Source: Candidatus Gastranaerophilales bacterium
Lineage (GTDB): Bacteria; Cyanobacteriota; Vampirovibrionia; Gastranaerophilales; Gastranaerophilaceae
Direction: 5' to 3'
Assembly (NCBI GenBank): GCA_944325885.1
Contig: CALVBT010000005.1
Coordinates: 62,001 to 126,000, forward strand
DNA length: 64,000 nt
Shown: piece after piece, positions 1 to 64,000 of the stretch
How the letters are laid out: every line of letters starts with the position of its first letter
Numbering within the stretch: position 1 is the stretch's first letter
Notes under the pieces: generated by a model
What the model was told of the DNA's origin: nothing
The model's database searches: none
Seen by the model: only the letters and a program-made list of their open reading frames with translations
Translations under genes and position numbers: made by a program

Positions 1-2
1 TA

Positions 3-335
3 AAAACAGCCGTCAAAAACGGAGCAGCAAACCTCTATCACGCAGCTGTCCACAGTTTTCTTTATGACAAAGACAAAAAATCCTCTCTGACGGAATTGTT
101 CAAAGGGACATTTTTTGTGCTTCAGGCATTGTATTTTTATAAAACAAAAAATTACATCTGCACTAAAAAAGAACTCCTGCCTCTATTACAGAATCAGGAC
201 AAAGAAATTCTACAGCTTTGCATTGACAGAAAAAATTTCGCTCAACACAACGACGAAGAAATCGAAGCTGCATACAACAAATTAATCCTATGGGCTTCAG
301 AATTAATTACAGAAAAAGGGGAGAATAATAAATAA
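3..335 (+). CDS. C-terminal part of an unknown helical protein (5' end outside window)
   Basis: The reading frame is already open at base 3 and runs 110 codons to a TAA at 333-335, so the true start lies upstream of the window; the TTG at 96 is only an internal codon. The visible part is helix-rich, with AANLYHAAVHSFLYD followed by a run of aromatic residues and an acidic, charged tail. That layout is reminiscent of HEPN-type helical domains found behind nucleotidyltransferases, but no catalytic motif is visible, so the family is not assigned. It is followed by a convergent broken cupin. Confidence 0.6.
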   Translation, partial: KTAVKNGAANLYHAAVHSFLYDKDKKSSLTELFKGTFFVLQALYFYKTKNYICTKKELLPLLQNQDKEILQLCIDRKNFAQHNDEEIEAAYNKLILWASELITEKGENNK

Positions 336-352
336 TTCCCCCCACATTCTTT

Positions 353-628
353 TTACACCATTTTTGCGTCTGTCAGCGTAAACTGGGTCAGAGAATATTC
401 TTTTACCTGTATTACCATAAAAATCATATCTGTACTGCCTGCGTTTTCTACAGTTCTGATTCCGTCCGGCGCAACTCTTGCTGCGGAGCCTTCTTTCATC
501 TCCAATCTGCAATTGTCCACCTCCAAAACAGCTGTGCCTTTAAGTACAAGATAAATTTCTTCGTTCTGTGTATGGGCATGTTTAAAAGGAACTTTATACC
601 CGACAGGAGCGTAGTTTATAGAAAATTA
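353..628 (-). pseudogene. Cupin-domain protein remnant lacking its N-terminus
   Basis: On the minus strand 90 codons encode a recognisable single cupin domain: the metal-site stretch HAHTQNEEIYLVLKG, a middle GSAARVAPDGIRTVEN and a C-terminus ending DAKMV. The frame is closed by a TAA at 626-628 immediately upstream of the conserved core, and further in-frame stops lie just beyond it. No ATG, GTG or TTG occurs between that stop and the metal-binding motif, so an intact cupin cannot be made. In family members about 25-30 further residues normally precede this point. The lost end abuts the end of the GT8 gene, suggesting decay or a rearrangement at the junction. Confidence 0.7.
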
Positions 629-666
629 TGGTTCGACATCTAACTATTGTCAAGACCATTGAACAA

Positions 667-1569
667 TTATTTTTCGCTCCGGTGTGAAAAACCTCTGACA
701 ATACCGTTTTTCAAAGCTTTAAAAAACCTCGGTCTTAGCCAGAAAAAAGGAACTCGTTTTAAATACCTGAGATAACTGTACACATTTGACACAAACTGCC
801 AGAGAGCCGACGGGCTGCCCCATCCGGTTTTTGACATATAATAAAAGAACTTTTTCTTAAACGGCATAAACGAACCGAACAGCCAAGGCTTTGACCCGCC
901 TATAAAATGTACTATGCCATAATTCATTTCGTAAGTAGAAAAAGAATAAAAATTCAACGTCTGCACATTCCACATATCAGGAAGCTGCAAAATCTTGCCT
1001 TTAAACACATCATTTATTATTTCCTGATCGCCGCAGGAAATTTTTTCCTTATTTTGTTCAATATAGTCAAAAATCAATTTTTCGGCGTTTTCTTCTCTCC
1101 ATTTTTTCAAATTTATCAAAAGCACTCCGGAATTTATAATCCCGTCACTACGTCCGAGATGGTCAACAACCCCCGCACAGAAATTGTCCTCAAAATCAGT
1201 GAAATACAATTCGCTCAAACTTTTTTCGACAATAATATCGCTATCCAGATACAAAACTCTATCCTCTACATCGAGCAGACTGGCAGCCCGCAGTCTGAAA
1301 TAAGAAGGCAATGTAATATGAGAAAGCGTTCTTACCTCTTTACAAACCTCAAAAAAGTCTTCTGTCGGCGTGATGATTTTTATTTCACAATTTTTAAGAT
1401 TTTTCAAAGCCAAAAAATTAGCAATATTCTCTTCAGACAAATGGTAAGCAAGAATATGAAAAACAAACGACTCATCTTCTTTGGAATTTAATAAAACCGA
1501 TGCAATAACAACACCTGCATATTTTGCATAATTGTCATCACACGCCAGACAAATATTAAGAATTGACAA
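667..1569 (-). CDS. Family 8 glycosyltransferase
   Basis: A 300-residue GT-A fold enzyme of the GT8 (lipopolysaccharide galactosyl/glucosyltransferase) family. It opens with the nucleotide-binding strand NICLACDDNYAKYAGVVIAS, and the DxD metal-binding motif is in RVLYLDSDIIV near residue 108. Further family signatures are NSGVLLINLKKWREEN and GDQEIINDVF. It should transfer a hexose from a UDP-sugar onto a cell-surface glycan in the cytoplasm; the acceptor cannot be told. It is transcribed away from the XRE regulator gene, and the 62-bp gap holds two palindromes that may control both genes. Confidence 0.88.
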   Translation of the reverse strand: MSILNICLACDDNYAKYAGVVIASVLLNSKEDESFVFHILAYHLSEENIANFLALKNLKNCEIKIITPTEDFFEVCKEVRTLSHITLPSYFRLRAASLLDVEDRVLYLDSDIIVEKSLSELYFTDFEDNFCAGVVDHLGRSDGIINSGVLLINLKKWREENAEKLIFDYIEQNKEKISCGDQEIINDVFKGKILQLPDMWNVQTLNFYSFSTYEMNYGIVHFIGGSKPWLFGSFMPFKKKFFYYMSKTGWGSPSALWQFVSNVYSYLRYLKRVPFFWLRPRFFKALKNGIVRGFSHRSEK

Positions 1570-1583
1570 TTTTTACTCCTTTT

Positions 1584-1637
1584 TTGCATGCACGCAAATT
1601 TTTTATTCAAAATAGCACTAAAATTGCATACATGCAA
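1584..1637. promoter_or_regulatory. Two 14-bp palindromic sites between GT8 and XRE genes
   Basis: TTGCATGCACGCAA (1584-1597) and TTGCATACATGCAA (1624-1637) share the form TTGCRT-N2-ATGCAA or its close variant, with TTGC...GCAA arms. Their centres are 40 bp apart, close to four helical turns. They occupy the whole divergent intergenic region, and the right copy covers the start codon of the XRE gene. This is the usual arrangement for an autoregulatory operator of a small XRE repressor; binding by the neighbouring protein is inference. Confidence 0.55.
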
Positions 1638-1847
1638 CATGAAGAATTAATAAAACTCGGACAGCATATCAAAAAGCTAAGAAAAGAAAAAAAACTCACT
1701 CTGAGCGCACTCTGCTACCGCAACGGGCTGGAACCGTCTACAGTAAGCCGAATCGAAGCAGGTATTGTCGAAGCAAAATACCTTACTTTGCTAAAACTGG
1801 CAAAAGCATTTAATATCAAAATATCCGAACTTTTAGATTTTCAATAA
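1632..1847 (+). CDS. Small XRE-family DNA-binding regulator
   Basis: A 71-residue protein that is almost entirely a helix-turn-helix of the XRE/Cro type (HTH_3): IKKLRKEKKLTLSALCYRNGLEPSTVSRIEAG with the recognition helix at PSTVSRIE, then LTLLKLAKAFNIKISELLDF. I chose the ATG at 1632 because upstream codons do not look coding and the domain starts directly after it. No Shine-Dalgarno sequence is visible in front, and the start overlaps a palindrome, so the message may be leaderless. It probably represses itself and perhaps the divergent GT8 gene. Confidence 0.82.
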   Translation: MQHEELIKLGQHIKKLRKEKKLTLSALCYRNGLEPSTVSRIEAGIVEAKYLTLLKLAKAFNIKISELLDFQ

Positions 1848-1879
1848 TTTTATAATTTGTTATAAACAGTTGATTAGCC

Positions 1880-2239
1880 TTATTTATTTTGCAATTTTTG
1901 TTTTAATCTGCAATATTCCTTATAATCAGTACCCCACTGCATCATTGCTTCGAGTACCGGAGCCAGTGAATAACCCACATCCGTCAAAGAATATTCCACT
2001 CTCGGCGGAATTTCGGCAAAAGCTTTTCTTATGACAATTTCGTCTTCTTCCAGCTCTCTCAATGCAGATGTCAGGGATTTTTGCGATGCGCCTGTCATCT
2101 TTTTCAATTCGCCAAAACGCTTTTTCCCCTCTAACAAATCTCTGATTACAAACACTTTCCACTTGTTTGAAAGCAGTTTTAAAACCTCATTTATAGCCTC
2201 GGGCGAGTGTGCTGCAGCCTTTTTCATATTTTTATTCAC
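1880..2239 (-). CDS. HxlR-family winged-helix transcriptional regulator
   Basis: 119 residues with the typical HxlR/MarR-like wHTH: LSNKWKVFVIRDLLEGKKRFGELKK, then GASQKSLTSALRELEEDEIVIRKAF, and the wing PPRVEYSLTDVGYSL. HxlR proteins usually open with a conserved Cys before the first helix (CPxE); here the corresponding stretch is HSPEAINEVLKLLSNKW without the Cys, so thiol sensing is unlikely. It stands alone between the XRE gene and a membrane glycosyltransferase gene, both separately oriented, so its target is not obvious. Confidence 0.88.
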   Translation of the reverse strand: MNKNMKKAAAHSPEAINEVLKLLSNKWKVFVIRDLLEGKKRFGELKKMTGASQKSLTSALRELEEDEIVIRKAFAEIPPRVEYSLTDVGYSLAPVLEAMMQWGTDYKEYCRLKQKLQNK

Positions 2240-2280
2240 CTATAGTATCAAACTGAAACCAAGACATATAATAACACACT

Positions 2281-4074
2281 TTATTTCTTTCTGTACAAAG
2301 TCATAGTAACAAGACCCTTTACAATAAATTCCGGTGTATATTCCTGTTTTATAAAACTGCACACACTGCCGGCATAATCACAAAAACCGCCCTGCGCATA
2401 TACTCTGTACAACATATCTGCCAAAAGAACATAATCCGGCGGATTTTTCTTAATATCGTTCAGAATCCTTTCCTGCCCGAAAATATCCACATTAACAGGG
2501 ATAAGATAGTAGTATCTGTTGTCAGAATCTCTCTGCGCCAAAAAGTTTATGATTGAACCTTCCGGCACAACCAGAATCTTTGCATTTTTCGGAGTTTTTT
2601 CTCTTATATATTTGATAAGTTCATTTTGTGCAGGATAAAAATCTCTTATTAATATAAATCCCTGAGGGTTCACAACAGCATAATTGTCAGTAGTAACAAC
2701 TCTGTGAATGTTATAGAAAAAGCACGATGCCATTGCCATTATACAAAAATACATAACAGCAGAACACCACGCCTTTTTAATATTTTCAGGCATTTTTAAC
2801 GGAACATAAACCACTAAAAATATAACAAACGGCATAAACATTGCTGTCAGAGTAAAAGTGCCGTAGCAGGTAATTATTACGCTAAAAAGCCCCTTCAAAG
2901 ACACGCACAGCGCAGCTGTAAGCAAAAACAAAAACATTTTGTCCTGCTGAGGGATTTGTTCAATTTTTACTTTTTGTTTAAAAATACGCCACAAAATATA
3001 AACAACGGCAACGGCAAAAATCAAAAGACATGCCATGCCCATCCAGCAGAATATGCTTTCGTAATAATCTTTTACCACCTTAAAGTTGTCAACTACAACA
3101 TAAACAGAAAAACATACCGACAAAAATTTTATTACGGTCTTGACCCATTTTTGTACAACATATTTTTCACCCGCATAATTAATTGCAAACAAAACAACAA
3201 ACGGAAGCCACAGCATTTTTATTGCTTTTAAAACCATGCCGGCAATTGTTGCAACCACCTGAGGGTTAAAATATAGACCGTATTGATAATAAAAGAAATT
3301 CGTTGCAGGAGCGTTCACCAGTTTTTTTATCAGGACAAAAGCCTCTATAAAATCATTAAAACTTGCGCCCTGTAATAACAAAATACCAAACGAAACAACA
3401 GGAACGGCAAAAAATGCACCTATTGCATACAAATATTTTTTCCAATCTTTTTTAAGCCAGAAAGGCAAAAGCAAAAACAACAGACAAAAATAAGGCAAAT
3501 CCTCAATTTTATTTGCAAAAGAAAAACCTGCAAACAAAAATGCCAGAACCAAATCTTTTGTCTTTTTTTCTTTTATATAAACCAAGGCAAAAAACAATGA
3601 CAGCAAAAATCCCGACAGGGCATACAGCGCATTGTAAGAATATGAAAAAATAAAATTAAAAAAGTTTTTTGCATACGCACACACAAACACAACAAGCCCG
3701 CATACTGCAATGGCTACACGTTTTCTGGCGAACAGTCTTGTTGTATAAAACACCGTAAACAGTATGACAAGAGAATTTATAAACCCTGCAAAATAAAGCG
3801 TATTAAGATTTACGCCGAAAATATAATATAGCAGAGCATTTATCTGATATCCCACAGGGCCGTAAACATTAAAAATATCCTTGTACAGCACCTGACCTTT
3901 CATCACCTGCCACGGCAAATACGCCTCTCTGCTGACATCTACTAGATATACATCCTGTTTTCCGTAAAAAAGAAAAAACAAAACTGCTGATACGGCAAAT
4001 ATCAACAACAATTCCCCTATATTATATTTTTTTGCAAATTTTATAAACTTTTCCATACAAATTGTGTTCTCCAT
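2281..4074 (-). CDS. Polytopic GT-C type glycosyltransferase (GT39/PMT-like)
   Basis: 597 residues with about a dozen hydrophobic segments and a soluble C-terminal region of roughly 120 residues. The first extracytoplasmic loop holds an acidic site, VYLVDVSREAYLPWQ followed by DIFNVYGPVGYQ, which is the usual arrangement in lipid-linked-sugar glycosyltransferases of the PMT/ArnT class. The C-terminal part (IREKTPKNAKILVVPEGS) matches the periplasmic tail of such proteins. Start could be residue 1 or the Met at residue 7. It is divergent from the GT2/DUF2142 pair across a 39-bp gap, consistent with a shared surface-glycan role. Confidence 0.75.
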   Translation of the reverse strand: MENTICMEKFIKFAKKYNIGELLLIFAVSAVLFFLFYGKQDVYLVDVSREAYLPWQVMKGQVLYKDIFNVYGPVGYQINALLYYIFGVNLNTLYFAGFINSLVILFTVFYTTRLFARKRVAIAVCGLVVFVCAYAKNFFNFIFSYSYNALYALSGFLLSLFFALVYIKEKKTKDLVLAFLFAGFSFANKIEDLPYFCLLFLLLPFWLKKDWKKYLYAIGAFFAVPVVSFGILLLQGASFNDFIEAFVLIKKLVNAPATNFFYYQYGLYFNPQVVATIAGMVLKAIKMLWLPFVVLFAINYAGEKYVVQKWVKTVIKFLSVCFSVYVVVDNFKVVKDYYESIFCWMGMACLLIFAVAVVYILWRIFKQKVKIEQIPQQDKMFLFLLTAALCVSLKGLFSVIITCYGTFTLTAMFMPFVIFLVVYVPLKMPENIKKAWCSAVMYFCIMAMASCFFYNIHRVVTTDNYAVVNPQGFILIRDFYPAQNELIKYIREKTPKNAKILVVPEGSIINFLAQRDSDNRYYYLIPVNVDIFGQERILNDIKKNPPDYVLLADMLYRVYAQGGFCDYAGSVCSFIKQEYTPEFIVKGLVTMTLYRKK

Positions 4075-4113
4075 CTATTTTGATTATACTATATAAAATA
4101 TAGGGGATTAAGA

Positions 4114-4902
4114 ATGATAAATAATAAAAAAATTGTAGTAATAATGCCTGCATACAATGCAGAAAAAACACTCGAACAAACATATAACGAGCTTTATAAA
4201 GACATAGTGGACGAGATTATTCTCGTAGACGACAATTCGTCCGACCAAACAAAAGAAGTTGCAAAAAGACTGGGCATAACAACCCTTGTTCACGATAAAA
4301 ACAAAGGCTACGGCGGAAACCAAAAAACCTGCTACACAGCCGCACTAAAAACAAATGCCGACATTGTTATCATGGTGCATCCTGATTATCAATACACACC
4401 AAAACTCGTACCGGCAATGGCAACAATGCTTGCATTTGATGAATACGATGCCTGCATTGCCTCAAGATTTATAGGCAAAGGCGCACTGGAAGGCGGTATG
4501 CCTCTATACAAATTTGTTGCAAACAAATTCCTGACCTTCTTCCAGAATCTGGTAATGGGAGAACGTCTTACCGAATACCACACAGGGTTTAGAGCTTTTA
4601 CAAAAGAAGTTCTGGAAAAATGTCCGCTCAAAGACTGCGATGACGACTTTGTATTCGACAACGAAATGCTTGCATTGATTTTCTACAAAGGTTTTGCAAT
4701 AGGTCAGATAAGCTGCCCGACAAAATACTTTCCTGACGCTTCATCCATAAACTTTATGAGAAGCTGCAAATACGGACTCGGTGTTTTAAAAACAAGCATC
4801 CTGTTCGCTCTTGCAAAATCAGGTATTTACAAATCCAAAATCTTTAGAAATGATGCAAAAATTCTCGATAAAAATGAAGAACTGCCTTATTTTCAGGGAT
4901 AA
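4114..4902 (+). CDS. Family 2 glycosyltransferase, dolichol-phosphate-mannose-synthase-like
   Basis: 262 residues with a GT2 GT-A domain: IVVIMPAYNAEKTLEQTYNE at the N-terminus, IILVDDNSSDQT for nucleotide binding, and IVIMVHPDYQYTPKLVPAM carrying the metal-binding acidic residue. Then GFRAFTKEVLEKC and FDNEMLALIFYKG, typical of polyprenyl-phosphate hexose synthases. There is no membrane segment. It likely loads a sugar on polyprenyl phosphate for use by the neighbouring GT-C proteins. The stop is 3 nt from the next gene, so the two are co-transcribed. Confidence 0.87.
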   Translation: MINNKKIVVIMPAYNAEKTLEQTYNELYKDIVDEIILVDDNSSDQTKEVAKRLGITTLVHDKNKGYGGNQKTCYTAALKTNADIVIMVHPDYQYTPKLVPAMATMLAFDEYDACIASRFIGKGALEGGMPLYKFVANKFLTFFQNLVMGERLTEYHTGFRAFTKEVLEKCPLKDCDDDFVFDNEMLALIFYKGFAIGQISCPTKYFPDASSINFMRSCKYGLGVLKTSILFALAKSGIYKSKIFRNDAKILDKNEELPYFQG

Positions 4903-4905
4903 TTT

Positions 4906-6336
4906 ATGAACTTATTAAAAACAATATTAAAACCTGAAAATATTTTTGTTATTTTAGCCGTTTTTTGGGGGATAATCCTGACATTCGTAAATCCGCCTTT
5001 TCAGAGTTTTGATGAGCCGGAACACTTTTATAAAATTTATGCATTTACAGAAGGCACTCTAAACTTTAAAAAAATAACATCAATAACAGACGGAACACTG
5101 ATTTTTGACGAACCAAAAACTCTGCCGGCTCAAATCATTCCGGTAAACATTGTGAGAATAATAGTTGAAGCAAAAAAATTAAACCCGTATTTTGATGAAA
5201 ACAAAAAAATCTATCCCGCACAAAAAATTTCGCCTCAGACTATTCTTGCCCAATCAAAATACCCTCTGGATAAAAATTTTAAAACAATTGTTGTTCACAT
5301 GATACCTTCATACACAATTGTATCTTATACCCCCCATACAATAACTCTGGCTATACTCAAAGCCCTCAACACACCTCCAGTTTATATGATGTTTATCTTA
5401 AGATTGTGTTCACTGTTTTTGTACACGGCATTGATTTATGCAGCAATAAAACTGACACCTGTAAAAAAATACACTTTTGCTCTTATCTGTATTGCCCCGC
5501 TGCCAATTTATCTCGGAGCAACAATAAATACAGACCACCTTGTAATCGGACTTTGTTTTTTGCTCATTGCCTATACACTAAGACTGATTTATAAAACCGA
5601 AAAAATTGACACAAAAAAACTTCTGCTGTTTTTTCTTTTGATATTTTTAATTTGTGTCTGTAAATTCACATACCTGCCAATGATTCTGCTATTTTTGACA
5701 ATACCTGAAGAAAAATTTTTATCAGCAGGTTTAAAAATAAAATCCTTTATTAAAATGCTGATTGTATGCTCAGGCTGGATAACAGGATTTATCTTGTACA
5801 ACATAAATATATTTAAAGGCACATTCACCTATTACAACAAAAATGCACTAAATGCGATTATCTCCATATTTCAGCATCCTATAGATTACATTATACGCAT
5901 AATAAAAACTTTAATTTTCTACTTTAACGAATACACAACCAGAATGCTCTCTGACTTTGGTTGTTCTGACACGAATGTATCCGGATTATTAATCACCGCA
6001 TATTTTATTCTGCTTATTTTTACTGCAATATATTATGACAAACAAGAAAAACCGTTCTCTCAAAAACAAAAATACATTTTTTCTTTCATATTTATTGCCG
6101 TACTAATATTGACACTGAGTGCAAACTACATCATTTTTGCTTACAGTCCGAGAGGATTGATAGAAGGATTTAAAGGCAGATATTTGCTGCCGGTTTTGCC
6201 GTTGTTTTTATTTTTATTTGACAACAGCAAATTTAAACAATGCAAAACAAATCTGTTTGTCGTCAGTATCGTATACTCGCTGATATTTATGCTGTGTTTT
6301 ATTTTTACGTTAATAAACAGATATTATTTCATATAA
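4906..6336 (+). CDS. DUF2142 family polytopic membrane protein
   Basis: 476 residues, many hydrophobic helices. The N-terminal motif NPPFQSFDEPEHFYKIYAF is the hallmark of DUF2142 proteins, which resemble GT-C glycosyltransferases and commonly sit in polysaccharide gene groups. Later features include LPIYLGATINTDHLVIGLCF and the C-terminal GFKGRYLLPVLPLFLF. It follows the GT2 gene by 3 nt; the natural reading is that it uses the polyprenyl-linked sugar made by its neighbour to decorate a surface polymer. The exact reaction is not known. Confidence 0.82.
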   Translation: MNLLKTILKPENIFVILAVFWGIILTFVNPPFQSFDEPEHFYKIYAFTEGTLNFKKITSITDGTLIFDEPKTLPAQIIPVNIVRIIVEAKKLNPYFDENKKIYPAQKISPQTILAQSKYPLDKNFKTIVVHMIPSYTIVSYTPHTITLAILKALNTPPVYMMFILRLCSLFLYTALIYAAIKLTPVKKYTFALICIAPLPIYLGATINTDHLVIGLCFLLIAYTLRLIYKTEKIDTKKLLLFFLLIFLICVCKFTYLPMILLFLTIPEEKFLSAGLKIKSFIKMLIVCSGWITGFILYNINIFKGTFTYYNKNALNAIISIFQHPIDYIIRIIKTLIFYFNEYTTRMLSDFGCSDTNVSGLLITAYFILLIFTAIYYDKQEKPFSQKQKYIFSFIFIAVLILTLSANYIIFAYSPRGLIEGFKGRYLLPVLPLFLFLFDNSKFKQCKTNLFVVSIVYSLIFMLCFIFTLINRYYFI

Positions 6337-6363
6337 CAAAGAGAACAAAACCAGCATTTATGC

Positions 6364-6396
6364 CCTTTATTTTTAATAAATAAAGGAAAATTTTTT
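6364..6396 (+). terminator. Rho-independent terminator after the DUF2142 gene
   Basis: A perfect 9-bp stem CCTTTATTT (6364-6372) / AAATAAAGG (6378-6386) with a 5-nt loop, then AAAA and a run of six T. It lies 28 nt past the stop codon and just before the lexA promoter. Confidence 0.6.
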
Positions 6397-6401
6397 GCCT
6401 G

Positions 6402-6430
6402 TTGACATTTTATAGACAAATGTCTATAAT
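6402..6430 (+). promoter_or_regulatory. Sigma-70 promoter with embedded palindromic operator for the lexA-like gene
   Basis: A textbook promoter: TTGACA (6402-6407), 17-bp spacer, TATAAT (6425-6430). The spacer and -10 are overlain by TATAGACAAATGTCTATA (6411-6428), an inverted repeat with perfect 8-bp arms and a 2-nt centre. The ATG of the repressor gene begins 6 nt after the -10 box, about where transcription should start, so the mRNA looks leaderless. Autorepression through this palindrome is inferred; it differs from the GAAC/GTTC and the cyanobacterial LexA boxes I know. Confidence 0.75.
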
Positions 6431-6436
6431 AATAAT

Positions 6437-7024
6437 ATGTTAAATCAAAATATGAGCGAAAAACAAAAAAACTTTTTTGAAAACCTCAAAAAAGCATACG
6501 GAAAAGAACCTCTTCCGAGTTTTGAAAAAATTGCACAGTCCTTTGGCTTTAAGCACAAAAATTCTGTATGGCAGTATTTCAAAAAACTAAAAGAACTGGA
6601 TTTGGTAAAAGAAAAAAACGGCAAATTCTTTATAAATCCGGACTGCTTCGGAGCTATTCTTTTTACATCTTCTGTCAGAGCCGGCTTTGCTACGGTAGCG
6701 GAAGACAGCATAGAAAAAAGGGTTTCTCTTGATTCTGACTTTGATTTGGACAACCCTTCCGTTTTCATGTTCACTGTTTCCGGCGATTCCATGGTCAATG
6801 CAGGAATTTTTGACGGAGATAAAGTCATAGTGAAAAAAACACCGTACGCAAAAAACGGAGATATTGTTCTGGCTTACATCGATAACGGTTACACGCTCAA
6901 AACCTACCGGCAAAAAGACGGAAAAATATGGCTCCAGCCGGAGAATCCGCAATATCCGATAATTGAGCCGAAAGAATCCCTCACAATTTTTGGAGTGGCG
7001 ACAGGGATTGCAAGACAGTTATAA
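6437..7024 (+). CDS. lexA: LexA/UmuD-type self-cleaving repressor (S24 peptidase)
   Basis: 195 residues: an N-terminal winged-helix region (residues about 8-66, SVWQYFKKLKELDLVKEKNG as wing) joined to an S24 peptidase domain. The autocleavage bond is Ala82-Gly83 in SSVRAGFATV; the catalytic pair is Ser118 in VSGDSMVNAGI and Lys155 in NGYTLKTY. DNA damage with RecA filaments should trigger cleavage and derepression. The gene precedes umuC, so this is either the global LexA or a dedicated UmuD-like repressor of the pair. The ATG at 6437 was chosen because it coincides with the predicted transcript start; Met6 is the alternative. Confidence 0.87.
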   Translation: MLNQNMSEKQKNFFENLKKAYGKEPLPSFEKIAQSFGFKHKNSVWQYFKKLKELDLVKEKNGKFFINPDCFGAILFTSSVRAGFATVAEDSIEKRVSLDSDFDLDNPSVFMFTVSGDSMVNAGIFDGDKVIVKKTPYAKNGDIVLAYIDNGYTLKTYRQKDGKIWLQPENPQYPIIEPKESLTIFGVATGIARQL

Positions 7025-7056
7025 AAACTCTAGATATCCTTCCTAATACAATCAAC

Positions 7057-7117
7057 AGCGGGGGTCTCATGTTAACTTGCAGATCACAAATTAGATAAGG
7101 GATAATAACCCCCCGCT
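7057..7117 (+). other. Long-range inverted repeat in the lexA-umuC gap
   Basis: AGCGGGGG (7057-7064) can pair with CCCCCGCT (7110-7117), enclosing 45 nt. The GC-rich arms stand out from the AT-rich surroundings. The element lies between the lexA-like stop and the umuC start in the same transcript and leaves the umuC ribosome-binding region free. A role as attenuator, processing site or small structured RNA is conceivable but not shown. Confidence 0.4.
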
Positions 7118-7160
7118 ATATTTCTTTATCTCCCCCAATAGTTTAATAAGGTTATATAAA

Positions 7161-8372
7161 ATGGCAGAAATAGCACTTGTAGATTGCAACAACTTTTTTG
7201 TTTCCTGTGAACAACTTATGAATCCCGCACTCAGAAACAGAGCGGTCTGCGTTTTGAGCAACAATGACGGATGTATAATTGCACGCTCAAAAGAAGCAAA
7301 ACAAATGGGAATCCCCATGGGCTACCCGCTTTTTAAAGCAAAAAAAGAATTCAAAAACGTAATCTATATTTCCAGGAACTTTGGCCTGTATCACGATATT
7401 TCAAAAAGAATTATCCTCAAACTAATGAGCTATACTCCGGAAGTTGAACAATACTCAATAGACGAAGCTTTCTTGGATTTGACAGGGCTAAAAAAACTTT
7501 ACCGCTGTTCTTACGAAGAAATAATTGCAAAAATAAAAACAGAAATAGAAGCAGAAATCGGAGTGCCTGTTTCAATAGGGCTTGCGCCAACAAAAACACT
7601 GGCAAAACTTGCCTGTGAAAAAGCAAAAAAAGACAAAAACCTAAACGGACTCTGCCGCATCTACAGACACGACATTGACGAAATACTAAAACGCACACAG
7701 ATAGAAGATATCTGGGGAATAGGAAAAAACTCTGCAGCACTGTTTCACAAATACGGGATTTATAAATGCAGCGAAATTGTAAAACAAAACGACTTCTGGC
7801 TGAAAAAAATCTGGGGTAAAAGAGGGCTGGAACTCAAAATGGAACTGGCAGGAGAAAGTGCAAACCCCGTCCAGAGCAAAATAGAACTGCCAAAATCCAT
7901 TCAAAAAACCAGTGCTTTTTCTCATTTTACGCAGGACAAAGACTATATAAAAGGCTCATTGCACTACCATTCGCATCAGGTATGCTCAAAATTGCGCAAA
8001 CTCGGACTGCAAACGGAAATTATATTTGTTATGTTAAGGACAAAGGATTTTAGAGTATATACAGAAAAAATTGTACTGCCTGAACCGACAGACAGTGAAT
8101 TTCTTGTAAACCAGTATGCGGACAAGCTATTGGACAAACTTTATGACAAAAATATAATCTACCGTTCCTCAGGGATTTATGCGGACAAACTTTCGGAAAA
8201 AGCTTCTTCCCAGCTCTTTTTGTTCGAGGATGAAAAAACAAAAAAAGCTAAAAAAATTGCACAGGTCTGGGATAACATAGAAAAAAAATACGGCAGAAAC
8301 TCTTTCCAAATAGGGATAACAAAAGACCCGCAGGAGGAAAGCAAATTGCACGGACAAAATTTCTTTTCATAA
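7161..8372 (+). CDS. umuC: Error-prone DNA polymerase V catalytic subunit (UmuC, Y family)
   Basis: 403 residues. Palm-domain catalytic acids are visible: Asp8 in LVDCNNFFVSCEQ and Asp101-Glu102 in YSIDEAFLDL; the fingers carry NNDGCIIARSKEAKQMGIPMG and the thumb ALAPTKTLAKLACEKAK-like GLAPTKTLAKLACEKAK. The DUF4113-type C-terminus (KIAQVWDNIEKKYGR) distinguishes UmuC from DinB. It performs translesion synthesis past damaged bases. It lies 136 bp after a LexA/UmuD-like gene under the same palindrome-bearing promoter, so SOS-type induction is expected. Confidence 0.93.
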   Translation: MAEIALVDCNNFFVSCEQLMNPALRNRAVCVLSNNDGCIIARSKEAKQMGIPMGYPLFKAKKEFKNVIYISRNFGLYHDISKRIILKLMSYTPEVEQYSIDEAFLDLTGLKKLYRCSYEEIIAKIKTEIEAEIGVPVSIGLAPTKTLAKLACEKAKKDKNLNGLCRIYRHDIDEILKRTQIEDIWGIGKNSAALFHKYGIYKCSEIVKQNDFWLKKIWGKRGLELKMELAGESANPVQSKIELPKSIQKTSAFSHFTQDKDYIKGSLHYHSHQVCSKLRKLGLQTEIIFVMLRTKDFRVYTEKIVLPEPTDSEFLVNQYADKLLDKLYDKNIIYRSSGIYADKLSEKASSQLFLFEDEKTKKAKKIAQVWDNIEKKYGRNSFQIGITKDPQEESKLHGQNFFS

Positions 8373-8391
8373 AATCAATAAAAAAGGAAAA

Positions 8392-8412
8392 GGCTCTGAT
8401 GTTATCAGAGCC
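8392..8412 (-). terminator. Terminator of the glycine-rich prepilin gene
   Basis: Stem GGCTCTGAT (8392-8400) / ATCAGAGCC (8404-8412) with loop GTT. Read leftward it is followed by a T-rich run, so it fits the minus-strand prepilin gene that ends at 8485; a second inverted repeat CTAAACACA (8421-8429) / TGTGTTTAG (8461-8469) lies between the two. Confidence 0.65.
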
Positions 8413-8484
8413 ATATAATTCTAAACACATATATTTTTAAACTATAAACTATATAAGGATTGTGTTTAGATATATTTGTTATAC

Positions 8485-10485
8485 TTACCATTCGATGATT
8501 ACAGCGCCATAACCGCCTTTACCGCCTCTGCTATAAACACCTGGTGAATCAGATGCACTGCCGCCTCCGCCGCCTGCACCAAATGAAGTACCCGGACCTC
8601 CATCTTCTTCACAAATAGCAGGCTGAATAACAGGGGCTCCATCACTCATGACTTGCGTTGTTGTTATTTTATAATCAGCACAAACTTTTTCGTATTTAAT
8701 ATTGTCATCATTAAAACAAAGAGTATTTTTATAAATATCTTCATAATTTTTATAACCAGCAAATTCTGTCATTTCCTCATCACCATCATTAAATTCAGGG
8801 AAATGACCCTTTATTCTTGTCCAAGCAAGATGAGATGTCATAGGTGAACCTAACGAATAATTATTCTTAAAATAAGGATACAAGTCTAGTAATTCAAAAT
8901 AATTAACGATATCATTTCTTGATGTTCCTGCAGATTTGTTAAAAGGTGTAATATCCTCTGGCTGATTATTTCCTATAGATTGCTTCAACTCAATTTTATT
9001 GCCAACTTTTATAAAGCCCTTTGGTACAACCTCAATACCTGTTGACTCATCAACATTGTCCTCCTGTATCTTTGTTGTATTTGCATCAATAATATTACAT
9101 ACAACCTTTGTGCATGTTTTTTCTGCAACTGTTACAGGAACTGTCCCGCCAGGAATTACCTTCCTCGGAGTACAAGCAGGTGCTGGCGTACCACCACCCC
9201 TTAATGAAAATTGAGAATGTTCTCCATATGCAGGTTCTGTCAAAGTTTCATCAGCAAAACCGCCCTCGCCGCCGTATCCATAAAAGACTCTACCCTGAAC
9301 ATTTCCTTTCATGTTTTTTGCAATAACAGTTCCACCACGCTCTCCTGCATCAGCAACATCAGGGATTGTAACAACAACTTGCCCCTCTAATGATGGAACG
9401 AAATATGAGTTTGGAACTGCAGCTTTTCCACCACTACCAAACTTTTTCCATGTTTTTGCAACTATACCATACCCGCTAACACCTGCTGTTGCAGAGCTAG
9501 CTTTATGAGAGCCGCCATCTCCACCATTACCATATGTTGTAATGTTACCAGCAATATCCTTATATTGATTTATAGCTCCGGAGTTTGCAGGATCTTTAAA
9601 AGTATAATAATCGCCTTGTTTACCGTCTTTACCAGGCATACCAACAGCAAAGCCGTTTACGACTTCACCATTTATTTCCAGTGATGAATAATGTTCTGCA
9701 AATATTACATCTCGGCCATATCCTTTATCACCACCACGGCATTTCCATTTTGAGCAGCCTATAGAATCACCGCCTTGACCGCCTTGCACAACAATTTTTG
9801 TTTTATTGTCAGCACCTTCTGAATACATAAAAGAAGAATTACCACCATCTTCTCCTCTTGGATGACCAGTAGAATTACTCAAACCGCCATGGTATTCTCC
9901 GCCCTTGGGATTACCACCACCACCTATTGTCAATTTATATGATGTCCCTTTATATAAAGGGATAAATCCTTCAAAACGGCCGCCGCCACCGCCGCCGCCA
10001 CCTGTCCCAGAAGACTCACTTTGACCGCCGCCACCACCGCCGCCGCCAGCTATAACAATCACATCATACAAATCTGTACGCTCTGGAGAAAACGATGTAA
10101 CACCAGCGGATGTTTGTTTAGCAAGAACTTCTCTATAAGATTCACCATTACCGCCGCCACCGCCGCCGCCAACGACAGTAATTCCATACTGTTTGCCTCT
10201 TGATGTAGTAAATACACAAGAATCTTTATTTGTAGGTGTCCAAGTATCCGGATTATTTATATCCCCTTCACCAAGGTTTTTATCATAATAAACATACAAT
10301 CCTTGACTGTTTCTGGTACAAATCCACATACCTCTTGTTCCTAATGAAGGATCACGTTTTTTCTTTGTCAAAATCGGTATAGACGCTATTGTGATTAAAC
10401 ACACGATTAAAAGTGTAATCAACGCTTCTGCTAGCGAAAATCCTTGCTTTTCTTTTCGGCTGTTTTGCTTTTTGATATCTTTCAT
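8485..10485 (-). CDS. Very long glycine-rich type IV prepilin-like protein
   Basis: 666 residues. The N-terminus is a class III signal: a basic leader ending KEKQG, then the cleavage point G|F and FSLAEALITLLIVCLITIA with Glu at mature position 5, as needed by prepilin peptidase. After the helix comes a short Trp/Cys region (GTRGMWICTRNSQGLYVYYD), then about 350 residues dominated by GGGGGGG runs interspersed with Ser/Asn/Tyr stretches, and a Cys-containing C-terminal part (CTPRKVIPGG, CTKVVCN, CEEDGGPGTSFGAGGGGG). Ordinary pilins have 130-200 residues. It is probably exported through a type IV pilus/pseudopilus machine and may act as a surface adhesin or glycine-rich coat. It ends in its own terminator and has its own upstream region. 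The matching peptidase is encoded at 44877. Confidence 0.8.
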   Translation of the reverse strand: MKDIKKQNSRKEKQGFSLAEALITLLIVCLITIASIPILTKKKRDPSLGTRGMWICTRNSQGLYVYYDKNLGEGDINNPDTWTPTNKDSCVFTTSRGKQYGITVVGGGGGGGNGESYREVLAKQTSAGVTSFSPERTDLYDVIVIAGGGGGGGGQSESSGTGGGGGGGGRFEGFIPLYKGTSYKLTIGGGGNPKGGEYHGGLSNSTGHPRGEDGGNSSFMYSEGADNKTKIVVQGGQGGDSIGCSKWKCRGGDKGYGRDVIFAEHYSSLEINGEVVNGFAVGMPGKDGKQGDYYTFKDPANSGAINQYKDIAGNITTYGNGGDGGSHKASSATAGVSGYGIVAKTWKKFGSGGKAAVPNSYFVPSLEGQVVVTIPDVADAGERGGTVIAKNMKGNVQGRVFYGYGGEGGFADETLTEPAYGEHSQFSLRGGGTPAPACTPRKVIPGGTVPVTVAEKTCTKVVCNIIDANTTKIQEDNVDESTGIEVVPKGFIKVGNKIELKQSIGNNQPEDITPFNKSAGTSRNDIVNYFELLDLYPYFKNNYSLGSPMTSHLAWTRIKGHFPEFNDGDEEMTEFAGYKNYEDIYKNTLCFNDDNIKYEKVCADYKITTTQVMSDGAPVIQPAICEEDGGPGTSFGAGGGGGSASDSPGVYSRGGKGGYGAVIIEW

Positions 10486-10569
10486 ATTTGCTCCTTATAT
10501 AGACCCGTTATTTTCATCTTAAATCTATATTCGGAACTTTTCAGCCTATCTTGACATAATCCAGCGTCC

Positions 10570-10589
10570 CTTACCTTACCTTACCTTAC
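10570..10589. repeat. Pentanucleotide tandem repeat (CTTAC)x4 upstream of the prepilin gene
   Basis: Four perfect head-to-tail copies of CTTAC lie 85-104 bp before the prepilin ATG. On the coding (minus) strand a TTGACA-like hexamer at 10619-10624 precedes them, so the repeats fall near the transcript start or in the leader. Short tandem repeats at such a place can change copy number by slippage and alter expression. Confidence 0.6.
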
Positions 10590-10684
10590 AGAAGAGCTTA
10601 TCTGGCTTGACTTTCGGTGTCAATAAACTCGTGTTTACATTTTGTTACAAATTGTCTTTTTATTAAATTATCTTAACAAAAAGA

Positions 10685-10716
10685 CTGCCGTAATATCGTA
10701 TAATACGGCAGCCTTT
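10685..10716 (-). terminator. Terminator of the pyruvate kinase gene
   Basis: Stem CTGCCGTA (10685-10692) / TACGGCAG (10704-10711) flanked by A-runs on one side and T-runs on the other, so it can act in both directions. It lies 36 bp past the pyk stop on the minus strand and separates pyk from the prepilin gene. Confidence 0.75.
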
Positions 10717-10746
10717 TTTATTTTTATTTTTATTTTGTTACTGAAT

Positions 10747-12177
10747 TTAGAATGCGCACATTCTGTGTACACGAACAAAGTTTGTTCTTCCTGTGATAAG
10801 TTTAGGAATAGAACCTATGATAATAACTCTGTCGTCTTTTTTGAATTCAGTTTTTTCGAGCAATAATTTGTCAATCTTTTTGAGCAAATCATCATTCAAA
10901 ACAACGTCCCAATCCTTCTGATAAGGATGCATATCCCAGAACAGGTTAAGTTTTCTGCAAACTTTTTCGCTGTCAGAAATTGCAAGTACAGGAACAGACG
11001 GTCTGAGTTTTGAAAGCAGTTTAACTGTGTATCCTGTGTGAGTGAAAGCAAGAATAGCTTTTGCACCCAAATCATGAGCCATTTTTACTGCAGCACCTGC
11101 AACAGCCTGCGGAGTAGGTTCATAATCAGGATTCATCGGCAAATCAAGATTGTAGCTAACAAAATTGCTCTGTTCAACATCATGTGCAATCATAGCCATC
11201 ATCTTAACAGCTTCGACAGGGTGTTTGCCTGCAGCAGTTTCGCCGGAAAGCATAACAGCATCAGCACCGTCAAGGATTGCGTTTGCTACGTCAGAAGCTT
11301 CTGCTCTTGTCGGAATCGGATTTTCTATCATAGATTCCAGCATCTGTGTTGCAACGATACAAGTTTTTCTGTGAGCATAAGCTGCGTCAATAATCTGTTT
11401 TTGAACCATCGGAACTTTCTCCGGTGCAAGTTCAATACCGAGGTCACCACGAGCAACCATTACTGCATCAACTACATCAAGAATAGACTCGATGTTTTTA
11501 ACAGCTTCAGGTTTTTCAATTTTTGCAACAATCGGCATATCAGAACCAAAATGGCTCAAATATTTTTTAGCGAGCATGATATCGTCTTTATCTCTTACAA
11601 AAGACAATGCCAGATAATCAGCATCATTGTCTACAGCAAATTTGATAAAGTCAACGTCACGCTCTGTAATTGCAGAAAGGCTCTTTGTTCCGCCCGGGAT
11701 GTTTATACCTTTTCTCGGTTTTAACAATTCGCCGTCAATAACTTTTACATGTACTTTAGAACCTTCTTTTCTTAGAACCTGAATTCTGATTTTACCGTCG
11801 TCGAGAAGAATATATTCACCTTCGTGTACATCATCTGCAACACCTTTGTAATCAACAGGAACAATATTCGGATCAGTTTGTTCCAAACCGTATTCCAAAA
11901 CCAATTCTTTACCGGGTTCTATAGGAATAGGTTCGATTAAGTTGCCCACTCTGATTTTTGGCCCTTGAAGGTCAACCAGAACAGGGATAAAAGTTTTCAA
12001 TCTTTTTTCTACATTTCTGATTTTTTTAATTGTTTCTGCATGAGCTTCTGCAGTGTTGTGAGAAGTGTTGATACGAAACATTGTTGCGCCTGAAAGCACG
12101 AGTTCTTCAATAGTTTCTTCTTCGCAGCTTGCAGGTCCGAGCGTGGCAACAATCTTTGTTTTGTTCTTTTTCATCAT
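10747..12177 (-). CDS. pyk: Pyruvate kinase
   Basis: 476 residues, the usual length of the bacterial enzyme without an extra phosphohistidine domain. Seen: KTKIVATLGPAS at the N-terminus, RINTSHN substrate loop, VLVDLQGPKIRVG, the active-site MVARGDLGIE and ATQMLESMIENPIPTRAEASDVANA, and a C-terminal allosteric domain. It converts PEP and ADP to pyruvate and ATP as the last glycolytic step. It has its own upstream gap after fabI with a hairpin, so transcription is probably separate. Confidence 0.96.
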   Translation of the reverse strand: MMKKNKTKIVATLGPASCEEETIEELVLSGATMFRINTSHNTAEAHAETIKKIRNVEKRLKTFIPVLVDLQGPKIRVGNLIEPIPIEPGKELVLEYGLEQTDPNIVPVDYKGVADDVHEGEYILLDDGKIRIQVLRKEGSKVHVKVIDGELLKPRKGINIPGGTKSLSAITERDVDFIKFAVDNDADYLALSFVRDKDDIMLAKKYLSHFGSDMPIVAKIEKPEAVKNIESILDVVDAVMVARGDLGIELAPEKVPMVQKQIIDAAYAHRKTCIVATQMLESMIENPIPTRAEASDVANAILDGADAVMLSGETAAGKHPVEAVKMMAMIAHDVEQSNFVSYNLDLPMNPDYEPTPQAVAGAAVKMAHDLGAKAILAFTHTGYTVKLLSKLRPSVPVLAISDSEKVCRKLNLFWDMHPYQKDWDVVLNDDLLKKIDKLLLEKTEFKKDDRVIIIGSIPKLITGRTNFVRVHRMCAF

Positions 12178-12221
12178 TTTTCTAATTCCTTATGTTGTTT
12201 CGACTAAAATATTTTTAAATT

Positions 12222-12251
12222 AAAAGGGCAAACCATAAGGAATGCCCTTAA
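12222..12251 (-). terminator. Hairpin between fabI and pyk
   Basis: Stem AAGGGCA (12224-12230) / TGCCCTT (12243-12249) lies just after the fabI stop on the minus strand and is followed leftward by an A/T-rich tract. It probably ends the fabI message before pyk. Confidence 0.5.
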
Positions 12252-12256
12252 AAAAA

Positions 12257-13075
12257 CTATTGCTGATGTTCTTTTTGATATGCGTATGTAGCTTCCATTT
12301 CATCAATAGATGCATAAACACTATGGCATCCGCAATCTACGTGAACAACTTCGCCTGTAACACCGGAAGCAAGGTCAGAAACGAGGTACAAACCTGTTTT
12401 TCCTACATCTTCAAGTGAAACATTTCTTCTTAAAGGAGCTTTTAATATAGCAGCCTTGAGCATTCTGTCAAAGCCTGAAATGCCTTTTGCAGCAAGAGTT
12501 TTTACAGCACCTGCGGAAAGGCAGTTAACTCTGACACCGATTTTACCGAGGTTGTCTGCGAGATATCTTGCAGAAGCTTCAAGAGCAGCTTTTGCAACAC
12601 CCATTACATTGTAGTTTGCAACAACTTTTTCAGAACCGAGATATGTAAGAGCGAGAATAGCACCGCCTTCGTTAAACAACGGTTTTGCAGCTCTAGCCAG
12701 CGTAACCAGTGAATAAGCACTAACACCCATAGCTGTATCCCAGCCTTCTTTTGATGTATCAATAAAATCGCCCATCAAATCTTCTTTATGAGCAAAAGCA
12801 ACGGCATGGATTACAAAGTCCAATTTTCCGTATGTTTTTTCGTATTCGGCAAAAACCTGTTTAACCTGTTCTTCGTTAGTTACATCACATTCAACAATCA
12901 TTTTTGCGTTCATTTCTTCAGCAAGCGGGCGTACACGTGATTCCATAGCTTCGTTTGCATAAGTAAAAGCTATTTCAGCACCTGCCTCGTGGATTTGTTT
13001 TGCAATAGCATAAGCAATACCTCTTGCGTTAGATACGCCAAAAATGATACCTTTTTTGCCTTCCATTAATTTCAT
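12257..13075 (-). CDS. fabI: Enoyl-ACP reductase (NADH), FabI
   Basis: 272-residue short-chain dehydrogenase of the FabI class. It has the altered nucleotide loop GVSNARGIAYAIA instead of a GxxxGxG Rossmann motif, the catalytic Tyr and Lys in YNVMGVAK (Tyr-x6-Lys), and the C-terminal DVGKTGLYLVSDLASGVTGE with HVDCGCHS. It carries out the final reduction of fatty-acid elongation at the acyl carrier protein. It is a single-gene unit with a 290-bp upstream gap, in which AT-rich promoter-like sequence but no clear operator is seen. Confidence 0.95.
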   Translation of the reverse strand: MKLMEGKKGIIFGVSNARGIAYAIAKQIHEAGAEIAFTYANEAMESRVRPLAEEMNAKMIVECDVTNEEQVKQVFAEYEKTYGKLDFVIHAVAFAHKEDLMGDFIDTSKEGWDTAMGVSAYSLVTLARAAKPLFNEGGAILALTYLGSEKVVANYNVMGVAKAALEASARYLADNLGKIGVRVNCLSAGAVKTLAAKGISGFDRMLKAAILKAPLRRNVSLEDVGKTGLYLVSDLASGVTGEVVHVDCGCHSVYASIDEMEATYAYQKEHQQ

Positions 13076-13367
13076 AAAAAAATCTCCTTAATTAATATAC
13101 CTGTATATTAGTATCAACATGCGCCAATGTCCATATTTTTGTCATGAGAATATTACCGATTTATAAAAAACCACGCAGTGTTTTTGCGTTTGTTAAGTGT
13201 AAATGTAACAATTTTGAATTTACTACTACAAATGTATTGGCAAATACAAAAAAAAGATGTAATATATATTAAGGTCATTAAATAATTTTTGTGTTTATTA
13301 AATTTACTTATCTCAGCAAAAATGCTCTGCGTTTTTGCGCAAAAAACCTAGAAAAGAGGGTGAAAAA

Positions 13368-13532
13368 ATGTTTGGAAAAAATACTTTTAGAAAAATTTTA
13401 TCTAATGCCGGCAACGGAAATTCAGATAAATCCAAAACATTCAGAAAACATATCTCCGAAAGATTATCTGCTCCTTTAAAAACTAACAATCTTGAAAGAA
13501 TTCCGGGCCACGATATGCTGGCTTTTGAATAA
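13368..13532 (+). CDS. Small basic protein of unknown function
   Basis: 54 residues, starting MFGKNTFRKILSNAGN and ending RIPGHDMLAFE. The ATG at 13368 is preceded by a good ribosome-binding site, GAGGG, 8 nt upstream; in-frame codons further left have none. The protein is basic, has no membrane segment and no recognisable domain. It is flanked by its own terminator at 13571, so it is an independent unit. I do not recognise the family; codon use resembles its neighbours and supports a real gene. Confidence 0.6.
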   Translation: MFGKNTFRKILSNAGNGNSDKSKTFRKHISERLSAPLKTNNLERIPGHDMLAFE

Positions 13533-13563
13533 TTTTTAATCGAGTAGTTTGTTTTCATGCATC

Positions 13564-13598
13564 AAAAAAAGCTCCTGTACAAAATTCAGGAGCTTTTT
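13564..13598. terminator. Bidirectional terminator
   Basis: Stem GCTCCTG (13571-13577) / CAGGAGC (13587-13593), extended by A-run and T-run pairing. It lies between the rightward small gene and the leftward wHTH gene, whose stop is at 13620, and can serve both. Confidence 0.8.
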
Positions 13599-13619
13599 TA
13601 TTTTGTTTAATTCTATTGT

Positions 13620-14294
13620 CTATTTTACTTCCAGAACAAAACCGCCGTTGTCAGCGTTTTGGATAGCATTTTCATTCATTTTTGCTCTGAGATTTTTAAT
13701 ATATTTGTACACATAATCTCTCGGCAAATCAAGAACCTGAGCCAGTTCTTTTGCATAAACAATACTGTTTTTGTGATTCAAAAAATGCTCAAACACAGCC
13801 TGCTCACGTGGAGTTAAATTCTTTTTGAAAGTAATTTGAACATCCTCTGTAACAGACAAAGGTAATTCATTTGTTTCTGCTTTTTTAGCTTTTTCCGGCT
13901 GCAGTTTTTTCAATTCTGCTTTAATTTCTTTCTTGTCTGACTGTTTAAGAGTTTCTTTTTTAGAAGAAATTTCTTCTGATTTTTTAGACTTATTAACAGC
14001 TTTTTTCAAATCTTTTTCCACTTTAGCAGCAGAGATTTCTTTTTCTCTTTCAAAAGATTTTTGAGCCAGAGAGCTTATTCTTTCTGCCTTAAAATTAGAT
14101 TTTGCAACAGACGGCTCGTCACTGGAAACATATCTGACCTCTGATGAATGTCTGTAAACCATATCCACCATATCGTTTGTTTCTTTTTCTTCTGAAATAA
14201 CTTTGCCTAACCTTTTAGCATATTCCTCTAAAGTAATTCTCTCCAAAGAACTTCTCCACTGTCTGATTTCTTCTTTGGTCAAATAATCCGGCAT
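13620..14294 (-). CDS. Winged-helix DNA-binding protein with long charged linker
   Basis: 224 residues. Residues about 1-40 form a helical start (YLTKEEIRQWRSSLERITLEEYAKRLG). About 85-145 is a very Lys/Glu-rich low-complexity linker. The last 65 residues (LTPREQAVFEHFLNHKNSIVYAKELAQVL then YVYKYIKNLRAKM and NGGFVLEVK) match the OmpR/PhoB-type winged helix: recognition helix and hairpin wing. No receiver or sensor domain precedes it. Possibly a DNA-binding structural or regulatory protein; its function is unknown. It is a single transcription unit. Confidence 0.7.
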   Translation of the reverse strand: MPDYLTKEEIRQWRSSLERITLEEYAKRLGKVISEEKETNDMVDMVYRHSSEVRYVSSDEPSVAKSNFKAERISSLAQKSFEREKEISAAKVEKDLKKAVNKSKKSEEISSKKETLKQSDKKEIKAELKKLQPEKAKKAETNELPLSVTEDVQITFKKNLTPREQAVFEHFLNHKNSIVYAKELAQVLDLPRDYVYKYIKNLRAKMNENAIQNADNGGFVLEVK

Positions 14295-14542
14295 ATTAAT
14301 AAATCTCCTTGACTAATATATAAACTGTCTGACTGTCCTAGCCCTGAACAAAACGTAAAGACCACTCCCTCTAAAGGTTACTTACGATGATTGTTTGATA
14401 TTTGTATTTTTCAAATTACCAATGGGGCTTAAGTTATGTATAATTTAGCATGAAATTTGTATAAAAATCTCAAAATATGTAGCAATTTTTACAATGTAAA
14501 TTTATTTATTTTGCTGTTGATTTTTTTGTTTTTTCATATTTC

Positions 14543-14673
14543 ATATAGTCAACTGACTCCGACTACTTGTAGAACCTGTGCAATTGGCAAGTCCGTTTTG
14601 TTCAATAAGTCCGGCACAGGAAAAAAGTCCATGGGGTCACTTCCGTAGATATAAGTGAAGCCGCCTCAGACAT
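14543..14673 (+). repeat. Dispersed repeat, shorter copy (deleted core)
   Basis: About 131 bp closely matching 32349-32551 in the same orientation: shared blocks include the ATATAGTCAAC start, ACTTGT.GAACCTGTG, AAGTCCGGCACAGG, AGTCCATGGGGTCACTTCC and GCCTCAGACAT. It lacks the central 70-odd bp present in the other copy. It sits in the 392-bp gap between the wHTH gene and dxr, 13 nt beyond the dxr stop. The rest of this gap (14295-14542) is AT-rich with no gene that I can support; a 63-codon frame at 14457-14648 runs into the repeat and is not convincing. Confidence 0.75.
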
Positions 14674-14686
14674 TATTAAAACGCCA

Positions 14687-15841
14687 TCAGTTTTTACAAA
14701 CAGAACCGACAAGACTTTTTCTTACCATCATATCTGTTTCCAAAATTTCGTCTAATGTCGGATTCAAAATATTTTTGTGCTGCTCCATCATCTTTGCGGT
14801 AATTTCATAAATTTCCCACAGAGATATACGCCCGTTCAAAAACATATAAACAGCTTCTTCGTTTGCAGCATTCATCACAACGGGAAGGGTTCCGCCCTGT
14901 TTTCCCGCTTCAAAAGCAAGTTTCAAACATGGGAATTTTTCCATATCAGGTTCTTCAAAATCCAACCTGCCCGCTTTTACAAAATCGAAACTTCTTGTTT
15001 CTATCCCCTCAAACCTGTGCGGATAAGTAAGCGTATACTGTATAGGTATGTGCATTGAAGGGAACCCGAGCTGTGCTATTACACTGCCGTCAATGTATTC
15101 TACCGCACTGTGGACAATGCTTTGCGGATGCACAACCACCTGAATTTTTTCATAAGGCATAGAAAACAAGTGATGCGCCTCTATAACCTCAAGCCCCTTA
15201 TTCATCAACGTTGCAGAGTCTATTGTTATTTTTTTACCCATATTCCATCTTGGATGATGAAGGGTTTCTTCAACACTGGCATTTTTAATATCTTCTATTG
15301 TTTTTGTTCTAAAAGGCCCGCCTGATGCTGTAATAATAAGTTTTTCCACTTCTTCTCTGTTAGAAAGACACTGATGAATCGCACCGTGTTCCGAGTCAAC
15401 GGGCAGTATTTTTACCCCTTTTTCTTTTGCCCTTGCCATTACAATGTCACCTGCCATAACAAGGGTTTCTTTATTTGCCAGAGCAACATCTATATTATTT
15501 TCTATAGCAGCAAGAGTAGGTTTTAGTCCTGTTTTTCCGGACACGGAAACAAGGATTCTTTCGTTTGTTTTGTCAGAGGCAATATCAACAAGCCCCTGTT
15601 CTCCAAAAACCACATTGAGTTTTGGAAATTCCTTTTGCAGTTTCAGAGCATTTTCTTCAGATTTTACACAGACATTCTTCGGCGCAACCAGTTTAATCTG
15701 TTCACGCAACAAATCTATATTATCTCCGCCCGTCAAAGAAATTATTTCAAAAAATCCTTGCATTTTTTGAACAACTTCTATTGCCTGTCTGCCTATTGAC
15801 CCCGTAGAACCTATAATCGAAATCTTCATCTTTTCTTCCAA
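14687..15841 (-). CDS. dxr: 1-deoxy-D-xylulose-5-phosphate reductoisomerase
   Basis: 384 residues. NADPH site ISIIGSTGSIGRQAIEVV; metal and substrate residues in LPVDSEHGAIHQCL, TASGGPFR and HPRWNMGKKITIDSATLMNKGLEVIEAHHLF; the C-terminal helical domain is complete. It makes MEP, the first committed intermediate of the non-mevalonate isoprenoid pathway, whose last enzyme IspH is at 38784. Met5 (15829) is an alternative start that begins directly at the first strand. Confidence 0.96.
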   Translation of the reverse strand: MEEKMKISIIGSTGSIGRQAIEVVQKMQGFFEIISLTGGDNIDLLREQIKLVAPKNVCVKSEENALKLQKEFPKLNVVFGEQGLVDIASDKTNERILVSVSGKTGLKPTLAAIENNIDVALANKETLVMAGDIVMARAKEKGVKILPVDSEHGAIHQCLSNREEVEKLIITASGGPFRTKTIEDIKNASVEETLHHPRWNMGKKITIDSATLMNKGLEVIEAHHLFSMPYEKIQVVVHPQSIVHSAVEYIDGSVIAQLGFPSMHIPIQYTLTYPHRFEGIETRSFDFVKAGRLDFEEPDMEKFPCLKLAFEAGKQGGTLPVVMNAANEEAVYMFLNGRISLWEIYEITAKMMEQHKNILNPTLDEILETDMMVRKSLVGSVCKN

Positions 15842-15887
15842 ACCAATTTATCCCTAATAATAAAATTATAAAATAAATAAAAATTAA

Positions 15888-16529
15888 TTAATAAAGATTA
15901 TTTTCAGAACCAAAGTAACAATTATATTTTTTTTCATACCCTATAGTTGTTTTTGCATCATGTCCGGGGTAAACGTCTATGGAATCGTCAAGTTTAAATA
16001 ATTTTTCTTTTATGGAATTGCTAATCTGAGCAAAACTTCCCCCCTCAAAATCAGTTCTGCCAACAGATGTATAAAACAGAGTATCACCCGAGAACAAACT
16101 GCTGCCAATCAAAAAACAGCAGCTGCCGGGAGTATGCCCCGGAGTGTGGATGACTTTGATTTCGTGGCTGCCGAGCTTAAAAGTATCAGATTCCGTAAAT
16201 GTACGAATATTTTCAGGCGATTCGTAATTTTCCGCAAAACCGAAACGTGCCAGCTGTTTTGGCAAATTTTCTACAAGATATTTATCCTGCTCATGTACAT
16301 AAACAGGAACATCTGCTATTTTTTGCGCTTCTCTTTCACCTAGAATATGGTCAAAATGACCGTGAGTGTTCAAAATATATTTTAAAACCGCACCGTATTT
16401 TTCAAGTTCTTTTTGGATAACGCCAAAATCTCCGCCCAAATCTATAACAATTGCCTCTTTTGTTTCTTCATCAATCAAAAGATAAGCGTTTGTGCCAATA
16501 AGCCCCAGCGGGAAAGTTTTTATAATCAT
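15888..16529 (-). CDS. Metallo-beta-lactamase-fold hydrolase (glyoxalase II-like)
   Basis: 213 residues from the ATG at 16529, which has AGGACGG seven nt upstream; codons further upstream look non-coding. The metal motif is THGHFDH, with later ligands in HTPGHTPGS and FSGDTLF and VYPGHD near the end. This is the small YcbL/GloB-like type that hydrolyses thioesters such as S-lactoylglutathione or related substrates. It lacks the C-terminal glutathione-binding domain of true GloB, so the substrate is open. Confidence 0.85.
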   Translation of the reverse strand: MIIKTFPLGLIGTNAYLLIDEETKEAIVIDLGGDFGVIQKELEKYGAVLKYILNTHGHFDHILGEREAQKIADVPVYVHEQDKYLVENLPKQLARFGFAENYESPENIRTFTESDTFKLGSHEIKVIHTPGHTPGSCCFLIGSSLFSGDTLFYTSVGRTDFEGGSFAQISNSIKEKLFKLDDSIDVYPGHDAKTTIGYEKKYNCYFGSENNLY

Positions 16530-16560
16530 TGTCCGTCCTTTATATGTATAATCCAACAGA

Positions 16561-16842
16561 TTATAACATATAATCAACAGACTTTTTATTGGCCTCTATC
16601 TCTGCCTGCTGAGAGGCGGTTCTTTTTTCCGGAGGAATACTTTCCAATTTTTGACGGCGTTTATTTATAAAATAATTTCTCAACTTTTGCAAAAAATTGT
16701 CATTAGCTTCCGGCTTATCCAGCTGTGCAGAATCAGTAACATCGCCGACTTTTATGCTGGCGATAACGGGAGTATCAGTTTTTGACTGCCAGGATTGTCC
16801 CTGTATTTGCATATTTGGTACAAAATTCATACCCGTAACCAT
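16561..16842 (-). CDS. Hypothetical protein, 93 residues
   Basis: From the ATG at 16842, which has AAGGAAGGA six nt upstream (a longer frame continues to 16941 without such a site). The sequence begins MVTGMNFVPNMQIQGQSW, has a polar middle VIASIKVGDVTDSAQLDK, and a basic helical end KLRNYFINKRRQKLESIPPEKR. No signal peptide, membrane segment or known domain is seen. It precedes the hydrolase gene by about 30 nt in the same direction and may be co-transcribed with it. Confidence 0.55.
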   Translation of the reverse strand: MVTGMNFVPNMQIQGQSWQSKTDTPVIASIKVGDVTDSAQLDKPEANDNFLQKLRNYFINKRRQKLESIPPEKRTASQQAEIEANKKSVDYML

Positions 16843-17024
16843 ACAATGTCCTTCCTTTAACTTGTATGAGGCGGCCTCACTTGTGACTATTGGAATATTA
16901 TTATAACACCTGTTAAGAAAATTTTTTGCTATTTGGGGCATGGAATTTGAAGTTTGGTAAAGAATTCGATAAATAGAAAGATGTAAGATATTATATTAAT
17001 GGGAAAGAGTGTACTTAAACAACA

Positions 17025-19139
17025 ATGAACTTAGGCGCATTAGCAAGTTTACTAAAAAATAACGATATTTTAATGGCAATAGGTATTGTCATAATTGTTG
17101 CTATGATGATTATACCTCTGCCGCCGATGCTGCTTGATATTCTATTGACGCTAAACATCTCTCTTTCCGTAATAATTTTACTTGTCTGCCTTTTTATTAA
17201 AGAGCCTCTGGAGTATTCTTCTTTCCCGATAATACTTCTTGTTGCGACGATTTTCCGTCTTGGCTTGAACGTAAGTTCAACAAGGCTAATCTTGCTATAC
17301 GGGGCAGCAGGTGAGGTTATCAACTCTTTCGGACAATTTGTTGTCGGCGGCAACTACATTGTCGGTTTTATCATCTTTATCCTGCTTGTTGTTATCAACT
17401 TTATGGTAATCACAGGCGGTGCAACAAGGGTTGCGGAAGTATCCGCAAGATTTACATTGGACAGTATGCCGGGTAAACAGCTGTCCATCGACGCAGACCT
17501 CAACTCGGGGCTTATTAACGAAGATCAGGCAAAAGCAAGACGAAGAAAGCTGGAAAGAGAAGCCGATTTCTACGGTACCATGGATGGTGCGTCAAAGTTC
17601 GTAAAAGGTGATGCCACAGCAGGTATCATCATCACAGTCGTAAACATCTTTGCCGGTATTGTAATAGGTATGTGGCAGATGAAAATGGACATCATGACCG
17701 CACTAAACACATTCACCATCCTGACAGTCGGCGACGGACTTGTTTCTCAACTCCCTGCACTCTTAATCTCTTTTGCAACGGGTTTAATCGTATCAAGAGC
17801 CAGCGGACAGGAAGAATCTCTGAGCGATGACATCAAAAAAGAAATGTTCTCAAACCCGATAGTACTGGCTATTGTTTCCGTACTTCTGTTTCTTTTAGGC
17901 ATGGTTCCCGGCATGCCGACATTGCCTTTTATCATTGTATCTCTGGCTATAGGCTGGCTTGCATACAGCAAAAACAAAGTTGAAAAAGTCAAAAAAGAAG
18001 AAGAAGTAAAAGCTGCCCAAGAAGCCCAAAAACAAGAAAGCGGACTCGGCAAAGTGGCAAAGAAAAAGAAAAAAGCCACAAGAGAAAGCGTCATGGAGCT
18101 TTTGAATGTAGAAACTATCGAAATGGAAATAGGCTACAGGCTCGTACCGCTTCTTGATGTAGAGCAGGGCGGAGATTTGCTCGAAAGAATTGCACAGATA
18201 AGAAGACAAACTGCTCTTGATTTGGGTATAGTTCTTCCGTCCATAAGGGTAAGGGACAATTTGCAGCTTCCGCCTAACAGTTATCAAATAAAACTGAAAG
18301 GCGTGGCAATAGAAAGCGGAGAAGTATATCCGGACAGAAGTCTTGCCATGAATGCAGGCGGCTCTGACAATGACCTTGGCATCAACGGAATCAGTGCTAT
18401 AGAGCCGGCGTTTGGTCTTCCTGCAATCTGGGTCGAAGAAAAAGACAGAGAAATTGCCGAAAACTACGGCTACACTGTAGTAAGCCCCTCTGCCGTAATC
18501 TCTACACACCTGACAGAAGTTATCAAAAAGAATGCGGCAGAAATTATCTCACGTGCTGATATTCAACAGCTCATAGACAATCTTAAAAAAGAAGTGTCAG
18601 AAGAATATGTTGCGGATTTGATGAAGGATTTGTCAGTTGCAGAAGTCCAGCAAATCATCTACAACCTGTTAAGAGAACGTGTTTCTGTCAGAGATTTAAA
18701 AACAATTCTCGAGGTAATAAGCCTGCAGTCCCGTGTAAGCAAAAACGCAGATTACCTGACAGAACAGGTAAGACAAGCACTTTCAAGAAGTATTTGCAAA
18801 CAAAATCTGGCAGACACAGGCGAGCTTTTGGCCGTAACACTGGCACCGGAAGTAGAAAACACTATTGCACAGGGTGTAAGCCCAGATGGCTCGAGTCTTA
18901 CACTCGACCCTGAATTTACAAGGCAGCTTTTGGACAATCTCAATTATGAACTCGAAAAAGCAATCTCCAGCTCAGGCAATCAGCCGGTGCTTTTATGTTC
19001 TTCTCCCATAAGGCTTCCGTTCAGAAGACTCATCGAAAGAACGTATCCACAAATTGCCGTTATGTCGTATAATGAAATCAGCAACAATGTAAAAGCAAAA
19101 TCAATAGGCGTTGTCAAAGTAGCTGCCGCAAGAGTATAA
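17025..19139 (+). CDS. flhA: Flagellar biosynthesis protein FlhA
   Basis: 704 residues: eight N-terminal membrane helices (residues about 15-320) and a cytosolic C-terminal domain. The FHIPEP family signature region is clear: RLGLNVSSTRLIL, VVGGNYIVGFIIFILLVVIN, TRVAEVSARFTLDSMPGKQ and ADLNSGLINEDQAKARR. FlhA forms the export gate ring of the flagellar type III apparatus and receives chaperone-substrate complexes. Here it is far from fliF-G-H-I (32932-37644) and instead leads a run of c-di-GMP and two-component genes. The ribosome-binding site is weak; GGGAAAGAG lies 14 nt before the ATG. Confidence 0.95.
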   Translation: MNLGALASLLKNNDILMAIGIVIIVAMMIIPLPPMLLDILLTLNISLSVIILLVCLFIKEPLEYSSFPIILLVATIFRLGLNVSSTRLILLYGAAGEVINSFGQFVVGGNYIVGFIIFILLVVINFMVITGGATRVAEVSARFTLDSMPGKQLSIDADLNSGLINEDQAKARRRKLEREADFYGTMDGASKFVKGDATAGIIITVVNIFAGIVIGMWQMKMDIMTALNTFTILTVGDGLVSQLPALLISFATGLIVSRASGQEESLSDDIKKEMFSNPIVLAIVSVLLFLLGMVPGMPTLPFIIVSLAIGWLAYSKNKVEKVKKEEEVKAAQEAQKQESGLGKVAKKKKKATRESVMELLNVETIEMEIGYRLVPLLDVEQGGDLLERIAQIRRQTALDLGIVLPSIRVRDNLQLPPNSYQIKLKGVAIESGEVYPDRSLAMNAGGSDNDLGINGISAIEPAFGLPAIWVEEKDREIAENYGYTVVSPSAVISTHLTEVIKKNAAEIISRADIQQLIDNLKKEVSEEYVADLMKDLSVAEVQQIIYNLLRERVSVRDLKTILEVISLQSRVSKNADYLTEQVRQALSRSICKQNLADTGELLAVTLAPEVENTIAQGVSPDGSSLTLDPEFTRQLLDNLNYELEKAISSSGNQPVLLCSSPIRLPFRRLIERTYPQIAVMSYNEISNNVKAKSIGVVKVAAARV

Positions 19140-19167
19140 ATTAAGAATAAGGAAAAATACAACCGGT

Positions 19168-19791
19168 ATGAAAAATCTATTAAACAAAAATAAAAAAATA
19201 TGTTTGGTTCCAGAAGATATAAAAGGTGCTTTGTCTACAGAAATACAAAAAATCACAACAAAATCCATTGATTTAAAACTCTCTGACAAAGATATCAAAT
19301 ATTACAAACAAGGCGACACAGTAGAGCTTTTTACCGTGGTAGAAGACGGAATGCTCTACTTCAAACCGATTGTAAAAGAGGTTGATAAAACCGAAAAAAC
19401 AATAAAACTCGAATACACAAAAGAACAATACGAGCTGTTACAGCGTCGTGAATACACAAGAGTGGATTTCTCAAAAGAATTTACGCTCAAAGACAAAGAA
19501 AACTCTTATATCTGCGAGTGCATTGATATCTGTGCAGGCGGTATGAAATTTGCTACAGAGGCTGAGTTGAGCTGTGCAAAAGATTATATTATTGAATTTA
19601 CACTCGAAAGCACTATACCGATACAATGTTTCTTCCAGCCCATACGTGTAGACAACGGCAAAAACAGCAAAACAAAAGCAAAGAACAAAAAAAATATTGT
19701 ATCCGGACGATTTATTGCGCTCAAGAATATTGATAAAATAGCTATTGTCCAATTCTGTTTTAAAAAGCAAATGGAAAACACTAACAAATAA
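19168..19791 (+). CDS. PilZ-domain c-di-GMP receptor (YcgR-like)
   Basis: 207 residues, 28 bp after flhA. Residues 1-90 are a YcgR-N-like beta domain (VELFTVVEDGMLYFKPIVKEV). The PilZ part starts with the binding motif QRREYTRVDF (Arg93, Arg94, Arg98) and continues with DICAGGMKF, a variant of the D/N-x-S-x-x-G motif in which Ser is Cys. Such proteins bind c-di-GMP and brake or modulate the flagellar motor. Its place after flhA supports a motility role. Confidence 0.85.
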   Translation: MKNLLNKNKKICLVPEDIKGALSTEIQKITTKSIDLKLSDKDIKYYKQGDTVELFTVVEDGMLYFKPIVKEVDKTEKTIKLEYTKEQYELLQRREYTRVDFSKEFTLKDKENSYICECIDICAGGMKFATEAELSCAKDYIIEFTLESTIPIQCFFQPIRVDNGKNSKTKAKNKKNIVSGRFIALKNIDKIAIVQFCFKKQMENTNK

Positions 19792-19796
19792 CAACT

Positions 19797-20036
19797 ATGG
19801 CAGGAAAAAGTATTACATACGCACAAAAACTAGGTGGAATGTTAGCCAGTCTAACAACTTTTGTGTGCTGTTGTCTTTTGTTTTTGACACTGCAGTCAAT
19901 GACAATGAATGATTTAATCTACGCTCTTTCCATTATCATTCCTGCCGCATTGATTACGGGATTTTTGGGATTTCAAATAGGCAAAATTTTTGATTCCAAG
20001 AAAAAGAAAAAATCACTGAATAAATTTATAAAATAG
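19797..20036 (+). CDS. Small two-helix membrane protein
   Basis: 79 residues with two hydrophobic segments (about residues 14-34 with CCC in its middle, and 42-62) and a basic C-terminus DSKKKKKSLNKFIK. It starts 5 bp after the PilZ gene and ends 20 bp before the histidine kinase gene, so it is part of the same operon. No family is recognised; a scaffold or anchor for the neighbouring kinase or motor proteins is a guess. Confidence 0.65.
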   Translation: MAGKSITYAQKLGGMLASLTTFVCCCLLFLTLQSMTMNDLIYALSIIIPAALITGFLGFQIGKIFDSKKKKKSLNKFIK

Positions 20037-20056
20037 AAAACAACTAAGGTAAAAAT

Positions 20057-21655
20057 ATGGCAAAACAAAAGCTTAATCCGATGAAAAACTTTAGAACAAA
20101 ACTAAGCACACAGTTTGCAGCATTTACGACAATGTTGATTGCTATAACAGTCTTTTGTATTGCATGGTACTCAATTTTTACGGTAAACAATCTTGCCCAG
20201 CAAATTACCACACAATCAAAAGATTTGAATGATTCTATATCCATCACTCTTTTCCAAACACTGGGTGAAACACTGGAAACCAACGACTACACAAAACTCA
20301 AAAAATCTGCCCAAAAAATGGTAGACAGCAACATTGTTGCTCTTGTAATGGTTAAAGATGCAAAAACCAAAGAGACTCTGTTTGTTACCCATCCGAGTGA
20401 AAAACTGGCAGAAGTTTTTAAAGAAAACAAAATATCCGACAAATCTATTAAAAAGAAATCACTGGAAGATGCTATATACAAACAATCCGTCAACAAAAAC
20501 GGAAAAATAATAGAACTCGGTTTCTACAACGAGCCTATTACAAAAATATATCTGGATATGCTGCGCGACAACATGCTCGCAATGGTATTTATCTTTATAT
20601 TCTTAGGATTTTTCTTATCAAACTTAATTGCAGGAATACTGATAAAACCAATCAACATCCTCATAAAAAGTTTGGGAGATTTTGCAAAAGGGAACTTTTC
20701 TCACCGTCTGGAAGAAACAAACTATCTTGAAATTAACAGATTGATTCGTTCTTATAACGAAATGGCAGAATCCTTAGAAAAACTCTACCAGTCTTTGGAA
20801 CAACAGGTCAAAGACAGAACAAAAGAATTGGAAGCTGCCTACTCAGAACTCAAAAGCACTCAGGCAATGATGGTTCACTCGGAAAAAATGAAATCACTGG
20901 GCGAGCTGGTTGCAGGTATTACTCACGAAATCAACAACCCCGTAAACTTTATCTACGGAAATTTAATCCACCTCAAAAATTATACAGCCGATATGATGTC
21001 AGTCATTGACCAGTACACAGAATATGATTCTGATTTAACAGAAGAACACAAAGAAAAAATTAAAGAACTCAAAGAAGAAATAGACCTCGACTTTTTAAAA
21101 GACGACCTGCCGGAACTCATCAGAAGCTGTCAGGAAGGTACGGAAAGAACAAAAAATATTGTACTGGATTTGAAAAACTTCTCCAGACTCGAAGAAGCTG
21201 TTATCAACAATGTTGATTTGCCAAAAGAAATTGATACAACTTTGAATATTTTGCACAACAAATTTAAAAACAAAATCACCGTTCACAAAGAATATCAAGA
21301 AAACCTTCCGCATGTAGAAGCATACGGCGGACAGCTCAATCAGGTATTTATGAATATTCTGGACAATGCAGCTTTTGCAATAAAAGAAAAAGGCGATGTG
21401 TGGATAAGATTAAAATCCGACGGCCAAAATGCTATAATAGAATTTGAAGACAACGGCTGCGGTATGAACGAAACTACCCGCAAAAAAGTATTCGACCCCT
21501 TCTTTACCACTAAAGAAGTAGGTCAGGGAACCGGCCTTGGTATGGCAATCAGCTATAAAGTAATAAAAAATCACAAAGGCAGAATCGAGCTTGAGTCACA
21601 AGAAGGCAAAGGCAGCAAATTTACTATCATTCTTCCTTTAAAAATGAGCAAATAA
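20057..21655 (+). CDS. Membrane sensor histidine kinase (HAMP)
   Basis: 532 residues. TM1 about 22-45, a periplasmic domain of about 125 residues, TM2 about 172-196, a HAMP segment to about 250, a coiled coil, then the kinase core. The phospho-acceptor is His290 in GITHEINNPVNF; the ATP-binding boxes are NQVFMNILDNAAFAI (N), EFEDNGCGM (G1), DPFFTTK (F) and GTGLGMAISYKV (G2). It is 18 bp ahead of an HD-GYP regulator, its likely partner. Confidence 0.92.
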   Translation: MAKQKLNPMKNFRTKLSTQFAAFTTMLIAITVFCIAWYSIFTVNNLAQQITTQSKDLNDSISITLFQTLGETLETNDYTKLKKSAQKMVDSNIVALVMVKDAKTKETLFVTHPSEKLAEVFKENKISDKSIKKKSLEDAIYKQSVNKNGKIIELGFYNEPITKIYLDMLRDNMLAMVFIFIFLGFFLSNLIAGILIKPINILIKSLGDFAKGNFSHRLEETNYLEINRLIRSYNEMAESLEKLYQSLEQQVKDRTKELEAAYSELKSTQAMMVHSEKMKSLGELVAGITHEINNPVNFIYGNLIHLKNYTADMMSVIDQYTEYDSDLTEEHKEKIKELKEEIDLDFLKDDLPELIRSCQEGTERTKNIVLDLKNFSRLEEAVINNVDLPKEIDTTLNILHNKFKNKITVHKEYQENLPHVEAYGGQLNQVFMNILDNAAFAIKEKGDVWIRLKSDGQNAIIEFEDNGCGMNETTRKKVFDPFFTTKEVGQGTGLGMAISYKVIKNHKGRIELESQEGKGSKFTIILPLKMSK

Positions 21656-21673
21656 CAACGGATGGAATAAAAA

Positions 21674-22684
21674 ATGGACAAATATAACATATTACTTGTT
21701 GATGATGAAGAAGACAATCTGGCACTATTGTACAGAACGCTAAGAGGTACTTACAACCTCGAAAAAACGACTTCGCCTTTAAAAGCACTGGAAATTTTGA
21801 AGGAAAAACCTTTTGAGCTTGTTATCTCAGACCACAAAATGCCGGAGATGGACGGAGTAGAGTTTTTAAAACATGTCCAGCTGGAACACCCGAATGTAAT
21901 GAGGATACTTTTAACAGCATATTCCGACGCCAATATTCTCATTGATGCAATCAATTATGCAAAAATATACAGATACATAAAAAAACCTTACAACCCTGAA
22001 GAACTCCAGCTTATTGTCGCCTCCGCACTGGAATACTATCAGCTGAAATATGACAATGACAAGCTGATAAACGACTTAAAAGAGCTTTTTTCAGGCACTA
22101 TCAAAGCTATTATGGAAGCACTCGATGCAAAAGATTCTTACACTTCTGGCAGAAGCAAACGTATCACTTACTATTCTATCCTGATAGCAAAACAGCTCGG
22201 CCTTTCAACAATCGATATAGGAAAAGTAGAGCTTGCCGGTATGCTCCACGACATAGGAATGATAGGTGTGTCGGATGAAATTTTGTACAAAGTAGACTCT
22301 CTGACTCAGGAAGAATATGACGAAATAAAAAAACATATTACATACAGCGTAAAAATTCTCGAAGACATTAAACAGCTCAAAGATGTAGTGGAAATCATTA
22401 AATACCACCACGAAAAATACGACGGAACCGGCTACCCGTACGGAATTAAGGGAGAAGATATTCCTATAGGTTCACGTATTATCGCTGTGGCAGATGCATT
22501 TGACAGTGTTATTTCAAATCGCATATACAGAAACAAAGTCGAATTCACCGAAGCTCTGGAAAAAATAAAAGCAAGCTCCGGCACACAGTTTGACCCTATT
22601 GTTATAAAAGCTTTTGAAGAATGTTTTGACTCTATTGTCCAAACAATCAACGACGAGCAGAATACAAACGATAACAATAACTAG
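21674..22684 (+). CDS. Response regulator with HD-GYP c-di-GMP phosphodiesterase domain
   Basis: 336 residues. Receiver domain 1-120 with acidic pair DD (10-11), phospho-acceptor Asp53 in VISDHKMP and Lys103-104 region YIKKPYNP. HD-GYP domain from about 140: His192-Asp193 in MLHDIGMIG, then HHEKYDGTGYP (245-255), AVADAFDSV. It should hydrolyse c-di-GMP when phosphorylated by the upstream kinase, opposing the GGDEF cyclase at 54002. RpfG is the best-known relative. Confidence 0.93.
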   Translation: MDKYNILLVDDEEDNLALLYRTLRGTYNLEKTTSPLKALEILKEKPFELVISDHKMPEMDGVEFLKHVQLEHPNVMRILLTAYSDANILIDAINYAKIYRYIKKPYNPEELQLIVASALEYYQLKYDNDKLINDLKELFSGTIKAIMEALDAKDSYTSGRSKRITYYSILIAKQLGLSTIDIGKVELAGMLHDIGMIGVSDEILYKVDSLTQEEYDEIKKHITYSVKILEDIKQLKDVVEIIKYHHEKYDGTGYPYGIKGEDIPIGSRIIAVADAFDSVISNRIYRNKVEFTEALEKIKASSGTQFDPIVIKAFEECFDSIVQTINDEQNTNDNNN

Positions 22685-22750
22685 TTTATTACTCTTTGCG
22701 ACAATGTTTTTCTTGCAGCTTCTATATATTATAAAATTGAAGGAGCTTTC

Positions 22751-22939
22751 ATGCAGGAAAATTTGTTAAACAAAAAAAATTCCGATATCCACTCTGCCGA
22801 AAAATACATCGGAAAATATCTCAATGACCTGCAAAAACATTTTAGCCTCAGTGATGAACAGCTTGTTAAAATTTTAAAAAATTCATTAAATAACCTGAAA
22901 AAAAGAAAAAAAGAAAAAAAATGGTGGCATTTTTTCTAA
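22751..22939 (+). CDS. Small charged protein of unknown function
   Basis: 62 residues, starting after a strong GAAGGAG site 5 nt ahead of the ATG. It is helical and polar (SAEKYIGKYLNDLQKHFSLSDEQLVKILKNSLNNL) with a Lys-rich end KKRKKEKKWWHFF. No known domain is recognised. It lies between two response-regulator genes in the same direction, so a link to the signalling block is plausible. Confidence 0.6.
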   Translation: MQENLLNKKNSDIHSAEKYIGKYLNDLQKHFSLSDEQLVKILKNSLNNLKKRKKEKKWWHFF

Positions 22940-22943
22940 AAAA

Positions 22944-22984
22944 ATCATATTATATTATTAATTAGACTAATAATATGATATGAT
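22944..22984. other. 17-bp AT-rich inverted repeat before a receiver gene
   Basis: Arms 22944-22960 and 22968-22984 pair at 16 of 17 positions around a 7-nt loop ATTAGAC. The hairpin ends 6 nt before the ATG at 22991 and would cover any ribosome-binding site; no Shine-Dalgarno sequence is otherwise visible. It lacks a T-run, so it is not a usual terminator. Confidence 0.6.
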
Positions 22985-22990
22985 AAAACA

Positions 22991-23599
22991 ATGAGCGAAG
23001 AAAAAAGAACAATTGAAGTTGATACAGAATTTTTGGAATCCTTATATGGTCTTGTGGGCAAAATCCCGCCCGGAGAAAAAGGTATCAATGTTGATTTGCT
23101 AAAGGATTTGATACTAGATATCAAACGCAAAATGGAACAAATCAAAACAGAAGCCATAGAATCCGTCACAAACCCAAAACCTAAAAAACAAGAAAACAAT
23201 CTTGAATCAGACGGTATGGAAGAAAGCAACGGCAAGAGTATTTTAATAGTTGATGATTTGGGCGTTATTACATACCAGCTGGGTGTAATGTTCAGAAATC
23301 TCGGCTATGATGTCACCATCGCAAAAGAAATCTACGATGCAATATCAAAATACAAAAAAAACAACTACAAACTTGTCATAATGGACTTGTTCATTCCAAC
23401 AGACAGAGAGGGTTTCTTGCTTTTGGATGAACTTGTAAAACTTTCAAAAATGAATGACAACAACACAGTCATAGGCGTTATGACCGCATCATCAAAAAAA
23501 GAACACCGCCAGTTATGCATGAAAAAAGGAGCAGACTTCTATATTGAAAAAGTAGAAGACTGGCAGAACGAATTGATTGAATACTGCGAAAAGAACTAA
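22991..23599 (+). CDS. Single-domain receiver protein with N-terminal extension
   Basis: 202 residues. The first 80 are polar and partly coiled (LLKDLILDIKRKMEQIKTEA) and unassigned; residues 82-202 form a receiver domain with Asp88-Asp89 (LIVDDLG), phospho-acceptor Asp132 (LVIMDLFIP) and the conserved Lys in FYIEKVEDW. There is no output domain, so it may act in a phosphorelay or by protein contacts, as CheY-like proteins do. It closes the run of signalling genes that begins with flhA. Confidence 0.85.
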   Translation: MSEEKRTIEVDTEFLESLYGLVGKIPPGEKGINVDLLKDLILDIKRKMEQIKTEAIESVTNPKPKKQENNLESDGMEESNGKSILIVDDLGVITYQLGVMFRNLGYDVTIAKEIYDAISKYKKNNYKLVIMDLFIPTDREGFLLLDELVKLSKMNDNNTVIGVMTASSKKEHRQLCMKKGADFYIEKVEDWQNELIEYCEKN

Positions 23600-23620
23600 C
23601 GCTTTAACAAACAATTATAA

Positions 23621-23649
23621 AAAAGCCGCTTCAGATTAAAGCGGCTTTT
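23621..23649. terminator. Bidirectional terminator
   Basis: Stem AAGCCGCTT / AAGCGGCTT (arms within 23621-23631 and 23638-23649) with flanking A- and T-runs. It lies between the rightward receiver gene and the leftward LuxR-type regulator that ends at 23682. Confidence 0.8.
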
Positions 23650-23681
23650 AAGTTAATACACTCCTATAATAAACACCGTAG

Positions 23682-24371
23682 CTAAATAATATTTTCTTTA
23701 ATAGCTTTTACTGCAGCCTGAACTCTGTCATCAACGCACAATTTTTGTAAAATGCTGCAAACGTGCGCTTTTGCCGTATGAACAGAAACAATCAATTCTT
23801 TAGCAATCTCAGTGTTGCTCTTGCCTTTAACAAGCAGCCTCAACACCTCAAATTCTCTTTCCGTAAGCTGCGCTCTGGCATCAGAAATCTCTGACCCGCT
23901 TTGAAGATTTATGCTCTCAGGTTTCGGGAAAAGATTCAATGCAACCTGTGCAATAGCCGAATCTAACCAGCAGGCACCTTTTGCCACATTTCTGATTACA
24001 GAAGCAAGGGTCTTTGGGTCAATGTCTTTCAGACAATAAGCCGAAGCACCGGAACCCAGTGCAGCCAGCACCTCTTCTTCTCTGTCATGTGATGTAAGAA
24101 TAATTACTCTTGTCTGAGGAGAAACCTCTTTTACCTTTTGAGTTGCTTCTATACCGTTCATTTCGGGCAAGCCCAAATCCATCAGGACTACCTGAGGTTT
24201 TTCTTTTTCTATAATCTCAAGGCCCTTTATGGCATCTTCTGCTTCTCCAACTACTTTGATATTCTCAAATTCGTTGATAGTGGAACGCAAGCCGACTCTT
24301 GTCAATTTGTAATCCTCAACAATAACGACTTTGATTAATTCATTGTTTTGCTCTACTGTTGTTGTTAACAT
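23682..24371 (-). CDS. NarL/FixJ-family response regulator
   Basis: 229 residues. Receiver domain with acidic pair Glu19-Asp20, phospho-acceptor Asp65 in VVLMDLGLPEMNG, Thr in IILTSHD and Lys in YCLKDIDP. C-terminal LuxR-type HTH from about 165: LTEREFEVLRLLVKGKSNTEIAKELIVSVHTAKAHV. It is a phosphorylation-controlled DNA-binding regulator. No kinase gene is adjacent in the same direction; kinases at 20057 and 52723 are candidates by proximity only. Confidence 0.92.
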   Translation of the reverse strand: MLTTTVEQNNELIKVVIVEDYKLTRVGLRSTINEFENIKVVGEAEDAIKGLEIIEKEKPQVVLMDLGLPEMNGIEATQKVKEVSPQTRVIILTSHDREEEVLAALGSGASAYCLKDIDPKTLASVIRNVAKGACWLDSAIAQVALNLFPKPESINLQSGSEISDARAQLTEREFEVLRLLVKGKSNTEIAKELIVSVHTAKAHVCSILQKLCVDDRVQAAVKAIKENII

Positions 24372-24441
24372 GTCTAACCTTGCCCTTTCTCTAATAGAGT
24401 AATTAATTATTAGTTCATGACATTATTAACAAATAAAAAAA

Positions 24442-25713
24442 TTAATAGATATTATCCACCTCGGCAATATTTTTAAAAAATCCTTTTGAATTTAGAATCT
24501 GTCCTATCATATAAAACGATCCCGAGATAACAATAAGAGCCTCTTTGTTCTCTGCTGCAAGGTACTCCAGCTCTTTTTGATTAATTTTTAATGCAGAAGG
24601 ATACAAACTGTTCAAATCCTCATAAGGGACACTGTTTTTGTAATCAAAATCATAAAAATACACTTCGTCTTGAGGGCGGAACAAAATGTCCATAACCTTT
24701 TTGTAATCTTTTGTAGTCAAAGAGCCGTAAACCCAGACACGCTTTTTGTCCGGAAAATAATAATCAAGGCTTTCTCTCAATACTCTTGCACCGTCAGGAT
24801 TGTGCGTACCGTCAATTAAAAGATTATGTTTTTTAATATACTGCATGCGGCAAGGCCAGTTTACGGTTTTCAAAGCCTTTTGCAACGCTTTTTCTTCTAT
24901 TTCGTATCCGGATTTTCTCAAATAATCAATGACTTCAAACACAAGCTCAAGATTTTCTCTCTGCCACAGGCCCAGCAGGTTGAATTCGTATCTTTTTCCA
25001 TTGTACAGAGCAAAGTTTTGGCCGTCCTCAAAAACAAGCTCCACTCTGTGCTGCGGTGTCAAAACATCACTGTGTTTTTGAAGAGCAATCTCTTTTATCG
25101 TGGGAAAACCCTTGTTCTCTGCACTGACAACTGTCGGATAGCCATCTTTTATTATTCCTGCTTTTTCAAAAGCTATTTTTTCTATAGTGTCGCCGAGCCT
25201 GTCTGTATGATCCAGACTAACCGACGTAATAACGGACAAAAGATTTTTACTTATTGCAGAAGTAGCATCCAGCCTTCCGCCCAGCCCCGTTTCTATTACG
25301 CAGATATCAGTTTCTTTATCCGCAAAATACTTATATGCAGCCACAGTCAAAAGCTCAAATTCCGTCAAATATATCCCGTTTATTTTGGCAAGCACGGCTA
25401 TTTCCGTAATCAAATCCGAAAAATCAGTTTTTGAAATATCTCTTTGGTTGATTTTTATACGTTCAGTATATTCAAGGATATGCGGACTGGTATAAAGACC
25501 CGTCTTAAAACCGGCACACGTCAATATCTTTGACAAAATTGCACACACAGAGCCTTTGCCGTTTGTGCCTGCAATATGAATTATATTGAGTTTTTCCTGA
25601 GGATTGCCCAAAAGCTCCAACGCCTGCGACACTCTGTCCAGCCCCAGACAAATATGAAACTTTTCCTGCGATGTAATAAGATTTACAGCTTTTTGATAGT
25701 TATCATTTTCCAT
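24442..25713 (-). CDS. folC: Bifunctional folylpolyglutamate/dihydrofolate synthase
   Basis: 423 residues of the Mur-ligase-like FolC family. P-loop HIAGTNGKGSVCAILSKIL, then GLYTSPHILEYTERI, CVIETGLGGRLDAT and SVSLDHTDRLGDTIEKIAFEKAGIIK with the carbamylated-Lys region, and DGTHNPDGARV in the C-terminal domain. It adds glutamate to dihydropteroate and folates. It is divergent from murT across only 28 bp. Confidence 0.94.
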   Translation of the reverse strand: MENDNYQKAVNLITSQEKFHICLGLDRVSQALELLGNPQEKLNIIHIAGTNGKGSVCAILSKILTCAGFKTGLYTSPHILEYTERIKINQRDISKTDFSDLITEIAVLAKINGIYLTEFELLTVAAYKYFADKETDICVIETGLGGRLDATSAISKNLLSVITSVSLDHTDRLGDTIEKIAFEKAGIIKDGYPTVVSAENKGFPTIKEIALQKHSDVLTPQHRVELVFEDGQNFALYNGKRYEFNLLGLWQRENLELVFEVIDYLRKSGYEIEEKALQKALKTVNWPCRMQYIKKHNLLIDGTHNPDGARVLRESLDYYFPDKKRVWVYGSLTTKDYKKVMDILFRPQDEVYFYDFDYKNSVPYEDLNSLYPSALKINQKELEYLAAENKEALIVISGSFYMIGQILNSKGFFKNIAEVDNIY

Positions 25714-25741
25714 AACCTAATTTTACGATATAATCATTGTC

Positions 25742-27106
25742 ATGGATATAAAAGATAAAATAAGTTTTTATACGGCACTTTTTACGGCAAAGGGGATAAA
25801 TAAAGGGCTGCACCTGATGAAAAGCTCGGGTACATCATTGCCCGGACTTGTGGCTTTAAAAATATCAAAAAACTTTTTGTCTTTTTTATCTAAATACAAT
25901 GAAAAAGAAATAATCACCGTCACCGGAACAAACGGAAAAACTACGACGGCCGGACTTCTGGCACATATTTTAAAAACCTCTCAGCATAGTGTTTTGCACA
26001 ACGAAAAAGGAGCAAACATGCTCTCCGGCATAGCAAGCGCACTGGCTGTAAACTACAAACCGTTTTCCCGCTTTGATTATGCTGTTTTGGAATCTGATGA
26101 GGCTTATCTGACAAAGCTGTATGACTATCTGAAGGCAAACTACCTGCTTGTAACAAATTTGTTCCGTGACCAGCTGGACAGATACGGAGAACTGGATACT
26201 ACAGCAAAAAAAATTCAAGAAGCCATAGACAAAAACAAAGACCTCAAACTCTTTATAAATGCAGATGACCCGATGCTTTCACAGCTCGGCAAAAACAACA
26301 ACCGCATTTTCTATGGTTTTGACAACATAACTTATAAAAACCAACAAAATGAATCTCAAGCCCCTGCAGAGGCAGTAACCTGCGCATGCGGCTCTGCACT
26401 CCAGTACAGCCAGAGATACTATGCTCATATCGGAAGCTACTATTGCAGCAGCTGTAATATGCACAGACCTGAACCCGACTACAAGGGCTATGCTGTAATA
26501 TATGATGATTTTTCAGAAATTTATTTAAAACACAAAGATAATAACGGACAGGAAAAAGAACTGTATTTTAAAACCCCGCTGGTCGGGCTGTACAATGCTT
26601 ACAATGCACTGGCAGCAATCAGTGCCTCACTGGAGCTTAACATCCCTGCAGAAGTTATTCAACAGGGGCTGGATAGCTACAAATCAGTCTTTGGCAGAGC
26701 GGAAAAACTCTCTATCAAAGGCAAAAACATTCTTGTACAGCTTATAAAAAACCCTACAGGCGCATCAGAAGTATTGAGAACCGTAAATCCCGCAACAAGC
26801 AGCAGGCTGCTCATTGCAATAAACGACAACTATGCTGACGGCAGAGATGTTTCATGGCTGTGGGATGCAGATTTTGAACTTTTGAAAGATTATCCCAACA
26901 GTATTGTTGTGAGCGGAATTCGGGCTTATGACATGGCAGTAAGGCTAAAGTATGCCGGTTTTGACCCGCAAAAAATAGAAATAAAACAAAACCTGAAAGA
27001 AGCCGTAGAATACGCACTCAACACCACGCAACAAAATGAACAGCTTCTGATTATGCCTACCTATACGGCTCTTTTGGATATGCAGAAAATATTCAGAAAG
27101 CTTTAA
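25742..27106 (+). CDS. murT: Lipid II isoglutaminyl synthase subunit MurT
   Basis: 454 residues: a Mur-ligase-type ATPase with P-loop TGTNGKTTT (61-69), an inserted zinc ribbon with Cys214, Cys216, Cys235 and Cys238, and the C-terminal DUF1727 domain carrying DGRDVSWLWD (366-375), which holds the catalytic Asp of MurT. With its glutaminase partner GatD it amidates the second residue (D-Glu) of the peptidoglycan stem. gatD usually follows directly; here the next gene is a ribbon-helix-helix regulator, so GatD must be elsewhere or replaced. Confidence 0.9.
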   Translation: MDIKDKISFYTALFTAKGINKGLHLMKSSGTSLPGLVALKISKNFLSFLSKYNEKEIITVTGTNGKTTTAGLLAHILKTSQHSVLHNEKGANMLSGIASALAVNYKPFSRFDYAVLESDEAYLTKLYDYLKANYLLVTNLFRDQLDRYGELDTTAKKIQEAIDKNKDLKLFINADDPMLSQLGKNNNRIFYGFDNITYKNQQNESQAPAEAVTCACGSALQYSQRYYAHIGSYYCSSCNMHRPEPDYKGYAVIYDDFSEIYLKHKDNNGQEKELYFKTPLVGLYNAYNALAAISASLELNIPAEVIQQGLDSYKSVFGRAEKLSIKGKNILVQLIKNPTGASEVLRTVNPATSSRLLIAINDNYADGRDVSWLWDADFELLKDYPNSIVVSGIRAYDMAVRLKYAGFDPQKIEIKQNLKEAVEYALNTTQQNEQLLIMPTYTALLDMQKIFRKL

Positions 27107-27328
27107 ATCTATTCAAATCGCCTTATAGTAATCCTCACAAAGAATTGTTAACTTTTGTAAAGCTGAAAACCCTTGCTATTTTTAGATTTAAAAAATCAGT
27201 ATATATTTTTTAAATAATTTTTAGCAATTATTTATAGAAAAAATACTTTATATAAGAGTAAGGAGTTTAAAAACTCCAAACACAGACCACAAAAGAGATT
27301 ACAAGATTTATATTTGGAGGAATCAACT

Positions 27329-27517
27329 ATGGCAAGAGTTTTAATTTCAATGCCCGAAGAATTTTTGAACAAAATCGATGGAGTAGCAGAAACAGAAAAT
27401 CGTACAAGAAGCGAACTTATCCGTGAAGCACTCAGAACATACATTCACAAACAAAAAATCAGAGAAAACTCACTGGCAACTAAAAACGCAAATATCTTAG
27501 AAGCACTGCTTGACTAA
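27329..27517 (+). CDS. Ribbon-helix-helix (CopG-type) DNA-binding protein
   Basis: 62 residues. N-terminal strand MARVLISMPEEFLNKIDG, helix 2 TENRTRSELIREALRTYIHKQK, typical of MetJ/Arc/CopG repressors that bind operators as dimers through paired strands. The ATG at 27329 has GGAGG eight nt upstream; a longer frame would begin inside that site. It is followed by a stretch of direct repeats (27544-27656) and a terminator, with no toxin-like gene downstream, so it is a solitary regulator and not an obvious antitoxin. Confidence 0.85.
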   Translation: MARVLISMPEEFLNKIDGVAETENRTRSELIREALRTYIHKQKIRENSLATKNANILEALLD

Positions 27518-27543
27518 AAAAATTCATTAAGGCAAAGCTATTC

Positions 27544-27656
27544 GATTTGGGGAAATTGAAACAAAGGCTATACTAGACTAATAGAGATAAATACAGCAAA
27601 ACGGACTAATAGAGGAAAAACAAAACATTTAGAGGCAATACTAGATTTGGGGAAAT
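27544..27656 (+). repeat. Cluster of paired direct repeats downstream of the RHH gene
   Basis: GATTTGGGGAAAT occurs at 27544-27556 and 27644-27656, exactly 100 bp apart; GACTAATAGAG at 27576-27586 and 27604-27614; GGCTATACTAGA at 27566-27577 with GGCAATACTAGA at 27634-27645. The order is A-B-C...C-B-A in the same orientation. The stretch has no open frame and ends in a terminator, so it could be a small RNA or a regulator-binding array. Confidence 0.6.
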
Positions 27657-27660
27657 AAAA

Positions 27661-27690
27661 AAACGGCTTTTTAAAAAGGCCGTTTTCTTA
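27661..27690. terminator. Bidirectional terminator
   Basis: AAACGGC-TTTTT (27661-27672) pairs with AAAAAGGCCGTTT (27673-27685) with one bulged base, followed by TCTTA. It lies between the RHH/repeat unit and the leftward flavoprotein gene, whose last codon is at 27688. Confidence 0.7.
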
Positions 27691-29058
27691 TGTTTGATAA
27701 AGCTGATTGTTGATAACAAGAGCCGCAGACAACAACGGATCTACTGCCGTAGAAAAAGGAGGAGCATAAGTCATATCAAGATGCAAAAACTGGTCAACAG
27801 TCTGGTCTGCCTGTATTGCAGAGGCCACTGTGTTGACTCTTTTGTCCGCATCTCCACAGCCTATAGCCTGTGCGCCCAGTATTTTTTTGGAACGTTTATC
27901 CACAACAAGTTTTATGGTAATATTTTCCGCACTCGGCATATAGCCGGCTCTGTCCTTTTTTGTCATAGTAGAAGCTATAACATCAAACCCGTATTTTTTT
28001 GCCTCTGTTTCTGTCAAACCGGTCAAAGACAAAGTCAGCCCGTCATATCTGGTGACAGCAGACCCCAGAACCCCTGGAAAAGAATCATACTGACCCGACA
28101 AATTTATAGCAGCGCAGCGGCCTTCTTTATTAGCGGTTGACCCCAGCGGAATCCAGCAATAGTTTTTTGCAATAAGGTTAAATTTTTCCGTACAATCACC
28201 TGCTGCATAGATATCTTTTTCAGAAGTCTGCATACGGTTATTTACCCTTATTGCGTTGCTGACACCCAGCTGAATCCCTGCATCAGCGGCGATTTCAGTA
28301 TTTGGAGCCACTCCGACACACACAATAACAATATCAGTGTCTATAATCTTACCTTTTTCCGTGACAACTTTTTCTACCTTATTTGCTCCTTGAAAAGCAG
28401 CTACCGCATCATCCGTAATTATATGGACTTTGCCGTTACTCATACGGACTATCTCGTCTTTTATCATGTCGCTTATTTCTGCATCGAATATAGGCAGAAT
28501 ATGCGAGCCTTTTTCTATCAAATATATCTCAAACCCGTTTAAGAAAAATGCCTCGAGCATTTCAATACCTATATACCCGCCGCCCACAATAACAGCTTTT
28601 TTAGATTCTGATGCTCTCATTTTATTGCGGATATTTATCCCGTCTTGCACTTTTCTGACAGTAAAAATATTTTCCAGCTGTATATTCTTTACAGAAGGGA
28701 TAATAGGCCTTGCTCCCGTAGTAATAGCCAGTTTGTCGTATTCGATTTCTTCTGTTTGTTGAGTTTTTACATCCTGCACAAGCACCTTATGCTCCTGCGG
28801 CAAAATTTTTATACATTTTTTTTGCAAATGTATATGCGCTCCCTGCTGCTCAAACTGTTCGGGTTTTCTTACGATAAGTTTTTCGCTTGATTCTATCAAA
28901 CCCTCGACATAATAAGGCAAACCGCACGCAGAATAAGAAATCATATCCTCTTCCGTATAGAGGTCTATACTGCAATCAAATTCCTTTGTTCGCAGCAGTT
29001 TTGCCGTTATTTTGGGGCCTGCTGCTCCGCCGCCTATTATTACAACCCGTGTTTTCAT
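27688..29058 (-). CDS. FAD-dependent pyridine nucleotide-disulfide oxidoreductase (CoA-disulfide reductase / NADH oxidase type)
   Basis: 456 residues. FAD-binding GGGAAG near residues 9-14, active-site Cys45 in SYSACGLPYYVEG (single-Cys type as in CoA-disulfide reductase, NADH oxidase and peroxidase), second dinucleotide fold VIVGGGYIGIEM, FAD contact YAAGDC, and a C-terminal dimerisation domain. It may reduce CoA disulfide or persulfide, or oxygen to water, with NAD(P)H. There is no rhodanese domain. It is a single-gene unit. Confidence 0.87.
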   Translation of the reverse strand: MKTRVVIIGGGAAGPKITAKLLRTKEFDCSIDLYTEEDMISYSACGLPYYVEGLIESSEKLIVRKPEQFEQQGAHIHLQKKCIKILPQEHKVLVQDVKTQQTEEIEYDKLAITTGARPIIPSVKNIQLENIFTVRKVQDGINIRNKMRASESKKAVIVGGGYIGIEMLEAFFLNGFEIYLIEKGSHILPIFDAEISDMIKDEIVRMSNGKVHIITDDAVAAFQGANKVEKVVTEKGKIIDTDIVIVCVGVAPNTEIAADAGIQLGVSNAIRVNNRMQTSEKDIYAAGDCTEKFNLIAKNYCWIPLGSTANKEGRCAAINLSGQYDSFPGVLGSAVTRYDGLTLSLTGLTETEAKKYGFDVIASTMTKKDRAGYMPSAENITIKLVVDKRSKKILGAQAIGCGDADKRVNTVASAIQADQTVDQFLHLDMTYAPPFSTAVDPLLSAALVINNQLYQT

Positions 29059-29148
29059 AGTGACATTTTAAAAATCTGCAGCACAATTTTCTATCACCTG
29101 TAAGCATGCCCATTAGAGCAAATTTTTAACTACGTCATTTAGAGGATA

Positions 29149-29166
29149 TTACAACTTTAGTTGTAA
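29149..29166. promoter_or_regulatory. Small inverted repeat upstream of the pseudo-receiver gene
   Basis: TTACAAC (29149-29155) and GTTGTAA (29160-29166) form a perfect 7-bp inverted repeat around TTTA, about 50 bp before the ATG at 29218. It is a possible operator or leader hairpin; no binding protein can be named. Confidence 0.35.
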
Positions 29167-29217
29167 AGATTTTAAAAATTATATCGATAGTATGTTTGTA
29201 GAGAGGTCATAGAGATA

Positions 29218-29625
29218 ATGATTAACAAAACAGCGGTATTATTAATTCAAGATAATATTCAAAACATTTCTCTTTTGACAGAGAAGTGTCTTGAAGCAGG
29301 AATATCAGAAAAAAATATCTTTTCTGTAAATGATGCTGACTCCGCAGAAAGATATTTAGAAATTGCCGGCATTTCATACGTAATAATAGATGCAGACTTA
29401 TACAACTTTGTTGTTGCATCAACAATAAACAAATTCTCCGAATATTTCCCCATCAAAACTATAATAACAAATGCAAAACCTGAACAAAAAACCTTAAGAA
29501 TGATGACGGACAAATCCCTAATCTTTTTAAACAACATAGAGGAATTATCAGAATATTTATACAGCCGTTCAGGGCATACAAATTCCTATCAATACTCAGA
29601 ATTATCCAATTTTCAAAATGTATAA
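29218..29625 (+). CDS. Receiver-like protein with incomplete active site
   Basis: 135 residues with the strand/helix pattern of a CheY-like domain: TAVLLIQDNIQNISLLTEKCLEAG and SYVIIDADLYNF with Asp58 at the phospho-acceptor place. The usual acidic pair is reduced to Gln-Asp, and the conserved Lys near the end is Asn (LIFLNNIEEL), so it is probably a pseudo-receiver that is not phosphorylated normally. The tail of about 20 residues is polar. It is a single gene with its own terminator. Confidence 0.6.
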   Translation: MINKTAVLLIQDNIQNISLLTEKCLEAGISEKNIFSVNDADSAERYLEIAGISYVIIDADLYNFVVASTINKFSEYFPIKTIITNAKPEQKTLRMMTDKSLIFLNNIEELSEYLYSRSGHTNSYQYSELSNFQNV

Positions 29626-29654
29626 TTTTATTTTATCATCCCTGTTTAGACTGT

Positions 29655-29687
29655 GCTGTTGAACCCCTAATTCAACAGCTTTTTTTA
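29655..29687 (+). terminator. Terminator after the pseudo-receiver gene
   Basis: Stem GCTGTTGAA (29655-29663) / TTCAACAGC (29671-29679) followed by a run of seven T. It ends just before the stop of the convergent XRE gene. Confidence 0.82.
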
Positions 29688-29689
29688 TG

Positions 29690-30019
29690 TTATTTTTTAT
29701 ATTCCTGCAAACTCTTAACCGTTTTGTAAATAAATTCAATATCCTTTAAAGATGCTTTTTTCAAAAACTCATCAATTTTAGCTAATAAATCTTCCCTGTT
29801 ATCCATATGACCGTAATCAAACAAATCCTTAACTTCAACACCTAAAATTTCTGCCAGTTTGGCCAAATTTTTTGTCTGCGGAAAATGAGTTCCGTTCTCC
29901 ATTCTGCAGACATTTGGTGTATCCATGTCCAGTTTTTCAGCCAGCTGCTCTTGAGTCATCATTAAAGTTTTTCTTAATTCTTTAATTCTTAAGCCGAATC
30001 TCTTTTTTAAAGTATCCAT
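29690..30019 (-). CDS. XRE-family transcriptional regulator
   Basis: 109 residues. HTH_3 domain FGLRIKELRKTLMMTQEQLAEKLDMDTPNVCRMENG, then LAKLAEILGVEVKDLFDYG and a helical tail that may mediate oligomerisation. I use the ATG at 30019 because GGGGGC lies just upstream and the domain begins there; an in-frame codon further upstream has no such site. It is divergent from the SGNH/MBOAT pair, and the 166-bp gap between them contains repeated ATTAGCAA and TTGTCA/TGACA elements, so it may regulate those genes. Confidence 0.88.
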   Translation of the reverse strand: MDTLKKRFGLRIKELRKTLMMTQEQLAEKLDMDTPNVCRMENGTHFPQTKNLAKLAEILGVEVKDLFDYGHMDNREDLLAKIDEFLKKASLKDIEFIYKTVKSLQEYKK

Positions 30020-30185
30020 TTTGCCCCCTAAATAAGGATATATTTTTAGGAGCAACAAAATAATGATAAATTACATCAATTTTTATTGACAAAATTAGCA
30101 AATCATGACATGAATTAATTACTTTATTGTCAAAAGACACTAAATAATTAGCAATAACTTGTCATTTTAAATCAGGGTTAGAGTA

Positions 30186-31295
30186 GTGAATTATAAAAAT
30201 TACAATAAACTTTTGTTTACCTCATCAGCAGCAATTCTGACATTTATAGTAATACTTAACTATTTAGTAAATCCTTACAACATTTTCAAACAAAGAATAT
30301 TAAAAAATACACTCTTAAAACCGGAAGCAAAAATACAAGAAAGAGTAACAAAACCAATAGGGCTAAAAATTGACAGCCGAAATATAGATGCAATCTTTTT
30401 TGGTACATCACGTGCAGATTTGGGATTGGATAAAGAACACTATAAAAAATTAACAGGAAAAGAAGCGGAAAACATTGCTATTGGCGGTTTACATTTTCAA
30501 GAAATGCTGGACACAATTGACATCGCACTCAAAATCCATCCGGAAATCAAACATATTTATATAGGGCTTGATTATGGAACATTTTTAAAAAGCAAAGATA
30601 AAAATGATGACCACAGGGCAACTATTACAACAAATCCAAAACTCGAAGCAAGCGAAATAGGCATTGCTTTATTATGTTTAAAAACAACTGGCAACAGTAT
30701 CTGGACTATTATAAAAAACCTCAGCGGAAACAAAAAACGCATGTTTTATGCAAGCGGCAAAAAATATATTTTTGTAAACAAAAAAATAAAAAAAGAATTT
30801 GAAAAATCTTGGACAGAATATAACAACGCTTATACAAAAGCCGAACTCGATGATAAAAAAATACAAAAATTAAATAATTATTACAAAAACCTGACAAATA
30901 AAGGAATAGAAGTAACTCTATTCATCATGCCGTCACATGTAAGTGAATTTTATTTTATTTACAAAACAGGTAACAGAAAAAATTATGAAAACTGGAAAAA
31001 AAGTCTTGTTTCCATTGCACCTGTTTACGATTTTCAATATCCAAATATTTACACAACAGACAAAATCACCCCGCAGATGAAAACATTTTTTGATGCATCG
31101 CATTGCACATATCTTGTAGGGGACAAAATTATAGACGATATAGTCCTGAAAAAAACAAACACAGCCAGACTGCTTACAAAACAAAATGTCGATACAATCA
31201 ACAACTTAAACTATCAGGACATAAAAAAATGGGAAAACACAGACAAAGAAACTATTAACTGGATAAACAAAATCTTGAACGGGGAAGAGGAGTAA
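30186..31295 (+). CDS. SGNH/DltD-like membrane-anchored protein
   Basis: 369 residues with a GTG start. One N-terminal membrane anchor (about 9-28) places the rest outside the cytoplasmic membrane. The SGNH-like catalytic Ser is in DAIFFGTSRADLG (Ser75), and a C-terminal Asp-x-x-His motif is in FDASHCTYLVGD near residue 302. Such proteins pair with MBOAT acyltransferases in alginate or cell-wall-polymer O-acylation systems, completing transfer to the polymer. The stop overlaps the MBOAT start (TAATG). Confidence 0.75.
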   Translation: MNYKNYNKLLFTSSAAILTFIVILNYLVNPYNIFKQRILKNTLLKPEAKIQERVTKPIGLKIDSRNIDAIFFGTSRADLGLDKEHYKKLTGKEAENIAIGGLHFQEMLDTIDIALKIHPEIKHIYIGLDYGTFLKSKDKNDDHRATITTNPKLEASEIGIALLCLKTTGNSIWTIIKNLSGNKKRMFYASGKKYIFVNKKIKKEFEKSWTEYNNAYTKAELDDKKIQKLNNYYKNLTNKGIEVTLFIMPSHVSEFYFIYKTGNRKNYENWKKSLVSIAPVYDFQYPNIYTTDKITPQMKTFFDASHCTYLVGDKIIDDIVLKKTNTARLLTKQNVDTINNLNYQDIKKWENTDKETINWINKILNGEEE

Positions 31296-32914
31296 TGCTT
31301 TTTAATTCTTTAGAATTTTTATTTGTATTTTTACCGATAACATTCATAGTTTATTTTGGACTAAACAAAGCAAAACTAATAAAGCTTGCTGTTGGCTGGC
31401 TTGTTTGCGCCTCGTTATTTTTTTATGCTTTTTGGAATATAAAATACCTTGTTTTGATACTATGTTCAATGATATTTAACTATACAATCGGTTATACATT
31501 ATCACATCCGACATCACTAAAAATTAACAGAAAAGCAGTATTTATTTTTGGATTACTCGGCAATTTGGCACTGCTGTGCTACTTTAAATATTTTAATTTT
31601 CTAATTACAAATATAAACCTTGTACTTCATACCGGATTTGATACTCTCAAAATTGCGCTGCCATTAGGGATAAGTTTTTTTACTTTTACCCAAATCGCAT
31701 ACCTGTCAGATGCATATAAAAAAGAAGTGCAGGAGTACGACTTTTTAAACTATGCTTTATTTGTAACGTTTTTTCCGCATTTAATAGCAGGGCCAATACT
31801 GCATCACAGCGAAATGATGCCGCAATTTGCAAACTTAAGAAAAAAAATCATAAATCACAAAAACATTGCTATAGGGATGTTTTTGCTTGCAATAGGATTG
31901 TTTAAAAAAGTTTTGATTGCAGACAATCTATCGCCATTTGTGCATCTGGCTTTTGATACAATCCCGACGCTTTCTTTTTGGGAAAGCCACATAGGCGCAT
32001 TATCTTATACATTCCAATTATATTTTGACTTTTCCGGATATTGTGACATGGCACTGGGCATAGGTTATTTGTTCAATATAGTTCTTCCAATAAACTTTAA
32101 CTCACCGTACAAAGCAAACAATATTCAGGATTTTTGGCACAGATGGCATATTACACTATCAAGATTCTTAAAAAACTACATATACATCCCGCTAGGCGGA
32201 AACCGCCAAGGAGAAATTTCTACTTACAGAAATCTTTTCTTAACCTTTTTGATAGGCGGTATATGGCATGGAGCCAATTTCACCTTCATTGCATGGGGTA
32301 TCCTGCACGGAATTGCATCGGTTATACACCGCTTTTGGAAAAATTTTTATATAGTCAACCGACTCCAACCACTTGTTGAACCTGTGGATTTGACAAGTCC
32401 CTTTTTACAAACAAGTCCGGCACAGGCAACAAGCGGAATCAGACGGGGCTTTGGCCCATGCGCAGTCCCACGTTCAGGGGGACGAAGCGTCTGTTTTCAA
32501 GACAGTCCATGGGGTCACTTCCTCAGATATAAAAGAGGTAGCCTCAGACATCTTCAATTTAACAATATCATTGCTATAGTCACGACTTTTATTTTTATAA
32601 ACACAACCTGGGTATTTTTCAGAAGCCCCTCTATTCATAGAGCATTTGATATACTAAAATCCATGTGCGGATTTAACGGATTTTTGCCGATTTCTGTTAA
32701 AAAAATGCATTTTGTAAGTGAATTTGGAAATGAAAAATTAAGTATAATATTGTTTTTAAGCTGTTTTATACTGGTTTTTCTATTTAAAAACTCCATTGAG
32801 TTTACAAAAATGTTAAAACCAAACAAAATCTGCATGATTATTACCATGGCTTTACTAATAATTTCTATACTGTCATTGAATACCGTATCAGAATTTTTAT
32901 ACTTCCAATTCTAA
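31295..32914 (+). CDS. MBOAT O-acyltransferase carrying an in-frame repeat insertion
   Basis: 539 residues. The AlgI/DltB-type core is clear: LPLGISFFTFTQIAYLSDAY, FPHLIAGPILHHSEMMPQ, YSFQLYFDFSGYCDMALG-like TFQLYFDFSGYCDMALGIGY, HRWHITLSRFLKNYIYIPLGG and the active-site His in FLIGGIWHGANFTF. It moves acyl groups across the membrane for O-acetylation of a surface polymer. Residues about 352-419 (32349-32551) are not MBOAT sequence: they are encoded by a dispersed repeat and read SGIRRGFGPCAVPRSGG and SPWGHFLRYKRG. Without them the protein would be about 471 residues, normal for the family. The insertion lies in a loop after IHRFWKNFY, before the last membrane helices. Confidence 0.9.
   Translation: MLFNSLEFLFVFLPITFIVYFGLNKAKLIKLAVGWLVCASLFFYAFWNIKYLVLILCSMIFNYTIGYTLSHPTSLKINRKAVFIFGLLGNLALLCYFKYFNFLITNINLVLHTGFDTLKIALPLGISFFTFTQIAYLSDAYKKEVQEYDFLNYALFVTFFPHLIAGPILHHSEMMPQFANLRKKIINHKNIAIGMFLLAIGLFKKVLIADNLSPFVHLAFDTIPTLSFWESHIGALSYTFQLYFDFSGYCDMALGIGYLFNIVLPINFNSPYKANNIQDFWHRWHITLSRFLKNYIYIPLGGNRQGEISTYRNLFLTFLIGGIWHGANFTFIAWGILHGIASVIHRFWKNFYIVNRLQPLVEPVDLTSPFLQTSPAQATSGIRRGFGPCAVPRSGGRSVCFQDSPWGHFLRYKRGSLRHLQFNNIIAIVTTFIFINTTWVFFRSPSIHRAFDILKSMCGFNGFLPISVKKMHFVSEFGNEKLSIILFLSCFILVFLFKNSIEFTKMLKPNKICMIITMALLIISILSLNTVSEFLYFQF
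32349..32551 (+). repeat. Dispersed repeat, longer copy, inserted in frame in the MBOAT gene
   Basis: 203 bp matching 14543-14673 at both ends and holding an extra middle of about 75 bp. Its base composition is markedly richer in G and C than the gene around it. The middle holds small self-pairing segments, for example GTCTGTTTTCAAGAC. The frame stays open through the whole element and rejoins the MBOAT frame, so the host protein can still be made with about 68 extra residues. Confidence 0.8.
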
Positions 32915-32931
32915 AATTTAGATAAAAATAT

Positions 32932-34251
32932 TTATAAATTGATTTGATTACCCAGCGCAATAAGGCTCTCAACAGTCTTGTCATAGGTTGTTTTTTCATC
33001 AACAGCCTGCTGCAAAAACTGATTTATTTTGGGCATATATTTTATTGCCTGATCGGTAACAGCATCCGCACCGGACACATAAGCACCGATATTAATCAAA
33101 TCTTCATTCTTTTTGTATCCGGCAAGAAGCGTCCTGACCTTGCCTGCGGCAACGGCGTGTTCTTTGCTTGTAACTTCTTTCATTACACGGCTGACGCTTT
33201 GCAGCACGTCAACAGCCGGATAATGGTTTTTGTGAGCAAGTTCACGTGAAAGCATAATGTGTCCGTCCAGAATACTTCTCGCAGTATCTGATATAGGCTC
33301 GTTAAAATCATCACCCTCAACAAGAACTGTATAAAGCCCTGTAATTGTACCGTGTTCATTGCTGCCGGCACGCTCCAACAGCTTTGGCATAAGTGCAAAT
33401 ACAGAAGGAGTATAACCTCTTGTCGCAGGGGGTTCTCCAACAGCAAGACCGACCTCTCTTTGTGCCATAGCTATACGTGTAACACTATCGAGCATAAACA
33501 AAACATCTTTGCCCTGATCTCTAAAATACTCCGCAATGGCAGTTGCAACAAAACCGGCCTTTATCTTTACGAGTGACGGCTGTTCAGACGTAGCAACAAC
33601 TACAATAGAACGTTTCATACCCTCAGGGCCGAGCGTTGTTTCAATAAATTCTCTTACTTCTCTTCCACGTTCACCAATCAGTGCAATAACGTTCAAATCT
33701 GCACTGGTATTTTTTGCCATCATTGCAAGGGTCGTGGACTTACCTACACCGGAACCTGCAAACACACCCAATCTTTGACCTTTACCTGCCGTAATAAATC
33801 CGTCTATTGCTCTGATTCCAAGAGAAAGAGGCGTCCTGATGAGCTGCCTGTTCAACGGGTTAATAATTTCTGCCTGTGTAGAATACATTGATTGGGAATT
33901 AATTTCGCCGAGATTGTCAATAGGACGGCCAAGACCATCCAGCACACGGCCCAAAAGCTGCGGCCCGACTTTGATTTTCATGGAAGAACCGGTATTTACA
34001 ACAACAGCACCCGGCATAAGCCCTTCCATTGACCCCAGCGGCATCAGCAGTATTTTTTGCGCCTTAAAGCCTACAACCTCTGACCAGATAGGCTCGGCAT
34101 CCAGTTTGTTGTATATATAGCACAAATCGCCGATACTGGCTTTTGGCCCGTCAGCTTCTATGGTCAAACCGATAATCTGTGTAACCTTTCCGACCTCTTG
34201 CAGGGTATTTGTACTATTTATTATATTTTTATATCTCGTGAGGTTTATCAT
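32932..34251 (-). CDS. fliI: Flagellar export ATPase FliI
   Basis: 439 residues. Walker A GVFAGSGVGKSTTLAMM, IALIGERGREVREFIE, Walker B DVLFMLDSVTRIAMAQREVGLAVGEPPATRGY and the FliI/SctN-type LLERAGSNEHGTITGLYTVLVEGDD. It forms a hexamer at the base of the export gate and uncouples substrates from chaperones. Its start overlaps the end of fliH by 23 nt. The order on the minus strand is fliF-fliG-fliH-fliI. Confidence 0.95.
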   Translation of the reverse strand: MINLTRYKNIINSTNTLQEVGKVTQIIGLTIEADGPKASIGDLCYIYNKLDAEPIWSEVVGFKAQKILLMPLGSMEGLMPGAVVVNTGSSMKIKVGPQLLGRVLDGLGRPIDNLGEINSQSMYSTQAEIINPLNRQLIRTPLSLGIRAIDGFITAGKGQRLGVFAGSGVGKSTTLAMMAKNTSADLNVIALIGERGREVREFIETTLGPEGMKRSIVVVATSEQPSLVKIKAGFVATAIAEYFRDQGKDVLFMLDSVTRIAMAQREVGLAVGEPPATRGYTPSVFALMPKLLERAGSNEHGTITGLYTVLVEGDDFNEPISDTARSILDGHIMLSRELAHKNHYPAVDVLQSVSRVMKEVTSKEHAVAAGKVRTLLAGYKKNEDLINIGAYVSGADAVTDQAIKYMPKINQFLQQAVDEKTTYDKTVESLIALGNQINL

Positions 34252-35041
34252 TGCTGTCTTTTGGATAATTCTGCTGCTGATAATCGTCCAGCTCTCTGGA
34301 AAGCTCTATCTCCGGAACCGCATTCAATTCATTGTAGAGTTTTTGCGCATACTGTTCTATTTGCGTGCTGACCCTCGCATCTATTCTGGAGCCGACAGAT
34401 TCTACAATTGTTCCGTCCGGCGAAACAGAAGAATCTTCTATAATCTTTATATTTTCAAGATTGAATATTTTTTCTTTCAAATCATCTGATATTTGATAAA
34501 TCTTCTGTGCCATAACAGGGTTTACAATAATAGTCACATTCTCTTTTTCTTTAAGCTGAGTTATTGCATTCGACACAACATTAAGCAGCACATCCCTGTC
34601 TTTTAGCATATTAATTTTACAAATTTTTTCAGAAATAGCCAGCACAAGATCCAGAATATCCGTATGCAAAGATTTTATGATTCTGTGCTTCATATCAAAT
34701 TGACACTTTGCAAAATTGTTTACGTTAAAAACAAGGTCTTCCATCTCGGTGGTAATTTTTTCCTTACCGTCTTCATAACCTTCTTCAAAGCCCTGTTTTC
34801 TTGCATCAGCAGTAACTGCATCTTTAGATGCCTCTGCATCCTGTATAGCCGTACCGACAATTGTATTAGCCTGATTCTGCGCTTGAGCAAGGATTGCCTC
34901 TGCTTTTTTCTGCGCTTCTGCAATGATAGAATCCGCAATAAGCTGAGCATCCGTAATTTCTTTGTTCAAAACAGCTTTGCCCTCTGCATTCAGAACAAAG
35001 GACTTTCCGAGATTTACTTTGTCGCTTTCTATCCTACTCAA
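34229..35041 (-). CDS. fliH: Flagellar assembly protein FliH
   Basis: 270 residues. A long Ala/Gln-rich amphipathic helix (IIAEAQKKAEAILAQAQNQA) and GFEEGYEDGKEKI precede the C-terminal FliH/YscL domain (LLNVVSNAITQLKEKENVTIIVNP, SPDGTIVESVGSRIDARVSTQIEQ). FliH dimerises and holds FliI at the export gate and C-ring. Identification rests on these motifs and on its place between fliG and fliI, overlapping both. Confidence 0.88.
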   Translation of the reverse strand: MSRIESDKVNLGKSFVLNAEGKAVLNKEITDAQLIADSIIAEAQKKAEAILAQAQNQANTIVGTAIQDAEASKDAVTADARKQGFEEGYEDGKEKITTEMEDLVFNVNNFAKCQFDMKHRIIKSLHTDILDLVLAISEKICKINMLKDRDVLLNVVSNAITQLKEKENVTIIVNPVMAQKIYQISDDLKEKIFNLENIKIIEDSSVSPDGTIVESVGSRIDARVSTQIEQYAQKLYNELNAVPEIELSRELDDYQQQNYPKDSNDKPHEI

Positions 35042-36056
35042 TGTATTCGTCCTCAGCAGTATCTCTTGTTATAACAATTTCGCCGGCAGATTCCAATGCA
35101 CGGATAATACCAACAATTTTTGTTTGTTTTTCCTGTACTTCTTTTGCTCTGACAGGCCCCATGTATTCCAGTTCTTCTTTCAACATAGCCTGCGCACGCT
35201 CTGACATGTTGCTGTAAATTTTTTCTTTAATCTCTTCACGCACACCTTTTAAAGAAATAGCCAGATCTCTTGTTTCTACCTCACGGATAATCCTTTGTAT
35301 AGCGTTGTCTTTGAGTTGAATAATATCTTCAAATACAAACATCAACTCTCTTACGCCTTCAGCGAGTTCAAGGTTTTTGACCTCTAAGTATTCAAGAACA
35401 TTCTTTTCAGTAGCACGGTCTGAACGGTTCAAAATACTGGCAAGTGCGCCAACACCGCCGGCCTTTGAAAAGTCCTGCGCAACAACGGAAGAAAATTTGC
35501 TTTCTACAATTTTTTCTATTTCCGAAATAATTTCAGGGTTTGTAGAACTCATATCCGCAATCTTAAAAGCAACCTGAGCCTGAACCTCAGGCGGAAGGCT
35601 GTTCAATACTTTTGCAGAGTTTTCGGGTTTTAAATAAGCAAGAATCAATGCAATCAACTGCGGGTTTTCGTTCTGAAAAGATGTCGCAAGCTGCGAAGGA
35701 TCAGCGTCGTTAAAAAATTGAAAAGGGTTTGTTGTGAGCAAATTAACCAATCTGCCGAGCATATTTTGAGCTTGTTCAACGCCATAAGCCTTTTCTAACA
35801 ACGTTCTTGCGTATTGTGTACCGCCTGATGAAAGATAATCACTGGCTAAAAAAAGGGAGTGAAATTCCTCCAGAACTCTGTTCAAAATTTCAGAAGGCAC
35901 CTTGTTCAAACTCGCAATATCAAAAGTTATCTGCTCGAGAATGTCATCATCTTTTATATTCTTTAAAATTTCCGATGCCGTTGTGGGGCCTAGTGCTATC
36001 AATAATGCGGCAACTTTTTGCCTTTGCGTCATCGTTTCATAAGTCAGTTCCTGCAT
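35034..36056 (-). CDS. fliG: Flagellar motor switch protein FliG
   Basis: 340 residues with three Armadillo-like domains. N-terminal MTQRQKVAALLIALGPTTASEILK, middle QNENPQLIALILAYLKPENSAKVLNSLPPE (EHPQ-like motif as ENPQ), and the torque domain FVFEDIIQLKDNAIQRIIREVETRDLAISLKG with the charged helix contacting the stator. It forms the rotor/switch ring on FliF. It starts 7 bp after fliF and overlaps fliH by 8 bp. Confidence 0.95.
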   Translation of the reverse strand: MQELTYETMTQRQKVAALLIALGPTTASEILKNIKDDDILEQITFDIASLNKVPSEILNRVLEEFHSLFLASDYLSSGGTQYARTLLEKAYGVEQAQNMLGRLVNLLTTNPFQFFNDADPSQLATSFQNENPQLIALILAYLKPENSAKVLNSLPPEVQAQVAFKIADMSSTNPEIISEIEKIVESKFSSVVAQDFSKAGGVGALASILNRSDRATEKNVLEYLEVKNLELAEGVRELMFVFEDIIQLKDNAIQRIIREVETRDLAISLKGVREEIKEKIYSNMSERAQAMLKEELEYMGPVRAKEVQEKQTKIVGIIRALESAGEIVITRDTAEDEYIE

Positions 36057-36063
36057 TTTTTAT

Positions 36064-37644
36064 TTAGTCCTTAATATATGAAATCAATATTTTTGCAGCT
36101 TCCGAAGGATCTGCCATGATTGTATCCGTCAGGTCTGTTTTCAACTTATCCAGCTCGGGATTCAATTTAGCTTCTATCTGCGGCAGTGCTTCTACCTCAA
36201 ATTTGTCAATCAAATTGTCGGTAATAGTCTGCTGCTGTTCGTTGAACTCTTCATCAAAACTGTCACCCTCTGTAGATTTGCCGAACATTGAGCGGAATAC
36301 AAACAATGCCACAAGACCGAGTATCAATATTACAGACATCGGAACAAGTTTGTTCACAACAATTTCTTGAGTTTGAGCTGTTCTGAGAGCTTTTTCTTCC
36401 TTAGCTTCCTGAGCCTGATGCTGATCTTTAGCAGAAAATTCAAGGCTGGTGACATTGATAACATCGCCTCTGTTCAAATCCGCACCGCTGGCAGATGCTA
36501 TCAGTTTTTCAAGCTCCTGTTTTTCCTGAGTTGTAAGGATTTTATTTACTGCAACAGCAATGGTCATCCTTTTTACAGACCCCGGAGCATAAATTATCTG
36601 TTTAACTTCTTTTGATACAGCATAATTTGCTGCGGTTTTTTGTTTTTGATAATTAAGATTTTTTGGCTGCCCTGTCTGAGTGTTTACAGGCGGAGGGTTG
36701 TTTGTACCCGTAACAGCACCTGTTGTATTGGGGTTTGGATTTTCATAGTTTTCAGACTCTGTCTGAGTAGACATCAAAACACCCTGCTGTGTATCACCTA
36801 CAGGCACATAGCTTTCTATCGTAGAACGAGTAGAATTGAAATCAATATCCGCACTCACCTGCACAGACGCATTGTCCGCACCGACAATTTTGTCCAGAAC
36901 GTCTTGAATCTTTTTGGCAGTTTGAGTTTCAAAATTTGTTTTGTAAGTTTCTATGTCATTGGAATTTTTTTCTATATCATCAGAAAGATTGTTGCCTGAC
37001 TGGTCTGTCAAAAATACTCTCTCCGGAGTCAGCCTCGGGATAGCATAAGCAACAAGATTTTTTATAGCTTTTATTTGAGAAGTTTTTAACTTGTATCCGG
37101 GTTCCAAAATCAACATAACAGAAGCAGTCGGAGCCTCGTCACGTTCCTGAAAAACAGAACGTTCCGGATCCGCTATCTGCACTCTGGCTTTTCTCACACC
37201 GCTCATTCTTTCAATAGAACGGGTCAACTCACCCTGATAGATTCTTTGTTTTGTTAGTTTGTTTTTAAAATCAGTAGAGCCTAATTGCATGTCATCCAAC
37301 AGCTCAAACCCCGGAGAAGAATCCTGAATCAAATCATTTTCTGCAACATATATCCTCAATTCGTCCTGCAATTCCTGAGGAACGAGTACAGATTTTTTGT
37401 CAGCAGAAAGTTTGTAAGCATATCCGCTCTTTTTCAAACTCTCGGTAACTGCAGCAGCATCCTGCGGCGACAGGTCAGAATACAAAACCGACCAGTTTGG
37501 TTCCATTGATTTCATTATGAAAAAAGAAGCTATAATGAGCGTAGCAGCACTCAATACAACTATCCCGAATTTTTGTCCAATTTCTAAACCATTCCACAAT
37601 TTTGTTAAATCGTCCAGGAACAGCTTAAAATAATTATTTTCCAA
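36064..37644 (-). CDS. fliF: Flagellar MS-ring protein FliF
   Basis: 526 residues; membrane helices about 27-46 and 436-455 flank the periplasmic ring-building domains (NWSVLYSDLSPQDAAAVTESLKKSGYAYKL, RIYQGELTRSIERMSGVRKARVQIADPE, ASVMLILEPGYKL). The C-terminal tail binds FliG. The start codon is TTG (37642-37644) with GGGGAAG six nt upstream. It is the first gene of the fliF-G-H-I operon; the promoter should lie in 37645-37800, where only AT-rich sequence is seen. Confidence 0.94.
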   Translation of the reverse strand: MENNYFKLFLDDLTKLWNGLEIGQKFGIVVLSAATLIIASFFIMKSMEPNWSVLYSDLSPQDAAAVTESLKKSGYAYKLSADKKSVLVPQELQDELRIYVAENDLIQDSSPGFELLDDMQLGSTDFKNKLTKQRIYQGELTRSIERMSGVRKARVQIADPERSVFQERDEAPTASVMLILEPGYKLKTSQIKAIKNLVAYAIPRLTPERVFLTDQSGNNLSDDIEKNSNDIETYKTNFETQTAKKIQDVLDKIVGADNASVQVSADIDFNSTRSTIESYVPVGDTQQGVLMSTQTESENYENPNPNTTGAVTGTNNPPPVNTQTGQPKNLNYQKQKTAANYAVSKEVKQIIYAPGSVKRMTIAVAVNKILTTQEKQELEKLIASASGADLNRGDVINVTSLEFSAKDQHQAQEAKEEKALRTAQTQEIVVNKLVPMSVILILGLVALFVFRSMFGKSTEGDSFDEEFNEQQQTITDNLIDKFEVEALPQIEAKLNPELDKLKTDLTDTIMADPSEAAKILISYIKD

Positions 37645-37970
37645 GTCTTCCCCTTTATTATGTTTGAATATATGTCAAAATTTTAGTTACATTTAACCTA
37701 TATTAAAAATATAGACTATTTTTTAAACCAATTCAAATATGTTAATTTACGTTAATTTCGGGCAAGGGTAAGAAATTTTCTCACAAATATTTACATTTCT
37801 TAAAACGACAAAAATCACATGAAAACATGTACTATGACATGGTTTGCATGATACAAAAACGCCCAAATCATGTCAGCGACTGTATCACAGAAACCCAAAA
37901 ACCTCGAAAGCATTGTATTTTGAACCTATAAGGCACATGAAACATATCGTAACAATTGGTCATGATTGCC

Positions 37971-37998
37971 TTGTAAAAAGGATTTTTGTCTATATAAT
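37971..37998 (+). promoter_or_regulatory. Probable promoter with long leader for a small Cys-rich gene
   Basis: TTGTAA (37971-37976), 16-bp spacer, TATAAT (37993-37998). Transcription would give a leader of about 145 nt to the GTG at 38149. The leader contains two copies of ATGGTTAAAC (38045-38054, 38114-38123). The whole stretch 37645-38148 holds no gene I can support; CATG occurs unusually often around 37818-37855. Confidence 0.5.
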
Positions 37999-38148
37999 AG
38001 AAAAAAGAAGTTATTCATGCGCTTTATTGTTGAGTTTACAGGGCATGGTTAAACTTTATAGGGGATGGGGATTTGTACAAAAACAAACCCAACAATCGGG
38101 AAAACTTGACAGAATGGTTAAACAAATACTTTGGGAGGAAATCGTAAA

Positions 38149-38367
38149 GTGCTAAGAAGCAGAGATATGGGAAGATCTATTGCCGTTAGAAGATGGACCA
38201 ATACGGCACTGGAATGTTATAAAAGAGGATGCGTTTGCGAGGGATGTTTCTACACAGACTTTTTTAACGGAACATCACAAAAATGCCAGATGAAAGCATC
38301 TGTTCTCGAACTCGTAAGAGTACTGGGCAAACCGGATGTGGATATTCCTCAGGTTCTTTCTGACTAA
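38149..38367 (+). CDS. Small cysteine-rich protein
   Basis: 72 residues from the GTG at 38149, which follows GGAGG by 10 nt (an ATG at 38167 is the alternative). The middle RGCVCEGCFYTDFFN, with a later Cys in SQKCQMKAS, gives a C-x-C-x2-C...C cluster that could bind zinc or an iron-sulfur cluster. The end ASVLELVRVLGKPDVDIPQVLSD looks like a short helix. I do not recognise a named family. A long untranslated leader with repeated elements suggests post-transcriptional control. Confidence 0.65.
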   Translation: MLRSRDMGRSIAVRRWTNTALECYKRGCVCEGCFYTDFFNGTSQKCQMKASVLELVRVLGKPDVDIPQVLSD

Positions 38368-38413
38368 TACCCTCTAAATACCCGAAATTTGTGTCGACAA
38401 CACGTGAAAGTTG

Positions 38414-38419
38414 TATAAT
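38414..38419 (+). promoter_or_regulatory. -10 element of the zinc-ribbon gene
   Basis: TATAAT 42 bp before the ATG at 38461. The -35 region is not clear, but GTGTCGACAACAC, an inverted repeat (GTGT...ACAC), lies at 38391-38403 where an operator or -35 would be. Confidence 0.4.
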
Positions 38420-38460
38420 AGTATTGTGAACATTTTATTTTCACAAGGTGTTTGAAAACT

Positions 38461-38646
38461 ATGTACGATAATCCATCAACAAAAAATTTTGTCGGAATAA
38501 TGTACACCTGCTGCGGAGTTTACGGCAGGGCATACAAAAACAAAGAAGGCACTGCCTATGTAGGCAGATGCCCGAAATGTTTGAAAACTATACGCCTAAA
38601 AATCGGCCCCGGCGGCTGCAATGCCAGATTTTTTTATGCGGGTTGA
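38461..38646 (+). CDS. Small zinc-ribbon-like protein
   Basis: 61 residues from the ATG at 38461, with AAGGTG ten nt upstream. Two Cys pairs, MYTCCGVYGRAY and GRCPKCLKTIRL, followed by GPGGCNARFFYAG. The second pair (CPKC) is a classic zinc knuckle. It has no other domain. It is near-adjacent to another tiny Cys-rich gene but has its own promoter. Function unknown. Confidence 0.7.
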   Translation: MYDNPSTKNFVGIMYTCCGVYGRAYKNKEGTAYVGRCPKCLKTIRLKIGPGGCNARFFYAG

Positions 38647-38783
38647 TTGTTGTTATATTCACATTTAAGCCTTTTTAATTTCTGCGCTTACATTTGTTTA
38701 CACTATAAAAAAATCATTATGCTTTAGACTGCTTGTCTTAACATCATGTCCGTGTTATAAATCATGTACCACCTGATTTTCAG

Positions 38784-39686
38784 GTGAGTCTAAAAGATTG
38801 GACGTACTGGCGTTTGAAAAAAAATATAAAACTGGCCAAACATGCAGGTTTTTGTTACGGCGTAAAAAGAGCCGTTGAAACTACAAAAAAACTAAAAGCT
38901 GAAAACAAAGATAAAGAAATTTTTGTACTTGGTGAATTGATACACAATTCACATGTTATTAATGAGCTTTCCGCCCTCGGTATCCACACTGTAGATGAAT
39001 TACCGGAAAATAAAGGCTGCGAAAATATTTGCGTAATCCGCAGTCACGGAGCCGCACCGGAAGTTTTTGAAAACGCAAAACAAAAAGGCTACGAGGTTGT
39101 AGACCTTACCTGTTTTGACGTAAAAAAAGTACAGCAAAAAGCGATAGAGCTTGTACAAGAAGGATTTTTGCTCATAATTGTGGGCAAACCCGAACACCCC
39201 GAGGTCTGCGCCATAAAAGCAAACGCCCAGACCCACGGAGAAAAAGTTCTGGTTGCACCGGATGTCGACAGCCTCAAAGCATTTGAAGAAGAAATTAAAA
39301 AACACAAAAAAATCGGAGTCGTTGTCCAAACTACTCAAAGAATAGAAAATCTCAAAAATGTAGTAGATTATCTTTTGCCGATAGCAAAAGAAATAAAAGT
39401 TTTTAATACAATTTGCGCTTCGACTTCACTAAGACAAAACGAAGCCAAAAATCTAGCACAGGAATCTGACCTGATGATTGTCGTAGGCAGCAAAAAAAGT
39501 GCAAACACCACTCACCTTGCAGAGATTCTGTCAGGCATAACCAAAACAATCCACATAGAAACGGATGAAGAGCTGTCAAACTATGATGAATTGATAAAAA
39601 ATGCCCAAAATATCGGCGTCACGGCTGGTGCGTCCACGCCCGATGCGATAATTGAAAATGTTATTAACAAACTGAATAATTATTAA
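38784..39686 (+). CDS. ispH: 4-hydroxy-3-methylbut-2-enyl diphosphate reductase (IspH/LytB)
   Basis: About 290-300 residues, the short bacterial type. The three Cys ligands of the iron-sulfur cluster are in KHAGFCYGVKRAV, VVDLTCFDVKKV (usually DATCP) and FNTICASTSLRQ; His sites in GELIHNSHVINEL and GKPEHPEV. It makes IPP and DMAPP, finishing the MEP pathway begun by Dxr. The start is uncertain: GTG at 38784 lies inside a small hairpin CACCTG/CAGGTG (38770-38786); TTG at 38814 is the alternative. It sits 19 bp ahead of rpsA. Confidence 0.93.
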   Translation: MSLKDWTYWRLKKNIKLAKHAGFCYGVKRAVETTKKLKAENKDKEIFVLGELIHNSHVINELSALGIHTVDELPENKGCENICVIRSHGAAPEVFENAKQKGYEVVDLTCFDVKKVQQKAIELVQEGFLLIIVGKPEHPEVCAIKANAQTHGEKVLVAPDVDSLKAFEEEIKKHKKIGVVVQTTQRIENLKNVVDYLLPIAKEIKVFNTICASTSLRQNEAKNLAQESDLMIVVGSKKSANTTHLAEILSGITKTIHIETDEELSNYDELIKNAQNIGVTAGASTPDAIIENVINKLNNY

Positions 39687-39705
39687 CGAAAGGAAAAAAC
39701 AAAAC

Positions 39706-40758
39706 ATGGTAACAAAAGAAATGGACGAATTCGAAAGATTGTTAGAAGAATCTTTCACCTCAAAATTGAGCGTAGCTGACGTTGTAAGAGGCCAGCTCGT
39801 AAAAAAAGAAAACGATGGCTATCTCGTTGATATCGGTGCAAAATCAGAAGGATTTTTGCCTGTAAAAGAAATCCCGACTTCAATGGTTGACGAATTGAAA
39901 CTCGGAGATTGCAAAGAATTTTATATCTTGAAGGAAGAAGAAGACGAAAAAAGCGGCATGATTCTTTCTCTCAAAAGAGTTGCTTGCGCACAAGCATGGC
40001 AGACTCTTCAAAACGCTAAAATCTCAGGCGAAACTGTTATGGCAAAAGTTGTTTCGCTCGTTAAAGGCGGCGTAATCGTTGAAGTAAACGACCTTCGTGG
40101 TTTTATTCCTGCTTCTCAACTCAGAACAGGTATGCCTTTTGACGGCTTGATGAATCAAGAAATCGAAGTAAAAGTTCTCGAAGCAGATGCAAAAAGAAAC
40201 AAACTTATTCTTTCTCAAAGACAGGCTCTTGCAGAACAAAGAGAACAGCTCGTTGACGAAGTTATCTCCAACCTTGAAGTTGATCAGGTTGTAGAAGGCG
40301 AAGTTGTAAGAATTGCAGACTTCGGTGCTTTCATCGACATCAACGGCGTTGACGGTTTGCTTCCGATTTCAGAAATCTCTTGGCAGAGAATCAAACATCC
40401 TTCCGATGTTTTGACACTCGGTCAAAAAATTGAAGTTAAAGTACTCAAAATCGACGAAGACCTCAAGAGAATCAGCTTGAGCTTGAAGAGAATCGGCGAC
40501 AACCCTTGGGAAGAAATCGAAGACAAATTTGAAGAAGGCCAAATCATCACAGGTACAGTAAACAAAGTTACTTCCTTCGGTGCTTTCATCAACATCTTCC
40601 CCGGAGTAGAAGCTCTTCTGCCTGTTGCAGAAATGGAAGACTCTAACGCAAATCCGTTTGATATTTACAAAAACGGCGACGAAGTTAAAGTTCTTATCAA
40701 AAAATTCACTCCTCAAGAACACAGAATCGCTCTCAGCGTAAAAGATATCAACGAATAA
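39706..40758 (+). CDS. rpsA: 30S ribosomal protein S1 (four S1 domains)
   Basis: 350 residues with four consecutive S1 (OB-fold) repeats at about 20-92, 108-175, 192-262 and 278-348; clear examples are GDIVEG-like VEGEVVRIADFGAFIDINGVDGLLPISEISW and ITGTVNKVTSFGAFINIFPG. It binds mRNA and helps start translation. E. coli S1 has six repeats; four is common in Cyanobacteria-like and Gram-positive lineages. It follows ispH by 19 bp, a pair that is fused in many Clostridia. Confidence 0.92.
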   Translation: MVTKEMDEFERLLEESFTSKLSVADVVRGQLVKKENDGYLVDIGAKSEGFLPVKEIPTSMVDELKLGDCKEFYILKEEEDEKSGMILSLKRVACAQAWQTLQNAKISGETVMAKVVSLVKGGVIVEVNDLRGFIPASQLRTGMPFDGLMNQEIEVKVLEADAKRNKLILSQRQALAEQREQLVDEVISNLEVDQVVEGEVVRIADFGAFIDINGVDGLLPISEISWQRIKHPSDVLTLGQKIEVKVLKIDEDLKRISLSLKRIGDNPWEEIEDKFEEGQIITGTVNKVTSFGAFINIFPGVEALLPVAEMEDSNANPFDIYKNGDEVKVLIKKFTPQEHRIALSVKDINE

Positions 40759-40775
40759 TTTCCGAAAATATCAAA

Positions 40776-40812
40776 CAAAAACCCGCTTGCACAAAACAAG
40801 CGGGTTTTTTAT
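40776..40812 (+). terminator. Terminator after rpsA
   Basis: Stem ACCCGCTTG (40781-40789) / CAAGCGGGT (40797-40805) followed by six T, preceded by A-run; also usable for the convergent zupT gene. Confidence 0.88.
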
Positions 40813-40844
40813 TACTTTTATAAAATCAACTGCCTCAAACAGAA

Positions 40845-41642
40845 TTACACCAGCAAAAGCCCTGCCCCGATAAAGAACATGCCTGCAAAAATTCCTGCCA
40901 TAACGTCGTGGTTTTCGCCGTATTCACGTGCTGTCGGCATAAGAGTATCAAGCGAAATATAAACCATAATCCCGGCTACCATAGCGAACAAAATCCCTAT
41001 TGCCATTTGCGGCATAAAGATTTTTATAATAGCAAAACCAATCAACGCACCTATTGGGCCTGATATCCCTGCCAGAGCCGAAAACAGCATTGCATAACGT
41101 TTCTTTCCGGTTGCGTGATACATTGGAAGCCCAATCGCAATACCCTCGGGCAGGTTGTGTATAGCCATAGCAATAACCAGCGGAATCCCCAGTTTTAAAT
41201 CAGTACTTGCAACAAGAAACATTGTCAGCCCTTCGGGAAATCTGTGCAAAGAAATTGCTATTGCAGTGAGCAATCCTGCTTTTTTTATACGTTCATCTTC
41301 TTCTGATATATCCTGCGGAGCCTTGTCTATCATATCATCGCCAAAGTGTGCAGGCAGAAAATAATCTATCAGAGCAGCTATTATTATACCGGCAAAAAAT
41401 CCTATAAAAGTAACCAGTGCGGCTTTGTTGCCAAAATACAGCTGGGTAAATTCACGGGAATCCTTGAGTATTTCCGTCAATGCCATATAAACCATTACAC
41501 CTGCTGAAAATCCCAGCCCTATAGCCAGCATTCTCAAGTTGCTTCTTTTAACAAAAAATGATACAGACCCGCCTATTATTGTTGCCAGACCGGCAATTAA
41601 TGTCAGCAGGAAAGCAACTATATGATGATGTTCAACAATCAT
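40845..41642 (-). CDS. ZIP-family metal transporter (ZupT-like)
   Basis: 265 residues, about eight membrane helices. Metal-site motifs ISLHRFPEGLTMF in TM4 and MAIHNLPEGIAIGLP in TM5, with the His/Asp-rich loop between TM3 and TM4 (FGDDMIDKAPQDISEEDE). It takes up zinc, iron or other divalent metals; specificity cannot be read from sequence. TM4 has HRFPEG instead of the commoner HNFPEG, a change next to the M1 site. It is last in the aldolase-rsmD-prfA-zupT group. Confidence 0.88.
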   Translation of the reverse strand: MIVEHHHIVAFLLTLIAGLATIIGGSVSFFVKRSNLRMLAIGLGFSAGVMVYMALTEILKDSREFTQLYFGNKAALVTFIGFFAGIIIAALIDYFLPAHFGDDMIDKAPQDISEEDERIKKAGLLTAIAISLHRFPEGLTMFLVASTDLKLGIPLVIAMAIHNLPEGIAIGLPMYHATGKKRYAMLFSALAGISGPIGALIGFAIIKIFMPQMAIGILFAMVAGIMVYISLDTLMPTAREYGENHDVMAGIFAGMFFIGAGLLLV

Positions 41643-41669
41643 TGTTCTACGCTTTCTGATAAATTACCG

Positions 41670-42752
41670 CTAATTAATTTCTGCAAGTTTTTCAAGCTTG
41701 AGCTTTTGATCATGTTCCATCAAAAGATTAATCAATTCGTCCAAATCACCGTCAATAACAGTCCAAACATTCAGGTTTTGACCTATACGATGGTCTGTAA
41801 GACGACCCTGCGGGAAATTGTAAGTTCTGATACGTTCTGATCTGTCGCCTGTTCCGACCTGAGAACGTCTGAGGTCGGTAATTTCCTGCATTTGTTTTTG
41901 TACTTCCATATCGTACAATTTTGCTTTCAAAATTTGCAGCGCACGCTCTTTGTTCTGCAGCTGGGAGCGTTCTTCCGTACAGAAAATCATAATGCCTGTC
42001 GGTTTGTGGAACACTCTTACCGCAGTTTCAACCTTGTTTACGTTTTGACCGCCGGCACCGCCTGAACGTGCTGTAGAAATTTCCAAATCATTCGGATTTA
42101 ATTCCACTTCTACATCATCGACCTCGGGCATTACAGCAACCGTTGCCGTAGATGTATGTACACGGCCCTGAGATTCTGTCTGCGGAACTCTTTGCACACG
42201 GTGTACACCTGATTCATATTTCAATTTTGAATATATGCTATCCCCTTTTATTGAAATAATAACTTCTGAAACTCCGCCTGCTTCGCAATCGGTTTTGCTC
42301 AAAATTTGAGATTGCCAGCCCTGTTTGTCGGCATATCTCAGATACATTCTCATCAAATCTCCGGCAAAAATGTTCGCTTCATCACCGCCGGCACCGCCAC
42401 GGATTTCGAGCATGATATCTTTGTCATCCATCGGGTCACGCGGCAGAAGAAGAACCTTCATTCTTTCTTCAAGTTCTTTATTTTTTGCTTCGTTTGTTTC
42501 GATTTCCGAATGCAAAAACTTTTTCATCTCAGCATCAGATTCTGACTTCAGCATTTCTTTTGCATCTTCAATGGCATCTTCATTATTTTTCCATTGATGA
42601 TAAACATCTACTGTTTCTTCCATGGCTTTTCTTTGTTTTGAAAGGTCACGAAATTTTTCATAATCCGCAATTACAGCAGGATCAGACAAAATTGTGCCGA
42701 GTTGCGTATATTTTTCTTCTATTTGAAGAATTTTGTCTAACATATCTTTCAT
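41670..42752 (-). CDS. prfA: Peptide chain release factor 1
   Basis: 360 residues. The GGQ catalytic motif is in [17 protein letters not shown] and the codon-reading tripeptide region is [14 protein letters not shown] (P-x-T, class of RF1, which reads UAA and UAG). It releases the finished peptide from the ribosome. It is 29 bp behind rsmD, and its methyltransferase PrmC is not in the window. Confidence 0.95.
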
Positions 42753-42781
42753 AATTAATTCCTTTTTAATCTAATCTTATC

Positions 42782-43321
42782 TCAAACATGCTGTTTTAGA
42801 AAAGTCAATGTTTTGTCCGCATAAGTTTTTTGTTTTATTATTTCAAATTCCTTGAAATCTATCGCCAAATCCTTAAGATGTTCGAGTATTATTATCCCGT
42901 TTTTGTTTAAAAGTTTTTGATTTTTTACAATTTCAAGAAAATCATCATACAAACCGCTTTTGTAAGGCGGGTCAACATATATTACGTCAAAACCTGCTGT
43001 CATTTTTTTTAAGACTTTTAAAGTATCCCCGCAGTAAAAATTTGCGTCGATATTGAGCTTTGCTGCATTTTCTTTTAACAAAAAATAAGTTTTTTTGTCT
43101 TTTTCAACAAAACTTGCATTCAAAAAGCCTCTTGAAACCGCCTCAAACCCCATTATCCCCGAGCCTGCAAAAGCATCAAGAAACGACTTTTCTTCAAAAT
43201 CAATCATAGAATACAAGACACTAAAAATACTCTCACGTATCTGAGAGAGTGTCGGGCGCACATTGCTGCCTTTTGGTGACTCAATTTTTCTTGATTTTAA
43301 ATAGCCGCCTGTAATCTGCAT
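42782..43321 (-). CDS. rsmD: 16S rRNA guanine-N2 methyltransferase RsmD
   Basis: 179 residues. N-terminal ITGGYLKSRKIESPKGSNVRPTLSQIRESIF is typical of RsmD; SAM site FLDAFAGSGIMGFEAVSRG and catalytic VDPPYKSG (DPPY). It methylates G966 of 16S rRNA during 30S assembly. It sits in a leftward group with the aldolase upstream (19-bp gap) and prfA downstream. Confidence 0.93.
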   Translation of the reverse strand: MQITGGYLKSRKIESPKGSNVRPTLSQIRESIFSVLYSMIDFEEKSFLDAFAGSGIMGFEAVSRGFLNASFVEKDKKTYFLLKENAAKLNIDANFYCGDTLKVLKKMTAGFDVIYVDPPYKSGLYDDFLEIVKNQKLLNKNGIIILEHLKDLAIDFKEFEIIKQKTYADKTLTFLKQHV

Positions 43322-43340
43322 ATTGCGATTTTATCACAAA

Positions 43341-43985
43341 TCATCTTGCAACGGCTTTTTTCATTGCATAAATTTCGTCTATATCTTTTGGCGAAAGCTC
43401 CTTTGCTCCGCCCAAAATTACAGAATTTATATAAATCTGAGCATACGTTTCAGCAGTTTCCATCAAATAATATGCATTTTTCAAATCACCAGCACCGATA
43501 ACAATACCGTGGTTTGCAAGAAGCACTGCATCATGTTTTGCAAAATATTTTGCAGTATTTTCAACAAGTTTGTCCGAACCGGGCAAAGCATATTCTGCCA
43601 CAGGTATTTCGCCAAAATAAAAAACATTTTCAGATATTATCGGCTTTGAAAGCGGAATATGGCTGACCGCAAAAGCCGAAGCATAAGGCGAATGACAGTG
43701 GATAATCGCATTTATATCCGGTCTGATTTCATAAATTGCTTTGTGCAGATTTTTTTCTGACGAAGGTTTTTTGCTTCCGTTGAGTACATTTGAATTTTGG
43801 TCAATTAAAACAATATCCTCATCGCACAAATCCGCAAGGCATGTTCCTGATGCTGTAATCAAAATATTTTCGCCAAAACGTGCGCTAATATTGCCTGAGG
43901 TCGCAGGTGACATATTTTTTTCACCGAGTTTTGCCCCGTATTTAATAATTAATTTTTTTAAATCTGAAATTCCATGCTTGTTCAT
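43341..43985 (-). CDS. Class II aldolase (L-fuculose-phosphate/ribulose-phosphate 4-epimerase type)
   Basis: 214 residues from the ATG at 43985; a longer frame exists upstream but overlaps the sigma-factor gene on the other strand and is not coding. The zinc ligands are in NAIIHCHSPYASAFA and LANHGIVIG, and substrate loops in PATSGNISAR and ITASGTCLADL. It belongs to the AraD/FucA family, splitting or epimerising sugar phosphates, or MtnB-like dehydratases; the substrate is open. It heads the aldolase-rsmD-prfA-zupT group. Confidence 0.85.
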   Translation of the reverse strand: MNKHGISDLKKLIIKYGAKLGEKNMSPATSGNISARFGENILITASGTCLADLCDEDIVLIDQNSNVLNGSKKPSSEKNLHKAIYEIRPDINAIIHCHSPYASAFAVSHIPLSKPIISENVFYFGEIPVAEYALPGSDKLVENTAKYFAKHDAVLLANHGIVIGAGDLKNAYYLMETAETYAQIYINSVILGGAKELSPKDIDEIYAMKKAVAR

Positions 43986-44054
43986 GACTTTTATTTTACC
44001 AAATTTTTTATTAAAATGATATAATACTTTTGGAATTAAAGAGAGGATGTTTTT

Positions 44055-44840
44055 TTGGCAGAATACATAAACTACGACGAAGTCAATATCTGGCTCAGCG
44101 AATACAGAAGCGCCAAAAAAGGACGCAAAAAAGAACAATTGCAGAACCTTATTGCAATTGCGACTATGCCTCTTGTCAAAAAAATTGCACGTACTCTTGC
44201 ACGAAGAAGTACCGACCCTATAGAAGACATTATACAGGTTGGCAGCCTCGGGCTTATTAAAGCAATCAGACTTTATGACCCTAAGGTAAGCAAAAATTTC
44301 AGATCCTATGCAACATACCTCATAACAGGAGAAATAAGGCATTATCTGAGAGATAAAGCAAACATGATAAAAGCACCGAGAGCTATACAGGAGCTGGCTT
44401 ATCGTGCGCACAAACTAACAATGGAAATGATTGAAGAAATTGGAGAAAAACCTTCTGATGATGTAATTGCCAACAAAATGGAGATTCCTGTTTCTAGATT
44501 AAAAGAGGCTATTGATGCAGACCGGAGGAAAACTACGCTTTCTTTAGACCAATTGACATATCAGGATGACGATGACAACTACTCAAACTGGGGTGACAAA
44601 ATTGCAGACCTCAGTTATGAAAGCATGGAATCACTTACCGAAGACAGAATGCTGCTCGCCGAATCATTGAAAAATATTGAACCAATTTACAAAGATATTG
44701 TAGAACTGACTTATTTTAAAGACTGGAGCCAGCTAGAAATTGCCAACAAACTCGGTTTGACACAAATGCAGGTTTCAAGAAAACTGAAAAAAGCACTAAA
44801 ACTGCTGCACAAAGTTATTGAAGAGCAACAAAACGCATAG
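44055..44840 (+). CDS. Group 3 RNA polymerase sigma factor (SigF/SigB-like)
   Basis: 261 residues with a TTG start and GAGAGG eight nt upstream. Region 2: PIEDIIQVGSLGLIKAIRLYDPKVSKNFRSYATYLITGEIRHYLRDK; region 3: IKAPRAIQELAYRAHKL; region 4: YKDIVELTYFKDWSQLEIANKLGLTQMQVSRKLKKALKLL. It most resembles the SigF type of Cyanobacteria, which controls motility and pilus genes, and the stress/FliA group. It is immediately followed by the prepilin peptidase gene. No anti-sigma gene is adjacent. Confidence 0.9.
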   Translation: MAEYINYDEVNIWLSEYRSAKKGRKKEQLQNLIAIATMPLVKKIARTLARRSTDPIEDIIQVGSLGLIKAIRLYDPKVSKNFRSYATYLITGEIRHYLRDKANMIKAPRAIQELAYRAHKLTMEMIEEIGEKPSDDVIANKMEIPVSRLKEAIDADRRKTTLSLDQLTYQDDDDNYSNWGDKIADLSYESMESLTEDRMLLAESLKNIEPIYKDIVELTYFKDWSQLEIANKLGLTQMQVSRKLKKALKLLHKVIEEQQNA

Positions 44841-44876
44841 CTGTGTGCTAATTTACCGCAATAAAGAGAGAAAATT

Positions 44877-45860
44877 ATGACTTTATTCTGGACAATATAT
44901 TCATTAATTATAGGACTGTGCGTAGGAAGTTTTCTCAATGTGGTTGTACTTAGAGGTTTCAGCGGAGAGTCCATTGTGCTGCCGCCTTCTCACTGTCCGA
45001 AATGCGACCACAAACTCGCATGGTATGACAACATACCTCTTTTGTCATATTTAATTTTGCGTGGAAAATGCCGCTACTGCAGCGAAAAAATAAGCTGGCA
45101 GTATCCCGTTGTAGAACTGGTTACAGGGCTGGTTTTTGCAGGGATTTATTTTAAATATGCAAATGGCTCTTTTAACTGGAACACACTGTTTTTGTTAATT
45201 GCAGCGTGTCTGTGCATAGTTATGACGGTTTGCGATTTTAAAGAAAAAGTCATTTTTGATGTTCATGCATACATACTTGCCGGACTGGGCCTGATTTACA
45301 ACCTTTTTAACCTTTCCGGAGAAAACAGCACAAAAATAATTTTCTGGCTTTTAGGACACAAAATCGTCATATATCAGTCCTTTATCTATTCTATACTCGG
45401 GCTGATTGCCGGAGCTGCAGTTATGATAGCTATATCTAAAATTGCAAAATTTATAACAAAAAAAGACTGCTTCGGCGAAGGAGATGCATATATCCTCGGT
45501 GCGCTGGGTGCCTTTTTCGGAATTGTAAATGTTATTGTTATATTTATTTTGAGTATCTTTATCTGGGGCGGATTTTCCATTCCGGTATTTTTATACAAAT
45601 GGTTTAAAGAAAAGCAATACAAGTTATTAAGCAGCCTGCTTCTGTTTATTGTTGCTGTGGCTCTGTTTTTGACGGGAGAAGCCTTAAACATCTTCACCTC
45701 AAATTTATTCCAGTGGTTTACTTATATCCTTGTTGCGAGCATAGGTCTATACTGCTGCAAATTATTAATCAGCTCCATAAAAGAAAACAAAAATCCACTT
45801 ATTATCCCATACGGGCCTGCATTGATTTTCGGCGCATTTGTAATTGTGTTTTTATTATAG
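44877..45860 (+). CDS. pilD: Prepilin peptidase (A24 family) with methylation domain
   Basis: 327 residues, polytopic. The cytosolic zinc motif CPKCDHKLAWYDNIPLLSYL and CRYCSEKISWQYPVVE (two CxxC), and the two catalytic Asp in TVCDFKEKVIFD and FGEGDAYILGALGAFFG. It cleaves after Gly in type IV prepilins and methylates the new N-terminus. A substrate with a matching G|FSLAE site is encoded at 8485. It is slightly longer than usual, with an extra hydrophobic C-terminal part. Confidence 0.92.
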   Translation: MTLFWTIYSLIIGLCVGSFLNVVVLRGFSGESIVLPPSHCPKCDHKLAWYDNIPLLSYLILRGKCRYCSEKISWQYPVVELVTGLVFAGIYFKYANGSFNWNTLFLLIAACLCIVMTVCDFKEKVIFDVHAYILAGLGLIYNLFNLSGENSTKIIFWLLGHKIVIYQSFIYSILGLIAGAAVMIAISKIAKFITKKDCFGEGDAYILGALGAFFGIVNVIVIFILSIFIWGGFSIPVFLYKWFKEKQYKLLSSLLLFIVAVALFLTGEALNIFTSNLFQWFTYILVASIGLYCCKLLISSIKENKNPLIIPYGPALIFGAFVIVFLL

Positions 45861-45915
45861 GTCATGTCTGTTATATAATTAAAAACAGAGTTAGCATTTT
45901 TATAAAGGAATGACA

Positions 45916-46950
45916 ATGGGCGAAAACAACCAAAACGGATGCAAAAAAGGACGTATTGTTACCGGAATGAGGCCAACCGGAAAACTCCATCTGGGACATT
46001 ATCTTGGCGTTTTAAAAAACATGGTAAAACTGCAGGATGAATACGAATGTTTCTTTTTTGTAGCTGACTGGCACGCCCTGACTACAAAATACAACTGTAC
46101 CGAAAATTTAATCGAAGATACAAAAAATGTCGTTCTTGACTGGCTGGCTGCAGGTATTGACCCTGAAAAATCGTCTATCTATATCCAGTCACATCTGCCG
46201 GAAACAGCAGAACTTCATATTTATCTTAGTATGGTCACACCGCAAAACTGGGTGGAACGTGACCCGACCTTAAAAGATTTGGTCAAGATGATTCGTGAAG
46301 GCGAAGACGACTCAAAACCTAATGTTTCTTACGGATTTTTGGGATACCCAGTTTTGATGTCTGCTGACATACTCACTTTCAATGTGGATTATGTACCTGT
46401 AGGCGTTGATCAGGTTGCTCACATCGAAATAACAAGAGATATTGCAAGAAGATTCAACAATATTTATAAAACAGAATTGTTTAAAGAAGCAAAACCGCTG
46501 TTGACAAACATCCCTATGCTAAAAGGGGTTGACGGTCAAAAGATGGGCAAATCCTTCCACAATGATATAAAAATATCAGATGATGAAGAAACTACAACAA
46601 AAACAATTATGAAAGCAATCACAGACAGAAGCCGTGCCAGAAAAGATGACCCCGGTCATCCCGACAAATGCGAAGTCGCCTTCGAATACTGGAAAGCTTT
46701 TGCTGACGAAGACACAATAAAACAGGTACAGCAGGAATGTATAGCAGGCAAAAGAGGCTGTGCTGATTGCAAACGCCAGCTTGCTGCATTGATAAACGAC
46801 CAGCTGCGACCAATCAGAGAAAAAAGAAAATATTATGAACAGCATCCGGAAATTGTTGATGAAATCATCAAAAAAGGAGATGCAAGAGCAAAAGAAGCCG
46901 CTGCAGAAGTTCTCAAACAGGTCAGAAAAACTGTCGGCATGTACCACTAA
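45916..46950 (+). CDS. trpS: Tryptophanyl-tRNA synthetase
   Basis: 344 residues. Class I signatures: PTGKLHLGHYLGVL (HIGH) and GQKMGKSFHNDIKI (KMSKS), with DWHALTT and PVGVDQVAHIEITRDIARRFN. It charges tRNA-Trp. I use the second ATG (45916) since the ribosome-binding site AAAGGA (45904-45909) directly touches the first ATG at 45910. The N-terminus has a short Cys-containing extension (NGCKKGR). Confidence 0.95.
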   Translation: MGENNQNGCKKGRIVTGMRPTGKLHLGHYLGVLKNMVKLQDEYECFFFVADWHALTTKYNCTENLIEDTKNVVLDWLAAGIDPEKSSIYIQSHLPETAELHIYLSMVTPQNWVERDPTLKDLVKMIREGEDDSKPNVSYGFLGYPVLMSADILTFNVDYVPVGVDQVAHIEITRDIARRFNNIYKTELFKEAKPLLTNIPMLKGVDGQKMGKSFHNDIKISDDEETTTKTIMKAITDRSRARKDDPGHPDKCEVAFEYWKAFADEDTIKQVQQECIAGKRGCADCKRQLAALINDQLRPIREKRKYYEQHPEIVDEIIKKGDARAKEAAAEVLKQVRKTVGMYH

Positions 46951-46951
46951 T

Positions 46952-46979
46952 TTTTAAAACAGAAATTTCTGTTTTAAAA
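46952..46979. other. Perfect 28-bp palindrome over the coaBC ribosome-binding site
   Basis: TTTTAAAACAGAAA (46952-46965) is followed directly by its complement TTTCTGTTTTAAAA (46966-46979). It starts just after the trpS stop and its right edge overlaps AAAAGGAG, the site for coaBC at 46996. As RNA the stem would hide that site; as DNA it is a candidate operator. Confidence 0.65.
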
Positions 46980-46995
46980 GGAGTATAAACAAAAA

Positions 46996-48195
46996 ATGTC
47001 TTTAGACAACAAAAATATTTTAATAGGGATAACAGGCGGAATCGCCGCATACAAAATATGCGAGCTTATTCGTATGTTCAAAAAACACAACGCAAACGTC
47101 AAAGTCGTTGCGACAAAAAATGCACTGGAGTTTGTTACGCCTCTGACTTTAGAAACACTTTCTCAAGAACCTGTTTATACAAAACAGTTTGAAACAGAAG
47201 CAAAAAAACCGGAGCATATTGCACTTTGCGACTGGGCTGATATCTTTTTGATTGCACCTGCGAGCGCAAATACCATAAGCAAAATAGCCAACGGTATATG
47301 CGACAATCTTTTGACCTCTCTTGCATGTGCTTTTCAAAAACAAATAATCTTTGCACCTGCGATGAACACAGGAATGTGGAACAACAGAGCAGTGCAAAAA
47401 AACATAGAAACCTTAAAAAAATACGGTGCAAAATTCATTGAACCGGAAGAAGGCTATCTTGCCTGCGGAACAAATGGTCAGGGCAGGCTCGCTGATATAA
47501 ACAAAATTTTTGATACTGTAGAAAAAACTTTTTTAAAAAATGAGTTTTTAAAAGGGAAAAAAGTTGTTGTCACAGCAGGCGGTACAAAAGAAAACTTTGA
47601 CCCCGTAAGATACATAGGCAACTACAGCTCCGGCAAAATGGGTACAGCCATTGCGGACAAAGCTTTTGAAGCCGGTGCAGATGTAACTTTGATAAAAAGC
47701 AATTTTACACTTAACAACCGTGGATACAAAACCATTGATGTTGTCAGTGCAAAAGAAATGCTCAATGCTGTTCAAAACGAATTTTCCGCTGCGGATATTC
47801 TTATTATGACAGCAGCGGTCGCTGATTACAGACCGGAAACAACTGCAGGTTCAAAAATCAAAAAAGAAAACACAGACGAACTCACAATAAAACTCGTAAA
47901 AAATCCGGACATTTTAAAAGAAATGTGCAAAATTAAAAAAGAAAACCAGCTGGTTATCGGATTTTGTGCAGAAAGCGACGATTTAATCAAAAATGCAAAG
48001 AAAAAAATTGCAGCAAAAAACTGTGATTTTCTTGTCGCAAACGATATTTCCAGACAGGATACAGGTTTTTCCAGCAACTTTAACGAAGTTTATATTTTGG
48101 ACAAAGATTTAAATATTGATAAAATAGATAAGGATACAAAAGAAAATATAGCAGCAAGACTGCTGGAGTTGATATGGCAAAAACAAGCGAAATAA
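46996..48195 (+). CDS. coaBC: Phosphopantothenoylcysteine decarboxylase / phosphopantothenate-cysteine ligase
   Basis: 399 residues. CoaC part: ITGGIAAYKICELI (FMN), active-site His in HIALCDWAD, PAMNTGMW and ACGTNGQGRLAD; CoaB part: VVVTAGGTKENFDPVRYIGNYSSGKMG and NDISRQDTGFSSNFNEV. It carries out the second and third steps of CoA synthesis. Its last 22 nt overlap the NIF3-like gene. A perfect palindrome precedes it. Confidence 0.95.
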   Translation: MSLDNKNILIGITGGIAAYKICELIRMFKKHNANVKVVATKNALEFVTPLTLETLSQEPVYTKQFETEAKKPEHIALCDWADIFLIAPASANTISKIANGICDNLLTSLACAFQKQIIFAPAMNTGMWNNRAVQKNIETLKKYGAKFIEPEEGYLACGTNGQGRLADINKIFDTVEKTFLKNEFLKGKKVVVTAGGTKENFDPVRYIGNYSSGKMGTAIADKAFEAGADVTLIKSNFTLNNRGYKTIDVVSAKEMLNAVQNEFSAADILIMTAAVADYRPETTAGSKIKKENTDELTIKLVKNPDILKEMCKIKKENQLVIGFCAESDDLIKNAKKKIAAKNCDFLVANDISRQDTGFSSNFNEVYILDKDLNIDKIDKDTKENIAARLLELIWQKQAK

Positions 48196-48917
48196 TAAAA
48201 ATTTTAGAAGAATATGCTCCGCCTGAACTTGCTGAAAGCTGGGACAATTCCGGCTGGCAGATTTTTTTGGGGAATGATTACACCTCTAAAGTTTTGATTT
48301 GTGTATCTGTAACGGATGAAATTATCAATCAGGCGGTAGAGCTTGGATGCAATTTGATAGTATCTCATCATCCCGTCATTTTTAAACCGCTGAAAGTTGT
48401 TAAAGACGTAAAAATTATAAAAGCAATACAACGAGGAATTCAGATTTATTCCCTGCACACAAACTGTGACAAAACCAACAACGGAACAAGCGATTTGATT
48501 GCTCAAAAACTGAGCTTGAGAAAAACTGCAGAACTGAATGATTTTGTCAGAGTCGGGCTGGCTCCGCACGAAATGACGCTCGATGAGCTGGTTTCGCTGG
48601 TAAAACTTGCATTTAATGTAAAAAGAATAAAACTTATCAACAACTCAAGAAAAAATATGATAAAAACAATTGCCGTATGTGCGGGAGCAGGTGCAGAGTT
48701 TATCAGCGATGTGGAAAAATACAATATTGATGCATATATTACATCAGAAATCAAATACCATGATGCTCTTGATTCAAGAAGAACCGCAATTCTTGATGTA
48801 GGTCATTTTGAATCCGAAAAACCTTTTGTTGAACAAATAAAATATTTGCTCGAAAGCCAGAAAGAAAGAATCGAGGTCGTTGTTGCACAGGAAAGAACAG
48901 CGTGGGAATATATTTAA
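48174..48917 (+). CDS. NIF3/DUF34-family metal-binding protein
   Basis: 247 residues. The two-metal site of the family is visible: IVSHHPVIFK, YSLHTNCDKTNNG and DVGHFESEKPF. The family is conserved across life, often annotated GTP cyclohydrolase type 2-like without proof. It begins inside the end of coaBC. It precedes a secreted orphan gene that starts within it. Confidence 0.9.
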   Translation: MAKTSEIIKILEEYAPPELAESWDNSGWQIFLGNDYTSKVLICVSVTDEIINQAVELGCNLIVSHHPVIFKPLKVVKDVKIIKAIQRGIQIYSLHTNCDKTNNGTSDLIAQKLSLRKTAELNDFVRVGLAPHEMTLDELVSLVKLAFNVKRIKLINNSRKNMIKTIAVCAGAGAEFISDVEKYNIDAYITSEIKYHDALDSRRTAILDVGHFESEKPFVEQIKYLLESQKERIEVVVAQERTAWEYI

Positions 48918-49482
48918 GCTTTTGCAAAGCTGCATCTTTGTGACAATAATTGTGATATTTTTTGCACAGAGTGCAAATGCCTACCAGACTGCGCTGATTA
49001 CTTATCCTGACTACAACAAAAACTGGAAACAGATATACTTTGGCAGACAGGATGACGAAACAATCTCCCAGTGGATTCCTTCTTATGAATACCAGAACAA
49101 CTGGACAGAATCCGTTGTATTCCACTCATACAACTGGGCAAAAGGCGGAAATTGCTACAGATTTATGAGCAATCTGCTCTCAAATGTTTCTTCCCAGAAC
49201 CCGAAAATAGTTTCACAAATAATAAAAGACAGACCGGAAGACTCAGTCGCTATCTGGTGTGCGCCGAAAAATGCAACAATGCCGGAACAATGCGAAATTT
49301 TAAGAGTAACAAAAGCATATGAAAGTATTGTATCCATACACTACATAAACAAAAACCGTGCAGCCTTTATGAATTATCAAAAAGATACGTGGCTCAGCAT
49401 AATCCGCAATGTCAGAATATACTACAGCTACTTCCGCTGGGACAGAGTAAACGGCAAAGAAACCTCTGTACAGCTCCAATAA
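48880..49482 (+). CDS. Secreted protein of unknown function
   Basis: Up to 200 residues. A signal peptide is clear (IFVTIIVIFFAQSANA before YQTALITYPDY), so it acts outside the cytoplasmic membrane. The mature part is rich in Trp, Tyr and Asn (WKQIYFGRQDD, WTESVVFHSYNWAKGGNCY) with three Cys. Starts are uncertain: TTG at 48880 or 48883 overlap the NIF3 gene; TTG at 48922 just before the signal peptide is the alternative. No known domain is recognised. Confidence 0.65.
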   Translation: MLHRKEQRGNIFKLLQSCIFVTIIVIFFAQSANAYQTALITYPDYNKNWKQIYFGRQDDETISQWIPSYEYQNNWTESVVFHSYNWAKGGNCYRFMSNLLSNVSSQNPKIVSQIIKDRPEDSVAIWCAPKNATMPEQCEILRVTKAYESIVSIHYINKNRAAFMNYQKDTWLSIIRNVRIYYSYFRWDRVNGKETSVQLQ

Positions 49483-49487
49483 CTAAA

Positions 49488-50567
49488 TCAAAACAGGCTC
49501 TGCTGCCCGTTATTGTCAGGCATCTTGTAACCCAAAAGTCTGTACCCCTCAGGAGAAATCTTTCTGCCTCTCGGTGTTCTTTGTATAAAACCTTCCTGCA
49601 AAAGATAAGGTTCATAAACATCTTCTATTGTTCTTGTGTCCTCGCCCAGAGCTGCGGCCAGTGTTTCCAGTCCGACAGGCCCGCCGTCATATTTTTCAAT
49701 AATCAATGTCATCAAGGCTCTGTCCGTGGAGTCCAGACCGTTTTTGTCTATGTGTAATGTTTTTAGAGCTTCTGTTGCAATCTCCTGTGTAATTTTCCCG
49801 TCCGCTTTAACAAGCGCATAATCAGAAACCCTTTTCACAAGACGGTTCGCAATACGTGGTGTTCCACGTGAACGACCTGCTATAACTTTTGCACCTTCCT
49901 CATCGATTTTTACATCGAGAATTTTAGCTGTTCTGGAAACCACCTTTGCCAGTTCTTCTTCCGTATAAAACTGCAGACGATGTATAATACCGAATCTGTC
50001 CCTCAGCGGGCCGGAGAGTTCTCCTGCTTTTGTTGTTGCGCCTATAAGAGTAAAATGAGGCAGCGGCACACGCAGTGTCTTTACTGTCTGAGCCTTGCCC
50101 GTTGTCATATCAAGAAAAAAGTCTTCCATTGCAGGGTAAAGAATTTCTTCCGTAACTTTATTAAGTCTGTGGATTTCGTCAATAAAAAGAATATCCCCGT
50201 TTTTTAAAGACATTAAAATGCCTATTATATCTCTTGGCCGCTCCAGTGCAGGTGCGGAGGTAATTTTTATATTAGCTTCCAGTTCATTTGCAATAACAGA
50301 GGCGAGTGTAGTTTTTCCCAGCCCGGGCGGGCCGTAAAAAAGAAGATGGTCAAGCTGTTTATTTCGCTTTTTTGCAGCTTCTATAGAAATTTTCAAAGTA
50401 TTTTTTAATGCACTCTGACCTATATATTCATCCAGTTTTTTGGGTCGAATATTATTTTCAAAAGACTTGTCCGAAGCCAGTGCCTTGCTTTGCAAATCTT
50501 CGTTTTTTGTCTTTTTCTCAAATTTCAATGACTTTTGTTGATTTTCATCATCCGAAAAAATTGCCAC
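49488..50567 (-). CDS. ruvB: Holliday junction branch-migration helicase RuvB
   Basis: 359 residues. N-terminal extension of about 35 polar residues, then [18 protein letters not shown], Walker [14 protein letters not shown], Walker [22 protein letters not shown], sensor [22 protein letters not shown] and the C-terminal winged helix [40 protein letters not shown]. It drives branch migration with RuvA. Convergent with the secreted orphan gene, 5 bp apart. Confidence 0.96.
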
Positions 50568-50640
50568 GTTTTTTATTCTCTCCCCTGTTTTGTAATATAA
50601 TTATAACAGAATCCGAGTTAAAATACGAAAGAGTGAAAAT

Positions 50641-51369
50641 ATGTCTAAAACTGCAATTATTATACCTTCCAGATACGGCTCAACAAGACTGCATGCAAAA
50701 CCGCTTATTGAAGTAGAAGGCAAACCTATTATCCAGTGGGTTTACGAAAAAGCAGCAGCAGCACAACAGGCTGATATGGTAATTGTAGCCACAGACCACG
50801 AAGAAATTTACAACTGCGTAAAATCCTTTGGCGGAAATGCAGAAATGACCCGCCCAGACCACAAATGCGGTTCTGACAGAGTTGCAGAAGTTGCATCAAG
50901 ACATCCGGATTTGGAATACATTGTAAATCTTCAAGGCGACGAACCGATGATTACACCGGAAAGCATTGACAGTGTAATATCCGCATTAAAAAAAGGCGAC
51001 AATGCAGACATTTCTACTCTTTTAAGAATAATCGAAGACAAAAACGAAGTCGCAAACCCCAATCTTGTAAAATGCGTAATTGACAACAACGGGTTTGCAC
51101 TGTATTTTTCCCGCTCAAAAATACCATACGAACGCAATGAAGGCGAGGCTGTTTTTTACGGTCACATAGGTCTTTACGGATACAAAAGAGAGGCTCTGTT
51201 CAAAATGACTTCTCTCAACCAGACCATGCTGGAAAAAACAGAAAGCCTTGAACAGTTAAGAGCTTTGCAATCAGGAATGAAAATTATCACATCTATTGTC
51301 AATTTCAAACCTATCGGCATTGATACAAAAGAAGATGTTGAAGAATTCAAAAAAGCACTGCATGGCTAA
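50641..51369 (+). CDS. kdsB: 3-deoxy-manno-octulosonate cytidylyltransferase
   Basis: 242 residues. AIIIPSRYGSTRLHAKPLIEVEGKPIIQW is the CTP-binding start; VNLQGDEPMI holds the catalytic acidic residue; also ATDHEEI and HIGLYGYKREAL. It activates KDO with CMP for the LPS inner core, so the organism makes, or once made, an LPS-bearing outer membrane. Single gene divergent from ruvB. Confidence 0.94.
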   Translation: MSKTAIIIPSRYGSTRLHAKPLIEVEGKPIIQWVYEKAAAAQQADMVIVATDHEEIYNCVKSFGGNAEMTRPDHKCGSDRVAEVASRHPDLEYIVNLQGDEPMITPESIDSVISALKKGDNADISTLLRIIEDKNEVANPNLVKCVIDNNGFALYFSRSKIPYERNEGEAVFYGHIGLYGYKREALFKMTSLNQTMLEKTESLEQLRALQSGMKIITSIVNFKPIGIDTKEDVEEFKKALHG

Positions 51370-51406
51370 AAACGTATAAGGCAAATATTATTTAGCGCAC
51401 AAGATT

Positions 51407-52720
51407 TTACATATTAAAATCTTTAATAAGTCTTTCAATCCAGTTAAAAATACTGAGAAGTTCATAAGGCTTTGGCAAATAAATATCCGCACCCGTATTG
51501 AGGACAAGTTTTTTGTCATGCACAATAGTGGATAGAATAATTTTTATGTCCTTTAAGTTTTCATCTTTTTTAAGTTTTTGACACAATGCCAGCCCCTTCA
51601 AACTTTCGGCATCTCCGGCATCCAGCACTATCAGCGCAGGTTCAAAAGATTTTATCAGATTCATTGCATGGTCATATTCCTGCGAAGCTGCTACCTCATA
51701 GCCCTGCATTTCGCCTGTAGTTTTCAAAAGAAAATTCAGTGCCTCATCAGGTTCGATTATCAATATTTTGTTGTTGTAATCCCCTTTAAAAATTGCATCC
51801 TCAGCACTGAGTTTTGCCCTTTCCACAACATAAGCGGATTTTGGATTTAGGCTTGCAAGTTTGCAGGTTGCAAAAAGAGCATTCAATGCAGCTTTTACGC
51901 TGTCATATTGCTGGAACTCACTGGAGATAACACCTATGCTTGTGGAAACAAGTTCAACTCTTTTCCCTGCATTGTCATCGCCGTGCAAAATTATATAACC
52001 CGATTTTGCATCTTCTTCGTTGTAGAACTTTTCAACAATCGAGTCAAAAGCATAAACCAGAAAAGAAGCAATATGTTCCGCTTTCAGAGGATTTGTCAAA
52101 ATCAAAAATTCTCCGTCTGAAAGTTCTCCAAGATAATCGCTCTCATCAAGAGCGGAATTTATAATAGCCGTATATGTCTGGAGCATCTTGTCAGAGGCAA
52201 GGTCGCCGTAGATTTCTCTGTATGCTTCAAAATTGTTAATTCTTAACAGCATGCCTGCCCATTTTTGCTTCTGATGTATTGTTCTTTTCAGCACTTTTAA
52301 AGAAGATTTTGTATCCGGCAGCTGTGTAATTTCGGATATTGAACTTTCAAAATGACGTCTTAGATGAGCATTTATACGTGCTTTAAATTCTTCGGATTCA
52401 ATAGGCTCGCTCAAAAAATCATCCGCACCGGAATCAAGAGCCTTTAACTTGTCCTGAAGTTCTGCTGACTTTGAAAGAGCAATGATACAAGGACGTGCAG
52501 AATAACTGAGCATCCTGATTCTTTTTACCGCATCAGCCAGAGTAACCTGCAAACTATCTGAAATAAGAATCAAATCAGGCTCATACTCGGAAAGATATTC
52601 CAGCCCTGTTTCAAAACTTTCCGTAGACAGTACATGTGTATTGTTAGATTCGATAAGCTTTTTATATTTTGCCGGTAATTCTTTTCTTTTGTCTAAAATC
52701 AAAACAACTTTGGATAACAT
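51407..52720 (-). CDS. REC-degenerate GGDEF-REC three-domain regulator
   Basis: 437 residues. Residues 1-122: receiver-like domain (PDLILISDSLQ with shifted Asp, LDSGADDFLSEPIE). About 140-295: GGDEF fold with the signature changed to LSDGEFLIL and no RxxD site, so it cannot be an active cyclase but may still bind nucleotide. About 318-437: second receiver (LIIEPDEALN, ALIVLDAGD, LNTGADIYLPKPYE) with Asp and Lys intact. It lies 2 bp after the PAS histidine kinase gene, its likely partner. Confidence 0.85.
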   Translation of the reverse strand: MLSKVVLILDKRKELPAKYKKLIESNNTHVLSTESFETGLEYLSEYEPDLILISDSLQVTLADAVKRIRMLSYSARPCIIALSKSAELQDKLKALDSGADDFLSEPIESEEFKARINAHLRRHFESSISEITQLPDTKSSLKVLKRTIHQKQKWAGMLLRINNFEAYREIYGDLASDKMLQTYTAIINSALDESDYLGELSDGEFLILTNPLKAEHIASFLVYAFDSIVEKFYNEEDAKSGYIILHGDDNAGKRVELVSTSIGVISSEFQQYDSVKAALNALFATCKLASLNPKSAYVVERAKLSAEDAIFKGDYNNKILIIEPDEALNFLLKTTGEMQGYEVAASQEYDHAMNLIKSFEPALIVLDAGDAESLKGLALCQKLKKDENLKDIKIILSTIVHDKKLVLNTGADIYLPKPYELLSIFNWIERLIKDFNM

Positions 52721-52722
52721 GA

Positions 52723-53724
52723 TTATTTGTCCTCCAGTGCTTTTTCACTTCCGCTGGTATAAGAAACAGCCGGAAGCAAAACCTCGAATACAGAACCGCT
52801 GTTGGGCAGAACTGTTGAACTTTCGACACAGATTTTTCCGTTCATTTTTTCGATTAAATTTTTTACTATATACAGACCCAGACCGCTGCCCTGTGTTTTT
52901 CTTGTCAGGTGGTTTTCTATTCTTGTAAATTTTTCAAAAATTCTGGACATATTCTGCGGCTCTATCCCGACTCCGTGGTCTTCTACTTTTATGCTTACAA
53001 AATTTTCTTTTGCAGAGTTTGTGATACTGACCCTGACAGAACCTTTGTCATAGGAATATTTTGCAGCATTGTCCAGAAGGTTAATCATAATCTGCTGGAA
53101 CTTGTTCTCATCCGCAAGTATATTAGGCACATCATCAGCACAAGACAACTCTATCGGATGAGAAGGATATTGATTTTTTATAACGTCTATAACCTGTTCT
53201 ATTTGAGATTTCGGGTTTATAGATTTTATGACAAGGTTGCTTTGCTGAACCTGTATTCTTGATATGGACAACAAATTTTCAACAAGTTTTATGAGTCTGT
53301 TAGACTGCTCTTTTATGATAGTCAAAAATTTTTGTATCTGCTGTTTGTCGAGTTTTTCAAAAGACATGAGCATTGTATCCGCAAACCCTCTTATACTCGT
53401 CAGAGGAGTCCTCAATTCGTGGCTGACGGTAGAAATAAAGTCAGAATAAACTTTTTCCATCTGGCTGTCCACTATTGTGAGGTAATAATACGAATAAAAC
53501 TCATCATCAAATTTTGTAATTTTGTACGTATAATCCTTTAACAAAACCGTATCAGCATGCTCCGGCAAAAAATCATACAGGCTCTTGCCGGCCAGCATTT
53601 CACAGTTTGTATTGAACAAAGAACAAAAATACCTGTTTGCATAAACAATTTTGTTGTCATAATCAACAACAATCACAACAGAATCAAGGTTTTCTACTAT
53701 TTTTTTATAATCAATATTTATCAT
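52723..53724 (-). CDS. PAS-containing soluble histidine kinase
   Basis: 333 residues, no membrane segment. PAS domain about 8-90 (VVIVVDYDNKIVYANRYFCSLF), HisKA with phospho-acceptor His in STVSHELRTPLTSIRGFADTM, and HATPase boxes QQIMINLLDNAAKYS (N), VEDHGVGIEP (G1), FEKFTRI (F) and GSGLGLYIVKNLIEKMNG (G2). It senses a cytoplasmic cue through PAS. It is followed at once by the three-domain regulator on the same strand. Confidence 0.92.
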   Translation of the reverse strand: MINIDYKKIVENLDSVVIVVDYDNKIVYANRYFCSLFNTNCEMLAGKSLYDFLPEHADTVLLKDYTYKITKFDDEFYSYYYLTIVDSQMEKVYSDFISTVSHELRTPLTSIRGFADTMLMSFEKLDKQQIQKFLTIIKEQSNRLIKLVENLLSISRIQVQQSNLVIKSINPKSQIEQVIDVIKNQYPSHPIELSCADDVPNILADENKFQQIMINLLDNAAKYSYDKGSVRVSITNSAKENFVSIKVEDHGVGIEPQNMSRIFEKFTRIENHLTRKTQGSGLGLYIVKNLIEKMNGKICVESSTVLPNSGSVFEVLLPAVSYTSGSEKALEDK

Positions 53725-53907
53725 ATTTTCATTATATCAATTTGTGAACAAAATCATGCAAAATTAAGGTTTTCTTAATCATGTAAAAAACTCGTTTGTT
53801 AAGGTGATTTAAATGTATTCAAATTTTGTCAAAATAATAATAACCCCAACAAACAATAAAAAATAATTTATATCCACGGCTATTACACAAAAGAGAGAGT
53901 TTAAGAA

Positions 53908-54021
53908 ATGAACCTTAACGAAGAATGTTTGCTAAAGTATTTGCAAAACCCTGATGAGCTTGCTGATTTAACATCGCTTTTGCTGGAGTTTAATAAAGAT
54001 TATGAACAAAATCAAAGATAG
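53908..54021 (+). CDS. 37-residue small ORF coupled to the CHASE2-GGDEF gene
   Basis: ATG at 53908 preceded by an AGAGAGAG purine run, 37 codons, stop TAG at 54019-54021. The product starts MNLNEECLLKYLQNPDELA and ends FNKDYEQNQR; it is acidic and helical. Its end overlaps the ATG of the next gene (54002) by 20 nt in another frame, the pattern of translational coupling, and that next gene has no good ribosome-binding site of its own. Family unknown; it could be only a leader peptide. Confidence 0.5.
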   Translation: MNLNEECLLKYLQNPDELADLTSLLLEFNKDYEQNQR

Positions 54022-55858
54022 TATTGCCCAGTACCTGAAGGACAAAACCCTTTTAAAATATTTTTTGTACGCTGTTTATATAGTCATTACAACAGGGTTT
54101 TTATTCAGCCTTATGTCGAACCCGTCTATCAGGAACTTTTTTTCTGTAATAGAAAACAAGACCTTTGATGTAAGACAGAGCCTGCTCGCTCCTTACAAAA
54201 GGGTAAACAAAGATATCGTAATCCTCTCTGTTGACGAAGAAAGCTATGAGTATCTGCTCGGAAAATACGGCGAGTGGCCTATTTCCAGAAATATTTATGC
54301 AGACATAATAACCTATCTCGAAAAACAACATCCTGCTGCAATCGCTTTTGATTTGATGTTTGTAAAATCCTTAAAAAGCAGCAACGATGCCGATAACAAA
54401 CTCGCTAAAAACATAGCAAAATATGACAATGTTTTTACCTCAATAAACTTTGACAACCAGTCTTTTGATTTAAGAAAACCCGTTGACCTTCCGGAAGCGT
54501 TAAAAGCAAATATCCTGAACGAATCAAACGTAAACATAAAAAATGATATGCTCACATTTTCAAACTGCAGAGCTATTATTGATGCTATTTTGTACACAAC
54601 ACCCAACATAGGCCACATAAACCTCGTCAGAGGCGAAGACGGTATAGCAAGAGATTTGCCGCCTTTTGTTGTTTACAAAGACAACTACTACCCGCACCTT
54701 GCACTCAAAGTTGCATTAAAATACCTTGAACAAAAAGAAAATCTGAAAATAAAAGACTTTAAAATAGACAAATACGGCAACCTTTTGATAGGAGAAAGAA
54801 CAATCCCTCTCACAATCAACGGTTCCGCTATAATAAACTGGTACGGCCCAAGCGGCATAAACAGCCACAACACATTTGAATATATTCCAATGTGGAAAGC
54901 CGAAAAAAATATATACGAAGGTACAAAACTTATACCGGAAAACTATTTTAAAGACAAAATCGTCTACATCGGCACCAGTGCAACCTCGCTGTTCGACCTC
55001 AAAAGTGTGCCTACTGACAGGATTTTTCCGGGTGTGGAAATACACACAACTTTCGTAAACAACATACTGGACAACAATTTTATAAAAAGAGTCCCGCTGT
55101 GGACAGATGTTTTGATTAGCCTTTTATTAAGCTTGTTCGTAGGACTGCTGGTAATAAGAAGCGAATCAACCGTCATATCGTCGCTCGCTGCAATTTTGAC
55201 AGGCACAATTTATGCTATTGCGGCAACTGCAATAATGTTCTGGTTCAATACCTGGGTCGGAATTATTATACAGCTTGCTTCTATTTTGCTGGTATTTATT
55301 GCCTGTTACCTTGCAAAGTATATTTTAAAATCCAGAGATTTGGAATATACTTATGCTCTTGCCACAACTGACGGGCTTACGGAACTATACAATCACAGAT
55401 ATTTTCAGGAACAAATGCTCCAGAATATAGAAACAGGCAAAAGATACAACAAACCTTTTTCTCTAATTATGATAGACATTGATTTCTTCAAAAAATTCAA
55501 TGATACATACGGCCACCAGTCAGGCGATGCTGTTTTAAGACAGGTTGCACAAATTTTGAAAAAGAATGTAAGAAGCACGGACATAGTCTGCCGCTACGGT
55601 GGTGAAGAAATGTCCATAATCCTCACAAACACAAATAATCAAGATGCAATAACAACAGCACAAAAAATCTGTAATGCAGTGAGCGAACATCCTCTAAAAA
55701 TCGTTAACGGAAACGAAGTAAAAGTAACGATAAGTCTGGGTGTTTCTACATATCCGCAAGACGGAATGACCCCTCAGGACATGATTAAATACGCTGATGA
55801 CTGCCTATATGCAGCAAAAGAAAACGGAAGAAATCAAGTCGGCAACCTCGCCAAGTAA
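54002..55858 (+). CDS. CHASE2-GGDEF membrane diguanylate cyclase
   Basis: 618 residues. TM near 18-37, then a periplasmic CHASE2 domain (KDIVILSVDEESYEYLLGKYGEWPISR, FDLMFVKSL, NYFKDKIVYIGTSATSLFDLKSVP), three to four membrane helices about 360-440, and a GGDEF domain with active site RYGGEEMSIIL near 533 and an intact inhibitory site RSTD just before it. It should make c-di-GMP in response to a periplasmic ligand, with product feedback. This cyclase counters the HD-GYP enzyme at 21674. Confidence 0.92.
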   Translation: MNKIKDSIAQYLKDKTLLKYFLYAVYIVITTGFLFSLMSNPSIRNFFSVIENKTFDVRQSLLAPYKRVNKDIVILSVDEESYEYLLGKYGEWPISRNIYADIITYLEKQHPAAIAFDLMFVKSLKSSNDADNKLAKNIAKYDNVFTSINFDNQSFDLRKPVDLPEALKANILNESNVNIKNDMLTFSNCRAIIDAILYTTPNIGHINLVRGEDGIARDLPPFVVYKDNYYPHLALKVALKYLEQKENLKIKDFKIDKYGNLLIGERTIPLTINGSAIINWYGPSGINSHNTFEYIPMWKAEKNIYEGTKLIPENYFKDKIVYIGTSATSLFDLKSVPTDRIFPGVEIHTTFVNNILDNNFIKRVPLWTDVLISLLLSLFVGLLVIRSESTVISSLAAILTGTIYAIAATAIMFWFNTWVGIIIQLASILLVFIACYLAKYILKSRDLEYTYALATTDGLTELYNHRYFQEQMLQNIETGKRYNKPFSLIMIDIDFFKKFNDTYGHQSGDAVLRQVAQILKKNVRSTDIVCRYGGEEMSIILTNTNNQDAITTAQKICNAVSEHPLKIVNGNEVKVTISLGVSTYPQDGMTPQDMIKYADDCLYAAKENGRNQVGNLAK

Positions 55859-55859
55859 C

Positions 55860-56384
55860 TTATTTTAGAATATAGCCTGTGGCCTGTATATTCCCGTTTT
55901 TGTACCTCAGTATGTAATAATCAGGATTGGAATCATCAATAGATGCCTCCATGCCTGCCTGACGCTTTCTTTCTGTCTGGTCCAAAGGACGTTTTCTCGG
56001 ATTGTTTTTATATTTTTTAGCGAGTTTTTCTTTTTCTTCTATACGTTTTCTTTCTTCTTCCTCAGACACCATTTTTTCAACAAGCTTTGCAACAGGAACA
56101 GAGGCTTTTATTTTATTTGATTCTACAAAATAAAGCATATTTCTGTCAGGAGAAAGCACTATCTCGTAATGTCCGGGGGGAAGAGTATTCCCCTCAAAAT
56201 CCTCAAGAATAAACGGCATATTCAAAATAGGATATGTAGAAGACGGATACCCGAATTTTATATACCCCTTGTCCTTATCTAAAAGACCTGATTTGTAATT
56301 CGGATAAGGCAGGATATCATCAGGATTATTCAACGCCAATAAATTACAATCCGCTGCTATCATAAGAATACCCTTATTTTTCAA
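55860..56384 (-). CDS. Hypothetical protein with charged C-terminal region
   Basis: 174 residues. The N-terminal half looks like a small beta domain (LPYPNYKSGLLDKDKGYIKFGYPSS, GHYEIVLSPDRNMLYFVES); the middle is a Glu/Lys-rich helix (KMVSEEEERKRIEEKEKLAKKY); the end YYILRYKNGNIQATGYILK is again beta. MKNKGILMIAADC might be a weak export signal, but it does not fit a lipobox. It is last in a leftward operon after yjbQ (17-bp gap). No family recognised. Confidence 0.65.
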   Translation of the reverse strand: MKNKGILMIAADCNLLALNNPDDILPYPNYKSGLLDKDKGYIKFGYPSSTYPILNMPFILEDFEGNTLPPGHYEIVLSPDRNMLYFVESNKIKASVPVAKLVEKMVSEEEERKRIEEKEKLAKKYKNNPRKRPLDQTERKRQAGMEASIDDSNPDYYILRYKNGNIQATGYILK

Positions 56385-56401
56385 AAAACCGTACAGACAA
56401 A

Positions 56402-56818
56402 TTAAGTAATAATTTGAACATAAACATTTCTTGCTCTTGGTTTGTTGTCAAAATCTATAAGAACAATCTGCTGCCATGTTCCCAAAAGCAATGCCCCGTC
56501 TATCAATGGCACGGTGACAGAGCTGCCGAGCATTGCAGCTCTGATGTGGGCATATCCGTTGCCGTCATGCCATGTGTCATCGTGATGATAGTTTTTGTCC
56601 ATTGGTGCTATTTCGTCCAACACATCGGGCAAATCTTTTACCAGTCCCGGTTCATACTCTATCGTAGTGATAGAAGCTGTACTGCCGGGCAAAGCAACTA
56701 TAACACAGCCGTTTTTTAGATTATGCTGATAAACCGCTGATTTTACTTTTTGTGTAATATCAATTATGTCAGTAAAACCGTGAGTATTAATCAAAAAATG
56801 CTCTGTATAAACTGTCAT
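56402..56818 (-). CDS. yjbQ: YjbQ/UPF0047 family protein
   Basis: 138 residues, full family length. Hallmarks: VALPGSTASITTIEYEPGL, the His-rich HHDDTWHDGNGYAHIRAAMLGSSVTVPL and LLLGTWQQIVLIDFDNKPR. Some members have weak thiamine-phosphate synthase activity; the true role is unsettled. Its ATG directly follows the stop of the secreted serpin-like gene, and it leads to the 174-residue unknown. Confidence 0.92.
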   Translation of the reverse strand: MTVYTEHFLINTHGFTDIIDITQKVKSAVYQHNLKNGCVIVALPGSTASITTIEYEPGLVKDLPDVLDEIAPMDKNYHHDDTWHDGNGYAHIRAAMLGSSVTVPLIDGALLLGTWQQIVLIDFDNKPRARNVYVQIIT

Positions 56819-57883
56819 TTAGTGTATTTCTCCCGTATATTTATACAATTCCATATCCTTAACTCTCATTGCATAATATGGCATAGATTTGTCTTTTTCT
56901 TTAAGGAACAGTGCAAAAGTATTGTTAAAATAGAAATTTCTGCCTCTTTGTTTTTTCATTTCCGGCAGCAGGGACATTGTCATTATGCTCATAGCAGCTT
57001 CGCTCTTGAGTTTTACGCCTGTATTATTCATATTAAAATCAACGGTATTAAGAGCTTTGCCTATATACAATCTGTCCGTATTTAAAATTTCATGACCGCA
57101 AAGTGCCTGATAGTCTATATCCTGTTTTACGGAAATAAAAGGAATTTTTAATTTGTCACCCTGAACAAATGCTCTGTTTCCTCTGTATTTTTCAGTTTTT
57201 TTAGTCAAATCAGCATACAAATTTTTGAAAGTTTTGTCAGAATTTGTACGGTACAAAATTACTTCGTCATTATTTCCCTGCAAAGCAACAGCATAATCAA
57301 ACGGATTGTTGTAGAAGAGAACCTTTACACTGCTGTATTGTTCCGGTCTGCTTTTTTCGTTTATACCAAAATATTTGTATTGAGTTTTGCTGTTGTTAAA
57401 TTTTTCTGCCGGCAAAATTTCAAATCTTGCAGAATATGTAAAATCTTTCTTCAGCATTGCATACAAAAGGTAAGCGTTGTTAGGGTCTGTCCAGTCTATT
57501 TTGTCCAGCACATCGCTTGTTTCATTAAATTTTTCCATGATAGCTTTTTCTATCTGTTCTTTTAATGCAAGTGTAGTTTCTCCATAAGCTGTATAGTAAG
57601 AATCTTCAGATATCATGGATTTTTTAAATTCCTGCTTGTTCAATTGAGTTGCAAGCTCGGATTCATAATTTTTAAATAACACAGGCCCCTTCAAAATATT
57701 GTCCATAAATTCATTCCAGACAATCTGAAAAGTACCTACCCACAATCTGTTTTGTGCATCTGTCTGAGCAGAAAAAACAGGCAGCATTTCAATTTTGGCT
57801 GCATCTTCTTTTGCATAGCCTTTTAGTGTAGACACTCCTATAATAACAAATGTCATCAAAATCAATGATAATATTTTTTTCAT
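56819..57883 (-). CDS. Secreted protein with serpin-like C-terminal features
   Basis: 354 residues with a signal peptide (KKILSLILMTFVIIGVSTLKGYA). The C-terminal third recalls serpins in order: IPFISVKQDIDYQALCGHEIL (strand s6A/s5 region), KALNTVDFNMNNTGVKLKSE followed by AAMSIM (hinge and reactive loop) and FYFNNTFALFLKEKDKSM with YYAMRVKD (closing strands). The middle DYAVALQGNNDEVILYRTN also fits a serpin strand. The match is by eye and divergent; the alternative is an unrelated secreted beta protein. It is the first gene of the operon with yjbQ. Confidence 0.6.
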   Translation of the reverse strand: MKKILSLILMTFVIIGVSTLKGYAKEDAAKIEMLPVFSAQTDAQNRLWVGTFQIVWNEFMDNILKGPVLFKNYESELATQLNKQEFKKSMISEDSYYTAYGETTLALKEQIEKAIMEKFNETSDVLDKIDWTDPNNAYLLYAMLKKDFTYSARFEILPAEKFNNSKTQYKYFGINEKSRPEQYSSVKVLFYNNPFDYAVALQGNNDEVILYRTNSDKTFKNLYADLTKKTEKYRGNRAFVQGDKLKIPFISVKQDIDYQALCGHEILNTDRLYIGKALNTVDFNMNNTGVKLKSEAAMSIMTMSLLPEMKKQRGRNFYFNNTFALFLKEKDKSMPYYAMRVKDMELYKYTGEIH

Positions 57884-58064
57884 AACAACTCCTGTATAAT
57901 CTTCTTTTTTGAATTAATTAAGAGGATAGCGCAGAAAAATTGTGAATACAATTGTTGTTTTGTAAATATTTATAACCTGTCAGTTAATTGAAAGGCAATT
58001 ATTTTTCATAGAATTTGTTTATTAACATATAAGGTTAGTTTTTTAGGAGTTATTTTAATTTAGT

Positions 58065-58988
58065 ATGGTAATCAGACCCACAATGTTTGACGCATTTGTC
58101 AATTCACTGAGCAAACCGCACACGGTAAAACGTGCCGCAAAAAAAATTGCTGCGGAACTCACAAAAGAAAAACAACAACAAATTGAAACTACAGCACATC
58201 AGATACTCAAAGAAGCCGGCGTAAATGCTGATGTTTCCGTAAGGTTCAAGTCGCTGGATTCTACAGAAAAAAAGCTAGTAAGATATCTCAAAGAAAATTT
58301 TGATACATACGAAAACAAAAGAGATGATGTTCTGGCAATAATTTTCGGCAAAAAAGGAGTTGGCGAAATTGTCGGTGACTCTGCAGGCATCAGATACACG
58401 GCGGCAGATTCCGATATAGACAAAATCATGCGTGCAATCTACAACCATACAAAAAAGAACCCGAATTTTTCCGTATCAACAGTAGAAAACTATCACGGCA
58501 AAGGCATAAAACCCTATGCTCAACAGGATGTTTGTGATGACTTTGCACAGCTGATTTTCAAAGACATTTTCGGCAAAAAGCGCAACACAATAGCCGTTGA
58601 TGCCGAGAAAAAAACAGGTTACACCCGTGTAAACATAAATTCAAAAACACATGACATCAACACAGAAGTTCAGGTCGGCGGAAAATTTACAAACCCGTGG
58701 GGCGATGTAGAACATTACCGCTATGACATGAGTCTGGGCAAAAATGTTGATACCTCAAAACTTAACGAAGAACAACTAAAACTTTTCAATGAATATGCAA
58801 AAGAATACAAAAAGCTTTTGCAAAAACCAAATGCCCATAAAAAATACATGCAAGAATATATGTCAAAAATCTGGGGTGCTTTAAAAAAATCAGAAGAAAA
58901 AAATCTGGCATCTCCGGTTTTTCCGGAACTTCCGGAGGGATTTGCTCCGATTTTAAAAGCAGAAACTCTCTTTAAACTGGCTCATTAA
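58065..58988 (+). CDS. RelA/SpoT-fold (nucleotide pyrophosphokinase-like) protein
   Basis: 307 residues. Residues about 60-225 carry the landmarks of a RelA/SpoT synthetase domain: VGDSAGIRYTAADSDI with Asp105 and G-I-R (as DxxGIR), KTGYTRVNIN (GYxxxH-like, His lacking), DINTEVQVGGKFTNPW with Glu201 (as ExQVRT) and DVEHYRYD. No HD hydrolase, TGS or ACT domain is present, so it is a stand-alone alarmone-synthetase-like enzyme or toxin. The first 55 residues are basic and helical. A small gene of the same strand follows after 81 bp. AGGAG lies 15 nt before the ATG; Met7 is a second start. Confidence 0.65.
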   Translation: MVIRPTMFDAFVNSLSKPHTVKRAAKKIAAELTKEKQQQIETTAHQILKEAGVNADVSVRFKSLDSTEKKLVRYLKENFDTYENKRDDVLAIIFGKKGVGEIVGDSAGIRYTAADSDIDKIMRAIYNHTKKNPNFSVSTVENYHGKGIKPYAQQDVCDDFAQLIFKDIFGKKRNTIAVDAEKKTGYTRVNINSKTHDINTEVQVGGKFTNPWGDVEHYRYDMSLGKNVDTSKLNEEQLKLFNEYAKEYKKLLQKPNAHKKYMQEYMSKIWGALKKSEEKNLASPVFPELPEGFAPILKAETLFKLAH

Positions 58989-59069
58989 CAAATGTTACAG
59001 TTTGACCTTCAAAGTGTTAAATTTTTTCTTTACGTGTATTAATTAACCATAGAAAAGGTTTTAAAAACT

Positions 59070-59441
59070 ATGAACAAAATCGGCACAACAAACACTATTG
59101 CATTCAAATCCTCTCAAACAAATTCTATAAAAAAAGCCTGCAATATTCTTTCCGAAAAAATAGGCCAATCCCCAAAAACTCCCAAAATACCTGTTGATTG
59201 TGCAAACATCGGGGACAAAGCTTATATTTCCGCAGCAAGAAACGGCACCCATACAATAGTGAAAGTAGAAGTAAACGACAAAAAAGGATTGAACTCCTAC
59301 ACATTTTTGAAGCCGCAGAGTGCAGCAGAAATTAAAAAATTTTTAAAAACAGAAAAAGCTCACAAACTTATCGAAAACATTCTGGATTCATTAAAAAATG
59401 CACTGCAAAAAGCTAACAAAACAGAAAGCTACAGAGGTTAA
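59070..59441 (+). CDS. Small protein downstream of the RelA/SpoT-fold gene
   Basis: 123 residues. Basic polar N-terminus (MNKIGTTNTIAFKSSQTNS), a central beta part KAYISAARNGTHTIVKVEVND and a helical C-terminus AAEIKKFLKTEKAHKLIENIL. No known domain. It may be a partner of the preceding protein, for example a neutraliser, but sequence alone does not show that. It ends overlapping by 4 nt the stop of the convergent glycosidase gene. Confidence 0.6.
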   Translation: MNKIGTTNTIAFKSSQTNSIKKACNILSEKIGQSPKTPKIPVDCANIGDKAYISAARNGTHTIVKVEVNDKKGLNSYTFLKPQSAAEIKKFLKTEKAHKLIENILDSLKNALQKANKTESYRG

Positions 59442-61411
59442 TTTTTTGTCTGTTTTGTACTGTTTTGAGCTGCAGCAGCAGTAAGTTTTTCTTTTTTACG
59501 TTTAAACCATTTAAATTTCTTTGGTTTTTCTTCTTTTTGTATAACTTTTTTTCCTGCTTCAGTTTGCTTTGACAGTGTTGTTTTGGACGGGGTACTAGGA
59601 GTAAAGGCATTTGTCAGCAGGACATCCGTATACTTTTTATCAAGATGCGCAAAGTCAAACAACACAATACCGGAGGTTTTGAGTTTTCTGCTTTCATGAA
59701 GCTGCCGCAAAAGGTCATCCGGCTTTCCGTTCATAAATGCAACAAACAAACCCGGATATATCTTTGTAGTCGGTTTGGAATTTTGTCTTATATCATTGAT
59801 TAGATAAACAGCAGTGTCCTTATCACAGGTCAAAATCAAAGGCGTAAATGCATCTATATAATTGTTATCAGACCATGTTTTCCAGTCTTGCATTTTTACT
59901 TCCATACTTTTAAATCTGTCAGGAAAAATAACAGCCGTAACAGGGATATTATATTTTGCAGTAAGTCTTTTTGCTTTAAATACAAAACTCGAAATCTTAT
60001 TCTGACGGTATTTTGCCCATGCATCCCACTGCGGTGTGCCGTATTTTACATCAATCGGGTCAACATTCATTGCGGATTTAAATTCGTTTCTTGCATATTC
60101 TGTATAACCCCAGTTTGAAAGTTCATAACCGGCAAAATTTGCACTGATACTTTGAGGATATCTGATATAATCAAGATTTATGCCGTCCGGTTTGTATTTT
60201 GTAATTATTTCTTCAAGCAGGGTCAAAAGATATGCCTGTACTTCGGGATTTGCAGGGTCAAGGAAATATCCGTTATGCTCCGACAAAGAAGCAACAGGCG
60301 TGGGCGAATTGTATTTCATTTTTGTGACATTAGCCCACTTCGGATACACGGAAATTACATTCATCGGATTGTTCATAGGATTTTCAGGGCCGGCATAAAA
60401 AGTTTCAAACCAGATATATACCTTCAGCCCTCTTTTATGAGCTTCGCTAATCCAGATTTGTAAAGGATCAAATCCTATAAACTCCGGCCTTTGCGGCTGC
60501 ACACCATATTTTGCAAACGTTTCCGAAGGAAAAATTGTCTTGCCCTGATAATAAGTTTCCAAAAAGATTGTTTCTATGCCGTATTTTTTGACTCTATCAA
60601 GAGTTTTTTCAATTTCGGCTGGAGTTTTTTCTGTAGGTCTGAGCCATACGCCCTTAAATTCATTTTTGTAATAAGGCAGAGCATATTGCAGAGCCTTGTT
60701 CGCAGCACTGATTGCCATAGATGAATACTTTTGGGTATCATCAGGGTGTCTGTTTGCCCGTTTCAAATTGTCCAGTGCTTTTGTAACATAATCATGAGCT
60801 ATAGAATCATCGTAATATATGTCGTTGTCTTTGTAATAACGCATTATCTGATCGATTTCTTTAATTTTTTCCTTTGTGGCAAAAATAAAGCTGTCGTTTG
60901 TCAGATAAGAATTAAGAATCATATTTTTGGAATCAACAAGAACCTTTGTTCCAACTGTAAGATTTTCATTCATCCAGGTTTTTGCCCGGCCATGCCCGCT
61001 TATTACAAAACCGTTTCTTGGAATAATAGAATCCGCACCGCTTATTTGTACAACAGTATTGTCTACAACAATAGCCTCTGCGCCGAATTCATTTGTACCT
61101 GTCCTGCCGCCAAAATTTCTTGTATAAATAACAAGCTGGTTTGCACCTCTGCCGCCGGGGTAAAAATTACCCGTAAAATTACCGCCTCCTGAGGGGTCTA
61201 TTGCATTAATTTTAAAAGAAGACTGCGACAAAATCCCTTCGTATGGCACAGGTACCAAATTTGCATCTTTTTCTTCCTCAACTGTTTCTACCTTGCCTGT
61301 TTGGGGAACAATTTTATCTTTTTGATTTTTTTTAGCGTCAGCACACAGCCCTGTATTCAGCAAGGCAAATATAAACAATACAACTGACAACTTAGCGATA
61401 AAATTTTTCAT
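59438..61411 (-). CDS. Secreted GHL10 (DUF187) glycosidase-like protein
   Basis: 657 residues. Signal peptide to about residue 24 (FIFALLNTGLCADA). An N-terminal region with NFTGNFYPGGRGANQLVIYTR and GFVISGHGRAKTWMNENL resembles phosphodiester-glycosidase-like beta domains. From about 250 the GHL10 TIM barrel: FKGVWLRPTEKTPAEIEKTLD, LKVYIWFETFYAGP, GYFLDPANPEVQAYLL, PDGINLDYIRYPQS. The end is Lys-rich. It likely trims or binds envelope glycans. Confidence 0.88.
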   Translation of the reverse strand: MKNFIAKLSVVLFIFALLNTGLCADAKKNQKDKIVPQTGKVETVEEEKDANLVPVPYEGILSQSSFKINAIDPSGGGNFTGNFYPGGRGANQLVIYTRNFGGRTGTNEFGAEAIVVDNTVVQISGADSIIPRNGFVISGHGRAKTWMNENLTVGTKVLVDSKNMILNSYLTNDSFIFATKEKIKEIDQIMRYYKDNDIYYDDSIAHDYVTKALDNLKRANRHPDDTQKYSSMAISAANKALQYALPYYKNEFKGVWLRPTEKTPAEIEKTLDRVKKYGIETIFLETYYQGKTIFPSETFAKYGVQPQRPEFIGFDPLQIWISEAHKRGLKVYIWFETFYAGPENPMNNPMNVISVYPKWANVTKMKYNSPTPVASLSEHNGYFLDPANPEVQAYLLTLLEEIITKYKPDGINLDYIRYPQSISANFAGYELSNWGYTEYARNEFKSAMNVDPIDVKYGTPQWDAWAKYRQNKISSFVFKAKRLTAKYNIPVTAVIFPDRFKSMEVKMQDWKTWSDNNYIDAFTPLILTCDKDTAVYLINDIRQNSKPTTKIYPGLFVAFMNGKPDDLLRQLHESRKLKTSGIVLFDFAHLDKKYTDVLLTNAFTPSTPSKTTLSKQTEAGKKVIQKEEKPKKFKWFKRKKEKLTAAAAQNSTKQTKN

Positions 61412-61565
61412 AAGCTTATTTTAGTATTGGATTACGTAATTCTATAAATATATTATCGGACAATTTTTAGAATAGTTTATTAATAAATAATTAAAATCAA
61501 CTAAGTAGTGCATATTTTGTAATAAAATAAGAATATAAGTAACCAACGGAGCTGATAACAAAATT

Positions 61566-62627
61566 ATGGAATATAAAGATTACTATCAAATTTTGGGCGT
61601 CAAAAGAGATGCAACACAGAACGAAATAAAATCAGCATATCGTAAACTCGCCAAAAAATATCACCCTGATGTAAACAAAACCCCCGAAGCTTCTGCAAAA
61701 TTTAAAGATATAAACGAAGCCTTTGAAGTTCTGGGCGATAAAGATAAAAGAGCAAGATATGACAGTCTGGGTTCAAACTGGCAGGCCGGCGCAAACTATA
61801 CTCCGCCTCCGGGGTTTGAAAACTTCGGATTTGGCGGCGGTCAACAGTATCAATACAGCACTTCCGGCATAAATTTTGAAGATTTAGGCGGATTTTCCGA
61901 CTTCTTTACAAGTTTGTTCGGCGGCGGTTTCTCAGGTGGTGCAACTTCTTCCCGCTCAAGAGGCGGTGCATCTTTTTATGATGACTTTGGCGGCGGTTTT
62001 TCTTCACGTGCTTCTTCATCTTCAAGAGCAAAAGCACAAAAACCCGCTCAAGACCTGAATATTACACAGGAAATAAAAGTCAGCGCAAAAGATATCTTCA
62101 ACCAAAAACCCGTGAGTGTACGCATAAACAACCTTGAAAAATGCACAAACTGCTCGGGTGTAGGCTCTATGTGCAGCCAATGCCACGGCACAGGATTTGT
62201 CACATATACAAAAAATCTGAATGTAAAAATCCCGCTCGAGGTAAAAGAAGGACAAAAAATTCGTCTTAAAGGCGAAGGAAAAACAGGTTCCGGAAACACA
62301 AAAGGAGATTTATTCCTTGTTGTTAAATTTGCGGACAAAGAATACACAATCAACGGAACTGATTTAACAAAAACAATAGAAATCACTCCGGCAGAAGCCG
62401 TTGTCGGAACAAAAAAAGAAATCCAGACACTGCACGGCAATATAAATATAAAAATCCCGCAAAAAACTTCCTGCGGAGCAGTTTTAAGATTAAAGGGCCT
62501 CGGCCTGCCTCAAAAATCAGGCGGATACGGCAACCTGAACGTAAAAATCAGCCTTGCTATTCCAAAAGACCTTACAGATGAACAGATAAAACTCTACGAA
62601 CAGCTTTTGGAACTGGAACAAAAGTAA
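61566..62627 (+). CDS. DnaJ/CbpA-type co-chaperone with half zinc domain
   Basis: 353 residues. J domain 1-70 with His33-Pro34-Asp35 (KYHPDVNK); Gly/Phe-rich linker 80-150 with low-complexity Ser; then only two CxxCxGxG-type repeats, CTNCSGVG (193-200) and CSQCHGTG (203-210), instead of four, and the two beta substrate domains with ending LSIPKDL-like [14 protein letters not shown]. It stimulates DnaK and binds unfolded chains. It is shorter than DnaJ and stands between DnaJ and CbpA in layout. CGGAGC lies 15 nt upstream of the ATG. Confidence 0.9.
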
Positions 62628-62655
62628 AATTTTTAATTCAATAAAAATTTTAAAC

Positions 62656-62691
62656 ATCCCCACCTGGTTAATATCATGTGGGGATATTTGT
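62656..62691 (+). terminator. Hairpin after the dnaJ-like gene
   Basis: Stem ATCCCCAC (62656-62663) / GTGGGGAT (62678-62685) with a 14-nt loop, then ATTTGT. The T-run is short, so efficiency is uncertain. Confidence 0.55.
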
Positions 62692-62780
62692 ATGATATAA
62701 TCAGCTATGTAATAGAGGAATAGCTTGAAAATATGCAAAAAATCTGTATTCTAAAATCTAAAAAACAGTTGGGGGATTAA

Positions 62781-63293
62781 ATGGAAAATACAATCGACAC
62801 AATTTATGACAGACGGAGTGTAAGAAAATATATTGATAAAGAGGTAAATCCCGATATCGTTGATGAAATTTTAAGAGCGGGAATGTTTGCACCCTCAGGC
62901 TGCAACAAACAGCCATGGCACTTTGTTGTTTTTAACGAAAAAGATTTGATACAAGAAATAAAAGCAATGCACCCTTATGCATCGGCTCTTTCCACTGCTC
63001 CGGTTTGTATAATGGTGTGCGGCGACACAGAAAAAGAAATGGCACCGGGATTTTATCAGGTTGATTGTTCCGCTGCTATTGAAAATATGCTTTTGTGTGC
63101 AAAAGCACTCGGCCTTGACACTTGCTGGATGGGGATTTACCCATGGGAAGAAACCATGGCTGACTTTACAAAACGCTTTGAACTGCCGCAGCACATAAAA
63201 CCCTTTGCTTTAATTTCTTTGGGCTATGCAGAAAACAAAACTCCACGCCCGAAAAGATACGACTCATCAAGAATACACTACAACAAATGGTAA
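62781..63293 (+). CDS. Nitroreductase-family FMN oxidoreductase
   Basis: 170 residues, the short type. FMN contacts YDRRSVRKYIDKEV and FAPSGCNKQPWHFVVF; AAIENMLLCAKALGLDTCWMGIYPWEE and PFALISLGYAENKTPRP. It reduces nitro groups, quinones or flavin-linked substrates with NAD(P)H; physiological substrate unknown. It lies 4 bp before the HAD gene, so co-transcribed. Confidence 0.9.
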   Translation: MENTIDTIYDRRSVRKYIDKEVNPDIVDEILRAGMFAPSGCNKQPWHFVVFNEKDLIQEIKAMHPYASALSTAPVCIMVCGDTEKEMAPGFYQVDCSAAIENMLLCAKALGLDTCWMGIYPWEETMADFTKRFELPQHIKPFALISLGYAENKTPRPKRYDSSRIHYNKW

Positions 63294-63297
63294 AATA

Positions 63298-64000
63298 ATG
63301 ACGCAAAAAACATATAAAGGCATAATTTTTGATTTTAACGGAACTTTATTCTGGGATTCCAAAAAACATCTCGAAGCCTGGAGAGAATACTCTAAAAAGC
63401 TAAGAGGTACACCTTTCACAGATGAAGAAATGCGCAACTACATGTTTGGCCGCACAAACGAAGACATTATAAAATACCTCATCGGCAAACAACCTGACAA
63501 AGAACTTGTCAAAAAATGTCAGGACGAAAAAGAAGCCATATACCGTGAAATGTGCGCCAATGACAAAGAAAACTTTAAACTGGCAAAAGGGGCTGTGGAA
63601 TTTTTGGATTATTTGTGCGAAAACAAAATCCCTCACACCATTGCTACAATGTCAGAAGGTGTAAACGTAAATTTCTTTATCAAAGGGTTCGGTCTGGACA
63701 GATGGTTTGATGTAGAAAAAATAGTCTATGACGACGGAAAAATAAAAGGAAAACCGGAACCCGACATATACATACTCGCAGCACAAAAACTCGGACTCTC
63801 GCCTGCTGACTGCATTGTTGTAGAAGATGCTCTATCAGGCATAGAAGCAGCCAAACGTGCCGGTATAGGAAAAATTATTGCAATAGAATCCATGGAAACA
63901 CGGGAATTGTATGAAACTGTTCCTGCTGTCACCGGAATAATTTCGGATTTTGATGATTTTGACAAAAATTTACTACAAATACAAACAGAGAAGGTAAGTT
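63298..64000 (+). CDS. HAD-superfamily hydrolase (beta-phosphoglucomutase-like), 3' end outside window
   Basis: 234 residues visible with no stop before the window ends. Motif I reads IIFDFNGTLFWD: the nucleophile Asp is present but the usual second Asp is Asn. Motif II TIATMSEG, motif III with Lys in KIKGKPEPDIYILAA, motif IV VVEDALSGIEAAKRAG, plus a helical cap after residue 15 (EAWREYSKKLRGT). It most resembles the phosphoglucomutase/phosphatase branch. The Asn change may alter phosphate transfer. Directly follows the nitroreductase gene. Confidence 0.88.
   Translation, partial: MTQKTYKGIIFDFNGTLFWDSKKHLEAWREYSKKLRGTPFTDEEMRNYMFGRTNEDIIKYLIGKQPDKELVKKCQDEKEAIYREMCANDKENFKLAKGAVEFLDYLCENKIPHTIATMSEGVNVNFFIKGFGLDRWFDVEKIVYDDGKIKGKPEPDIYILAAQKLGLSPADCIVVEDALSGIEAAKRAGIGKIIAIESMETRELYETVPAVTGIISDFDDFDKNLLQIQTEKVS

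Follow-up and report, generated by a model that had tools for sequence, protein, structure and literature searches.

A Large Type IV Prepilin with an Apparently Nested Glycine-Rich Module in Candidatus Gastranaerophilales

The Gene and Its Product

The stretch of DNA analysed here (the window) comprises 64,000 nucleotides of a Candidatus Gastranaerophilales genome. On its minus strand, an open reading frame at 8485–10485, with its ATG at 10485, encodes the protein of 666 residues given in a preliminary description of the locus. That description stressed its unusual size, rightly so, since the ordinary prepilins of the same genome have around 180–263 residues, which makes this protein 2.5–3.7 times as long. 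It also held that the gene has its own terminator and control region. This agrees with a terminator-like hairpin with a T tail on the 3' side of the gene (8412–8392, minus strand), of a type for which 1.4 sites are expected by chance in the stretch scanned, and with the 261 bp on the 5' side, which belong to the gene: pyk ends before them, and the element that they contain recurs before other prepilin genes.

The first 45 residues read as a textbook type IV prepilin N-terminus. The leader peptide (residues 1–15; 10441–10485) is basic and reads MKDIKKQNSRKEKQG as far as Gly−1, after which the predicted cut at Gly15 would leave a mature protein starting FSLAEALITLLIVCLITIASIPILTKKKR, that is, with FSLAE and with Phe+1, Glu+5, and Pro+22. 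These three residues (F16, E20, and P37) are invariant across 20 aligned relatives, so the class III leader and pilin helix of the preliminary description stand. The N-methylation profile PF07963 gives 15.6 bits in a protein search and 20.7 bits in a genome search, both under its cut-off of 21.2, and it matches 14 of 20 family members at E ≤ 0.1. The leader is followed by the hydrophobic α1-N helix (residues 16–45; 10351–10440), which is defined by the alignment and which spans residues 18–35 in an AlphaFold2 model, and then by a short neck (residues 46–88; 10222–10350) with a conserved W.CT.NS motif. It is this neck of around 43 residues that separates the helix from what follows, and the full-length model is too poor to show a pilin head there. 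The extra C-terminal module belongs to Pfam family PF21722 (Gly_rich_2), which is not specific to pili, as is found in modular pilins. The signature therefore points to a modular type IV prepilin, which would be cleaved and assembled like others of its class.

The means for such processing and assembly are encoded in the genome. A prepilin peptidase gene of the A24 type lies in the window at 44877–45860 on the plus strand (A24_N_bact, 3.8e-36; Peptidase_A24, 2.1e-7), as had been claimed, and the genes for a secretin, an assembly ATPase (PilB/GspE), and a platform protein (PilC/GspF) share one operon in the genome of the window. The window also contains flagellar genes (at 17025–19139 and 32932–37644; by eye flhA, fliI, fliH, fliG, and fliF), and this organism seems to have them besides its type IV filaments.

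The Glycine-Rich Part as a Folded Domain

The preliminary description spoke of hundreds of residues of glycine runs. Glycine runs are indeed present, but the number was overstated: glycine makes up 118 of the 651 mature residues (18%), and its runs are discrete and lie between conserved strands and variable loops. The Gly_rich_2 profile matches the protein with 34.1 bits (3.8e-8; cut-off 24.3) and matches all 20 aligned members of the family. A search of the PDB with a family profile retrieves the glycine-rich domain of the Caenorhabditis elegans receptor ALK (7lir, 4.5e-7); a sequence search with the single protein of the window gave no significant match. PF12810 scores only 11 bits.

Residues 119–348 (9442–10131, minus strand; PF21722, 2.9e-9) form what we term the inner domain. 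An AlphaFold model of this part, built on an alignment of eight sequences, is of moderate quality (pLDDT 56, pTM 0.60, with most N-terminal core blocks at 61–87). Its best structural match is the receptor-binding domain of the tail fibre of cyanophage Pam3 (7ypx; Z 13.8, 3.0 Å over 167 residues), which has a TNF-like plus glycine-rich fold, followed by the tail tip of phage Bxb1 (Z 12.0) and by the glycine-rich domains of ALK and LTK (7lir, 7lrz, and 7nx3; Z 8.6–9.5, the best, 9.5, being to ALK), after which the score falls to Z 2.6. Among predicted viral structures, 168 match the model at E ≤ 0.001, and the best 50 of these are mostly named as glycine-rich domains. The gp38 adhesins of phages S16 and PP01 are not among the fold matches of the inner domain, which may nonetheless be of the gp38 fold. 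The full-length model has a pLDDT of 36 and is too poor to use.

The glycine-rich fold is known to serve in receptor binding in phages (PMC9608196, PMC12892980). Judged by profile and model, then, the glycine-rich part is a folded domain of a receptor-binding type (Gly_rich_2; TNF-like plus glycine-rich) and not a formless coat. This bears on an idea in the preliminary description, which saw in the protein either a surface coat or an adhesin. A structural coat or matrix, with a glycine-rich part that polymerises laterally round the cell and a pilin part that serves only for export, would suit a glycine-rich sequence and the many paralogues present in some genera. However, the glycine-rich part is globular and of a receptor type, has specific fold matches, and is no simple repeat, and most genomes have few and divergent copies; we consider such a coat very improbable and find it without support. 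The other half of the idea fares better, since the type of the domain, by analogy, favours an adhesin over a plain pilin.

Another possibility is that phage tail fibres were the source from which the module was captured, and that it now acts against phages or competitors, either as a decoy or in contact-dependent recognition. The nearest folds are those of phage fibre tips, as this would have it, but no defence context is seen around the gene, and ALK and giant viruses have the domain as well, so it need not have come directly from a phage; this is the least probable of the readings considered here. A phage origin of the whole gene was rejected: tblastn against phages gave no match, nor were viral relatives of the full protein seen in IMG/VR.

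Apparently Nested Domains and Variable Loops

The C-terminal half of the protein aligns to the inner domain except for the first strand and glycine run of the latter, which it does not have. These are matched by residues 89–118 (10132–10221), which lie ahead of the inner domain. When residues 89–118 and the C-terminal half were spliced together, the Pfam score rose in three relatives from 33.9 to 49.5, from 35.8 to 52.5, and from 16.1 to 37.8 bits, in one colinear match. With a model of the family, the mean gain was 11.4 bits and exceeded 5 bits in 16 of 20 members, compared with −0.8 bits for shuffled pieces and +0.1 bits for the preceding 30 residues. The simplest reading of these gains is that a tip loop of one domain has received a second domain: there are probably two nested glycine-rich domains, with the inner one following the first strand of the outer. 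The protein of the window itself gained nothing in this test; the probable reason is that a further insertion of around 190 residues interrupts its outer domain, which is also divergent. Its nearest relative (L007) rose from 0 to 16.2 bits.

On this layout, the outer domain would consist of its first strand and glycine run (residues 89–118, assigned by the splice test), a second part (residues 347–440; 9166–9447), which is assigned by alignment and splice test, and a last part (residues 630–666; 8488–8598), which is assigned by alignment and has the conserved end GxGGxGxVIIEW. Between the latter two parts lies the variable insertion (residues 441–629; 8599–9165), recognised by alignment and identity profile in the long members only. 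It contains 5 of the 11 cysteines of the protein (458, 463, 590, 602, and 625), and Cys438 is at its edge.

The identity between the protein and its nearest relative is 53% overall but is unevenly spread: it reaches 73% in the helix, 69% in residues 101–170, and 82% in the last 34 residues, and falls to 30–44% in residues 241–330 and in the insertion (30% for residues 471–560). The loops are thus the most variable part and the glycine motifs the least variable. In the gp38 adhesins, a polyglycine lattice carries projecting variable loops that bind the receptor, and by this analogy a conserved core with variable loops is the pattern of a phage adhesin.

Distribution and Gene Neighbourhoods

The search for homologues of the same layout, also proposed in the preliminary description, was productive. 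Three further genes of identical layout are present among the more than 20 prepilin genes of this 2.17 Mb genome (19 contigs), which was covered by searches and by the reading of a small number of stretches. The protein finds a match in each of the 22 genomes of the same genus that were searched, and 21 of them have glycine-rich prepilins; in the other (G018), the sole match is an ordinary prepilin without the glycine-rich part. The gene is therefore real and a member of a family, and an artefact of low-complexity assembly is ruled out by paralogues and relatives of identical layout. Order-wide, Gly_rich_2 is found above its cut-off in 30 of 192 genomes, some of which have about a dozen matches, and many of the proteins that were read are prepilins. 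A first look at three genomes (G171, G173, and G174; loci L075, L076, and L078) revealed a large expansion, with up to 36 glycine-rich candidates per genome and frames of up to around 1000 residues.

In a sample of the phylum, Gly_rich_2 also occurs in other families of bacteria, where the six loci read (L104–L109) look like proteins of phage tails or secreted ones and have no prepilin leader. Two of these (L104 and L109), from one genome, are secreted or lipoprotein-like proteins with a single Gly_rich_2 domain and no obvious phage context. Small proteins of around 230 residues that match Gly_rich_2 were also seen (L101, and G000 C3:265941–266168), the former with an N-terminal membrane segment and a GxVxIQW end but no prepilin leader.

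In the genome of the window, the glycine-rich prepilin genes are dispersed single units. Relatives offer other arrangements: one operon (L038) encodes three glycine-rich prepilins (547, 798, and 482 residues) followed by a prepilin of 303 residues, and another locus (L041) has five consecutive prepilin genes, several with the same GxVIxW-like end motif. In another species (L008, 1501–5005), a glycine-rich prepilin gene adjoins a umuC-like gene in a relative orientation opposite to that in the window (7161–10485). A second glycine-rich prepilin gene lies downstream of scpA in two genomes (L004 and L036), a position kept between species.

These arrangements invite comparison with the minor pseudopilins of filaments that serve type II-like secretion or DNA uptake, where the module would cap or gate the filament, or bind a secreted substrate rather than an external receptor. 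Operons that combine the family with ordinary prepilins do resemble minor pseudopilin operons, and neither the leader nor the machine genes distinguish a type IV pilus from the pseudopilus of type II secretion. Against this, the fold match is to receptor-binding tips, and the variability of the loops, the multiple divergent copies per genome, and sizes of up to around 1000 residues fit a structural cap poorly. We therefore regard a pseudopilin as an unlikely alternative, though the strongest of those considered.

The Upstream Region

The region upstream of the gene contains a conserved element, TTGACNNNNAAA-N11-TAAGCTCTTC (10591–10623, minus strand), which may be written with one degenerate base as TTGACNNNNAAA-N11-TAAGCTYTTC. 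It is followed directly by a pentanucleotide repeat, (GTAAG)x4 (10569–10588, minus strand), which contains GGTAA boxes and is the only perfect repeat of a 4–8-mer with at least four units in the 64 kb window. The element is found in many species of the genus, mostly without mismatch (including L009, L010, L012, L017, and L124–L147), where it precedes glycine-rich prepilins, ordinary prepilins, a protein of 92 residues, and a LysM protein. Among 16 distinct copies of the element, the number of RTAAG units varies from two to five, one copy at a contig end being cut inside the repeat.

A paralogue (L003) with only 45% protein identity has a leader region that is identical to that of the gene at all 149 comparable positions. 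This observation suggests a recent gene conversion. The contigs of this paralogue break in the repeat (C5:136074–136145, L118, and C13:1–77, L117, of G000), with ends inside or beside it, and C5 and C13 are probably neighbours.

In Synechocystis, cyanobacterial SigF acts at pilA1 through TAGGC (−32) and GGTAA (−12) (PMC2758279), positions from which we take a spacing of around 15. Among the 16 copies, TAAGC-N15-G[G/A]TAA is present where the repeat has at least three units and is lost where it has two. A gene for a group 3 (SigF/SigB-type) sigma factor lies in the window directly upstream of the peptidase gene (44055–44840, plus strand); its best NCBIfam match is PRK07408 SigF, at 2e-54 but below the cut-off of that family. 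A simple scan for σ70 promoters found no site on the strand of the gene in the upstream region. A regulatory RNA in the 5' leader was considered and rejected, with no credible Rfam match and a folding that is not unusual (z −0.7). We hypothesize that the element is a SigF promoter, or a phase switch. It is also conceivable, albeit doubtful, that both ideas combine, so that diversified receptor binders at the pilus tip, made of nested phage-fibre/ALK domains, would be phase-variable via slippage of the pentanucleotide, which duplicates a SigF-type −12 box. If so, gut Gastranaerophilales would have phase-variable, swappable adhesive pili.

Proposed Function

The reading that we favour, with a probability of roughly 0.6, is that of a modular minor pilin with an adhesin as its tip module, in which processing, location in the pilus, and adhesion are all inferred. 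The A24 peptidase would remove the leader, and the α1 helix would insert into a type IV filament. Where a pilin normally has its head, the protein would carry a tip module: two glycine-rich domains like those of phage fibres and ALK, one set within the other. The conserved glycine runs would form a packed core from which the long variable loops and the cysteine-containing insertion project, and both of these, by analogy, may attach to something on a surface: mucus or glycans of the host, for instance, another cell, or a particle. Several versions are encoded per genome, some, in relatives, in operons with ordinary prepilins, an arrangement that would suit a tip complex of minor pilins. Since the outer part of these oversized subunits resembles the receptor-binding tips of phage fibres, as well as the region of ALK that binds its ligand, this gut bacterium, a relative of the cyanobacteria, probably bears variable adhesive tips on its pili.

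Such a protein would offer a possible route of attachment for gut Gastranaerophilales, which are uncultured or hardly cultured. One recognition fold would then be common to phage fibre tips, to the animal receptor ALK, and now to type IV pili, and the nested design would let an adhesin grow longer through the addition of whole domains within its tip loops.

Relation to Known Systems

Adhesion modules grafted onto pilins have been described before and in diverse forms, with 264 architectures of modular pilins (PMC8179133) and a lectin in the case of PilC (PMC9934059). In Streptococcus sanguinis, PilB (vWA) and PilC (lectin) similarly have a class III leader and helix followed by an adhesion module that is not a pilin, and they are minor pilins of a tip complex, as is proposed here (PMC8179133, PMC9934059). 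Unlike these, the present protein has a Gly_rich_2 module, apparently nested twice, with no clear pilin head between.

As for the module, its inner domain has the TNF-like plus glycine-rich fold of Pam3 gp24, and it shares with gp24 and with the gp38 adhesins of the T-even phages PP01 and S16 a conserved glycine lattice with variable loops. The gp24 fold, in contrast, works as a trimer on a phage fibre, whereas here it is carried by a prepilin. The likeness to ALK/LTK is found in both profile and fold, yet in that case the domain is part of the ectodomain of an animal receptor kinase. The upstream element resembles the SigF-dependent pilA1 promoter of Synechocystis in its boxes (TAAGC and G[G/A]TAA here) and in the company of a SigF-like gene in the window, but differs in that the −12-like box is tandemly repeated, in two to five pentamer units.

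In the open-access literature searched, no paper was seen that describes a type IV pilin with a glycine-rich domain. The modular pilin is thus of a known kind, and what is apparently new is this module, and its apparently nested architecture, in a multi-copy family of the Gastranaerophilales.
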